Shown here one piece after another: positions 1 through 44,040 of a stretch of 44,040 nt of DNA (position 1 is the first letter of the stretch; each line of letters opens with the position of its first letter). The position numbers and the translations under genes were made by a program. The stretch is taken from contig JABINZ010000011.1 of NCBI GenBank assembly GCA_018698135.1, forward strand, positions 1-44,040, read 5' to 3'. The stretch comes from Bacteroidota bacterium. GTDB taxonomy: Bacteria > Bacteroidota > Bacteroidia > CAILMK01 > JAAYUY01. Below the pieces are notes generated by a model. That model was not told where the DNA came from, did no database searches, and was given only the letters and a program-made list of their open reading frames with translations.

Positions 1-404
1 ACGGGCTAAATTGAAAGACACTTCTGAAAGCTGGGTTTCTGCAATATTCTTTATAATGAATTTAATATGCATAAGAGATAGAGGGATTATTTGGTCTAAA
101 CTTTTCTGTTTTATTAGTCTGTTTAGCAGGAGATTGCCTGATTTTGGCTTTGTAAAGACAGATATAGGGTCAAATTCATTTTGCAATGAATAGATTCTAT
201 AAATTTCAATCTTCTCAAATTTTAAAAGTTGTGTAGTCCGACTTTCTCAGCAAGCCCTAAGATAGTGTCTAATAACCTTTGAATTAGCTTCAAACTTTGA
301 GTACAGTAATTAAAATATGATAGAAAACCAGAAGATGCTGTTTCTATATTTACTTTCGTCCATAAAAATACAAAGTGATAACCTTTGAGGGAATTGAAAT
401 ACAA
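1..404 (-). pseudogene. Possible degraded coding remnant at left edge
   Basis: On the minus strand an open frame of 82 codons runs from position 246 off the left edge without a stop. Its composition looks protein-like, for example the stretch EFDPISVFTKPKSGNLLLNR. It has no good ATG near its beginning. A second minus-strand frame (404 to 222, 60 codons) stops at 222 inside the first frame and overlaps it, as if one reading frame had been split by a frameshift near 240. I do not recognise a family. It may be the end of a mobile-element gene or chance open frames in AT-rich DNA; confidence is low. Confidence 0.3.
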
Positions 405-460
405 TTTCCAGCATTATTAGTATTATACATTACAATTCTATTATTACACATATTCAATAT

Positions 461-540
461 TTCATTCGAACAAATACTTATCTATTCGGATAAACACTAA
501 TAAATTCGAATAAATACCCATAAATTCGAATAAATGCGGA
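461..540. repeat. Four 20-bp direct repeats (iteron-like array)
   Basis: Four contiguous 20-bp units begin at 461, 481, 501 and 521. All share an ATTCG core followed by AA/GA and then YAAAYRC; units 3 and 4 differ only in their last few bases. The core of units 3 and 4 contains the palindrome ATTCGAAT. A fifth, decayed unit may start at 541. The spacing is close to two helical turns, so bound protein would stack on one face. The array lies about 90 bp before the first complete gene of the mobile element. Such arrays are typical of replication-initiator or autoregulator binding sites; which one applies here is inference. Confidence 0.85.
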
Positions 541-632
541 CTAATGTGAATTTACAGAGGATTGAAAGTCGACAACATATAAATGCAATAGATTTTTAAA
601 TTTAATAGATTAAACTTTACAAAAACTAAATA

Positions 633-1409
633 ATGAAACACTCAATTTCACTGAAACAAGAAGATGTTATCTATCTCAACAAGTTTCTTCCACTATATCA
701 CTATGGGTACTATGTGAATATTATGGGGACCACCGCATCTACATCAACATATTGGTCTGAAGTGAATTCATGGAGAAGAAAGCTAAAAGACTATTTTCTT
801 GAATTTGATATTAACATTTTCTACCTGTCAGTTATTATGTCTGAAATTCAATTTGAACATGAGTTTTTTTTGGCTCCACTTCTTGAAAGAAAGAACTACA
901 TTCCTCAGAAATTAGCCGGAGCTAACCACTTATTGAAATTGGTCAATAGTAGTGAAGACATGATGGAAGAAATCCTACAAATCGATATCATTTATAAGAA
1001 CCTAAATAAACCAAAACAATCCATTAAAGGGAAACTTACAATTGAGGAAATTATTAATTCGTTAGCATTAAATCAAACCAAATTTGAAAGACTCGCAAAA
1101 AGAGAAGAAAGATACAATAAAAACAAGCAAGATTATTGGCCAGTAAAAAGTCAATATTCAGATTTCACAGAAATGAAAGAAGAATTGGCAAAAAATCTTT
1201 ATCGATTTCTTCAAGACCAGCTTCCTGACAGGAAACAATATAATAAACAGCATATACAATTTATTGGAGGATTTCTTTTTTATTCATTAGGATTAATTAA
1301 AGATTCTGGAACAACATACAGTATAATAAATCAGGATCAAGCTGTAAAATATTTTACACAAAATTTCAATATTCTTCTATTTAGACATACAGATAAGAAA
1401 GACAATTAG
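633..1409 (+). CDS. Hypothetical protein of mobile element
   Basis: A 258-residue soluble protein with no signal peptide or membrane segment and a charged, mostly helical composition. I do not recognise a family. A Lys/Arg/Glu-rich middle (residues about 150-185) is followed by a more hydrophobic C-terminal part (about 205-250). It is the first complete gene after the 20-bp iteron array and reads in the same direction as the zinc-ribbon, membrane and HTH genes that follow, so it probably belongs to the integrated element. A DNA-binding or replication role would fit the iterons but nothing in the sequence proves it. No RteC or relaxase signature is visible. Confidence 0.75.
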   Translation: MKHSISLKQEDVIYLNKFLPLYHYGYYVNIMGTTASTSTYWSEVNSWRRKLKDYFLEFDINIFYLSVIMSEIQFEHEFFLAPLLERKNYIPQKLAGANHLLKLVNSSEDMMEEILQIDIIYKNLNKPKQSIKGKLTIEEIINSLALNQTKFERLAKREERYNKNKQDYWPVKSQYSDFTEMKEELAKNLYRFLQDQLPDRKQYNKQHIQFIGGFLFYSLGLIKDSGTTYSIINQDQAVKYFTQNFNILLFRHTDKKDN

Positions 1410-1499
1410 ACATTCTTTGAGTTTTACTACAATTCTAGATTGAGAATTATTAATTTGTAGTAAAATGTCGCATTATATTGCATAGAAATATCAATTATA

Positions 1500-1856
1500 A
1501 TGGAAAAGATCTGTAAAGAATGTAAGAATCCGTTTGAAGCAACAAGACGCAATCAACTTTATCATCCAAAATGCAAAATAGAGGTGAATAACCGAATAGC
1601 CAGGGAGTTTAACGAGCAGACAAAAGATGTAAGTAATATACTTAAAAAGAATTTCAAGATTCTTAAAGCATTGCAAGAACGAAATTCAGAAACTATTTCA
1701 TTGATTCGATTGAATAAAGAGGGTTTTAACTTACAGTTTCACACACATCAGATGTTTGATTCTGAACTGAATAAACCTATTTTATTTACCTATTGTCTGG
1801 GACTAATTGAAATTAAACAAAAACACTATGAGTTACGTGAATTTACAATCAGATAA
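1500..1856 (+). CDS. Small zinc-ribbon protein
   Basis: A 118-residue protein with an N-terminal metal-binding finger. The pattern is CKEC at residues 5-8, then HPKC near residues 22-25, giving a C-x2-C ... H-x2-C arrangement that probably binds zinc. The remainder is a helical segment (about 35-65) and a short beta-rich tail. Small proteins of this layout are common beside integrases in Bacteroidota mobile elements. It precedes the small membrane protein by one base, suggesting co-transcription. The function is unknown; nucleic-acid binding is the likeliest role. Confidence 0.7.
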   Translation: MEKICKECKNPFEATRRNQLYHPKCKIEVNNRIAREFNEQTKDVSNILKKNFKILKALQERNSETISLIRLNKEGFNLQFHTHQMFDSELNKPILFTYCLGLIEIKQKHYELREFTIR

Positions 1857-1857
1857 C

Positions 1858-2112
1858 ATGCGCTTTCTGACTATGGAGGAGCTATTTGGTTCAGGACACC
1901 AAAGTGAAACAACAAATTTATTTAATCAAATTGATGAAATAAACACAAAATCTAACAACCTTAATCCAGGAAGAAAGCCTGACAAACCCATATCATGGGT
2001 AAGACCAGTTTTAATTGCTGCAGGGATAATTACTGTTGGAATAATTCTGTACAAAGGTTATCAATATTTTCAGGAGGAAAAGCAAAGAAAAGACATAGCT
2101 AAGGAAGACTAA
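1858..2112 (+). CDS. Small single-pass membrane protein
   Basis: The ATG at 1858 follows the stop of the upstream gene by one base and gives an 84-residue protein. A longer version from 1828 or 1807 would overlap the upstream gene and is less likely. About 35 soluble residues are followed by a proline/lysine linker, one hydrophobic helix (IAAGIITVGIILYKGY) and a charged Lys/Glu tail. No family is recognised. It is tightly packed between the zinc-ribbon and HTH genes, so it is part of the mobile-element operon. Confidence 0.6.
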   Translation: MRFLTMEELFGSGHQSETTNLFNQIDEINTKSNNLNPGRKPDKPISWVRPVLIAAGIITVGIILYKGYQYFQEEKQRKDIAKED

Positions 2113-2117
2113 CAGCA

Positions 2118-2399
2118 ATGGAAATCCGCATCTTCATATCAACCACAGAAGGTACAAAGGAAGCCACCAAAGACTTCTTGAAGGAGATCATGAAAGAAGC
2201 CCTTGCGGAATACCAGGAAGCGACACAATCACTCTTTAAAGAGAAGAAAATCTATTCAGTTAATGAAGTAGCTAAAATATTGCAATGCAGTCATTCAACA
2301 GTGAAGAAGAAAATTTATTCAGGAGCGATCAGAGCAACGATCGACAATAAGATTACGGAAGAAGAACTGAAGAGATACCTGAATGAATTAACAAAGTAG
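2118..2399 (+). CDS. HTH (excisionase/MerR-type) DNA-binding protein
   Basis: A 93-residue protein. Its C-terminal half (about 45-90) reads as a helix-turn-helix of the excisionase/HTH_17 type: IYSVNEVAKILQCSHSTVKK, a turn, then IYSGAIRATIDNKITEEELK with the usual wing. The N-terminal half is a short amphipathic helix. Proteins of this type act as recombination directionality factors or regulators for tyrosine recombinases. It is convergent with the integrase gene, with only three bases between the two stop codons, and five bases downstream of the membrane-protein gene. A role as excisionase of this element is inference from family and position. Confidence 0.75.
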   Translation: MEIRIFISTTEGTKEATKDFLKEIMKEALAEYQEATQSLFKEKKIYSVNEVAKILQCSHSTVKKKIYSGAIRATIDNKITEEELKRYLNELTK

Positions 2400-2402
2400 C
2401 CC

Positions 2403-3590
2403 CTACTCCATTTTCTTCATTTCACTAAACTTCAAACCATCAGCAACTTTTGCATAAATCATGGTATGCTTAATATCCTTATGGCCCATTAATTTCTGTA
2501 CAACGACTATAGGCATCCCAAAACTTATAGCCGTAGTCGCAAAAGTGTGCCTTGAACAGTGAAAACTGATCGATTTATTAATACCCACGATTTCCATTAT
2601 CTTTTTCAAATTCCTGTTTACAGCCGGCTCAGTAAACAAGGGGAAAAGTTGCTGTTCATCAAGCTCTTTTTGGGGTAGTAGAGCTTTTGCTTTTGCCAAT
2701 AAGGGAACATCTACTTGCTGTAGATCTCTAGATTTATGAATGCTTGTAGAAATTACTTCCTTTTCAGTCATCTCACCTGTTTCATCGTCAATAAAGCTCT
2801 GCTTCGTAATATTTTTAAAAGTTAATCTCTTTACATCAGAGAAACGCAATCCCCCTGTATAACAAGCAAATAAAAAGGGCCGCAATGATTTCATATAGTT
2901 ATCGGATAAGTCACCACTATGAAACAGCTTATCTAATAGGATAACCTCTTGCACATTCAGATACTCCATTTTTCCGTCCAACCGCTTAACTTTCTTAGCC
3001 TTTATAGGATTATTATCAAGGATACCATGTTCTACTGCTTTGTTCATGATACGTTTTAAAAACTCAATAGACTTACTGGCAGTGTTGGCATTATTCCCCA
3101 ATTTACTAATACAATACTTTTCGTACTCATCAGCAATTGTCATATCTACTTCAGCTAATTTCAAACCTGCCTTAAAACCATCAATCTTATTCAAGTGCTT
3201 TTCATAGTATTTAACGGTTTCATCGGCAAAGTTTTCCCTATTCAATATCAAATTAGCCATTCCCCTTAATGTAAGTGTCGGGACATCAGCACCAGTAAAT
3301 AATCGTTTAAATACAAGATGATTGATTTCTTTACCATATATTTTAAGATTATGAATAATATCCTGTGCACGATGCATAATGACTTCTAACTCCGATGAAA
3401 GGTAGTAATAGTCTCGGGCACTTTTACGCAAGCTAGCAGTTGCTTTGTTCCAGTCTCTCTCCTGTATATATATTTTTGTCGAGTACATGCGAGATTCTCC
3501 ATGCATGATAATTTTGAGGTAGATCGCAAACTTGTGATCCATCGGGATGTAATCCCTGCGCAAAACAAACTTGAGAGAAATCTTTTTCAT
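2403..3590 (-). CDS. Tyrosine recombinase (site-specific integrase)
   Basis: A 395-residue integrase of the Bacteroidota mobile-element type. An N-terminal arm-type DNA-binding region (about 5-60) is followed by a SAM-like core-binding domain (about 105-200) and the catalytic domain (about 210-390). The active-site set is visible: Arg249 in GGLRFSDVKRL, Lys286 in HKSRD, His344-x-x-Arg347 in HCSRHTFAT, His370 in LMGHKD and Tyr379 in TMIYAKV. All expected residues are present, so it should be active. The gene starts 195 bp from the 3' end of tRNA-Cys, the usual layout for an element integrated into a tRNA gene. No transposon of its own is seen nearby. Confidence 0.93.
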   Translation of the reverse strand: MKKISLKFVLRRDYIPMDHKFAIYLKIIMHGESRMYSTKIYIQERDWNKATASLRKSARDYYYLSSELEVIMHRAQDIIHNLKIYGKEINHLVFKRLFTGADVPTLTLRGMANLILNRENFADETVKYYEKHLNKIDGFKAGLKLAEVDMTIADEYEKYCISKLGNNANTASKSIEFLKRIMNKAVEHGILDNNPIKAKKVKRLDGKMEYLNVQEVILLDKLFHSGDLSDNYMKSLRPFLFACYTGGLRFSDVKRLTFKNITKQSFIDDETGEMTEKEVISTSIHKSRDLQQVDVPLLAKAKALLPQKELDEQQLFPLFTEPAVNRNLKKIMEIVGINKSISFHCSRHTFATTAISFGMPIVVVQKLMGHKDIKHTMIYAKVADGLKFSEMKKME

Positions 3591-3744
3591 ATGACTAAGG
3601 TAGGCATTTTAGAATATAAAAAAATAACATTTTCAAAGTGAGATCGTTTTTGTGTTTATTTTTGTAACTATTTTTTAGTTTAAACACTGAAATATGGCAT
3701 TTCAATATATGCTTGGGAATCGATCGTAACTGGCTGGAAATGAA

Positions 3745-3773
3745 AAAAGTTGGAACTTTTTGTTCCAACTTTT
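3745..3773 (-). terminator. Rho-independent terminator after tRNA-Cys
   Basis: A perfect 12-bp stem (AAAAGTTGGAAC / GTTCCAACTTTT) with a 5-nt loop. On the minus strand the stem ends in a run of T, so it would terminate transcripts coming from folB and tRNA-Cys before they enter the integrase gene. A-rich bases on the other side mean it may also work weakly in the other direction. Confidence 0.85.
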
Positions 3774-3785
3774 AAACAGGGTTAG

Positions 3786-3810
3786 AGGTCTCGAGCGGAT
3801 TCGAACCGCT
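3786..3810. other. Probable attachment site of the integrated element
   Basis: The 3' part of tRNA-Cys (T arm and acceptor stem) is the expected crossover for a tyrosine recombinase encoded next to it. Only one copy lies in the window; the matching direct repeat should mark the far end of the element, left of position 1. This is inferred from position and was not observed as a repeat pair. Confidence 0.4.
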
Positions 3811-3856
3811 GTACCTGGTTTTGCAGACCAATGCCTAACCACTCGGCCACGAGACC
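3786..3856 (-). tRNA. tRNA-Cys (GCA)
   Basis: A 71-nt cloverleaf on the minus strand. The acceptor stem GGTCTCG/CGAGACC pairs perfectly, the anticodon loop CTGCAAA carries GCA, the T arm is AGCGG-TTCGAAT-CCGCT, and the discriminator base is U, as expected for tRNA-Cys. CCA is not encoded. It lies 29 bp downstream of folB on the same strand. Its 3' end faces the integrase gene. Confidence 0.96.
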
Positions 3857-3885
3857 CTTTTCAGGAGTGCAAATTTATAACAATA

Positions 3886-4245
3886 TTAGTTGCGAATAAA
3901 AATTCTTTCGACAAAAGATTTATCTACTTCACCATTGTTCATCGGATTCAGTTTATTTAGCCTGATTTTCAACTCAATAATCACCTCAAATTCTTTTAAA
4001 ATGGCATTCCCCAATTCGATTATTTTTGTTTCAATTAAATCGCTACCAGAACTCATCACTTCCTTCACCAGAACGATAACATCCTCATAATTAAGCGTTT
4101 GATTAATATCATCACTTATCTCATCGGGATTAAAATCAAGCTGAATCTCGACATCCACCTCAAAATCTCTACCTTGCTCCTTTTCCCAATCATAAACACC
4201 AACTGGGGCATGAACTTTTATTCCACTTAGGCCAATCAAAAACAT
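3886..4245 (-). CDS. folB: Dihydroneopterin aldolase
   Basis: A 119-residue protein matching FolB in length and motifs. It converts dihydroneopterin to 6-hydroxymethyl-dihydropterin and glycolaldehyde in folate biosynthesis in the cytoplasm. The N-terminal signature GIKVHAPVGVYDWEKEQG is followed by LNYEDVIVLV, the conserved Glu of LIETKIIELG (about residue 72), and the Lys of RLNKLNP (about 98) at the catalytic position. It normally forms a ring-shaped oligomer. tRNA-Cys follows on the same strand and the two may share a transcript that ends at the hairpin at 3745-3773. Confidence 0.92.
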   Translation of the reverse strand: MFLIGLSGIKVHAPVGVYDWEKEQGRDFEVDVEIQLDFNPDEISDDINQTLNYEDVIVLVKEVMSSGSDLIETKIIELGNAILKEFEVIIELKIRLNKLNPMNNGEVDKSFVERIFIRN

Positions 4246-4299
4246 ATTGTCTCTATTCTATTCTAGATACAAATGTTACAATTATTCTAATTTTTTAGA

Positions 4300-4307
4300 T
4301 AATTTTG
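4300..4307 (+). promoter_or_regulatory. Bacteroidota -7 box
   Basis: TAATTTTG matches TAnnTTTG. It places the transcription start around 4313, which rules out the upstream TTG at 4305 as a start codon and supports the ATG at 4329 as the start of the three-gene envelope operon. Confidence 0.55.
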
Positions 4308-4328
4308 TTTTCAATAAATCACTATTTC

Positions 4329-5441
4329 ATGCCAAAAAAGCTGTTATTGTTTGTATTGTGGAGCTGTATCTTTTCCACTTCCCTATTTGCCTATTCCAAT
4401 AAAAATGCAATCCTGCTGTTGAACAAAAACCTGCAACACGACAGTATCGGCTATAATTTTGTCACCTCCTTCTTAAAATGGTCCTACTATAATTTAGAAA
4501 AAGGGAACATCAAACTATATGATTCTCCCCTGAAAATAAATGAAATTGGCTTTCTGAGTTTACAGAGTATGGAAGAAAACTCGGGTGTAAGCTTTAAAGA
4601 TGCTGAAAACATTTTTATTTACGAACTATGGAACTCCAATAATAAAGAATCTTCTTTCGATATCAGGGGATTTACGGTTACAGCTGAAACAAAAAATAAA
4701 GAAGAAATTAGTTTGGGGTTTATGAGCTTTTCAGAAATTGTTGATTTATTAAAAATTGCTCGTGTAATTCCCGGTATCGATGCTTCTTACAGCCATTCGT
4801 TTTTTGAAGTATTGATGAACAAACAGTTTAATTTCGATTTGATTTTTTTTGATGATACACCTATTATAAAATCCAATAGCAGTGATCCTGAACGCGATTA
4901 CCAACGTGGCAACAGCCTGAAAATAAAAGCTTTCAATCCAAATAAAAAGAATTTGAATGCGGTGGAAGTCAGGCAAATGAAAAAAATCAAATACGTTATT
5001 CGTAAAAGCGACTATGATCCGATTAGTAACGAGATATTAAAAACTCTTGAAAAGTATTTCGATTCACATAAACGTTCCATTCTGCATTTGGGTGGAGAGG
5101 ATTTATACGGCTATTTTAAATATACCCGTAGCATTATTACCAGTTGTGAAGTGACTGAAATTTTAACAATAGAGAAAGGAAAAGTTAAACGAAAATTGGC
5201 AAAAATACAACCCTATTCTTTCAACCTAGCCTTCTTTCCCATGGAAAAGGAAATACTCGACACCCTCGAACTATTTGTGAATGGCTATAGTATTGAAAGG
5301 AATTTAGTGAGCATGAAGTATCGCTTTCATTTGCTGGAGATTAACGACATACCTATCGATGAGAAACTCACCGAAAAATATATGGAGGCTATTTTAAACA
5401 GTCAATGGAATCAATTATCTGCCATTAAAAGAAGTTTGTGA
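4329..5441 (+). CDS. Secreted protein of unknown function
   Basis: A 370-residue protein beginning MPKKLLLFVLW with a typical Sec signal peptide cleaved near SLFAYS. The start was chosen at 4329 because a promoter box covers the alternative TTG at 4305. The mature protein is mixed alpha/beta without cysteine-rich or repeat structure. Segments such as ENIFIYELWNSNNKES and the later HKRSILHLGGEDLYGYFKY have no family I can name. Its stop codon overlaps the next gene (TGATG), so it is translationally coupled to the DUF2279-like protein and probably works with it in the envelope. Confidence 0.75.
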   Translation: MPKKLLLFVLWSCIFSTSLFAYSNKNAILLLNKNLQHDSIGYNFVTSFLKWSYYNLEKGNIKLYDSPLKINEIGFLSLQSMEENSGVSFKDAENIFIYELWNSNNKESSFDIRGFTVTAETKNKEEISLGFMSFSEIVDLLKIARVIPGIDASYSHSFFEVLMNKQFNFDLIFFDDTPIIKSNSSDPERDYQRGNSLKIKAFNPNKKNLNAVEVRQMKKIKYVIRKSDYDPISNEILKTLEKYFDSHKRSILHLGGEDLYGYFKYTRSIITSCEVTEILTIEKGKVKRKLAKIQPYSFNLAFFPMEKEILDTLELFVNGYSIERNLVSMKYRFHLLEINDIPIDEKLTEKYMEAILNSQWNQLSAIKRSL

Positions 5442-6352
5442 TGACATATGTAAAATCATCATTATTCTGCATGCTGATCTGCTTTTCACTTTCCAGTCCT
5501 ATTATTGCGCAAGATAGTATTTCCAGCTCACCAGCTTTCAATAAAATGCGATTGGGCCTATTGCTTGGCAGCTCCGGCAGTGTTTATGCCACCAGCATGA
5601 TAGGGCTTAATTCACTTTGGTATAAAGATTATCCAAAGTCAAATTTTCACTTTTTCAATGATAATGATGAATGGATGCAAATGGATAAGTTTGGTCATTC
5701 ATTGGCAGCTTACTATGAGAGTCTGATTGGAATTCAGGGGCTTAAGTGGGCTGGAGTAGAAAATCGAAAATCCATTATTTATGGCAGCCTGTTTGGACTT
5801 GTTTTTCAATTACCGATTGAAATATTGGATGGTTTTTCGGCAAATTGGGGAGCTTCGTCAGGTGATTTAATTGCCAACACCCTAGGTGCCGGATTGGTTT
5901 TTTCTCAGTTCATGCTTTGGGATGAACAAAAAATAGTCTACAAATTTTCCTTCCATCCAACTGAATTTGCCAGCATGCGTTCTGATTTATTGGGTGAAAA
6001 TCTTGTTCAAAATATTATTAAAGATTACAATGGCAGCACCTACTGGCTATCTTTTTCACCTCAAAGTTTTATGAAGAAAGAAAGTTGGATTCCTGACTGG
6101 CTGTGTTTGTCGCTTGGATATGGAGCCGACAATATGCTTGGCGTTAGCTATGCCAAAACACCCGATGAATATTTGCATTATGTACCTTATCGACAGTTTT
6201 ATTTTTCATTGGATGTGAATACATTGAAAATTCCAACAAAAAATAAATTTGTGAAAGCACTCTTGGTTGGCTTATCGATAATTAAAATTCCTGCACCAAC
6301 TGTGGAAATCAATAGTCAGGGGAATGTGCGTTTTCACCCAATATATTTCTAA
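5441..6352 (+). CDS. DUF2279-family envelope protein
   Basis: A 303-residue protein with a signal peptide ending at SPIIAQ. The core resembles DUF2279 (YfiM-like) proteins of Bacteroidota: LWYKDYPKSNFHFFNDN, then WMQMDKFGHSLAAYY, followed by hydrophobic stretches and a conserved Gly/Ser/Asp segment (WGASSGDLIANTLGAGL). The family is periplasmic or membrane-associated and functionally uncharacterised. The ATG at 5441 overlaps the preceding stop; the GTG three bases earlier is the less likely start. It is followed after 8 bp by the repeat lipoprotein, making a three-gene operon. Confidence 0.8.
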   Translation: MTYVKSSLFCMLICFSLSSPIIAQDSISSSPAFNKMRLGLLLGSSGSVYATSMIGLNSLWYKDYPKSNFHFFNDNDEWMQMDKFGHSLAAYYESLIGIQGLKWAGVENRKSIIYGSLFGLVFQLPIEILDGFSANWGASSGDLIANTLGAGLVFSQFMLWDEQKIVYKFSFHPTEFASMRSDLLGENLVQNIIKDYNGSTYWLSFSPQSFMKKESWIPDWLCLSLGYGADNMLGVSYAKTPDEYLHYVPYRQFYFSLDVNTLKIPTKNKFVKALLVGLSIIKIPAPTVEINSQGNVRFHPIYF

Positions 6353-6360
6353 TTTTGCTT

Positions 6361-7032
6361 ATGCTTAAAATAAAAGCAAGAAAATATCTTTTTTATCTAA
6401 TCACCTATTCATTTAGCATACTGTTGATGTCGTGCGCCCAAAACGGATGTCCGGGCGGTATGTGTGCACCAAATCATTACTACAGCAGCCCCAAGAGTAT
6501 TTGGAGTAGCGGTGTCAATTATAAATCGAAAAGGCAGAAAAGCAGTGGACGCAAAAGGAATAGAACCCGTTACAAAAAGCCCAAATCGGTCAGAAATATA
6601 GAATACAATCAACGCTGGAACAAGCCTGCTAAAAGAACATCAGCCAATATTGAAGGTGGTGGATTCAGAAGCAAACGATCAAAAGGATTTAAAAGTGCAA
6701 ATATTGAAGGAGGTACTTTCCGCACATCGCGAACAAAAACATACTCAGCCAATATTGAAGGGGGTAGTTTTCGTACAGGCAGAAGCAAAAGTTTTAGCGC
6801 AGATATTGAATCATCACCCTTTAAAGTCAGGCGAAGTGCAAAACGCAGAACCAACAAAGCACAGCGCGCCATTCGTTATAAAGAACCCAAGGATAGAAAA
6901 GGAAAGAGATCGAAATACGGTCTTTTTGAACCCGAAATTGAAGGTTGGGAAAAAAGAGATAAACCACCCAAAACCAAAACCCGCAAGAATAAAGAAGGGA
7001 AAGAGGGACATGGGACCAAGAAGATTGATTAA
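6361..7032 (+). CDS. Basic lipoprotein with SANIEGG repeats
   Basis: A 223-residue lipoprotein. The signal peptide ends in the lipobox LMSC (lipidated Cys about residue 25), followed by a second small Cys cluster (GCPGGMC). The mature chain is extremely rich in Lys, Arg, Ser and Gly. Four repeats of 17-18 residues (SANIEGGxFRxxRxKxF) occupy DNA about 6640-6840; the last is degenerate (SADIESSPF). A related EPEIEGW stretch lies near the C-terminus. The ATG at 6361 is preferred over the TTG at 6355. The composition suggests an extended chain that binds anionic polymers such as nucleic acid, LPS or peptidoglycan; this is inference. Last gene of the operon starting at 4329. Confidence 0.75.
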   Translation: MLKIKARKYLFYLITYSFSILLMSCAQNGCPGGMCAPNHYYSSPKSIWSSGVNYKSKRQKSSGRKRNRTRYKKPKSVRNIEYNQRWNKPAKRTSANIEGGGFRSKRSKGFKSANIEGGTFRTSRTKTYSANIEGGSFRTGRSKSFSADIESSPFKVRRSAKRRTNKAQRAIRYKEPKDRKGKRSKYGLFEPEIEGWEKRDKPPKTKTRKNKEGKEGHGTKKID

Positions 7033-7129
7033 GGTTATTTATAAATGCTTAAATTCTATTCTTACTATCCTCAAATTATATCCTCTATTCTATACTTGAA
7101 GTAACACCAAACTTCTGACCAACAAACAA

Positions 7130-7163
7130 AAAAAAACCGGCTCCTTTTGAGAACCGGTTTCAA
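7130..7163 (-). terminator. Terminator of dnaK
   Basis: An inverted repeat built on AAACCGG / CCGGTTT with a short A-rich loop. Read on the minus strand it is followed by nine T residues, so it is a canonical intrinsic terminator about 20 bp after the dnaK stop codon. It also separates dnaK from the convergent lipoprotein gene. Confidence 0.88.
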
Positions 7164-7183
7164 TAATTTATTTATCACTGAAA

Positions 7184-9097
7184 TTATTTCACCTCTTCAA
7201 AATCAACATCCGTGACTTCACCATCTTGTGGATTATCCTGAGGTGGCGCTTGTTGTTCTCCTCCACCTTCAGCACCTGTTTGTTGACCAGCATCTTGCTG
7301 TGCTTTATAAATATCCTCTGAAGCGGCTTGCCATGCATCATTTAATTCTTTCATTGCTGCATCAATCCCTTCCAAATCTTGACTTTTGTGAGCTTCTTTC
7401 AACTTTTCGTTGGCTTTTTCAATAACCTCTTTCTTTTCAGCAGGTAATTTCTCACCAAATTCAGTCAATTGCTTTTCGGTTTGGAAAATCAAAGAATCAG
7501 CTTGATTAATTTTATCTACTTTTTCTTTCTCTTTCTTGTCTTCTTCAGCATTCTTTTCAGCATCTGCTTTCATTCGATCAATCTCTTCCTGAGATAAACC
7601 TGAAGAAGCTTCAATTCTGATTTTTTGCTCTTTCCCAGTCCCTTTATCTTTTGCAGTAACATTTAAGATACCATTTGCATCGATATCGAATATTACTTCA
7701 ACTTGCGGAACACCACGTTGTGCCGGTGGAATACCATCTAATATAAAACGACCGATTGTTTTATTGTCCTTAGCCATTGATCTTTCCCCCTGCAAAACAT
7801 GAATTTCAACAGAAGGTTGGTTATCAGCAGCAGTAGAAAATACTTCGGATTTTTTAGTAGGAATGGTTGTGTTGGCTGGAATTAGCTTGGTTGCAATATT
7901 TCCTAAAGTTTCAATACCTAATGACAGTGGAGTAACGTCTAATAAAAGAACATCTTTCACTTCACCAGTTAAAACACCACCTTGTATAGCTGCTCCAACT
8001 GCAACAACTTCATCAGGATTAACTCCTTTACTCGGATCTTTACCAAAGAAATCTTTCACCACTTGAACAATGGCTGGAATTCTTGTTGAACCTCCAACTA
8101 AAATAACGGAATCAATTTCACTGGTTGAATAACCGGATTCTTTTAAAGCCACTTTACATGGCTCAATAGTAGCCTGCACTAAATGATCAACTAATTGTTC
8201 GAATTTAGCTTTGGTTAATTTCTTTACAAAGTGCTTAGGAATATTGTCAATAGCAATAATGTAAGGAAGATTGATTTCTGTTTCAGAAGAACTTGACAGC
8301 TCAATTTTCGCTTTTTCAGCTGCTTCTTTCAAACGTTGTAATGACATTGGATCTTTAGTCAGATCAACATTTTCATCTTTTTTGAATTCTTCAACCATCC
8401 ATTCGATAATCACCTGATCGAAATCATCACCACCAAGGTGGGTATTTCCACTGGTTGATTTGACTTCAAAAACGCCATCTCCAAGTTCCAGAATTGAGAT
8501 ATCAAATGTTCCTCCACCCAAATCATAAACGGCAATTTTCTGATCTATATTTTTTTTATCGAGTCCATAAGCTAATGCTGCTGCTGTAGGTTCGTTAATT
8601 ATTCTGCGAACATTTAATCCGGCAATTTCACCAGCTTCTTTTGTAGCTTGGCGTTGCGCATCATTAAAATAAGCAGGAACTGTAATAATTGCTTCTGTAA
8701 CAGTTGTTCCTAAATACTCTTCAGCCGTTTTCTTCATTTTTTGAAGTATAGTGGCTGAAATTTCTTGTGGCGTATATTGTTTGTCGCGTGCTTTTACTCT
8801 ACATGTATTGTTTGATCCTTTAACAACTTCGTAACTAACATGCTTACGTTCGCTTTGAACTTCATTAAATTGATTCCCCATAAACCTCTTGATAGAGGAA
8901 ATGGTATACTGTGGATTAATGACTGCCTGACGCTTTGCAGGGTCTCCAACTTTAATTTCTCCATTTTCAAGATAAGCAACTACAGAAGGAGTTGTTCTTT
9001 TACCTTCACTATTTTGAATAACCAAAGGTTGGTTACCTTCCATAACGGCTACACATGAGTTTGTTGTTCCAAGGTCAATACCGATTATTTTTCCCAT
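7184..9097 (-). CDS. dnaK: Chaperone DnaK (Hsp70)
   Basis: A 637-residue Hsp70, normal length. The ATPase domain (1 to about 370) has the phosphate-1 loop [13 protein letters not shown], the [14 protein letters not shown] segment, [11 protein letters not shown] and [12 protein letters not shown]. The linker [15 protein letters not shown] precedes the substrate-binding domain, and the C-terminus ends in a Gln/Gly-rich tail finishing DVDFEEVK, the usual co-chaperone motif. It binds unfolded segments with DnaJ and GrpE in the cytoplasm. It stands alone here: grpE and dnaJ are not adjacent and no CIRCE-type inverted repeat is visible upstream. Confidence 0.98.
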
Positions 9098-9240
9098 TGT
9101 ATGATTCTATTTTTTAATTATCAGATTTTTTCTTTGATCACGGTAATATCAATCCAAATGCCAAATGGGTAATGGCAGTTAATTAAAAACAAATAATGTA
9201 ATCTGGTGACAAATAGTCAGAAATTAGATTGCGACTCTTA

Positions 9241-10254
9241 TTACCTGACGAAATTCAAGTTGAGTGTTTTTTCATGATCCTGGATTTCCAGCAATGTGAA
9301 AGGGGTAATTTTAACTGAAATTACATTTTGGTTGCGTGAGGAAAATACGCCTAAACCATTTTCGATATTCGTGTACTCAGGTTTTTTTTGCACCGTGCCA
9401 ATAGCAGGCTTATTTACATTGATGTAATTGTAAATTTCTTCGCCCCCTGCTGAAAATATAAAATCCATGCGTAGAAACTCTCTTTCCATAGCCATATCAT
9501 ATTCAATATTGTCTTTCAGTAATTCAAAAAAGTTTTCACCCGGAACCGAGATTTTCATTTCTTCAGATTGCTCAGTGCTTTTCGGATTTAATGATCTGAC
9601 AATTGGCCAGGTAATCATTTTCTTCGTTTTCTCTTCTGGTTTTGACCTGACATATTCATTATAATACACCTCGATAGTAATGTCATAAAAAAATGCATTC
9701 TCACCATTGAGCCATTGAATATTCAAATCGTTAACAGGATTAATAGTTACTTTCAAACCATCACGTGGAAAAACAGGCGTTACATCATCGACTATTTCTG
9801 TAATAGAGGATATTTCCTTACCACTAACTAAATTGGTAATTATTAGTTTGTAATCATTTTTAGGATCAAGAATAGTTTGTGCCGGGCTGGCCCATAAATA
9901 CTGATCAGCATTTGTAAATATTCCGGTATCCTTATGATCGTTGCTTACTTTATAAAAAGGAATATCTCCACCTTGTTGATAGTTGCCATTTCTGTAACTT
10001 TCTAATCTGACAAATAAGGAGTCAGCATAATTAGTCGAATCGGCAATTTGTGCTAATGTAAGTGCATTTGAATTTTCATTTAAATAGGCTCTGTTAATCC
10101 GAATATAATGAACAGAATCTACTTCATTGGGATTTAATAATCCATAAACAATCGTTACATCTTTCCAATCCGCATTTATTTTAAATTCATCATCGCACGA
10201 TAAAATGAAAAAAAATGGAATAATAAGCAGTATAATTCTTTTTAGCTTCATCAA
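9241..10254 (-). CDS. Lipoprotein, possibly DUF4249-like
   Basis: A 337-residue lipoprotein with a signal peptide and lipobox ILSC, followed by the Asp/Glu residues typical of surface-retained Bacteroidota lipoproteins (CDDEF). The mature region is beta-rich with immunoglobulin-like patterning, including YGLLNPNEVDSVHYIRINRA near the N-terminus. Layout and length resemble DUF4249-type lipoproteins that often accompany TonB-dependent receptors, but no receptor gene is nearby, so the family assignment is tentative. It is divergent from the coiled-coil secreted gene, and a TAnnTTTG box (TAAGTTTG, 10299-10306, minus strand) lies upstream. Confidence 0.7.
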   Translation of the reverse strand: MMKLKRIILLIIPFFFILSCDDEFKINADWKDVTIVYGLLNPNEVDSVHYIRINRAYLNENSNALTLAQIADSTNYADSLFVRLESYRNGNYQQGGDIPFYKVSNDHKDTGIFTNADQYLWASPAQTILDPKNDYKLIITNLVSGKEISSITEIVDDVTPVFPRDGLKVTINPVNDLNIQWLNGENAFFYDITIEVYYNEYVRSKPEEKTKKMITWPIVRSLNPKSTEQSEEMKISVPGENFFELLKDNIEYDMAMEREFLRMDFIFSAGGEEIYNYINVNKPAIGTVQKKPEYTNIENGLGVFSSRNQNVISVKITPFTLLEIQDHEKTLNLNFVR

Positions 10255-10274
10255 GGTATTCTCTAATCTTTATC

Positions 10275-10282
10275 TAATTTTG
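10275..10282 (+). promoter_or_regulatory. Bacteroidota -7 box (plus strand)
   Basis: TAATTTTG fits TAnnTTTG and points toward the leader element and the coiled-coil gene at 10438. A predicted start near 10289 would put the whole repeated leader (10317-10437) in the 5' untranslated region. Confidence 0.5.
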
Positions 10283-10298
10283 CATCCATTTGAGATTG

Positions 10299-10306
10299 CA
10301 AACTTA
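10299..10306 (-). promoter_or_regulatory. Bacteroidota -7 box (minus strand)
   Basis: On the minus strand TAAGTTTG fits TAnnTTTG and points toward the lipoprotein gene starting at 10254. It lies only 17 bp from the plus-strand box at 10275, so the two predicted transcripts would overlap at their 5' ends. Confidence 0.4.
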
Positions 10307-10316
10307 CTTACATTTT

Positions 10317-10437
10317 ATGAAACGAACATGAGTAAAACTTTCCCAAACGCTTGTGTGCCGAAACACTTCAGTGTGCAAGCACACAGGATTGACAATCATG
10401 TGAGTTGCAAATGACCATTAAAAGACAATTGAAACAT
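10317..10437 (+). repeat. Leader repeat L, copy A
   Basis: The first of three copies of a leader element (others at 27591 and 27732). It starts ATGAAACGAACATGAGTAAA and ends AAAGACAATTGAAACAT, immediately before the ATG of the coiled-coil gene. Inside is a hairpin region with outer arms GCTTG/CAAGC around GTGTGCCGAAACACTTC. Copy B has the same core with different arms (CCTGT/ACAGG), so pairing is kept while sequence changes. A 4-codon mini-ORF (MKRT, stop TGA) overlaps the ATG of a 28-codon mini-ORF (10328-10414) by ATGA. See findings. Confidence 0.75.
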
Positions 10438-11718
10438 ATGAAACTCCTTCATATAATTGTAGCGATAATGCTGCTTGTTAATACTGGATTTGCTCAAACG
10501 ATAAATCTGGATCATTTCAACAAAAGGATTTTTACTTCTGATTTTAATTCAGCTAAAGATGCAAAACTCTGGCCATCAACTAACAATACAGAAGAATTAA
10601 TTATCCTGAATAATGAGAAATACAGCATTGAGCGAAAAGAGTTCACAAAAGATCGAATTATTTTTCCAAATTGGAATAATGCATTTCCTTCATTTGAACT
10701 AACAGCCTCTGTAAACCTGCAGTATCTAACACAAAAAGAACATTCTGCGGGTATTTGCTTTGCTTACTCAAAAAAACACGAAACAGGTTTCATTATTGAG
10801 ATTAATAAAAAGAAGAAATACAGAGTCAAGCAAATTAATGCAGATGGAACAATCAAGTTTATCACAGGAACAACTAGCATGAACAGCTGGAAAAAATCCA
10901 ATATGCTATACCCCAAACAAGAATCCAATCAAATTAACATTCTTGTTATTGGAAACACCATCGATATTTACCTGAATAATTTTTTTGTATATAGCTTCAC
11001 TAACGATTTCAATTATAATTTCCGTGATTTTGGTTTATATGTAGGAAAAGGTTCTAAAGCTATTTTTCATCATGTGTATTTATTGATTAATCATACCGAT
11101 TATGGCAAGTACGATCAAAATATGGAGGAAGTAGATTTTACTAAGACAATTAGTAAAGAAGTAAAGCCGATAATAAAAGAAGATAGCAAAACTGAAATTG
11201 AGAGTGAACAGAAAATTGAAAAAGAACAAGTAAAAGAAGTTATTTCTGAGGAAGTTATCGAAGAAACAGAAGAACAAATTATCGCTGAAGTAGAAGTCGA
11301 GGAAACGGAAGGAAAAGCAGCTAACATGGATCCTGATGTCAAAAAGTGCCTCGACATGATAGTGAATCTTCGTAGTGATTTATCTGCAAGCCAGCGCGAA
11401 TTGGAAACAACATTAGCTTTATTGGGAAATTGCAAAGATGATAACAATCGGATGAATGAGTTTATTACCATGAATATGGATAATAGGCTAAAAAATAAAG
11501 CTGCCGGATTAGAATTAGAGAATGAACGCTTAAAAGATGAAATACAGAAGCTAAAGAGTAAAAATACAACACTTCAGGATTTCAAAGATTATTATAAAGA
11601 TGCAAATAAAGATGAGGACATTGTAAATTTCCTTTATGATGAACTTAAAAAAATTGAAGAAAAAAATGCTTTTCTTGCTCGCCAGGTAGAAATTTTACAG
11701 GAAAAACTGAACAAATAA
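10438..11718 (+). CDS. Secreted coiled-coil protein with lectin-like N-domain
   Basis: A 426-residue protein starting MKLLHIIVAIMLL, with a signal peptide cleaved after GFAQ. This ATG is preferred over an in-frame TTG at 10405, which would add 11 residues encoded by the leader repeat. Residues about 20-205 look like a concanavalin-type jelly roll (ELTASVNLQYL, AGICFAYSK, GNTIDIYLNN, FRDFGLYVGKG), as in sugar-binding or DUF1080-like domains. A long Glu/Lys/Val-rich linker (about 225-305) follows, then a strongly heptad-patterned coiled coil to the C-terminus (about 315-426). No sorting domain is seen, so it is probably periplasmic. The function is unknown. Confidence 0.78.
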   Translation: MKLLHIIVAIMLLVNTGFAQTINLDHFNKRIFTSDFNSAKDAKLWPSTNNTEELIILNNEKYSIERKEFTKDRIIFPNWNNAFPSFELTASVNLQYLTQKEHSAGICFAYSKKHETGFIIEINKKKKYRVKQINADGTIKFITGTTSMNSWKKSNMLYPKQESNQINILVIGNTIDIYLNNFFVYSFTNDFNYNFRDFGLYVGKGSKAIFHHVYLLINHTDYGKYDQNMEEVDFTKTISKEVKPIIKEDSKTEIESEQKIEKEQVKEVISEEVIEETEEQIIAEVEVEETEGKAANMDPDVKKCLDMIVNLRSDLSASQRELETTLALLGNCKDDNNRMNEFITMNMDNRLKNKAAGLELENERLKDEIQKLKSKNTTLQDFKDYYKDANKDEDIVNFLYDELKKIEEKNAFLARQVEILQEKLNK

Positions 11719-11723
11719 TCCAA

Positions 11724-11780
11724 TTTAGGCACTTTTTACTTTAGGCACTCAAAACTTTAGGCACTTTAAAACTTTAGGCA
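11724..11780. repeat. Four-copy 16-bp tandem repeat upstream of panB
   Basis: TTTAGGCA occurs at 11724, 11740, 11756 and 11773, with spacings of 16, 16 and 17 bp. Intervening bases are CTTTTTAC, CTCAAAAC and CTTTAAAAC. The array fills the gap between the coiled-coil gene and panB and ends 16 bp before the panB start codon. It could be a protein-binding array or a slippage-prone tandem repeat. Confidence 0.85.
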
Positions 11781-11795
11781 ATTAAACTTAAAAAC

Positions 11796-12614
11796 ATGTC
11801 AATACATAACAGACCATATAGTAGAATTACCACCAAAGTATTAAAAACCATGAAAGATCGTGGTGAAAAAATCGCTATGCTAACTGCCTACGATTATACT
11901 TCGGCTAAAATTATCGATAAAGCGGGTGTAGATGTCATTCTTGTTGGAGATTCTGCTTCAAATGTAATGGCAGGTCATGCCTCCACATTGCCCATTACAC
12001 TCGATCAAATGATTTACCATGCCGCCTCAGTGGTTAGAGCAAATGTTGCCGCTTTGGTTGTAGTTGATATTCCATTTGGTTATTATCAGGGGAATTCAAA
12101 AACTGCACTTGAATCAGCCATTCGAATCATGAAAGAATCGGGAGCTCACTGTATTAAAATGGAAGGTGGTGAAGAAATCAAAGAATCAATTGCTCGAATT
12201 ATTACTGCAGGAATTCCTGTTATGGGGCATTTAGGATTAACACCTCAATCAATTAATAAATTTGGAACCTATACCGTTCGTGCAAAAGATCAGGACGAAG
12301 CTGACAAGCTATTACATGATGCTAAAGTTTTAGAGGAAGCAGGTTGTTTTGCAGTAGTTCTTGAAAAAATTCCTGCCAAACTAGCTGAGGTGGTAACAAA
12401 TACAGTGACTATTCCAACTATTGGAATTGGTGCAGGCCCTCATGTTGATGGTCAAGTTCTTGTTTTCCATGATATGCTGGGATTAAATAAAGACTTCTCT
12501 CCACGTTTCTTAAGAAGATATTGTGACCTTGAAGGTGAAATAAATGCAGCTGTACAACAATACATCTCAGATGTAAAAATGAAAGACTTCCCAAATGAGA
12601 ATGAGCAGTACTAG
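11796..12614 (+). CDS. panB: 3-methyl-2-oxobutanoate hydroxymethyltransferase
   Basis: A 272-residue PanB, normal length. It transfers a hydroxymethyl group from methylene-tetrahydrofolate to 2-oxoisovalerate, giving ketopantoate for pantothenate and CoA synthesis. Diagnostic segments are [18 protein letters not shown] and [14 protein letters not shown] (Mg2+-binding Asp/Ser), [32 protein letters not shown] (catalytic Glu) and [15 protein letters not shown]. It uses the folate cofactor whose pathway includes FolB nearby, although the genes are not in one operon. panC and panD are not adjacent. The 16-bp repeat array lies directly upstream and repeat modules Q and P directly downstream. Confidence 0.97.
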
Positions 12615-12620
12615 GTGGGA

Positions 12621-12723
12621 GTTTGAAGTTGAAAGTTTGAAGTTGAAAGTTACCTGCCAGCCGGCAGGCTGGAAAGTTGACAGATACAAGACTGTCTGAT
12701 AACGATCAAACTATAGTCTTTCT
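12621..12723 (+). repeat. Repeat module Q, copy 1, with GCAGG palindrome
   Basis: A tandem GTTTGAAGTTGAAA duplication (12621-12648) leads into a 76-bp module (12648-12723) that recurs at 16501-16576 in the same orientation and at the same length. It contains the palindrome CCTGCCAGCCGGCAGGCTGG (12653-12672) and ends in CAAACTATAGTCTTTCT. The palindrome looks like a short REP-type insertion inside the GTTTGAAGTT text. Confidence 0.85.
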
Positions 12724-12752
12724 AGGTCTTTCTCCATCGTTCCAAGATAATC

Positions 12753-12820
12753 AGCTTTGACAACTTTTAAAAAGTTGTCAAAGCTACCCCCAAAAAGCTG
12801 AAATGCTTGACAACAGACTA
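12753..12820. repeat. Repeat module P, copy 1 (16-bp-stem palindrome)
   Basis: A perfect palindrome, AGCTTTGACAACTTTT and its complement around one central base (12753-12785), followed by the tail AATGCTTGACAACAGACTA. A second copy lies at 16421-16479. Between copies, third-position C pairs with G here and A with T there, so the pairing is preserved. No T-run follows, so it is not a normal terminator. Confidence 0.85.
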
Positions 12821-12847
12821 TACATAGAACGTATTTGAAACCCTATG

Positions 12848-12873
12848 CCTCCCGCAAGTCTGTGACTTGTGGG
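12848..12873 (+). repeat. REP palindrome upstream of RAYT
   Basis: CCTCCCGCAAGTC, a 3-nt loop, then GACTTGTGGG. It forms a 10-bp stem with one G-T pair. The same sequence recurs in inverted orientation just after the transposase remnant at 13354-13379. Such palindromes are the substrates of REP-associated tyrosine transposases. Confidence 0.8.
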
Positions 12874-12937
12874 CAATTTCAAATTCTCCTTTCTTTTTCT
12901 TCTAATTATTCATACATTTGATTAACATCCATGTGAA

Positions 12938-13324
12938 ATGAGCAGAAACTACAAATTTCATGATCAAGAACAAATATACTTTATATCATTTGCTACTGTA
13001 TATTGGGTGGATGTATTTATCAGACCAATCTATAAAAACATATTAGTTGAAAGTATTCAATACTGTATAGAAGCAAAGGGATTGCTTGTTTATGTCTGGG
13101 TAATAATGACAAGCCATGTGCATATGATCATTGGAACCAGACAAGTAAAAATGCAGGATATAGTAAGAGACTTAAAGAAGTTCAGTTCAAAAAAAATTAT
13201 TGAAGCTATTCAAAATAATCCAGTGGTTGAAGGTTTTGTAAATGAAACTTATGAATATAAATATAGTAGTGCAATAGATTATTCAGGAGGGAAAGGCTTG
13301 ATAAATGTTGAAATTATTGACTGA
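12938..13324 (+). pseudogene. REP-associated tyrosine transposase with internal deletion
   Basis: A 128-residue member of the IS200-like/RAYT (Y1 transposase) family. The N-terminus MSRNYKFHDQEQIYFISFA and the metal-binding HUH motif His60-Val-His62 (IMTSHVHMIIG) are intact. After KKIIEAIQNN (about residue 94) the sequence jumps straight to PVVEGFV ... YKYSSAIDYSGGKGLI, the normal C-terminus. Complete family members are about 180-190 residues, and the missing stretch includes the catalytic tyrosine of the Y-[IL]-H-N-N-P motif. The frame is preserved, so a protein may still be made, but it should be unable to cleave DNA. Repeated AAT codons at the junction suggest a microhomology deletion. REP palindromes flank it. 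Confidence 0.85.
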
Positions 13325-13353
13325 ATTTATAAATAGATATCATTTGAATAATG

Positions 13354-13379
13354 ACCACAAGATGCAATCTTGCGGCAGG
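13354..13379 (-). repeat. REP palindrome downstream of RAYT (inverted copy)
   Basis: On the minus strand it reads CCTGCCGCAAGAT, 3-nt loop, ATCTTGTGGT. It differs from the copy at 12848-12873 at several stem positions, and most changes keep the pairing. The two copies face each other around the transposase remnant. Confidence 0.8.
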
Positions 13380-13681
13380 TTGGGGGGCAATTCAATTGTA
13401 TAGAAGACCTTGATGATGTACCAGTTCCTTCAGCACGTTATTTAAATGAAAATAGTGGTTACCTTTTTGACTCAGAAACAACTAATGAGGGCGAAATGGT
13501 TGATGTTTATATTTATAATAGTATTGGAAGCTTGTTGAAAATGGAAAAAGTATTCATTGGAAATCCTTCTGAAAAAGAATTGAAATCTTTGGCAGATTAT
13601 ACAGGAGTATGTATATTTAAACATCCAATATATGTAATAAAAAATCTTTGTTATAAAGTAATAAATGAAAACGTTTATTAA
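13370..13681 (+). pseudogene. Small protein, possible T9SS-domain remnant
   Basis: An open frame of up to 103 codons with no clear start: a TTG lies inside the REP palindrome at 13370 and the first in-frame ATG is at 13496. The part from about residue 43 (MVDVYIYNSIGSLLKMEK ... LKSLADYTGVCIFK ... NLCYKVIN) resembles the beta-sandwich of a T9SS type A sorting domain (IYN-x-x-G ... L-x-x-G-V-Y-I-x-K). It is probably the tail of a larger secreted protein whose front was lost at the RAYT/REP side. It overlaps the start of the 910-aa gene by 17 bases. Function unknown. Confidence 0.45.
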
Positions 13682-16397
13682 AATAATACTGATTTGTAGC
13701 TTTTGTCTTTTAATTTTGGGAAAGGCTAATGCACAAGTAAGTAATAAGTGGATAATTGATAGTCGAAATAATAATTTTGTATTAGATTTTAGTCTTGATA
13801 ATCCAATTATTAATAAAATATCTTATAATCACGGTACTATTAACTCTATTTGTAATTCAAGAGGAGATTTGAAATATTTTATTTCTTATGGAATTTATGG
13901 AATTAATCCGTACAGGACTATTAGTGAATTCAACAAAAACCCATACCTTACCAATTCGCAACTTGCAAGACGTTCAATAATTATTCCTGAAATCAATAAT
14001 AATGGCATTTATTACTTCTTTACAATAAGTAGTTATAAAAGCTTGATACCAGGCTTATTTTATAGTGAGCTAAATAAAAACAGTAATAGTGGATTAGGAG
14101 AAATAACCATTTTGAACAACGAAATTGAAAGAGGTTCTTTTTCCTATCTAACAAGTCAAATATTCAACAAAGAAACATATTGGGTAATTGCATATAATTA
14201 TCCTGATTATTTTTATGCAATTAAATTAAGCGAAAATGGAATTGACACAATAATCAGAAATACTCGGACAAGAGTGAAGGAATTCGATAACTATATTCCT
14301 TATCAATTTCATGAAACAAGAGGAATTTGGGGATTTTTGAAGTTGTCACATGATTGCAAATCACTTGTTGAAACTATTAACATAAGCTCTAATGACTCTA
14401 GCAGGCATTATGTGATTATTCATGATTTTAATCCAGAAACTGGACTTATTTCAAACCAACGTATTATTAAGAAATACTATGGAAGTGTTTCAAATGGGTT
14501 TTCAGTGAAAGAATTAGTTCTTAATTCAGTATTCAGTCCAAATGATTCATTAATTTATATATCAAATGGGAAATTCGGTCTTCATAGATTAGATAGATAT
14601 GATTACAAAATGGATTATGACAATTCAATTATTCCGGGATTAAAAGACACAGTATTACATGCACAACTTGCCAATAATGGTCGGGTTTATTTTTATTCTC
14701 ATTCTTCAAATGGAGAGTATAATATTTCAGAAATAAAATATCCAGATTCAACAAACAATAAGTATTGCTATAAAAAGAAAGTATTTAGTGAGACTTTTTC
14801 TTGGTCTGATGCTTATTTCCCTCACGTATATTTTGAAGACATGCGGATAATTCCAAAGTATTCCAATACTTGCAACAACACTCATTTCAAAGTGTGGTAC
14901 GATACTAATGTTTTTAAGGAAATTGTATGGTATTTTACTAAAACAGATAGTGCCAGAGGTATACTTGTGACATATGATTTTGAAAAATCAGGGATTTATC
15001 CCATTTTACTTAAGGCAAAAAAAACAAATGGATATGTTAGAACACATTATGATACGATTGTTTATTATAATAAGCCCATCGCAAACTTTTATTCCGATAC
15101 TAATGCTAGTTGTCAGTGGATTGCCTATCAATTCTATGATTCAAGTTTTAGAGATACTGTAAATAATGATGTAGGAGAAAGCTGGCTCTGGGATTTTGGG
15201 GATGGGATTACTGATACCATCCAAAACCCGGCACATGTTTATACCAAAAGTGGGAGATACACAGTAAAACTGGTTTATTGTAATGGTTTTTGTACTGATA
15301 CCATAGAAAAACAACAAGCAGTAGAAATTATTGCTGCACCACGCCCGGGATTTAAAATGAGCCAAACAAATTATTGCTCACCCTATTTACTTCAAATTAC
15401 AGATACATCCCTTGGGCAAGTGCAAAGTTATTTCTATGAGTTTGGGGATGGAAGTGATACCAATATAGCTTCTCCAAATCATTATTATGAAAATGCAGGA
15501 AATTACACAATTGTACAAACACTCACAGGCCCAACGGGCTGTGTAACCAAAGATTCAGCTATTTTACACTTGACAAAAGGATTTTCAGGCAATGAGCAGG
15601 TCAATTCACTTACAGCCAATGTGCTTGATAACGACAGCATAATTCTTAATTGGGAAAGCATGACAGATGCATTATCCTATAATCTATTTAAGAGTTTTAA
15701 TGATCCGAATTACATCAGGCTGATTAAGCTACAGGATACTTTTTATACCGACTTGAAAGTTGATCCCACACAAAATGTATATGCCTACAAAATAGCAGCA
15801 CTGGATAGTTGCCAGCGCCCTACCCAAAACAGCCTCAAGCTTAAAAACATTTTGCTTACAGGCGAAACCCACCACAACAACTACAGCATTTTGTATTGGA
15901 CACCTTTTGAAGAATGGCAAAATGGAGTTGAAGAATATTACCTGCAATATCAAACCGAAAGCGGGCAATTTGCAATGGTAAACACAAGCTCCAACACCGA
16001 ATACCAAGATAATCGTTTTTTTGATGGTAAAACCCAATGGGCTAAATGCTACCGGATTATGGCTATTGAAAAGGATGGAAACCTGCAACAAAGCATCAGC
16101 AATTTGCTTTGCCTCGACTATGAAGCAGTGTTGTGGATACCTACTGCTTTTTCTCCAAACAGAGATGGATTAAACGACAGTTTCCTTGTACAGGGAATTA
16201 GAATTGAGGATTTTAACTTGCAACTCTTTAACCGCTGGGGTGAAAAAGTATTTGAAACCACTGATCCAAAAATTGGCTGGGATGGAAATTTCCATCAAAA
16301 TCCTTGTGCTGCAGGGGTTTATACCTACATCATTAAAGCAACAGGAAACGAAGGAAAACAAATTTCGCTGAGTGGTAGTTTGCATTTAATCAGGTAA
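13665..16397 (+). CDS. Secreted PKD protein with T9SS type B sorting domain
   Basis: A 910-residue secreted protein. A signal peptide (KIILICSFCLLILGKANAQ) is followed by a region of about 400 residues with beta-propeller-like text (DSLIYISNGKFGLHRLD). Two PKD domains follow, with cores WLWDFGDGITDT near residue 505 and FYEFGDGSDTN near 589. Next are two fibronectin-like modules (about 650-815) and a C-terminal gliding-motility/CHU_C domain from about 821 (IPTAFSPNRDGLNDSF ... FNRWGEKVFE ... GVYTYIIKA). That last domain is the T9SS type B signal, so the protein should be exported to the cell surface or medium. Adhesion or glycan binding is inferred. Base composition is more AT-rich in the first half than in the second. 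Confidence 0.93.
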   Translation: MKTFIKIILICSFCLLILGKANAQVSNKWIIDSRNNNFVLDFSLDNPIINKISYNHGTINSICNSRGDLKYFISYGIYGINPYRTISEFNKNPYLTNSQLARRSIIIPEINNNGIYYFFTISSYKSLIPGLFYSELNKNSNSGLGEITILNNEIERGSFSYLTSQIFNKETYWVIAYNYPDYFYAIKLSENGIDTIIRNTRTRVKEFDNYIPYQFHETRGIWGFLKLSHDCKSLVETINISSNDSSRHYVIIHDFNPETGLISNQRIIKKYYGSVSNGFSVKELVLNSVFSPNDSLIYISNGKFGLHRLDRYDYKMDYDNSIIPGLKDTVLHAQLANNGRVYFYSHSSNGEYNISEIKYPDSTNNKYCYKKKVFSETFSWSDAYFPHVYFEDMRIIPKYSNTCNNTHFKVWYDTNVFKEIVWYFTKTDSARGILVTYDFEKSGIYPILLKAKKTNGYVRTHYDTIVYYNKPIANFYSDTNASCQWIAYQFYDSSFRDTVNNDVGESWLWDFGDGITDTIQNPAHVYTKSGRYTVKLVYCNGFCTDTIEKQQAVEIIAAPRPGFKMSQTNYCSPYLLQITDTSLGQVQSYFYEFGDGSDTNIASPNHYYENAGNYTIVQTLTGPTGCVTKDSAILHLTKGFSGNEQVNSLTANVLDNDSIILNWESMTDALSYNLFKSFNDPNYIRLIKLQDTFYTDLKVDPTQNVYAYKIAALDSCQRPTQNSLKLKNILLTGETHHNNYSILYWTPFEEWQNGVEEYYLQYQTESGQFAMVNTSSNTEYQDNRFFDGKTQWAKCYRIMAIEKDGNLQQSISNLLCLDYEAVLWIPTAFSPNRDGLNDSFLVQGIRIEDFNLQLFNRWGEKVFETTDPKIGWDGNFHQNPCAAGVYTYIIKATGNEGKQISLSGSLHLIR

Positions 16398-16420
16398 TTT
16401 TAGTAGGTTGTTTGCTTATC

Positions 16421-16479
16421 AGATTTGACAACTTTCCAAAAGTTGTCAAATCTAACATGCAATGCTTGGCATCAGACTA
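16421..16479. repeat. Repeat module P, copy 2
   Basis: The palindrome AGATTTGACAACTTT/AAAGTTGTCAAATCT with a 3-nt centre, followed by AATGCTTGGCATCAGACTA. It matches module P copy 1 with compensatory stem changes. It begins 24 bp after the stop of the 910-aa gene. Confidence 0.85.
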
Positions 16480-16500
16480 CAGACAAAGTGGGAAGTTTGA

Positions 16501-16576
16501 AGTTACCTGCCAGCCGGCAGGCTGGAAAGTTAACAGATGAAGGATTGTCTGATTATGATCAAACTATAGTCTTTCT
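16501..16576 (+). repeat. Repeat module Q, copy 2, with GCAGG palindrome
   Basis: A 76-bp module matching 12648-12723 in the same orientation, including the palindrome CCTGCCAGCCGGCAGGCTGG at 16506-16525 without change. In this copy module P precedes Q, the reverse of the order at 12.6 kb. Confidence 0.85.
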
Positions 16577-16592
16577 CCATCTTCCCAAGTCT

Positions 16593-17957
16593 CTATTCAT
16601 CCTTCTCCCAAATCCAATCTGAGTCTTCGAAACGGCTTTTATGAGAAGTTTCATCAGATCCGTCCTTTGTGTCTTCTTTAAATTGGCCGAGACTCTCATC
16701 TTCAATAATTTTTATACCTGCAATTTCTTCTGATTCTTCAGTTAAACTGTCTTCATAAGCTAATTCCAGAGCTCTTTTCTTTCTGGTTCTAGAATCCTTG
16801 ATTAAGGCATAAGCCATTATAAAACTGGAAAGTAAAATAACGAAAAGCAAAATACCAGGCTTAAATTCTTCAATCATCAGTTTTTCAGGGATAGCAAAAA
16901 ACAATAAGATGGTAATCAGTCCACGTGGAGCAATAAATAATTGAGGCAATAATTTTTTACCCTGTATGAGGAATAGCGTAATAAAACGAATCCCAAATAA
17001 AATGGCCAAAAACAATAAACTGATCGTAATAACTTTTAGGTTGTAAAAAGATGTAATGGAAATGGTTAAGCCAAATAATACAAAGAACAATGTTCGCACA
17101 ACAAAGGAAGATTCAATGGTAATAATTTGCATATCAGCTAAAACATCGCTTATGGCTTCCTTTTTAAAATATTTAGCCCATTTACCGCGCGTAATAAATC
17201 GGTTATTGTTTAAAACTAATCCGAAAATTAAAATGATAAATAATGCTGATAAGTGCGACATTTTACCAATAGTATACAACAAGAATAAAATAGAAAGCAA
17301 TAACACCAATCTAACTTTGGATTTGATTTTTTGTGAAATAAAAACCAAAAACAGGCTTAATACAATGGACAATACTATCGTTAGTCCGATGTTGCCTATA
17401 CCGTGCAAAAATAAATCGCCAAAACTATCGCCTGGCTTAACAGCAATTAAAAAGTAAAAGAACATAATTCCAATGATATCTGAAAAAGTGCTTTCATAAA
17501 TCATGAATTCCCTTTTGTGTTCCTCCAAATTACTGACACTGGGAATCACAATTGCGCTGCTCATGGTGGCAATAGGAATTCCGTAAATAAGTCCTGTTAA
17601 TATTGGAACTTCAAAAATGAAACTAACAAGCCAACCAATTAATCCGGCTGTTCCCACCAATGTAATAAGAGCTACTGCAAGTGATCTGAATATTAGTCCT
17701 AATTTGTCTCGTTTCAGCTCTAACTCCAAAGCAGCTTCTAAAACAATCATTATCAATCCAACAATACCCACCAGCTCAAGAATTGGGAAGAAATCAAAGT
17801 CAGACAAACTATGGTTGCTGATAGCAAACTGCATAAGCAAGCCTGTTAATATGAGCAATAAAACACTGGGAATATTGGTCTTCTTCGCAATTACATTGAA
17901 AAAATAAGATAAAATGAGAAGACTTGAGAGGACAATAATAAATATGTACGGATTCAT
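16593..17957 (-). CDS. Na+/H+ (K+/H+) antiporter, CPA family
   Basis: A 454-residue inner-membrane protein with about 11-12 hydrophobic helices over residues 1-385 and an acidic cytoplasmic tail of about 70 residues. It resembles sodium/proton exchangers of the CPA superfamily, including GIPIATMSSAIVIPSVSNL and MIYESTFSDIIGIMFFYFL. The usual ND (CPA1) or DD (CPA2) pair in transmembrane helix 5 appears here as SD, an unusual variant. It would exchange monovalent cations for protons to control pH and salt. A TAnnTTTG box lies 22 bp upstream of the start codon. The nearby phosphate genes are probably separate in function. Confidence 0.88.
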   Translation of the reverse strand: MNPYIFIIVLSSLLILSYFFNVIAKKTNIPSVLLLILTGLLMQFAISNHSLSDFDFFPILELVGIVGLIMIVLEAALELELKRDKLGLIFRSLAVALITLVGTAGLIGWLVSFIFEVPILTGLIYGIPIATMSSAIVIPSVSNLEEHKREFMIYESTFSDIIGIMFFYFLIAVKPGDSFGDLFLHGIGNIGLTIVLSIVLSLFLVFISQKIKSKVRLVLLLSILFLLYTIGKMSHLSALFIILIFGLVLNNNRFITRGKWAKYFKKEAISDVLADMQIITIESSFVVRTLFFVLFGLTISITSFYNLKVITISLLFLAILFGIRFITLFLIQGKKLLPQLFIAPRGLITILLFFAIPEKLMIEEFKPGILLFVILLSSFIMAYALIKDSRTRKKRALELAYEDSLTEESEEIAGIKIIEDESLGQFKEDTKDGSDETSHKSRFEDSDWIWEKDE

Positions 17958-17979
17958 TTACAGGAAAATTTACTTTCTC

Positions 17980-17987
17980 CAAAGATA
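17980..17987 (-). promoter_or_regulatory. Bacteroidota -7 box for the antiporter gene
   Basis: On the minus strand TATCTTTG matches TAnnTTTG. It lies about 22 bp before the start codon at 17957, giving a short leader. Confidence 0.5.
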
Positions 17988-18029
17988 GTAATGAAGTCCA
18001 AACTATAACAGAGAAAAAGCAGAAATACG

Positions 18030-18188
18030 CTATTGATTATTATACATTTTCTTCGTCTCTTTATGTTTCAGGACTTTTGCTTCCAAATGATAAATTATGC
18101 TTTCTCCTACATTTTTCACCAAGTCGCCAGTTCGCTCCAGCTTAAGGGCAATGGAATGAATATTCAGGTTATCTTTAAATGAATTTGT
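18030..18188 (-). pseudogene. phoU: C-terminal remnant of phosphate regulator PhoU
   Basis: A minus-strand open frame of 52 codons immediately downstream of the porin stop, without a start codon. It reads SIALKLERTGDLVKNVGESI, then IYHLEAKVLKHKE, ending KMYNNQ. This matches the last helix pair of PhoU, where LER-x-GD-x-x-x-N-x-x-E is the metal-binding signature. About three quarters of the gene is missing upstream, replaced by the porin gene. It marks a former phoU gene next to the present phosphate transport genes. Confidence 0.82.
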
Positions 18189-18193
18189 TTATT

Positions 18194-19192
18194 TTAAAAT
18201 GCAGTTTCAACGTTTAAAAATGCAAAATGTGCGATATCCTCCCCTGCCATTTCAGGAATCCAGCCCTGATAATTAAGTGCAATCTTCACATATTCAATGG
18301 GTGTATATTGTAATCCTGTAGTAATAGCCGAGCCATTTTTTGCTGTGTTCCACGGATCGGTAGTTCCTGTTAATGTATTAGATGAAAGCATATCATATCG
18401 ACCAAAAACTTGATACTTTTTGTTTATATCATATGATGCATAAACAGAAATTCCATTCAAGTCTTGGTCAGTATTTGTTTTATTGTTTAACTGGATGTTA
18501 TACTCAACTCCTGTAGCAAGTTTATCCTTTTTATAACCTATAAAAGTTGCTGATGAGATCTGTGGATCATTATCTCCAGGTAAATAATCGGCATATTCTC
18601 TAATTATAAATCCATCAACCGGCTCGATAGTGATACCAAGTCCTGTCCTGAATCTATTATCTACTTGTATTTTTTTATGACCTTCTCCATTTAAAATAGA
18701 TAAATCAACAGAAATAAAATCTGTAAACTCATAGGTTAAGATTACACCTAAATCAGCACTGGATGCATACTTATGCTCATCCTGAAATGACTTCATGATG
18801 TAACGATGCCCCCAAACGGTCTCCTGTGCTTTGAAATTCTTGGTACCAACTAATCCAAAATCAACAGAAAATTTACCTGACGTATAAGTCAAAGCGGCTA
18901 TTTTTAAAAATGCAGTGTATTCTAAAGATGTACTGCCTGATAAGCTATCTCCAATTTCGACACTTGGCTTACCAACATCTAAAGTAACTTTACCTGACCA
19001 ATTTTCACTCATGTTATAATTATAACCTAAGTAAGCCCTATTCACCTCAAATCCTGTTGTTCCATCATATCCATAATGGTAATTACTAAAAACTTTAATA
19101 AATGGATTACCACTTGGTGTAAATTCTTTCTGTGCAATTGCAGAAACAATTGATAAAAACAGCACGAATAAACTTAGGGTTAATTTTTTCAT
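18194..19192 (-). CDS. Outer-membrane porin, probably phosphate-starvation induced
   Basis: A 332-residue beta-barrel protein with a signal peptide ending SAIAQ and a terminal aromatic residue (ETAF), as outer-membrane proteins have. Alternating strand pattern is seen throughout, for example RAYLGYNYNMSENWSGKVTL and GISVYASYDINKKYQVFGRY. It resembles phosphate-selective (OprO/OprP-like) or DcaP-like porins. It is divergent from the PiT transporter, and its promoter region has a Pho-box-like direct repeat, so a role in phosphate uptake through the outer membrane is likely. The exact solute is inference. The phoU remnant follows its stop codon. Confidence 0.8.
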   Translation of the reverse strand: MKKLTLSLFVLFLSIVSAIAQKEFTPSGNPFIKVFSNYHYGYDGTTGFEVNRAYLGYNYNMSENWSGKVTLDVGKPSVEIGDSLSGSTSLEYTAFLKIAALTYTSGKFSVDFGLVGTKNFKAQETVWGHRYIMKSFQDEHKYASSADLGVILTYEFTDFISVDLSILNGEGHKKIQVDNRFRTGLGITIEPVDGFIIREYADYLPGDNDPQISSATFIGYKKDKLATGVEYNIQLNNKTNTDQDLNGISVYASYDINKKYQVFGRYDMLSSNTLTGTTDPWNTAKNGSAITTGLQYTPIEYVKIALNYQGWIPEMAGEDIAHFAFLNVETAF

Positions 19193-19232
19193 GATTTGTT
19201 TAATTATTTTTCTTTGTGTTTAAATAACAGAG

Positions 19233-19266
19233 CAAAACTATCTACTCAAAGTTAACTTAATGTTAA
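19233..19266 (-). promoter_or_regulatory. Pho-box-like repeat and -7 box for porin
   Basis: On the minus strand TTAACAT-TAAG-TTAACTT gives two 7-bp direct repeats separated by 4 bp (19249-19266). After 8 bp comes TAGTTTTG (19233-19240), a TAnnTTTG box. The 11-bp period and placement just upstream of the -7 box match a PhoB-activated promoter in which the box replaces the -33 element. The start codon at 19192 is 40 bp from the -7 box. Confidence 0.65.
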
Positions 19267-19318
19267 AATAGATTTATGGATTTGTTAATTCTAAATTGAA
19301 TAATACTTTTTCTAATTA

Positions 19319-19466
19319 GAATATCCGCTGTTATACCTATGATGTAAAAATTGCCACAGATTTACAGATTTATTTTGAGAAGGTTAGTGAAATTTCTGCA
19401 AATCAGTGGCCTAAATATGAATGGTATTACAGTAAATATATTTGCGGTATAATAAAGGATATACGT
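19319..19466 (+). repeat. MITE-like palindromic repeat R, copy 1
   Basis: About 148 bp. Terminal inverted repeats read ATATCC-N4-TTATACC on the left and, on the opposite strand at the right, ATATCC-N4-TTATACC. An inner inverted repeat GCCACAGATTTACAGA pairs with TCTGCAAATCAGTGGC (14 of 16 positions). It has no coding capacity. It recurs in tandem at 19479 and, inverted, at 36724. Confidence 0.82.
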
Positions 19467-19478
19467 TAATTATTTTTT

Positions 19479-19624
19479 GAATATCCAGTATTGTACCTAT
19501 GAAGAAAAAATTGCTACAGATTAACAGATTTATTTTGAGGAGGTTCGTGAAATTTCTGTGAATCCGTGGCCTAAACATGAATGCTATTACAATAAATACA
19601 TCTGTGGTATAATAAAACGTATTT
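19479..19624 (+). repeat. MITE-like palindromic repeat R, copy 2
   Basis: A second copy 12 bp after copy 1 in the same orientation. The left end GAATATCC and inner stem (GCTACAGATTAACAGA with TCTGTGAATCCGTGGC) are kept, but the right terminal GGATAT is lost. It lies between copy 1 and the Pho box of the PiT gene. Confidence 0.82.
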
Positions 19625-19658
19625 AAAAAAAAAGCGTAATGTAGCTTTCAAATGGAAT

Positions 19659-19714
19659 TTAACATAAACTTAACGTTCAGTTTAAATACGCACAATATTA
19701 TAATGATAGTTTTG
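19659..19714 (+). promoter_or_regulatory. Pho-box-like repeat and -7 box for PiT gene
   Basis: TTAACAT-AAAC-TTAACGT (19659-19676) gives 7-bp direct repeats with a 4-bp spacer, the same form as on the porin side. TAGTTTTG at 19707-19714 is identical to the porin -7 box. The spacing from box to -7 is 30 bp here rather than 8, so activation geometry may differ. The start codon is at 19738. Confidence 0.6.
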
Positions 19715-19737
19715 ACATTGAAATAAAACATGAAATC

Positions 19738-21999
19738 ATGGATAGTATCTATTTAATTTTAGTTATTGTATTGTTTGCACTGGCCATATCTGACCTTATT
19801 GTTGGAGTAAGCAATGACGCTGTTAACTTCTTAAACTCTGCCGTTGGCGCAAAAGCAGGTTCGTTTAAACTAATTATGCTGATTGCAGCTGCCGGGGTTT
19901 TTATCGGTGCAACTTTTTCTACTGGTATGATGGAAGTAGCCAGAAAAGGGATTTTTCATCCTGAACAATTCTATTTCAACGAAATAATCATTATTTTTCT
20001 TGCCGTCATGATCACAGATGTGATATTACTTGACTTTTTTAACACCATTGGATTCCCAACCTCAACTACGGTTTCTATTGTTTTTGAAATTTTAGGAGCA
20101 GCTGTTGCTGTTTCCATCGTTAAAATGACCAACAATGCTGATTTATCACAGGATATTAATACCTATATAAATTCAGCTAGTGCAATGAAAATTATTTTTG
20201 GAATACTCATATCGGTTATTGTTGCATTCTCTGTAGGTGCACTTATTCAATATTTAGTTCGATTATGGTTTACTTTCGACTATGAAAAGAACATAAGCCG
20301 TTTTGGATCTATTTACGGAGGATTAGCCATTGCAACTATCACGTATTTTATATTAGTCAAAGGATTAAAAGGGTCTCCTTTCGCAAATTATGATATGCCC
20401 AATGGAGAAGTATTAAAAGACTGGGTAAAGCACAATGCACCCTTAATTTTAGGAATTTCTTTTGTTGGATGGACGCTTATTTTACAGGTTTTAAGTTGGA
20501 TTACCAAAATCAATATTCTTAAATTCATCGTATTTCTTGGCACATTTGCACTTGCTATGGCCTTTGCTGGAAACGATTTGGTCAACTTTATTGGTGTGCC
20601 TATGGCTGGCTATAATGCCTTTGAATTTTGGCAAAATGCAGGTAGCATTGCCCCTGGTTCATTTTTAATGACTGATTTAGCAGGTAAAGTTCCGACTAAT
20701 ACGCTTTTCTTGCTTATTGCTGGCTTTGTGATGGTGATAACCTTATACACCTCAAAAAAGGCAAAGAATGTAATTAAAACCTCCCTTGATCTGAGTCGTC
20801 AAGAAGAAGGTTCTGAACGTTTTGGATCATCCATTTTGGCAAGAACCATTGTCAGGTCTTTCAAGAATTTTGGAGCATCATTCGGTCAATTCGTTCCCGG
20901 AAGTTTAAAAAGAACAGTTGATAATCGTTTTACACCTATAGCAGTCACCATCGAAAAACCTGAGGACAGGCCTGCATTTGATCTATTACGAGCTTCCGTT
21001 ATATTGGTTGTGTCCAGTGCTTTGATTTCCTTTGCCACATCACAAAAACTACCTCTTTCTACTACCTATGTAACCTTTATGGTTGCCATGGGGGCATCAC
21101 TGGCAGATCGGGCTTGGGGTAGAGAAAGTGCCGTATATCGTATTACAGGTGTTATTTCTGTAATTGGTGGATGGTTTTTAACCGCACTCAGTGCATTTAC
21201 TGTTGCTTTTGTTTTGGCCTATATCATTCATTGGACAAATTTTCCGGGCATTTTTATATTAGTAGTCATAGCTGGACTGATCATTTTCCGTACACATCGT
21301 TATCAAAAAAGGAAAATGAAATCGAAAGAAAAACAGTTAGCTGACATACAGGAAATGGAAATGGACGAAATTAGTGTGATCAGAAAATGTTCTATAACTG
21401 TTATTGATACACTGAAAACTGTTTCTACTAATTATGGCGAAATAATAAACGGATTAATAACTGAAGACAGGAAAAAACTAAAAAAAGCGCTGAAAAGTAT
21501 TAATGAACTAAATCAGTATACAAAGTCTTTAAAAGATAGTTCAAGTGAAACTATTACAAAAATTAGAGAGAATGATGTAGAAACAGGTCATTATTATATT
21601 CAAGTATTGGACTATCTGCGTGAGATTGCTCATTGCTTGACTTTTATTGCCAAGCCTGCTTTCGATCATATCGATAATAATCACAAAGAATTAGTTCCTG
21701 CTCAGGTTGAAGAACTAGGTAAACTACATGAGTCAATTAAAGAATTATATGATTTCACATTATTTGTCATGAAAGATAATAAATATGATAATGTAGATGA
21801 GTTAATTCACAAACAACAACTCATTTTAGATCAAATTAATACCTACAAGAAGAAACAACTTAAGCGTATTAAAAACAAAGAAACAGGTACACGAAACACC
21901 ATGCTATATATGGAGTTACTATCAGAATCAAAGAATCTTTTGCTTCATTCCATTAATTTATTAAAATCTCAACGCGATTTTATTGTAGAGCATAAATAG
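19738..21999 (+). CDS. PiT-family phosphate transporter with PhoU-like tail
   Basis: A 753-residue inner-membrane protein. Residues 1 to about 530 form a PiT inorganic phosphate transporter with both inverted-repeat signatures: VGVSNDAVNFLNSAVGAKAG (Asn26-Asp27) and FAGNDLVNFIGVPMAG (near 277). PiT proteins carry phosphate with a proton, sodium or as metal-phosphate. The last 215 residues (from about 535) are soluble, helical and rich in Lys and Glu, resembling the PhoU/DUF47-type domain that regulates such transporters. Most bacterial PiT genes keep this domain as a separate protein, so this is a fusion. A Pho-box-like promoter precedes it and an intrinsic terminator follows. Confidence 0.92.
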   Translation: MDSIYLILVIVLFALAISDLIVGVSNDAVNFLNSAVGAKAGSFKLIMLIAAAGVFIGATFSTGMMEVARKGIFHPEQFYFNEIIIIFLAVMITDVILLDFFNTIGFPTSTTVSIVFEILGAAVAVSIVKMTNNADLSQDINTYINSASAMKIIFGILISVIVAFSVGALIQYLVRLWFTFDYEKNISRFGSIYGGLAIATITYFILVKGLKGSPFANYDMPNGEVLKDWVKHNAPLILGISFVGWTLILQVLSWITKINILKFIVFLGTFALAMAFAGNDLVNFIGVPMAGYNAFEFWQNAGSIAPGSFLMTDLAGKVPTNTLFLLIAGFVMVITLYTSKKAKNVIKTSLDLSRQEEGSERFGSSILARTIVRSFKNFGASFGQFVPGSLKRTVDNRFTPIAVTIEKPEDRPAFDLLRASVILVVSSALISFATSQKLPLSTTYVTFMVAMGASLADRAWGRESAVYRITGVISVIGGWFLTALSAFTVAFVLAYIIHWTNFPGIFILVVIAGLIIFRTHRYQKRKMKSKEKQLADIQEMEMDEISVIRKCSITVIDTLKTVSTNYGEIINGLITEDRKKLKKALKSINELNQYTKSLKDSSSETITKIRENDVETGHYYIQVLDYLREIAHCLTFIAKPAFDHIDNNHKELVPAQVEELGKLHESIKELYDFTLFVMKDNKYDNVDELIHKQQLILDQINTYKKKQLKRIKNKETGTRNTMLYMELLSESKNLLLHSINLLKSQRDFIVEHK

Positions 22000-22024
22000 C
22001 ATATTTCCCCATTATTATTGTATA

Positions 22025-22063
22025 AAAAAAAGCATTTCTGCAAAATTTCAGGAATGCTTTTTT
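22025..22063 (+). terminator. Terminator of PiT gene
   Basis: AAAAAAGCATT-x-CTG pairs with CAG-x-AATGCTTTTTT around an A/T loop, ending in a T-run, 26 bp after the PiT stop codon. It separates the PiT and NptA transcripts. Confidence 0.85.
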
Positions 22064-22151
22064 ATTGCACCTAATGTGATATTTGTTTGCATTATTTTAA
22101 TAGTTTTAACGAATTAAAAAACTAGGCTAAATTGGCTAATAAGAAATAATA

Positions 22152-23894
22152 ATGACTAGTTGGGGAATAATCATTAAAGTATTGGTCCTAATTGGATCAC
22201 TGGGGTTCTTTCTATACGGAATGAAACTGATGAGTGAGTCCTTGCAAAAAGTAGCTGGAAAAAAAATGAAGTCCATACTTTCTGCCATGACATCCAATAG
22301 AATAAAAGGCGTATTTACAGGCTTTCTTGTCACTACAGTAATACAATCATCATCAGCAACTACAGTTATGCTGGTTAGTTTCGTAAATGCCGGATTGTTA
22401 ACGCTGCTTGAAGCGACAGGAGTTATCATGGGGGCCAATATTGGTACTACTGTTACTGCTTGGATTATTTCATTGCTTGGTTTTAAAGTCAGTTTAAGTG
22501 CCTTGTCATTACCACTTATTGGACTTTCCTTGCCTCTATTCTTTTCATCCAATGAAAGAAGAAAAACTTGGGGAGAATTTATAGTAGGATTTGCCATTTT
22601 ATTTCTTGGTTTGCAAGCCTTAAAAGAAGCTGTTCCTGATATCAAGAGTAATCCTGAAATACTGGCATTCTTGTCAAATTATATAGATTTTGGCTATTGG
22701 TCAGTTTTTATTTTTATTATTGTTGGAACCATACTAACAGTTGTTATCCAATCATCCAGTGCAACCATGGCACTAACCCTTGTTTTATGCTACAATGGAT
22801 TAATTCCATTTCATATTGCAGCAGCCATGGTATTAGGTGAAAATATTGGAACAACTATCACGGCTAATATTGCTGCTATCATTGGAAATGTAAATGCAAA
22901 ACGAGCTGCGCGATCGCATCTAATTTTTAACCTAATCGGTGTGATATGGATGATCATATTCTTCTTCCCATTCCTTAGGTGGATTGATAATATTGTTGAG
23001 TTTCGAACAGGTTTTTCAATTTTAGATAATTCAAGTGCAGTTGGATTTGAAAAAACCAAGGAAATATTGCCCATTGCATTAGCTGTTTTTCACACCATAT
23101 TCAATATCATTAATACGAGTTTATTGATAGGCTTTGCACCTTTTATTGTCAAAATGACAAAATGGATGGTCTCTTCAACTGATCTCAGTGAGGACGATGA
23201 CTCTCATTTGCAGGTATTTAGATCCGGTTTTGTTTCTACTTCTGAAATTTCCATTTTACAGGCAAGCAAAGAATTAAGTCGCTTTGCAAAGCAAATTAAA
23301 AAAATGATTCATTTCATTCCTATGTTAATTGAAAAGAATGAAAAGAAGATTGTTGCAAAAGCCATAAAAAAAATCAAAAAACATGAAATTTTAGCTGATG
23401 GTAATATGGAAGCTTTATCTCTTTATTTTGCCCAAATATCAAAAGGTAAAATAAGTGAGCAAAGCTCCAATCTGCTGAAATCCTATTTCAGAGTTAATAA
23501 TGAATTAGAAAGTATTGGGGATAGTTGTTTTAAAATAGCTGGCCGAATTGAAAAAGTATTTGGTAGTAAAAATGAGTTTAAAAAAGAGGAACGCAATAAG
23601 CTTAATGAACTATTCGAATTAATTGATAATGCATTTGATTTAGCCTATCTAAGTATTAATGGGAAGTCGAATGAGAACACTTTCAAGCAGGCAAGGAAAC
23701 TTGAATTCCAAATTAATGAACTTAGAGATGATTTGATAAAAAATCTTATGGAAAGGATTAATTTGAATGAATTAAGTTTTGAAGTTGGCATGGTATATAA
23801 AGATGTAATTTCTGCCATGGAGAAGATGGGAGACTACATATACAACATCCAAGAAACCCTTTTCGACAAAAATAAAGTGGAAGAGTTTAATTAA
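22152..23894 (+). CDS. Na+/phosphate cotransporter with PhoU domain (NptA/YjbB type)
   Basis: A 580-residue protein of the Na/Pi cotransporter (SLC34-like, YjbB) family. Two inverted repeats each hold the QSSSAT signature: TVIQSSSATTVMLVSF near residue 65 and TVVIQSSSATMALTLV near 200. GANIGTTVTAW and GENIGTTITAN accompany them. The C-terminal part (about 355-580) is a PhoU-like helical domain. It imports or exports phosphate across the inner membrane, driven by sodium. No Pho box was found directly upstream. The 3' end overlaps the convergent secreted-protein gene by 8 bp. Confidence 0.92.
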   Translation: MTSWGIIIKVLVLIGSLGFFLYGMKLMSESLQKVAGKKMKSILSAMTSNRIKGVFTGFLVTTVIQSSSATTVMLVSFVNAGLLTLLEATGVIMGANIGTTVTAWIISLLGFKVSLSALSLPLIGLSLPLFFSSNERRKTWGEFIVGFAILFLGLQALKEAVPDIKSNPEILAFLSNYIDFGYWSVFIFIIVGTILTVVIQSSSATMALTLVLCYNGLIPFHIAAAMVLGENIGTTITANIAAIIGNVNAKRAARSHLIFNLIGVIWMIIFFFPFLRWIDNIVEFRTGFSILDNSSAVGFEKTKEILPIALAVFHTIFNIINTSLLIGFAPFIVKMTKWMVSSTDLSEDDDSHLQVFRSGFVSTSEISILQASKELSRFAKQIKKMIHFIPMLIEKNEKKIVAKAIKKIKKHEILADGNMEALSLYFAQISKGKISEQSSNLLKSYFRVNNELESIGDSCFKIAGRIEKVFGSKNEFKKEERNKLNELFELIDNAFDLAYLSINGKSNENTFKQARKLEFQINELRDDLIKNLMERINLNELSFEVGMVYKDVISAMEKMGDYIYNIQETLFDKNKVEEFN

Positions 23895-26292
23895 ACAAAA
23901 CAGGTTTAAAGTAGTTTTCTCCGGAAATTAATTCCACCTGTAATATATACAACCCTTTAAAGTTCAACGGTGGTATTTCAGTCTTATTATTTGATATATC
24001 AGAATTGGTATAAACAATATTTCCGAGCATATCAATCAACAAAACTTTTTGGATTCTTTGCTCTTCTGAATAAATATATAAGGATTTGGAGCAAGGATTC
24101 GGAAAGACCTCTACTTCATTATGCTTAAATTCTTCAATAGAAACAGGCCAGGAATTAACAATATTTGATCTGATAGCAAAGGACTGGCATGCCTGATCAC
24201 TTTCACAAAACAAAATAACAGAAAATAATCCAGCTTTAGTGTAGGTATGTTGAACCGAGCCATATTGAAAACTAGTATCTCCATCGCCAAAGTTCCAATG
24301 GTAAGTAGCAATATTGCCACTACTGATCATTGAGCTGTCTTTAAAATCAACTAACAGCGGTACTTCTCCGTTAATAGGCGAAACCGAAAAATGAACTTCA
24401 GGAAGTGGAGCAACATGCATTGATAATGTGTCGCTATTGGGGCAAATTCCATTCGTATTGACTTCATAACTTAAGAGATATTGTCCAACACCTATGTCCG
24501 GATCAAAAATATTGTTAACGACACCAGCACCTGACCAAACTCCAGACTTAGGTGAACCAACAAGTTGAACAGGATTTGCATTCTCACAAACTGTCAAACT
24601 TGCTCCTAAATTGGGTTTTGGCGTTTCTAAAACATATAAATTCAGGCTATCTGAATTCTCACATCCATTCGAAGATGTGTAACTGTATTTTAACTCATAG
24701 CTTGTATTTTCTGAAACACTGCTATCGCTTGGATTAAAATACCAATAATTATCTTTCATGAAAACACCATTCCCTTGCCAATGCCCCATGGATGGGAAAG
24801 GTTGCCCAATTAAAGGATATAAAGCTCCCGCAAAACAAACTGTATCATCCAAACCCGCATTTACAATGGGTTTTGTAATTGTCGTAATTATTTTATCAGC
24901 AAAAAAGTATTTACATCCATTATGACCACTTAATTCAAGCGAATAATAAAAAGTGTCTTCGCTATAGAACTGATAATAGAATGAAGTATCCTGAGAAACA
25001 ACAACAGAATCAATCATCCATTTAATGGTTTTAATGTCGCCCATCATAAGATCTAAATCAAATAAGTAGCGGCCACAACTTGAATCGCTAACAACAGTTC
25101 TGGCAAAAACACCATCAATCACATCAAATACATAAGCTCTACTTTGAGATCCTTGTATGGGACACTTATTGTCCTTAACCGTTAACGTTACTATTTCAGG
25201 ACTATGATTCGTATTCGGACCAAATAATACTTCTATAGTCTGTTTGGGATTATTCGGATTTGAATAATCCTGACTAATTAACTTATAATTGAAATTCGTA
25301 CTATTATCAAAGAGCAAACTATCATTTACGTCAAAATCCCCTGCACTAACTGTAAACTGTTTTGGTGAAAAACTACAGACTTGATAATAAAAAGGACCAC
25401 TTAAAGATGGCGAAAAATTACTGTTACAATTGTTAATATTCAATATCCATTCTCTGGTCATTTCTGCCACAAAACCATCAGCATTATAAATAGTTGCTTT
25501 GATGGCAACAGGTGTTTCCTGACTTTGTAATGGACGAAAATAAAAATCGCCTGATACAGGATCTAAATGAAACCCCCTTGGATAACTCAATGTTTTATTG
25601 GGAAAACCCCAAAATGATAAGGGTTTATCGTAGCTATAGGAAGCATTGTAATTTATGTTCTTGCTTGCATTTTCTTTAGGAGATGTAATTTCATAAACAA
25701 TTGAATCTTGCTCAGTGGAACTTATTAACAGAACATTTTCAAAGTAATCCTGATTTCGACAATGCAAAAAGCGAGGGCTTGTTTCAAAAAACTGCATACT
25801 ATACTGATTTGGATTACTTAAACTAAATCGGCTCTTCAAATAAAAATCGGAAGAAGCCGAACCTGTTGTTATGGTAGAGGAGCGCTTGAACATTTGAAAA
25901 TAAACAACAACCTCCTGACAAGTGTTAACCGATGTCAGATCAAAATAGCCACTGTATCCATATCGTCTGTATCCATATGGAAATGAACAATTCAAATCGC
26001 TGCAATGGTTGCACTGATTGGGACATAAGCCAGAAACATCTACAGGTGCCGACATATTTAATGTAATAGAGTCCAATACAAGCCCGCTGCTTGCGCATTT
26101 CATAAATAATTTTGTTGTAACAGGATGCTGACTGTAGCAATTGGTATACAAATACAAGTTTGTATATAGTTTATTATTTGTTTTATTTACTGTACCCAGA
26201 ATCTCACCACCTGCAATATTTTGTGAAGAAGCAGAATTAAAACAAAATAAAAACAACAAATTTGCAAACCATATTATTCGGATGTATTTCAT
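23887..26292 (-). CDS. Secreted PKD protein with T9SS type A sorting domain
   Basis: An 801-residue secreted protein with a signal peptide ending SASSQ. The N-terminal region opens NIAGGEILGTVNKTNNKLY and has several Cys pairs (CPNQCNHCSDLNC), a domain seen at the front of Bacteroidota surface proteins. A PKD domain lies near residue 667 (YHWNFGDGDTSF) and a T9SS type A domain occupies about 728-801 (VEVFPNPCSKSLYIYS ... LIDMLGNIVY ... GLYILQVEL). It should be exported by T9SS and cleaved. Surface adhesion is inferred. Its stop overlaps the end of the NptA gene on the other strand. Confidence 0.9.
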   Translation of the reverse strand: MKYIRIIWFANLLFLFCFNSASSQNIAGGEILGTVNKTNNKLYTNLYLYTNCYSQHPVTTKLFMKCASSGLVLDSITLNMSAPVDVSGLCPNQCNHCSDLNCSFPYGYRRYGYSGYFDLTSVNTCQEVVVYFQMFKRSSTITTGSASSDFYLKSRFSLSNPNQYSMQFFETSPRFLHCRNQDYFENVLLISSTEQDSIVYEITSPKENASKNINYNASYSYDKPLSFWGFPNKTLSYPRGFHLDPVSGDFYFRPLQSQETPVAIKATIYNADGFVAEMTREWILNINNCNSNFSPSLSGPFYYQVCSFSPKQFTVSAGDFDVNDSLLFDNSTNFNYKLISQDYSNPNNPKQTIEVLFGPNTNHSPEIVTLTVKDNKCPIQGSQSRAYVFDVIDGVFARTVVSDSSCGRYLFDLDLMMGDIKTIKWMIDSVVVSQDTSFYYQFYSEDTFYYSLELSGHNGCKYFFADKIITTITKPIVNAGLDDTVCFAGALYPLIGQPFPSMGHWQGNGVFMKDNYWYFNPSDSSVSENTSYELKYSYTSSNGCENSDSLNLYVLETPKPNLGASLTVCENANPVQLVGSPKSGVWSGAGVVNNIFDPDIGVGQYLLSYEVNTNGICPNSDTLSMHVAPLPEVHFSVSPINGEVPLLVDFKDSSMISSGNIATYHWNFGDGDTSFQYGSVQHTYTKAGLFSVILFCESDQACQSFAIRSNIVNSWPVSIEEFKHNEVEVFPNPCSKSLYIYSEEQRIQKVLLIDMLGNIVYTNSDISNNKTEIPPLNFKGLYILQVELISGENYFKPVLFN

Positions 26293-26403
26293 GCAATCAT
26301 ATAAATTATACTGCTAATTTAGTTTGTTTTGCAATTTTAGTAAAGCTATTTTACCAACATCCTATTAGATTCCTGAGCATGCCATACAATTCTTATTATT
26401 ATA

Positions 26404-26411
26404 TAAATTTG
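26404..26411 (+). promoter_or_regulatory. Bacteroidota -7 box for glycosylasparaginase gene
   Basis: TAAATTTG matches TAnnTTTG and lies 18 bp upstream of the start codon at 26430. Confidence 0.5.
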
Positions 26412-26429
26412 CATACAAATGAATAAATC

Positions 26430-27434
26430 ATGACATCGAGAAGAAACTTTATTAAAGGCTCTTTTATTGTAGCCTCGTTAGCAGCATTACCAGCCGGCAT
26501 TAAAAAAAGCATGGGTTATCCCAACAAAGATGCTCAAAATTGTAAAAAGAAAATTCAAAATAAACCAATCGTCATATCTACATGGAATCATGGGTTGGAT
26601 GCCAACGAAGCTGCATGGAAGGTGCTTAGTAATAAAGGATACGCACTGGATGCTGTAGAGGCAGGTGTAAAAATTTCAGAAGCAGATCCTGAAGTTAGCA
26701 GCGTTGGATATGGTGGCATGCCTGACCGAGACGGTAATGTGACCTTGGATGCATGCATTATGGACGAATTAGGTAATTGTGGCTCTGTTGGTTTTTTGAA
26801 GGAAATCATGCACCCTATATCGGTGGCTCGAAAAGTTATGACAGATACTCCCCATGTTATGTTAACAGGAATTGGTGCACAGGAGTTTGCCCTAAATAAA
26901 GGTTTTAAAAAGGAAAATTTATTGACTTATGAAGCCAAATTGAGATGGCAAGAATGGATGCGCACACAAAACTATCATCCTGAACCAACCCCTGACAAAG
27001 AAAATCATGACACCATTGGGATGTTGGCTCTTGATGAGGAAGGGAAATTATGCGGAGCTTGCACAACCAGTGGTCTGGCTTGGAAATTACACGGACGAGT
27101 AGGCGACTCCCCTATTATTGGTGCCGGACTATTTGTTGATGGAGATGTGGGTGGAGCTGTAGCAACAGGAAAAGGAGAAGCAGTAATTAGAATTGCAGGA
27201 ACCCATTTAGTTGTTGAATTAATGCGACAGGGAAAATCACCTGAAAAAGCTTGCCAGATGGCCGTTGAAAGAATCATGGAAAAACAAAAAGACTATCGTG
27301 ATTTTCAGGTAGGTTTTATTGCACTCAATAAATATGGTGAATATGGCACCTACAGCCTTACAAAAGGATTTGAATATGCCGTTTATACCAATAACGAAAA
27401 CAAACTTGTTAAATCTCCTTCCCTTTTGAAATAG
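26430..27434 (+). CDS. Glycosylasparaginase (N4-GlcNAc-asparaginase), Tat-exported
   Basis: A 334-residue Ntn-hydrolase of the asparaginase-2 family. The N-terminus MTSRRNFIKGSF has the twin-arginine motif, so the folded enzyme is probably exported. The catalytic Thr195 in NHDTIGML becomes the new N-terminus after autocleavage. GRVGDSPIIGAGLFVD and GAVATGKGEA form the substrate site. Proteins with this HDTIGM context are glycosylasparaginases, which split the bond between N-acetylglucosamine and asparagine in glycopeptides, rather than plain isoaspartyl peptidases. Length and order match the Flavobacterium-type enzyme. It suggests use of N-glycoproteins. Confidence 0.92.
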   Translation: MTSRRNFIKGSFIVASLAALPAGIKKSMGYPNKDAQNCKKKIQNKPIVISTWNHGLDANEAAWKVLSNKGYALDAVEAGVKISEADPEVSSVGYGGMPDRDGNVTLDACIMDELGNCGSVGFLKEIMHPISVARKVMTDTPHVMLTGIGAQEFALNKGFKKENLLTYEAKLRWQEWMRTQNYHPEPTPDKENHDTIGMLALDEEGKLCGACTTSGLAWKLHGRVGDSPIIGAGLFVDGDVGGAVATGKGEAVIRIAGTHLVVELMRQGKSPEKACQMAVERIMEKQKDYRDFQVGFIALNKYGEYGTYSLTKGFEYAVYTNNENKLVKSPSLLK

Positions 27435-27590
27435 TAAAATCGCTATTGAAGAAATAATAGGATTTCGTAAATTTACAGCTAATTACAGTTTTTTACTGTT
27501 TTCTAACAGCTAGTCATTTAATAAATAAATACGGATGAATAGGTTGAGCTGTATCCAAATAATAAGAATTAAATACTTAAAAATAGTTTG

Positions 27591-27731
27591 ATGAAACGAG
27601 CATGAGTATATGTCTACACACACACCTGTGTGCCGAAACACTTCGGTTTACAGGCACAAGGAAATGACTATATGCGAGTTCCCCGCCTGCATCGGGCAGG
27701 CATATGACAACTAAAAAACAATTATAAACAG
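27591..27731 (+). repeat. Leader repeat L, copy B
   Basis: Starts ATGAAACGAGCATGAGTATA and ends ACTAAAAAACAATTATAAACAG, where copy C begins. The core GTGTGCCGAAACACTTCGG is shared with copy A. The outer arms are CCTGT/ACAGG and the inner arms CCGAA/TTCGG. The second hairpin (ATATGC ... GCATAT) carries an inserted palindrome GCCTGC...GCAGGC (27685-27701) of the REP kind also seen in module Q. Confidence 0.78.
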
Positions 27732-27820
27732 ATGAAACGAGCATGAGTAAAAAATTTCTCACACATAGGAATGATTATAATGCGAGTTCCGCATGACCTT
27801 TAAAATTTAACTATAGACAT
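27732..27820 (+). repeat. Leader repeat L, copy C
   Basis: A short version lacking the first hairpin. It starts ATGAAACGAGCATGAGTAAA, keeps GGAATGATTATAATGCGAG with the hairpin ATGCG-AGTTC-CGCAT, and ends TAGACAT at the ATG of the NHL/PKD gene. The mini-ORF MKRA (TGA) overlaps the ATG of a 17-residue mini-ORF (27743-27796, MSKKFLTHRNDYNASSA). Confidence 0.78.
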
Positions 27821-30800
27821 ATGAAAAATATTTCAATTAGCATATTGTTTGTTCTTGCTTTGTCTTTTTCAGGACAAGCTCAAAATGTAAGTTTATTTGC
27901 TGGTTCACCTAATGTTCCTGGTTATAATAGTTCAGGCACAGCAATTTCTTCAGCCAAATTTAATCAGCCATATGGAATTGCGTTGGACGGACAGGGAAAC
28001 TTTTGGATTTCAGAAACTGGTGGACAGGTAATTTATATGATTACTTCCAGCAATATGGTATATGTCAGAGCAGGGTCATATACCAATACGGGTTATGTAA
28101 ATTCCAGTGGCGTTAATGCTCGCTTTTACAACCCAAAAGGAATGGCCGTAGGACCAAACAATGAAATTTATATTGCTGATTATAGCAATAATGTAATTAG
28201 AAAATTAACTGCATTTACATCACTTGGCAGTGCGCAAACTGTTAGCAAGTTTAGTGGCAAACAAGGTACAAGTGGTGGTTATGTTAATGGTTCTGCTACT
28301 GTTGCAGAATTCAATGGTCCTACTGATATAGTGGTCGATGCTTCTGGGAATCTCTATGTTTCTGATTTCAACAATCACGTGATTAGAAAAATCACCTCAA
28401 GTGGAGCAGTGTCCTTGTTGGCGGGTCAACCAAATTCTTCAGGAAGTACCGATGGTCACGCTACTTCAACTGCAAAATTCAATGGACCAGCCGGATTATA
28501 TCTTAAGGACAGTGTACTTTATGTGACAGATAATTGGGGATCAAAAATTCGTAAAATATCTCTTAATTCATCTTGGGTCAAAACTATTAGCAGTGCTTAC
28601 TGGACGCCTTCTGATATACTTGAATATGATGGCAGTCTTTATTTTACAGACCAGCATCGGGTAGCAAGATACAGCAACAGTACGTTAACAACTTATGCAG
28701 GAAGTGCTACTTTGAATCAATCAGGTTACACCAATGGATTCGGAACCGCTGCTCGTTTTTACAATGCAAAAGGCATGATTTACAATCCAGCCGACACCAG
28801 TATGCTTATTATTGACAGTGATAATCACGTTATTCGAAAAGTAACCTTATGCCCAACCATTACACCTAATATTACTATTAGCGGCAACACTTCATTCTGT
28901 GATGGCGATAGTGTTATTTTAACGGGTCCATCTGGTTATGCAAGCTATACATGGTCGAATAGTAAAACTACACAAAGCATAGTGGTTAAAAATTCTGCAA
29001 CATTAACACTTACGGTTACGAATTCAAATCAATGTACAGGAATATCAAGTCCGGTTACTTTGACTAAAAAATCCTTGCCCAATGCAAACTTTAATATGGA
29101 TAGTACGGCTTGTATTGGCATTGACGAAGCAATAACTTATACTGGCAGTGCAGGATCAGGTGCAACCTATACTTGGGATTTTGACGGAGGAAGCATATCT
29201 TCAGGAAGTGGACAAGGGCCATACAACGTGGGATGGAATAGTACCGGCAGCAAACAGATTACTTTACAAGTAAGTGAAAATGGCTGTTCATCAACTGTTA
29301 ATACAAAATACATAAATGTGTATGCTATTCCCACTTCTACCTTTACAATTAAAAACGCCTTATGTGCTTTTGAACATGATACCATCACATTTACAGGTCA
29401 GGCTTCTACATCCGCAACATTCAGCTGGGATTTTAATGGTGCTACTGTAGTTTCAGGATCTGGCAGAGGCCCGTACATTCTATACTGGGTTAATTCAGCT
29501 ACAAAAACTGTAAAATTAACTGTTGTTGATCATTTTTGTAATTCTACACAAACCAGCAATCAACTTAACATACAAGCAGTTCCTAACGCAGCATTTACCT
29601 CAAAAACAACCATGTGTTTTGGCGATATTGACACTATTTCCTTCACGGGATCAGCTGGCTCATCAGCTGTTTATAATTGGGATTTCGATGGAGGAAATAT
29701 CTTATCAGGCTCAGGAGCAGGACCTTATACGGTAGACTGGAATACTGTTGGTTCCAAAACTATATCACTGATTATTACCGAAAATGGATGCAATTCGGCA
29801 CCTTCAAATGTTAGTCTGCAGGTAAACCAATTGCCTACATCAACTTTTGATATAAAAAATACCGCCTGCACATTTACCAATGATACGATTACTTATACCG
29901 GGAATGCAACTTCAGGAGCTTCTTACCTATGGAATTTTGATGGTGCTACTGTTTTATCAGGTTCAGGTCAGGGACCATACATCCTTCACTGGCAACTTGC
30001 AGGGACCAAAATGGTCACACTTAAAGTTTCAGCAAATGGCTGCGAGTCAAACATCAAAATAGAACAAGTGCTTGTAACAGAGTCTCCTACTGCGGCCTTT
30101 GCCATGCCAACCTCCATTTGTGAGGAACAGCAAACCACTGTTACTTTTATAGGAATTGCCGGAACTACTGCAGTTTATAATTGGGATTTTGATGGAGCAA
30201 CTATCGTTTCAGGCTCGGGTTCAGGCCCATACATTGTAAAATGGACTGGATTTGGAACCAAAGCTCCTAGTCTTTACATTGAAGAAAATGGATGTGTATC
30301 TAATGTTTATTCCCTCAGTATAACAGTCAATCAAAAGCCAACGGCTGTCTTTACAGTCAATAGTGAAGTTTGTTTGGATAGGAATATTTCCGTTGATTAT
30401 GTTGGAAATGCTAGTAGTTCAGCTAATTATGTTTGGAACTTTGGAGATGCAGTGCAGCAGTCTGGCAGTGGTCAAGGACCTTATATTATCAGCTGGAATT
30501 CTGCAGGTGCTAAACAAATATCTTTACAAGTTAGTGAGGGCGGATGCAGTTCTGGGAATTTCACAAAAGACATAACGGTCAACCCAAATCCACCAGTTCC
30601 AACTATTACTCAAAACGGAAATACCTTAACATCAAGTTCAGCAACAAACAATCAATGGTTCGATTTGTCAGGAATTATCAATGGAGCAAATACACAAGAT
30701 TACAATCCACCGGCAGATGGCACCTATTATGTTGTTGTAACTGATAGTAAAGGTTGTTCTGCACAATCTGCAGATTTCGATTTTATTCATATTGGTTTAT

Positions 30801-31051
30801 CAGAATATGAATTAACAGATTTCCTCATTTATCCAAATCCGGTGCATGACGTATTAATTATCGAAAGCGGGAAACATGCATTATCTGATGTTGTTATATC
30901 AATTATTGCAAGTGATGGGAAAATTGTTTTAAGCAGGAAACTGGAAAATAAAATTCACGAAATTGATTTATCGCATATAGAAAAAGGTCTGTATATCCTT
31001 AGATTATCATCAAATGAAGAAATCAGGAATTTGAAATTACTTAAAAATTAA
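27821..31051 (+). CDS. Giant secreted NHL/PKD protein with T9SS type A domain
   Basis: A 1076-residue secreted protein with a signal peptide ending SGQAQ. Residues about 25-345 hold five NHL-type propeller repeats (for example ARFYNPKGMAVGPNNEIYIA, NNHVIRKIT). An Ig-like module comes next (about 350-420). Six tandem PKD-like domains of about 84 residues follow (about 425-920), each with W-[DN]-F and SGSGxGPYxxxW. The C-terminal T9SS type A domain (about 1005-1076) reads FLIYPNPVHDVLIIES ... GLYILRLSS. It is expected on the cell surface or in the medium. The start follows two leader repeats, the second ending at the ATG. ElbB follows after 10 bp. Confidence 0.93.
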   Translation: MKNISISILFVLALSFSGQAQNVSLFAGSPNVPGYNSSGTAISSAKFNQPYGIALDGQGNFWISETGGQVIYMITSSNMVYVRAGSYTNTGYVNSSGVNARFYNPKGMAVGPNNEIYIADYSNNVIRKLTAFTSLGSAQTVSKFSGKQGTSGGYVNGSATVAEFNGPTDIVVDASGNLYVSDFNNHVIRKITSSGAVSLLAGQPNSSGSTDGHATSTAKFNGPAGLYLKDSVLYVTDNWGSKIRKISLNSSWVKTISSAYWTPSDILEYDGSLYFTDQHRVARYSNSTLTTYAGSATLNQSGYTNGFGTAARFYNAKGMIYNPADTSMLIIDSDNHVIRKVTLCPTITPNITISGNTSFCDGDSVILTGPSGYASYTWSNSKTTQSIVVKNSATLTLTVTNSNQCTGISSPVTLTKKSLPNANFNMDSTACIGIDEAITYTGSAGSGATYTWDFDGGSISSGSGQGPYNVGWNSTGSKQITLQVSENGCSSTVNTKYINVYAIPTSTFTIKNALCAFEHDTITFTGQASTSATFSWDFNGATVVSGSGRGPYILYWVNSATKTVKLTVVDHFCNSTQTSNQLNIQAVPNAAFTSKTTMCFGDIDTISFTGSAGSSAVYNWDFDGGNILSGSGAGPYTVDWNTVGSKTISLIITENGCNSAPSNVSLQVNQLPTSTFDIKNTACTFTNDTITYTGNATSGASYLWNFDGATVLSGSGQGPYILHWQLAGTKMVTLKVSANGCESNIKIEQVLVTESPTAAFAMPTSICEEQQTTVTFIGIAGTTAVYNWDFDGATIVSGSGSGPYIVKWTGFGTKAPSLYIEENGCVSNVYSLSITVNQKPTAVFTVNSEVCLDRNISVDYVGNASSSANYVWNFGDAVQQSGSGQGPYIISWNSAGAKQISLQVSEGGCSSGNFTKDITVNPNPPVPTITQNGNTLTSSSATNNQWFDLSGIINGANTQDYNPPADGTYYVVVTDSKGCSAQSADFDFIHIGLSEYELTDFLIYPNPVHDVLIIESGKHALSDVVISIIASDGKIVLSRKLENKIHEIDLSHIEKGLYILRLSSNEEIRNLKLLKN
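29095..30590 (+). repeat. Six tandem PKD-domain coding repeats
   Basis: Units of about 250 bp. The conserved TGGGATTTT/TGGAATTTT core recurs near 29174, 29424, 29678, 29929, 30181 and 30432. The phrase encoding SGSGxGPY is nearly identical in all six. The even spacing points to recent duplication inside the gene. Confidence 0.88.
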
Positions 31052-31061
31052 ATCTAAAATT

Positions 31062-31712
31062 ATGATAAAGTTTGCTGTTGTTTTATCAGGTAGTGGTGTG
31101 TATGATGGAACTGAAATTCATGAAGCTGTTTTGTCGCTTTATGCCATTCAAAAAGAAGGAGCAGAATACAGCATTTTTGCTCCCGACATAGCTCAACATC
31201 ATGTTATTAACCACATAACAGGTGAAGAAATGCCGGAAAGCAGGAATGTATTAGTCGAGTCTGCACGCATTGCCCGTGGAAAAATAAGTCCGCTAAATGA
31301 ATTTAATGCTGACAACTATGACGTACTTCTTTTCCCAGGTGGCTTTGGAGCTGCAAAAAATTTATCTTCATTTGCATTTGATGGTATAAACTGTCAGGTA
31401 AATGATGATGTTGAAAATTCAATAAAAGCCATGCTTGAACGCAACAAGCCTATTGGTGCTCTCTGTATTTCACCAGTATTATTGGCTAAAGTTATTGGAG
31501 ATGGTATCGACCTTACCATTGGTTCCGATAAAGCAACAATCCAAGCCATCAAATCCATGGGTGCTACTCATAAAGTTAGCGACCATGGTGAAATTGTATA
31601 CGATAGGAAATACAAAGTGGTTAGCACAGCTTGTTATATGTTGGATGCAACAATTGATCAAATTGGTCTTGGAGCTGAAAATGTTGTCAAAAAACTCATC
31701 GAGCTTGTCTGA
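31062..31712 (+). CDS. elbB: ElbB-type glyoxalase (DJ-1/PfpI superfamily)
   Basis: A 216-residue protein matching ElbB (isoprenoid biosynthesis protein with amidotransferase-like fold). Features are VVLSGSGVYDGTEIHEAV at the N-terminus, IFAPDIAQHHVINH, ESARIARGKI, LLFPGGFGAAKNLS, and the nucleophile elbow IGALCISP with Cys135. E. coli ElbB has glyoxalase III-like activity; its link with isoprenoid synthesis is historical. It starts 10 bp after the giant secreted gene and may be read through from it, though the roles look unrelated. Confidence 0.93.
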   Translation: MIKFAVVLSGSGVYDGTEIHEAVLSLYAIQKEGAEYSIFAPDIAQHHVINHITGEEMPESRNVLVESARIARGKISPLNEFNADNYDVLLFPGGFGAAKNLSSFAFDGINCQVNDDVENSIKAMLERNKPIGALCISPVLLAKVIGDGIDLTIGSDKATIQAIKSMGATHKVSDHGEIVYDRKYKVVSTACYMLDATIDQIGLGAENVVKKLIELV

Positions 31713-31719
31713 AAAATAA

Positions 31720-32089
31720 CTGAATTTTCATTTTCTTAAACTGGTTGATTTTGCTGTTTATCCCGAAGATGAAATAGGAACAACGAAAAACTTATTAACT
31801 CCATTAATTCCGGTCGTTTACTTATTTCTGCTAATAGCATTAATTTGGTTGAAGAAAAGGTTGAAGAAAAATTACAAAGTATCAATAGCAATACATCACA
31901 AGACACTAATCTTAAATTATTGGATTCAGGGAAAAACAAGTCAAGAAAATGGGTATTTCCTTATTTCATGACAATGATAATCTCGCTAAAATACTTTTTG
32001 TGATTACCAATAAAGACATGCAAATAGGCTCAGCTGCTTTTCACGGAATTACTTTTTCGACAAGAACAACAGAGATTGGGTTTGCATGA
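31720..32089 (+). pseudogene. Frameshifted remnant of unknown gene
   Basis: A coding-like plus-strand text is split over three frames. Frame one (31720-31969) opens LKLVDFAVYPEDEIG. Frame two (31773-32003) continues NEKLINSINSGRLLISANSI, then NLVEEKVEEKLQ. Frame three (31949-32089) ends GISLFHDNDNLAKILFVITN followed by KDMQIGSAAFHGITFSTRTT. Together they read as one protein of about 110 residues broken by two frameshifts and lacking a start. I do not recognise the family. An intrinsic terminator follows at 32124. Confidence 0.5.
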
Positions 32090-32123
32090 AAGTATTTCGC
32101 TAAAAACAGCAACCGATTAAAGC

Positions 32124-32169
32124 AACAGGCTGTGTATAAAACAAAATTTAATACACAGCCTGTTTTTTT
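32124..32169 (+). terminator. Intrinsic terminator
   Basis: The stem AACAGGCTGTGTAT pairs with ATACACAGCCTGTT around an A/T loop and ends in a run of seven T. It closes the elbB/pseudogene transcript. Confidence 0.9.
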
Positions 32170-32207
32170 ATTTTTGATTTTCAAAAACAATTGGTTTAAA
32201 CCTAACA

Positions 32208-32945
32208 ATGAGAATATTTCTGCTTTTTATCATTTCGTTATTCCTTTCTTTCAATTCCTATTGTCAACTTTCAAAGCCCGATTTCAGCCAAATTGATATC
32301 CAATTAAGCAGATTGTGTCAACTTCGTGCACATCATGTTTTTTCTGAACAAAGAAATGAGGTGATGGGTAATTTTAATTCTATGATGCTTGAAGCAATCT
32401 CTCATCCTCTTTCTTTCAATTATCCTTTCGACAGCCTTGAGCGATGTATTTATATTACTTATTCAAGCGATAGTTTAGTCAGATGTTATTCCTATGATAA
32501 TTTAGATGGTGGTTCCTTTCATACATATACGAATATAACTAGCTATTATACTGAAAATGGAAATTTCCAATCGCAGCTGATGATTCCTGAAAAAGAATCG
32601 CCAATGATTGGTTTTGATCGAATTATCAGGCTTAATCCGCCTGAGCAAAAGTTGTATCTTTTTAAAGGGTTTGGTACGTATGGAGGTGGAAAGCAACATA
32701 TCAGTTTTCAACTTTTCAAAATAGAGAATGATACGCTTTCAGAATGTTTTGATTGTTATGAAGACTATAGCCCACTATTTATCGAACAAAATAGAGGTCA
32801 GGATTTCGAAATTGAATTTGATCAAAAGACACAACGTATTGAAGCGAAAGTATACAGGTTTGATAATGAAACAGGTTTTTATACCAATGAATACGATTTA
32901 GTATATTATTCCATTCAAAATGGACTGCTAAAGCAAATTCGATAA
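32208..32945 (+). CDS. Secreted protein of unknown function
   Basis: A 245-residue protein with a clear signal peptide (MRIFLLFIISLFLSFNSYCQ). The mature part is beta-rich with many Tyr and Asp residues (RCIYITYSSDSLVRCYSYDN, LYLFKGFGTYGGGKQHISFQ) and one Cys pair (CFDCYEDY). No family is recognised. It stands alone between two intrinsic terminators. TATTTTTG at 32169-32176 could be its -7 box. Confidence 0.72.
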   Translation: MRIFLLFIISLFLSFNSYCQLSKPDFSQIDIQLSRLCQLRAHHVFSEQRNEVMGNFNSMMLEAISHPLSFNYPFDSLERCIYITYSSDSLVRCYSYDNLDGGSFHTYTNITSYYTENGNFQSQLMIPEKESPMIGFDRIIRLNPPEQKLYLFKGFGTYGGGKQHISFQLFKIENDTLSECFDCYEDYSPLFIEQNRGQDFEIEFDQKTQRIEAKVYRFDNETGFYTNEYDLVYYSIQNGLLKQIR

Positions 32946-32966
32946 ATAAGAGAGGCTAATTCCTAA

Positions 32967-33001
32967 AAAAAGCAATCCGTTTAACAAACAGATTGCTTTT
33001 C
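32967..33001. terminator. Bidirectional terminator between convergent genes
   Basis: AAAAGCAATC pairs with GATTGCTTTT around a 13-nt loop. Runs of A on the left and T on the right let it serve both the secreted gene ending at 32945 and the lipoprotein gene ending at 33038. Confidence 0.8.
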
Positions 33002-33037
33002 TATATCAATTTTCCGAAAATGATTATTTCCCTAGTG

Positions 33038-33754
33038 CTATTGCAAAACCAATAAGCCGTCTTCCATGAGTACTTCAAAGAAATAGCCCATTCCGAAATC
33101 TTTCTTAAGTACTATTTTTCCACTAAAGTTTACGATATCACCAACATTTACTTTTTCTAAAGTTGTAACTGTAAGATCATATACTTTATCATCTCCACTT
33201 CCATCCTGAACATGAACCCAGTTTTTGTTCATGATTGCCTCGTTGAATTTAACAACTTCACCACTTACAGTTATTTTCTTGTTTTCGTATTTTTCAGCAT
33301 TTTCAAATAATTCAGCCAGTGTAATTCCACCTTCCAAAACTTCAACATTTATTTCATGATCAGTTTCTTCAACTTGAATATTTCCGTGAGCATCACTAAT
33401 CTGTTCTTTATCGCTTGCTAGTTTTTCTGGATCAATTATATTCTCCATGAACAATATGCGATCGAAAGTCCGATTTAAATCTTTACTCGTAAAATTATTC
33501 ATCACCATAAACTTCTCAAATAAAATGGTAGTTCCTGCTTCAATTTCAGTTTTTGGACCTGCTGCCCAATGTTCTTCACCTTCAGCAATGATGTGTAAAT
33601 ATGTATAACCACTCGCTTGTATGACCTCTTTAACTTGTGCTGTGCGGATTGAATTATCACTCACCCCTTCATCAATTCGTTCCGGTTTGTTGGTATTGCA
33701 GGAAATTAAAAAAATAAAGGATAGTAGTGTGGTCGTAAAAAATGTGTATTTCAT
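33038..33754 (-). CDS. Lipoprotein with OB-fold domains
   Basis: A 238-residue lipoprotein; the lipobox FLISC puts the modified Cys at about residue 19. Two similar beta-barrel modules can be read. One is at about 38-105 (VKEVIQASGYTYLHIIAEGE, EHWAAGPKTEIEAGTTI), the other at about 150-238 (KKITVSGEVVKFNEAIMNKN, WVHVQDGSGD, GDIVNFSGKIVLKKDFGMGY). The second is a clear OB-fold of the kind found in Bacteroidota periplasmic proteins. The ligand is unknown. The promoter box TATATTTG lies 28 bp upstream of the start codon. Confidence 0.8.
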   Translation of the reverse strand: MKYTFFTTTLLSFIFLISCNTNKPERIDEGVSDNSIRTAQVKEVIQASGYTYLHIIAEGEEHWAAGPKTEIEAGTTILFEKFMVMNNFTSKDLNRTFDRILFMENIIDPEKLASDKEQISDAHGNIQVEETDHEINVEVLEGGITLAELFENAEKYENKKITVSGEVVKFNEAIMNKNWVHVQDGSGDDKVYDLTVTTLEKVNVGDIVNFSGKIVLKKDFGMGYFFEVLMEDGLLVLQ

Positions 33755-33781
33755 GTTTTTATGAATTTATGATTTGACTTG

Positions 33782-33789
33782 CAAATATA
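33782..33789 (-). promoter_or_regulatory. Bacteroidota -7 box for OB-fold lipoprotein
   Basis: On the minus strand TATATTTG matches TAnnTTTG, with a leader of about 20 nt before the start codon at 33754. Confidence 0.5.
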
Positions 33790-34183
33790 TTAAAGCAATT
33801 ACATATAATAGAAAATAGATAAGAATCATAAATTAATAAATTATCATTAGGAAATAATATCAGTAATTGAGTATAAAACTAAAATCAAAGAAGTGTTTTT
33901 AGGCTGAACCATTTTGCAGGATATTGCTCATCATTACAAATTCTAACTCTTTGTGTAAATTTAAGTTTAACTTTGTTGCTTAATCAAAAACCCGTTTGCG
34001 GACTGAAAATTGAATTTTATTCAACTCTGCTAAGCATAGCTAAGGTCATAAAAACGTTTAATCTTTGTCGAACACATCGATTTGAAGGGTAAAGGGACTG
34101 CAGATAAAGATTACTTCCTCTTACATATTTCTGCAATAAAAAAATATTTATTGCATTTGTTAAATGAATAAATCATTAATGAT
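33790..34183. other. Intergenic region without recognisable gene
   Basis: About 390 bp of AT-rich DNA between divergent genes. A TAACTTTG box at 33968-33975 points right with TTTG 14 bp upstream at 33950-33953, a weak candidate promoter for the 624-aa gene that would give a leader of about 200 nt. I see no hairpin terminator, RNA gene or repeat family member here. Confidence 0.4.
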
Positions 34184-36058
34184 ATGATCAGTAATCATTC
34201 ATTTCATATACCCGTAATGGGAATTGGATACACATTAGATACACCTATTAAAGTCAGTCATCTTGGTATCGATTCAGTACTATCTCTGGTTGACGATTCA
34301 CTTATTGAAAGATTAAGGAAACTCTATTGCGGAAAGTTTAATATTCCTTATCAGGAAATCGGGATTTATTCTATTGATTATAGGGCAGAACGCATTACTT
34401 CTTATTTGAATTTAATGAATGAAATTGTTGAAAAAAAATTCGAAGATTTAAAAAACTCAGCATTTGATAAAAAACAGGAAATCAAAGATTACTTTAGCAT
34501 GTTGCCTGATTCATCAACAATTAAACAAGAGTTCAAAAAAATAACATCTAAGTATTTCAATGTAAATGAGTTGAAAATCTGGCTGAAAGAAAACCTGTCG
34601 ATGGGTAGCATAGATGTTAATATCATGACAAAAATTGACAAGGATAACTATTTTAAAAAAGAAAAGTTACCTATTGAATACAACGATGCACACGCAGCGC
34701 TACGAGGTTTTGCTAAAAGCAATTTAAACTCTTCAGTCATCCTCTCCGCAGGAATGAATCCACGTTTGTATAGTTATATCGAGCAGTTTGAAGATTTTTA
34801 TCCCAATGAACAAGGTGAAATCAAAAAGAAAATAGTTCTTAAAGTCAGTGATTACAGATCAGCATTAATACAAGGTAAATTCTTTGCAAAAAAGGGCTTG
34901 TGGGTTTCAGAATATAGAATCGAATCGGGATTAAATTGTGGCGGACATGCTTTTGCGACAGATGGTTTTTTGATGGGACCAATTTTAGCTGATTTTAGAG
35001 ATAATAAAAAAGAACTCAGCAAATCCATTCATGAAATTATACATAAAGCACTTTCAGATAAAAATCGTGTTTTACCAAAGGCCGAGTTAAGCATTAAGAT
35101 TACAGCACAAGGTGGTGTTGGAACAGCTGAAGAACATCAGTTTTTATTGGATCATTATGAGGTTGATTCTGTGGGCTGGGGAACACCTTTTCTGTTGGTT
35201 CCTGAAGTAGCATCCATTGATGAATCAACAGTGAATAAATTGATTGAAGCTAAGGAAGATGACTTGTATCTGAGCTATATTTCACCCTTAGGAGTACCAT
35301 TTAATAGTCTGAAAGGCAATACTAAAGATGTTGAGAAATTGTCTTTGATAGATAAAGGAAAAGCAGGCAGCACTTGTCCAAAAAAATATGTCGCGTTAAA
35401 TAATGAATTTACAGAAAAAGGAATTTGCCCGGCTTCCCGACATTATCAGCAGTTAAAAATAAAAGAACTGGATGAGAAAAGTCTCAATTCCATCGAATAC
35501 AAAAAAGAATTTTCTGCTATTGTTGACAAATCTTGCATATGTGTGGGGTTAGGCACCTCTACGCTATTGGTTAATCAATTAGACACAGGGAATGGAGGAA
35601 ATGGAGTTTCTGTTTGTCCAAGTCCTAATCTGGCTTATTTTTCAAAAAGAATGAGTTTGAAAAATATGGTGGATCATATTTACGGTAAAGCAAATATGAT
35701 TTCAAGAACAGATCGTCCCAATATGTTTGTGAAAGAACTAAAAATTTACATCGATTACCTGAAAAACAAATTGGTTGAAGCAAAAGGATCAAATACAATT
35801 AAACAAGAAAAGTATTTTATGAATTTTGTCCAAAATCTTAAAGAAGGGCTGCATTATTACCAAAGCTTGTTTGGTGATATGAAAGACAAATTTCATGATT
35901 CAAAATCAAATATATTAAGCGATTTAGAAACCTGCAATGTTAGTTTGCAATTGCTTTGTTCTGATGTAGAAAAACGATCACTCAAAACAGTAGCAGCTCG
36001 TTATCCAGACTACAATCTAAAACATTCGGCAAAATTGCGCAGCAACATAAAAAATTAA
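34184..36058 (+). CDS. Conserved unknown, possible TIM-barrel enzyme with Cys-rich tail
   Basis: A 624-residue cytoplasmic protein without signal peptide. The first 370 residues show alternating short hydrophobic strands and helices typical of a TIM barrel: HIPVMGIGYTLDTPIKVSHL, SIDVNIMTKID, SSVILSAGMN, KKIVLKVSDYRSALIQG, ESGLNCGGHAFATDGFLMGP, then KITAQGGVGTAEEHQFLLDH and SVGWGTPFLLVPEV. The AQGGVGTAEE and GWGTPFLLVPE strands recall flavin-binding barrels such as nitronate monooxygenase. After ISPLGVPFNSLKG comes a region with conserved-looking cysteines (STCPKKY, GICPASRHYQ, KSCICVGLG, SVCPSPNLAYF), perhaps a metal or Fe-S site. I believe homologues exist in other Bacteroidota without known function. 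Enzymatic role is inference. Confidence 0.78.
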   Translation: MISNHSFHIPVMGIGYTLDTPIKVSHLGIDSVLSLVDDSLIERLRKLYCGKFNIPYQEIGIYSIDYRAERITSYLNLMNEIVEKKFEDLKNSAFDKKQEIKDYFSMLPDSSTIKQEFKKITSKYFNVNELKIWLKENLSMGSIDVNIMTKIDKDNYFKKEKLPIEYNDAHAALRGFAKSNLNSSVILSAGMNPRLYSYIEQFEDFYPNEQGEIKKKIVLKVSDYRSALIQGKFFAKKGLWVSEYRIESGLNCGGHAFATDGFLMGPILADFRDNKKELSKSIHEIIHKALSDKNRVLPKAELSIKITAQGGVGTAEEHQFLLDHYEVDSVGWGTPFLLVPEVASIDESTVNKLIEAKEDDLYLSYISPLGVPFNSLKGNTKDVEKLSLIDKGKAGSTCPKKYVALNNEFTEKGICPASRHYQQLKIKELDEKSLNSIEYKKEFSAIVDKSCICVGLGTSTLLVNQLDTGNGGNGVSVCPSPNLAYFSKRMSLKNMVDHIYGKANMISRTDRPNMFVKELKIYIDYLKNKLVEAKGSNTIKQEKYFMNFVQNLKEGLHYYQSLFGDMKDKFHDSKSNILSDLETCNVSLQLLCSDVEKRSLKTVAARYPDYNLKHSAKLRSNIKN

Positions 36059-36162
36059 GCTTAACTGCAAGGAGTCGTTGAGTTAATTGACTTCGAAACA
36101 CCAGTTTATGAAAACCAGCACACAATAATTCCTCATAAATACGTTTACTAATAAACACTACC

Positions 36163-36675
36163 ATGAGAAACTATTTTCTACTATTCCTTTTTACATTATC
36201 ATTACTTCTATCTTTTAACTTTATAAATCAAGAAACATATCCCGATTTCTCATTTCATGGAATCTGGGAAGTTCAAGAATGGTATTATAACGACACCCTA
36301 TTGGATCAATCGGCTTGCCCTGTAAAAGGGACATTGGATTTGGAAGCTGACGGCTCTTTTGTTTATCATTCCGTAAATCTTGATTGCAGAGGAAGAACTA
36401 TTGAAGGCAAATGGCTTGTTAGTGAAAACAACACGTTTACTATGAGTTGGGAAAAGGAAAGAGAAATTCCTCAAGAAATATTAGAGAAATATAAGGGTAG
36501 AGAAATTAAAATGATTCCTGATCAGATAGACCTCACTTATGCCTATTCAATCATCGACCCAAATCATTTTAAAATCCAACTAAGAATGTCAGCTGTAACG
36601 GATACTATCGATAGACGTTTAATTTTTGAAACATTGATTGAAACATTGATTTGGCAAAGAGTCGAAAAGAAATAA
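36163..36675 (+). CDS. Lipocalin-like secreted protein
   Basis: A 170-residue protein with a hydrophobic N-terminus (FLLFLFTLSLLLSFNF) serving as signal peptide or anchor. The mature part begins GIWEVQEWYYNDTLLDQ and follows the lipocalin-like pattern (GxW followed by TLDLEADGSFVYHSVN and IEGKWLVSENNTFTMSW), suggesting a small eight-stranded barrel. One Cys pair (SACP ... NLDC) may form a disulfide. The ligand is unknown. It follows the 624-aa gene after about 100 bp and may be separate from it. Confidence 0.72.
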   Translation: MRNYFLLFLFTLSLLLSFNFINQETYPDFSFHGIWEVQEWYYNDTLLDQSACPVKGTLDLEADGSFVYHSVNLDCRGRTIEGKWLVSENNTFTMSWEKEREIPQEILEKYKGREIKMIPDQIDLTYAYSIIDPNHFKIQLRMSAVTDTIDRRLIFETLIETLIWQRVEKK

Positions 36676-36723
36676 TCAAATTCCTAGTAAATACTGCCCC
36701 AATCACTTATCCATTATTATTTC

Positions 36724-36871
36724 TAACGTATATCCTTTATTATACCGCACATACTTATTGTACCTACCATCATATTTAGGCCACAGATTCACAGAAATTT
36801 CACTGACCTCCTGAAAACAACTCTGTTAATCTGTGGCAATTTTCACATCATTGAACAATAGTAGATATTCA
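36724..36871 (-). repeat. MITE-like palindromic repeat R, copy 3 (inverted)
   Basis: On the minus strand this matches copies 1 and 2 of the porin/PiT region almost end to end. It has the same GAATATC left end, inner stem GCCACAGATTAACAGA with TCTGTGAATCTGTGGC (15 of 16), and right end GGTATAATAAAGGATATACG. It fills the gap between the convergent lipocalin-like and DUF1207 genes. Confidence 0.85.
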
Positions 36872-36877
36872 ATATAT

Positions 36878-37843
36878 TTATAAATCCATCGCCACACTAA
36901 AAGCCATGAACTTTTCTTTGTGGTTGTAAAATTCATTGAATAAAGAGCGACCATCATAATACTGAAATCCAACTCTCAGTCTTTTTTTATATAAATCCTG
37001 TGGAAATATATAACCCGCTACAAATGAATAATTCGGTGAATAAGAATTTGTTTTATAGGCACTTACATTATAGGCTGCATACACTCCTCCGAAATGTTGC
37101 TTAGGAAAATAATATTCCAACTCAGCTCCCATCTGAAAAGCATTGTAGGCATGAGCATCAGGTTTGTTTTGCCTCCTTCCCATAAAATCGACTCCAGGAT
37201 AAAAGAAAATGTAATCGGCATAAACTTGAAGTATATCCCATTGCTTATTTTTCAAAAAATACAAAGGACGAAAAGCCGATGATAAATAGAAATCATCCCT
37301 CACATAAAGTGTCATGATATTTGGATCAAAATCGATAGGTGACTTGACACCTCCCCACGTAAATTCATCTCCACGATGGGTACAGATGTGGTGTTTTGAA
37401 AACCGAAAAACCAGCCATTCTTTTGGCTTTACACTTAAGGAATAATGGTAAATTCCATCATTTGCCATAAAATCATGATTTCCTCCCCGCATATAAACTG
37501 GCAGAACCATTCCTAATTCTGCTTCTATGCCAATATTTGGATTATTTTTAGGGGAGAATTTAAAAAGAGAAACCCTCATTCCTCCAGTGATACAAAGTTT
37601 TCCATTATATCCTTCACCATTGTTTATTCCATCTTGGTAATCGATTTCACCATATTTAACACTTTGTGATGATACTTCAAATCGAACCGCTAAAGGATCA
37701 GCCAGATAGGTTGGGTAAAATACATCCAAGCCCACTATCTGCATATTCCAGTTTTTGATTGGAATGGTGAAACGAGAAGAATCCTGTGCCTGTATCGAAA
37801 AAGCGATTGCTAGTAAGACTATGCTATATTTTATTTTGATCAT
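36878..37843 (-). CDS. DUF1207-like outer-membrane protein
   Basis: A 321-residue protein from the ATG at 37843 (MIKIKYSIVLLAIAFSIQAQ, signal peptide). The longer frame to 37909 would overlap the kelch gene and is rejected. The mature chain is a strand-rich barrel resembling DUF1207: GLDVFYPTYLADPLAVRFEV, HHICTHRGDEF, VRDDFYLSSAFRPLYF and a C-terminal RVGFQYYDGRSLFNEF. Family members are outer-membrane proteins of unknown role. It starts 4 bp after the kelch stop codon, so the two are co-translated and likely form a surface complex. Confidence 0.8.
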   Translation of the reverse strand: MIKIKYSIVLLAIAFSIQAQDSSRFTIPIKNWNMQIVGLDVFYPTYLADPLAVRFEVSSQSVKYGEIDYQDGINNGEGYNGKLCITGGMRVSLFKFSPKNNPNIGIEAELGMVLPVYMRGGNHDFMANDGIYHYSLSVKPKEWLVFRFSKHHICTHRGDEFTWGGVKSPIDFDPNIMTLYVRDDFYLSSAFRPLYFLKNKQWDILQVYADYIFFYPGVDFMGRRQNKPDAHAYNAFQMGAELEYYFPKQHFGGVYAAYNVSAYKTNSYSPNYSFVAGYIFPQDLYKKRLRVGFQYYDGRSLFNEFYNHKEKFMAFSVAMDL

Positions 37844-37847
37844 ATCC

Positions 37848-38999
37848 TTATTTATTATATTCACCTTTCCAAATGTCATTTGAAGGTCCGCCATAGCTAT
37901 ACACTCCACCTAAAATCCAAATATTCCCTTGAAATTTTTCCAAGGTATAACCATATCGACCGCTGAAAGGAGCTCCATGCGAATCGATTGTCCAGTTATT
38001 GACATCATCCCGTTTCCAGATAGTATAATAATTATCATTTTTTGAATAATGACTTTCATACGTATGTTTTCCGGGAAATGTCCATAAAAAATTATCATAG
38101 AACATCATTTGATGTTGAGCCCTGTATAAATAGCTTTGATTAAAACTATCCAAATCATTAGCTGGAATCCAATTCACTCCATCTGTTGAAGTCCAGAGCC
38201 AATGCCAGTCAGGAATTGGTTGTTTCGATTGATCGGCACTTTCGAAAACCCGTCCATGAATACCTCCTTGAAGATACAAGGTTCCGGTAGCTGAATCAAC
38301 TGTCAGTGCATGTTCTGAACGAATTCCAAAATCGTTTGCCGGCATTTGTTCCCATTTTATTCCATCTGTAGATCGCCAAACATCATTAAAATATTTGACT
38401 GCATATTCACCTGATTTACCGGGAATCATGGTGGCACCTCCAATTAAATAAATATAATTGATTCCTCCATGCATCGCAACAGTACAACTATGATTAAATC
38501 GTGGATACCAATCAATTAAAGAATCCAATTCAGGTGTAAAAATGGGTTTTATTTCTATCCAGACTTCACCATCTGTACTTTTCCAAACATCATTGGCATA
38601 ATTACGATAGCCATTAGCTTCGTCAACATAAAAACCGCCAATCAAATACATGGCATTCTCAAATGAGATAAGTTGATGACCTCGCCTACCCTTCCAAGGG
38701 GCATCTTCCAAAACTAACGTCCAATTTTCTCCATCCTCCGAACTCCACACATCTTCATAATAAGGATCTTGTCCGTGATTACCTGAATTGTAGCCACCAA
38801 TAATCCAGAGTTTATCATTAAATACGAGGGATGCATGATCCCATCGATTGTCCCAATCGGCATTTTTAACAATTTGAGTCCATGTAAAATCACCTGTGTA
38901 CTCATCGACATTATGCTCATCAAAGGATATGAACTCACACCCTGCAATTGAAAACAAAATCAGACATACAATAATTGCTAAGCTTTTCTTCATCATCAT
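37848..38999 (-). CDS. Kelch-repeat lipoprotein
   Basis: A 383-residue lipoprotein. The lipobox SIAGC puts the modified Cys at about residue 21. The rest is a kelch-type beta propeller with repeats of the form RxxHASLVFNDKLWIIGGYN ... YYEDVWSSEDGENWTLV. At least five copies end in DVWxSxDGxxW, a variant often seen in extracellular propellers and sialidase-like proteins. Catalytic residues of galactose oxidase or sialidase were not found, so a binding role is likely. It is the first gene of the pair with the DUF1207 barrel. Confidence 0.86.
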   Translation of the reverse strand: MMMKKSLAIIVCLILFSIAGCEFISFDEHNVDEYTGDFTWTQIVKNADWDNRWDHASLVFNDKLWIIGGYNSGNHGQDPYYEDVWSSEDGENWTLVLEDAPWKGRRGHQLISFENAMYLIGGFYVDEANGYRNYANDVWKSTDGEVWIEIKPIFTPELDSLIDWYPRFNHSCTVAMHGGINYIYLIGGATMIPGKSGEYAVKYFNDVWRSTDGIKWEQMPANDFGIRSEHALTVDSATGTLYLQGGIHGRVFESADQSKQPIPDWHWLWTSTDGVNWIPANDLDSFNQSYLYRAQHQMMFYDNFLWTFPGKHTYESHYSKNDNYYTIWKRDDVNNWTIDSHGAPFSGRYGYTLEKFQGNIWILGGVYSYGGPSNDIWKGEYNK

Positions 39000-39134
39000 A
39001 GTTTATTCAAATGAATTACAAATTAGTATTGCAATAATATTAAAAGCTTCTGTAAAAAGAGTTTGTAGTTATAAACAGGAAATTGTTTGCTCCCCTTTAT
39101 TTGGGAAAAATGTATAAATTAGAAATATGAATTT

Positions 39135-40040
39135 CTAGCGTCCCATTGTATTTGTGAGAATAACGCCACCCAACGTAATAAATCCACCAATGATAGAGGC
39201 AATTGTTGGAATTTCGTGTATCCATATGAGTGCAATGATCATAGTAAGTACCGGAGAAATATACAAATAACTGGTAATGTGCGTAGCTGAAGGAAATTTG
39301 GGCAAAACATAGGTCCAGATAACATAGGCAACAGCAGCAGGAAAAATACCCAAATACACTACTTCAAGTGTAGCAATAGTCGTAGCAATCTGAATATCAT
39401 GAATTAATTGGGGTATGAAAATGAGCATAAAAAAGGTTCCAAACCAAAAAGTATATGATGCTACTTCCAGAGGTGTGTATTTTTCCAGCAATCGTTTCTG
39501 AAAAATAACATATAAACTTCCTGAGCAGGCAGCCATTAAAACCAAAAGTGTTCCGGTATTTAAAGTCCCAAATCCACTTTCGGAAAAAGAAATGAGGGCA
39601 ATACCTGAAAAACTAATTAAGATTCCAAACCATCCCCACTTATTCAGTTTTTGCTTGAGAATAAACAGTGAAAAAAGAGCTGTAAAGATCGGCACAGCAC
39701 TCACCAAAAAGCTGGAAGTCCCTGCTGTCACTGTTTGTTCACCAATATTCAGACACAAATGATATAGAGTAATGCCAACAAAACCGGCTAATGCAAAAAA
39801 CGGAATATCAGATTTTTTGGGAAATGGCATTTTAATAATCAAGGCATAAATACCTAATATAAAGGATGCTATCAGGAAACGTAACAAAGCCAAGGCTTGA
39901 GGAGAATAACTTTCAAGAGCAGATCGAATACCCACAAAAGCAGAAGCCCAAAACAGGATAGCTAAACCCAGAAGTAAAAGTATCCGAATGGGAACTTTGA
40001 CTCTTAAATCAGGGATGCCTTTATCTGGAACTGGCCTCAT
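39135..40040 (-). CDS. EamA/DMT-family transporter
   Basis: A 301-residue inner-membrane protein with ten hydrophobic helices in two EamA halves: AILFWASAFVGIRSALESYS with ALALLRFLIAS in the first, and SLYVIFQKRLLEKYTPLEVA in the second. LYISPVLTMIIALIWIHEIP is the usual last-helix motif. The family exports amino acids, metabolites or drugs; the substrate cannot be told. A TACCTTTG -7 box lies 27 bp upstream of the start codon. It is divergent from the NapH-like gene. Confidence 0.9.
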   Translation of the reverse strand: MRPVPDKGIPDLRVKVPIRILLLLGLAILFWASAFVGIRSALESYSPQALALLRFLIASFILGIYALIIKMPFPKKSDIPFFALAGFVGITLYHLCLNIGEQTVTAGTSSFLVSAVPIFTALFSLFILKQKLNKWGWFGILISFSGIALISFSESGFGTLNTGTLLVLMAACSGSLYVIFQKRLLEKYTPLEVASYTFWFGTFFMLIFIPQLIHDIQIATTIATLEVVYLGIFPAAVAYVIWTYVLPKFPSATHITSYLYISPVLTMIIALIWIHEIPTIASIIGGFITLGGVILTNTMGR

Positions 40041-40066
40041 ATTGATGATTCATTTTTTAAGGTAGG

Positions 40067-40074
40067 CAAAGGTA
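40067..40074 (-). promoter_or_regulatory. Bacteroidota -7 box for EamA gene
   Basis: On the minus strand TACCTTTG matches TAnnTTTG. A TTG triplet 15 bp further upstream could be the -33 element. Confidence 0.55.
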
Positions 40075-40244
40075 GAAATAAATTATCCACAATGACTAAA
40101 ACTCCTCAATTTCAGAATTGACTTCTTTCCTTTATCTTCGAACATTTTTCAGAGTAGCGTATTTCTTTAAATACAATACTCTAACATGGAATACATTTCT
40201 ATTTACTACATTTTAATAAGCAATGATATAAAGAATAAGATATC

Positions 40245-41099
40245 ATGAAGATTTCATTAAATATCTGTTTGCCATTCTTAATCGGATTGGCTGTTGCAAC
40301 CCTTTTATATATGACCATAGGCTGGTGGGGATTTTGGGCCATATTCCCTTGGATTGGATTCTCCATCTCAACAGGTATCTTTTTACGCTCAAGATTTAAA
40401 GGTAAAAAGAAAATAATAGGGAGAAAAGTAGCCAGCCTGATGATATTACCTTGTATGTTAATTTTTATGCCAATCATTAATAATGAAAATTTCCAATTAG
40501 AAGGTGTTGCATTAATAGTGATGGTCGGTTTTTTCAGTAAAGGATTCATTCATTATGCAATTGCTAAAATATTTGGACCATTAATTTGGGGAAGAGGATT
40601 TTGCGGCTGGGCATGCTGGACTGCAGCAATTCTCGATTGGTTACCTGTTCAAAAGAAAAAGAAACAAATCAATCCACAATATAAAAACATACGCTTTATT
40701 GCACTCCTTATTTCGCTGTTAATTCCATACTATTTGGTTTTTGTTTTGAATTATGATGTTAGAGCTGATTATCTCGGCCAAAAGGAAATGATCTGGATGT
40801 TTACGGGCAACCTTCTATATTATGCAATTGGAATTCCTCTGGCCTTTGTTTTAAATGATCAGAGAGCTTTCTGCAAATATGTTTGTCCTGTTTCATTAGT
40901 AATGATTCCTACCAGAAAACTAAGCATAATTAATATTAAACCAACAGCTAATGAATGCATTGAATGCGGTGCATGTAACAAAATTTGCCCAATGGATATT
41001 GACGTAATGAGCTATATCTCAAACCATAAAAAAATAAGACATGCCGAGTGTATTCTTTGTGATGATTGTACAGCTGTTTGTCCTGTTCAAGCCATGTAA
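40245..41099 (+). CDS. NapH-like membrane 4Fe-4S protein
   Basis: A 284-residue inner-membrane protein with about five helices and two C-terminal 4Fe-4S sites: CIECGACNKICP (about 237) and CILCDDCTAVCP (about 268). Within the membrane part, FCGWACWTAAILDWLP and CKYVCPVS are the conserved cysteine pairs of the NapH/YccM/CcoG group. Such proteins pass electrons between the quinone pool and soluble or periplasmic partners. No nitrate or nitrous-oxide reductase is nearby, so the partner is unknown. The methyltransferase gene starts 12 bp after its stop, making an operon. Confidence 0.88.
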   Translation: MKISLNICLPFLIGLAVATLLYMTIGWWGFWAIFPWIGFSISTGIFLRSRFKGKKKIIGRKVASLMILPCMLIFMPIINNENFQLEGVALIVMVGFFSKGFIHYAIAKIFGPLIWGRGFCGWACWTAAILDWLPVQKKKKQINPQYKNIRFIALLISLLIPYYLVFVLNYDVRADYLGQKEMIWMFTGNLLYYAIGIPLAFVLNDQRAFCKYVCPVSLVMIPTRKLSIINIKPTANECIECGACNKICPMDIDVMSYISNHKKIRHAECILCDDCTAVCPVQAM

Positions 41100-41111
41100 A
41101 TAAACGGATCG

Positions 41112-41711
41112 ATGTTCCGAATAATAGAAAAACAATATCGCCAACCAAAAGGTTTTCTCGGAAAAATTATTTCCAAATTGATGCAAAGAGCAAACAGCTA
41201 TGCATACGACAAACTGGTAAGCAAATTAAGTATTCAGGAAAACGATCAAATTTTAGAGATTGGCTTTGGACATGGACTGGGAATACAAAAAATTTTAGCA
41301 AAATACAACTGTATAATCACAGGGATTGATTTCTCCTCATTAATGTATGCTAAATCAATTAAACGATTTAAAAAACAAATAGATAACAACAAAGTCAAGC
41401 TTTTGTATGGGAACTTTTTAGAACATACATTTGAATCCAATTTCTATGATAAAATATACGTATTGAATGTGACCTATTTCTGGACCAGTCTTGAAATTCC
41501 TTTTGTAAAAATCAGGAATTTATTAAAAGAAAATGGCTGTTTTCATCTGTTTATGGATGATGATGTAGAATTAACAAGACAAGGATTTACAAAAGGTGAT
41601 GTCTTTTGCATGCATTCCGTTGAGCATGTAATTGAGCAATTAAAACAGGCAGGCTTTCAACATGTAGCATACCAAAAAGAAGATGGCTATTTTATACAAT
41701 GTGAGAAATAA
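41112..41711 (+). CDS. Class I SAM-dependent methyltransferase
   Basis: A 199-residue methyltransferase. Motif I ILEIGFGHGLG (residues 47-57) binds S-adenosylmethionine, and TGIDFSSLMYAKSIKRF supplies the acidic residue for the ribose. LNVTYFWTSLEIPFVKIRNL and LKENGCFHLFMDDD are the later core strands. The substrate is not evident. It resembles small-molecule methyltransferases of the UbiE/COQ5-like fold. Coupling to the NapH-like protein could mean a redox-cofactor or quinone role, but that is speculation. Confidence 0.85.
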   Translation: MFRIIEKQYRQPKGFLGKIISKLMQRANSYAYDKLVSKLSIQENDQILEIGFGHGLGIQKILAKYNCIITGIDFSSLMYAKSIKRFKKQIDNNKVKLLYGNFLEHTFESNFYDKIYVLNVTYFWTSLEIPFVKIRNLLKENGCFHLFMDDDVELTRQGFTKGDVFCMHSVEHVIEQLKQAGFQHVAYQKEDGYFIQCEK

Positions 41712-41728
41712 TTCAATTTGAAATATTA

Positions 41729-41926
41729 ATGAAATATCTAAGAAAAATATGGGTTCGCGCAATTATAAGCATGCTTTTTGGTGCATTAACTACTGAAATT
41801 ATTCACATTGCAATTGGTGATCCTAACAGACCCATGGGCACTAATTTTACGCTTATATACGCTTTGATAGTTTTCTTAATACTTACATTTTTGCTGAGAA
41901 AAATGGATAAAGATAGCTCATCATAA
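41729..41926 (+). CDS. Small two-helix membrane protein
   Basis: A 65-residue protein with two hydrophobic helices (AIISMLFGALTTEIIHIAIG and FTLIYALIVFLILTFLL) joined by a short polar loop (DPNRPMGTN) and a charged tail. It starts 17 bp after the methyltransferase stop, so it is probably the third gene of that operon. No family is recognised. Confidence 0.6.
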   Translation: MKYLRKIWVRAIISMLFGALTTEIIHIAIGDPNRPMGTNFTLIYALIVFLILTFLLRKMDKDSSS

Positions 41927-42068
41927 ATCATCTCATCATGATTTAATCTCTACTAATTCTGAACTTAAAATGATTAAAGACTATATCTAAATTTCACAAA
42001 AAAATATTTTTTCATAAGTCACAGTAACAAAACCATTTTACATTTCGTCATATAAAAAATGACACAAG

Positions 42069-43034
42069 ATGATTAACAAGAAATTACTCATTGTTTGCTT
42101 CCTTTTTTCCTTTTATCATTCTAGTGCACAGGATGCTGTTTATGAATTTAAAATTGCAAATACCGATAACAAAGAATCAATTCCCTTTGTTCAGGCTTGG
42201 TTTATTAATCATGAAGATGGCTTGTGTTCCAATGAATATGGACAGGGAAAGCTTGTACTTACACAGGATAAATGCCGACAACTTAAAGATGACAGTTTAG
42301 TCATCCAAGCTCTCTCCTATAAAAGGCAGATTATAAAATTCAGCGATTTAAAACTAAATCAGCTTAATTACATTGAACTAATTCCACAAGCAATACAATT
42401 AGAAGAGATAACTATTAGCTCTCGAAAAAAGGTAAAAACAAGCAAACTAGGAAACACAAAAACAGATTATTTGCTACGGATTTTTCCAATAAGTAATTAT
42501 GGAACAGTGGGTTGGATAATTGGCAGATATATTCCAAATACTACTGAATCTAATCCATATATTAAATCAGTTTCCTATTATATCACCAATTGGGGAAAAT
42601 ATCAGGCTCCTTTCAGAGTTAGAATATTTTCAGTGAATGATAGCTTTTTTCCAAAGAACGACTTACTGACATCCAATGTAATTGCAAAAGCACAAAAACC
42701 TAATAAATGGGTTACAGCTGATATTTCAAAATATAATATTAAACTGCCCGATTCAGGTGTAATTGTTTTTATGGAATGGATTTGGACAGGCGATCAGCAC
42801 TACTTTACTCCAAAATTTCAGGAAAATCAAGCTTATGGAGCAACACTTGGCTTTAGCAGTAATGAACAGGATTACTATCGAAGGGGAAGATATAATCTGG
42901 GCTTTGTATGGCAAAAATCATTAACCTCCTATTTTAAAGAATCAAATAGTGATAAAAAAATCACTTACAATGATCCTTGCATTTATCTTGAAATAGAGAA
43001 AATCAGAAAGAAGCGCTTTGTGAAATCACCTTAA
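42069..43034 (+). CDS. Secreted protein with carboxypeptidase-regulatory-like domain
   Basis: A 321-residue protein with a signal peptide (LLIVCFLFSFYHSSAQ). The first 100 residues match the CarboxypepD_reg-like beta-sandwich of Bacteroidota envelope proteins: ESIPFVQAWFINHEDGLCSN, VIQALSYKRQIIKF, NYIELIPQAIQLEEITISSR. A second beta-rich domain of about 190 residues follows (SVSYYITNWGKYQAPFRVRI, DSGVIVFMEWIWTGD). There is no barrel and no sorting domain, so it is probably periplasmic or surface-bound. Function unknown. It is preceded by about 140 bp without a clear promoter. Confidence 0.75.
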   Translation: MINKKLLIVCFLFSFYHSSAQDAVYEFKIANTDNKESIPFVQAWFINHEDGLCSNEYGQGKLVLTQDKCRQLKDDSLVIQALSYKRQIIKFSDLKLNQLNYIELIPQAIQLEEITISSRKKVKTSKLGNTKTDYLLRIFPISNYGTVGWIIGRYIPNTTESNPYIKSVSYYITNWGKYQAPFRVRIFSVNDSFFPKNDLLTSNVIAKAQKPNKWVTADISKYNIKLPDSGVIVFMEWIWTGDQHYFTPKFQENQAYGATLGFSSNEQDYYRRGRYNLGFVWQKSLTSYFKESNSDKKITYNDPCIYLEIEKIRKKRFVKSP

Positions 43035-43067
43035 CAAATTATTATTAGTCAAAATTCTCTTTCTCCC

Positions 43068-43075
43068 TACCTTTG
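43068..43075 (+). promoter_or_regulatory. Bacteroidota -7 box before RNA methyltransferase
   Basis: TACCTTTG matches TAnnTTTG and lies 18 bp before the TTG start at 43094, giving a nearly leaderless transcript. Confidence 0.5.
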
Positions 43076-43093
43076 TGTGCTAAACCCAGGATT

Positions 43094-44040
43094 TTGAAAA
43101 TACTCGTAAAAACATCTTTTGGATTTGAAGACCTATTGGTTGCAGAATTGGAAGCTATTGGAGCACAAGATATATTAAAGCTAAACCGTGCAGTGATGTG
43201 CGAAGGTGATCAACGTGTTTTGTATCGGGCCAATTATGAATTACGAACCGCATTGAGAGTTTTAGTTCAGATTCATACATTTATCGCTGCCAACGACAAT
43301 CAATTGTATCAGCAGATTTATAAGTACGATTGGAGCCAGCACTTAAAACTTGAACAAACATTTGCTATCGATAGTGTAGTTAATTCCGACTACTTCAACC
43401 ACTCAAAATTTGTTTCCCTTAAATCAAAAGATGCCATAGTCGATCAGTTTAGAAATAAGTCAGGCAAAAGACCATCCGTTGATATTGAAGAACCCGATAT
43501 TCGTTTCAGTGTTTTTGCTAATCAAAAGGAATTCTCTCTCTACTTGGATAGTTCGGGCGTTTCATTACACCGAAGGAACTACCGTATTCAGGGACACATG
43601 GCACCTTTGAATGAGGTTCTTGCAGCAGGAATGATTATGCTCACCGATTGGAAAGGAGATGTCCCTTTTATTGATTTAATGTGTGGCACAGGAACCTTGC
43701 TAATGGAAGCATGCCTGATTGCTACGAATACACCACCGGGTTATAAAAGGCGTGGCTATAGCTTCCAAAATTGGCCTGACTATAACAAAGAATTATTTCA
43801 GCAAATTCGCACCGAAAGAAACCAAAAAATTGTTAAACCCAAAGTTAAAATCGTAGGTATTGATAATTCAGCAAAGTCCATTGATATTTGCCAAGATTCG
43901 ATAAGAGAGTATGGTTTCTCAGAATATATTCAGTTGCGTAAACATTCCTTTGATAAATATAAACCAGCTTTTGATGATGGGATCGTTGTGATGAATCCAC
44001 CCTATGGTGAGCGCATTGGTGAAAACGAAGAAATCAATAC
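43094..44040 (+). CDS. THUMP-domain RNA methyltransferase (RlmL-like), partial
   Basis: An open frame running off the right edge (315 codons visible). The likely start is TTG at 43094, because no ATG is in frame near the beginning and LKILVKTSFGFEDLLVAELE is the usual N-terminus. The THUMP RNA-binding domain occupies about 1-160. The catalytic domain follows, with HRRNYRIQGHMAPLNEVLAA, the SAM motif FIDLMCGTGTLLMEA (about 192) and MNPPYGER (about 299). The family methylates N2 of guanine in 23S rRNA, as in the N-terminal half of E. coli RlmL. The end of the gene lies beyond the window. Confidence 0.92.
   Translation, partial: MKILVKTSFGFEDLLVAELEAIGAQDILKLNRAVMCEGDQRVLYRANYELRTALRVLVQIHTFIAANDNQLYQQIYKYDWSQHLKLEQTFAIDSVVNSDYFNHSKFVSLKSKDAIVDQFRNKSGKRPSVDIEEPDIRFSVFANQKEFSLYLDSSGVSLHRRNYRIQGHMAPLNEVLAAGMIMLTDWKGDVPFIDLMCGTGTLLMEACLIATNTPPGYKRRGYSFQNWPDYNKELFQQIRTERNQKIVKPKVKIVGIDNSAKSIDICQDSIREYGFSEYIQLRKHSFDKYKPAFDDGIVVMNPPYGERIGENEEIN

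What the first reader, a model, noticed from the sequence alone, without database searches (positions are those of the whole stretch)
27591..27820. Tandem leader copies B and C before the giant NHL/PKD gene
Two copies lie head to tail, so copy B ends at the ATG of the mini-ORF that opens copy C. Copy C has lost the first hairpin but keeps the second (ATGCG-AGTTC-CGCAT). Copy B has a GCAGGC palindrome inserted in the loop of that second hairpin without breaking the flanking stem. Hairpin-loop insertion and hairpin loss are both expected if the stem is functional or a target for REP-type insertion.
Basis: seen in the sequence. Interest (0 to 1): 0.62.

Follow-up and report, generated by a model that had tools for sequence, protein, structure and literature searches.

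The report
Mobile DNA element targeting start codons
The two tandem copies in front of this gene belong to a previously unlisted family of about 90-base mobile DNA elements, found across one class of bacteria and some of their phages, that insert at the sequence ATGAA, so that a copy landing on a gene's start codon rebuilds that codon and becomes the gene's new leader.

Summary
The tandem copies are real, but they are not a local leader duplication. They are two of about 40 dispersed copies of a roughly 90-nt mobile element (50-150 nt) in this genome. The element occurs in 46 of 247 sampled genomes of the class, with about 87 and 158 left-end matches in two of them, and in at least six viral contigs.

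Every intact copy begins and ends with ATGA(A). Three split genes in relatives show precise insertion at a single ATGAA; joining the flanks restores the reading frame. A same-genus genome lacks the element at an orthologous gene. In this genome 22 of 28 end copies stop exactly at the start codon of an ORF, against about 36% of non-coding ATGAA sites (p=4e-5). Shared ATGAs explain the tandem copies.

One contiguous internal 10-mer (RTTCCATNTG) is complementary to the element's own right-left end junction in six matched variants, always with the same single mismatch (0 of 41 match there).

No copy carries a transposase. An IS200/IS605-type single-strand mechanism in trans is my favoured but unproven guess. 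Rfam, HEARO and IS110 searches give no parent. Leader function is possible but untested.

The parts
27591..27735 (+). copy B of the mobile element (145 nt with both terminal ATGA)
   Evidence: whole-genome model hit of 90.6 bits
27732..27824 (+). copy C of the mobile element (93 nt with both terminal ATGA), shares ATGA 27732-27735 with copy B
   Evidence: 108.3 bits; 84.6 bits
10317..10441 (+). copy A, same element, its right ATGA is the ATG of a 426-aa ORF with a sub-threshold 3-keto-disaccharide hydrolase match
   Evidence: 58.0 bits
27591..27603 (+). copy B, left arm of helix P1 (ATGAAACGAGCAT), includes the left ATGAA
27672..27681 (+). copy B, right arm of helix P1 (ATGCGAGTTC)
27625..27654 (+). 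copy B, optional hairpin extending the inner stem P2
   Evidence: present in 13 of 34 own copies
27682..27700 (+). copy B, nested palindrome CCCGCCTGCATCGGGCAGG at the fixed site GAGTTC|CAT
   Evidence: other palindromes at the same site in other copies
27701..27706 (+). copy B, CATATG, left arm of helix P3 (guide half for the right end); one mismatch with its right end CAGATG
27732..27744 (+). copy C, left arm of helix P1
27780..27789 (+). copy C, right arm of helix P1 (ATGCGAGTTC)
27818..27824 (+). copy C, right end CATATGA: right arm of P3 plus start codon of the downstream gene
27821..31051 (+). downstream gene, 1076 aa, NHL repeats, PKD domains, Por secretion (T9SS) C-terminal tail; its start ATGAAA is the element's terminal ATGAA

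Best explanation
Copies B and C are two tandem insertions of a short, non-coding, structured mobile element. Shown: the element occurs in tens to more than a hundred copies per genome, inserts precisely at the host sequence ATGAA, and leaves ATGAA at both ends. When the ATGAA is a start codon, the start codon and reading frame are rebuilt and the element's AT-rich 3' end becomes the sequence in front of it. The right-hand ATGAA of one copy is itself a site where a second copy lies, which gives head-to-tail arrays. Shown by covariation: helices P1 and P3, and one internal 10-nt segment complementary to the joined right and left ends except at one fixed position. Inferred: this segment acts as a guide that holds both ends and the target ATG together in single-stranded DNA, and a transposase encoded elsewhere (favoured: an IS200/IS605-type Y1 HUH enzyme) cuts next to the mismatched A. 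Also inferred: start-codon copies are common because they are the least harmful, since they keep the gene intact.
For: Dispersed copies with unrelated flanks. About 158 and 87 left-end matches in two relatives, with arrays of 2-3 units at about 90-98 bp spacing. 46 of 247 class genomes positive, 25 of 135 genera. Intragenic insertions: a Y1/RAYT gene split at ATGAA, a SpoIIE gene split twice whose joined flanks score 48.9 bits over nearly the full profile against none and 20.5 for the end pieces, and an in-frame insertion in a third gene. Absence in a same-genus genome at the syntenic agmatinase gene. 22 of 28 end copies at the start of an ORF against 54:96 non-coding ATGAA sites, p=4e-5; about 75% of all ATGAA sites lie inside genes. 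P3 match in 71 of 82 copies, shuffled mean 34, maximum 48. P1 pair 7/96 CG 24, UA 17, none broken. Guide against own end junction at least 9/10 in 29 of 41 copies, shuffled maximum 14, with the mismatched position 0 of 41. P1, P2 and P3 appear in unconstrained folds of divergent copies.
Against: No copy carries or adjoins its own transposase, and no autonomous version was found in the loci inspected. Y1 genes occur in 12 of 13 element-bearing genomes but also in 36 of 47 without it, and are missing at the cut-off in one positive genome. The target ATGAA and the guide core TTCCAT hardly vary, so their pairing cannot be tested by covariation. The wobble-pair bias for the coding strand is weak (9 to 5). 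Window copies B and C each have one mismatch in P3. Start-codon enrichment over non-coding sites is not significant in one of the three genomes tested.
Confidence: 0.66

Rival explanations
1. A cis-regulatory RNA leader family: the element is kept at start codons because its RNA controls translation, P3 sequestering the start codon and P1 holding the upstream ATG.
For: It lies on the coding strand immediately before start codons of ORFs, including likely core genes. P3 pairs with the start codon. Six viral contigs carry it before short ORFs, two of which match a lysis amidase and a head decoration family. Enriched at starts over non-coding ATGAA sites.
Against: Intragenic insertions, tandem arrays, large copy-number differences, functionally unrelated downstream genes, and absence at an orthologous gene in the same genus. 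Short 50-64-nt versions lack P2. P3 is short with an AT-rich loop.
Confidence: 0.12
2. An RNA-guided transposition system: the internal 10-mer is a guide RNA (bridge-RNA-like or OMEGA-like) used by a recombinase or nuclease-transposase encoded elsewhere.
For: The contiguous guide matches the right-left end junction, as a donor-binding guide would. IsrB nucleases recognise an NTGA motif next to the target (PMC9581776).
Against: IS110-type genes are absent in G000, G041, G178, G220 and G164, all element-bearing. No HEARO match in 14 genomes, though that search has no positive control. No Rfam match. Versions of 50 nt leave little room for a guide-RNA scaffold.
Confidence: 0.15
3. An element removed at the RNA level (intron-like) or skipped by ribosomes, so that intragenic copies are harmless.
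For: The same internal segment can pair with both ends, as in a group I internal guide sequence. Host frames are intact apart from the insertion.
Against: About 75% of ATGAA sites lie inside genes but only about four intragenic copies were seen among about a hundred, so intragenic insertion is selected against. The element is too short for a known self-splicing core.
Confidence: 0.04
4. REP-type palindromes moved by the RAYT enzymes of this genome.
For: RAYT-like genes are abundant and REP-like palindromes are nested in the element.
Against: The sequences flanking the RAYT genes in this genome carry other repeats, none like this element. The element is longer than a REP and has long-range pairing.
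Confidence: 0.07

Closest known systems
Non-autonomous IS200/IS605-type elements (MITEs, PATEs, free-standing IS605 stem-loops as in Borrelia, PMC2775950)
   Same: Short, transposase-free, structured; fixed short target retained at the left and an equivalent site at the right; guide pairing with the ends is expected for this mechanism
   Different: No parent IS found; target ATGAA; one contiguous internal guide for both ends instead of separate left and right guides; most own-genome copies at start codons
REP elements and RAYT transposases (PMC3733652)
   Same: Dispersed structured repeats in genomes rich in Y1/RAYT genes
   Different: Not a simple palindrome; ends are ATGAA; none adjoins a RAYT in this genome; REPs are instead nested inside it
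HEARO / IsrB (OMEGA) elements
   Same: ATGA-like motif at the target (NTGA for IsrB, PMC9581776)
   Different: No HEARO covariance-model match; no encoded protein; 50-150 nt
IS110-family bridge RNA
   Same: A guide complementary to the element's own end junction
   Different: No IS110 transposase in several element-rich genomes; target is not variable; no target-binding loop seen

Membership tests
Non-autonomous mobile element (MITE-like, mechanism unspecified) | Multiple dispersed copies with sharp boundaries and unrelated flanks | tested here: met
Non-autonomous mobile element (MITE-like, mechanism unspecified) | Filled and empty sites | tested here: met
   Split genes restored by joining flanks; orthologous gene without the element
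IS200/IS605-derived element | Short fixed target adjoining the element, no sequence loss | tested here: met
   ATGAA at both ends of intact copies and in restored sites
IS200/IS605-derived element | Ends shared with an autonomous IS carrying a Y1 transposase | tested here: not met
   Model R1 found none beside the 13 Y1 genes of the genome; no autonomous copy in the inspected loci
IS200/IS605-derived element | Cleavage of single-stranded DNA by TnpA at the target and right end | not testable with these tools
   needs biochemistry
REP/RAYT | Short palindrome flanking a cognate RAYT gene | tested here: not met
HEARO / OMEGA | Match to the HEARO covariance model | tested here: not met
   0 of 14 genomes; the search had no positive control, so it is weak evidence
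IS110 bridge-RNA element | IS110 transposase in the genome | tested here: not met
   absent in G000, G041, G178, G220, G164
Known structured RNA leader or riboswitch | Match to any Rfam family | tested here: not met
Cis-regulatory leader | Transcribed with, and altering expression of, the downstream gene | not testable with these tools
   no transcription data

The most novel reading that the evidence does not exclude
A mobile-element family with its own transposition chemistry, in which a single contiguous 10-nt internal guide, complementary to the element's end-to-end junction except for an obligatory A.C mismatch, selects ATGAA and so places the element on start codons as an exchangeable 5' leader for bacterial and phage genes.
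Probability: 0.3. Interest if true: 0.85.

Novelty: new variant of a known kind. Interest (0 to 1): 0.68.

Why it matters
An element that inserts at ATGAA and rebuilds a start codon can spread through gene starts without breaking coding sequence, exchanging the translation-initiation regions of unrelated genes, phage genes included. It would be a natural source of new 5' leaders. Its target choice and mobility can be tested directly, because the guide, the ends and the target are short and defined. The transposase is unknown, which makes it a concrete search problem.

Tried and rejected
Rfam with gathering and relaxed thresholds: no family. HEARO model: none, without a positive control. IS110 family: absent from several rich genomes. 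Y1 transposases: no element ends beside them in the own genome and no clear co-occurrence. Autonomous copies: left ends without right ends in G057 and G041 looked like decayed or truncated copies or chance matches. The C254 pair in the own genome was set aside as an empty-site test because the flanks are themselves a duplicated repeat. BLAST of phage and plasmid collections: no match. Pattern hits L256, L271-L273, L275 and L277 in viral contigs are chance or coding matches. The own-genome pattern hit L027 is a chance match inside an ORF. Coding-strand wobble bias: too weak to decide between RNA and single-stranded DNA. Literature searches found no description of start-codon-targeting elements of this kind, in the open-access library only.

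Full report
What is in the window. Copies B (27591-27731) and C (27732-27820) are head to tail and share ATGA at 27732-27735. C ends at the ATGA that starts the 1076-aa NHL/PKD/T9SS-tail gene at 27821. A third copy, A, lies at 10317-10441 and also ends on an ATG that opens a 426-aa ORF.

It is a dispersed family. The first 17 bases occur 39 times in the 4.23-Mb genome with up to two mismatches, and not once in the reversed control; at least one of these hits is a chance match inside an ORF (L027). A covariance model of 34 copies finds 41 matches in the genome. Copies have unrelated left flanks and unrelated right-hand genes, such as diacylglycerol kinase-like, RidA-like, long-chain acyl-CoA synthetase-like and agmatinase-like ORFs (these gene names are my reading of the sequences, not database matches). 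The optional hairpin is present in 13 of 34 aligned copies. Small palindromes of several different sequences sit at one fixed place, GAGTTC|CAT, in seven or eight copies.

Distribution. A second, broader model (R2) matches 46 of 247 genomes of the class, in 25 of 135 genera. A pattern for the right half hits all eight element-bearing genomes tested, neither of two negative genomes, and never in reversed controls. A left-end pattern with up to three mismatches counts about 158 matches in G041 and 87 in G057 (reversed controls 5 and 19), many in arrays. Named carriers are Bacteroidales UBA6680 and McBI.38, Prolixibacter bellariivorans and a Draconibacterium bin. Six viral contigs carry it, each time immediately before an ORF of 63-273 codons. 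Two of these ORFs match a lysis amidase and a head decoration family. It has no Rfam match.

Structure. In all lineages helix P1 joins the left end to an internal arm. The pair at alignment columns 7/96 is CG in 24 and UA in 17 of 41 sequences with no exception. In P3 the internal CATNTG pairs with the terminal CANATG, and the N pair is AU 17, CG 14, GC 8, other 2. Over 82 copies, 71 match fully against a shuffled mean of 34 and maximum of 48. Unconstrained folds of divergent copies give P1, an inner stem P2 and P3. Copies B and C themselves each have one mismatch in P3, and copy C alone folds no better than shuffled sequence. The two guide halves are contiguous. The 10-mer RTTCCATNTG is complementary to the element's own right-left junction CANATGAAAY in six matched variants. 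At least 9 of 10 positions match in 29 of 41 copies, against a shuffled mean of 5.7 and maximum of 14. The position opposite the fourth base of ATGA matches in none of 41. I infer that this is where the strand is cut. That step is not shown.

Mobility. Three kinds of evidence support it. First, insertions inside genes. In G041 a RAYT gene is interrupted at ...CTAATA-AATGAA-ATT...; joining the flanks leaves one ATGAA and restores the open frame with a Y1 transposase match. Also in G041 a SpoIIE phosphatase gene carries two separate insertions; after joining, the protein scores 48.9 bits over nearly the whole profile, while the end pieces score nothing and 20.5 bits. In G057 a third gene carries a 30-codon in-frame insertion. 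Second, a same-genus genome has the same gene order at the agmatinase locus with a 30-base intergenic region and no element. Third, copy-number expansions and arrays sharing ATGA.

Why start codons. In this genome, 22 of 28 end copies stop exactly at the start of an ORF, against 54 starts to 96 other non-coding ATGAA sites in the background (p=4e-5). An automated count gives enrichment in G000 (odds ratio 3.2, p=0.006) and G057 (4.5, p=1.4e-4), and none that is significant in G041. About three quarters of all ATGAA sites lie inside genes, yet only about four intragenic copies were seen. The simplest account is that insertion needs only ATGAA and that selection keeps the copies at starts, where the codon is rebuilt. 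An added benefit or an added target preference is not excluded.

Mechanism and enzyme. No copy encodes a protein. Y1 transposase genes are common (13 in this genome), but none adjoins the element, and their presence does not separate carriers from non-carriers. IS110 genes are missing from five element-bearing genomes. HEARO was not detected, in a search without a positive control. The preferred model is transposition in trans by a single-strand Y1 enzyme with guide pairing, by analogy to IS608 (own knowledge). I give about 0.4 to that enzyme class, separately from the much firmer claim that the element is mobile.

Verdict. The interpretation shifts from a duplicated leader to a mobile element whose landing at a start codon makes it a leader. 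Whether it regulates anything is open.

Noticed in passing
window 19316-19456, 19476-19616 and inverted at 36751-36851: Another dispersed repeat of about 140 bp, in tandem and inverted copies; a related sequence flanks element copies on contig C254.
   Followed up: partly
window 12938-13324, with repeats at 12632-12786 and 16418-16583: A short RAYT-like Y1 transposase gene lying between repeat pairs that include a CCTGCCAGCCGGCAGGCTGG palindrome similar to palindromes nested in the element.
   Followed up: partly
own-genome copies L007, L008, L016, L018, L023, L026, L031, L034 and several G041 copies: Different small palindromes (CCTGCCAGAAGTCAGGCTGG, CCCGATAAATCGGG and others) nested at the same junction GAGTTC|CAT of the element.
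   Followed up: partly
L149 (G041:C29): A SpoIIE phosphatase gene carrying two separate element insertions but otherwise intact.
   Followed up: yes
L243 (G057:C7:334269): An element inside a gene that is read through in frame and adds 30 codons.
   Followed up: partly
L168 and L169: The same element and flanks occur in two genomes of different families (G046 and G035), by transfer or contamination of an assembly.
   Followed up: no
L259, L267, L269, G056:C138: Minimal versions of 50-64 nt that keep only the ends and the internal guide.
   Followed up: partly
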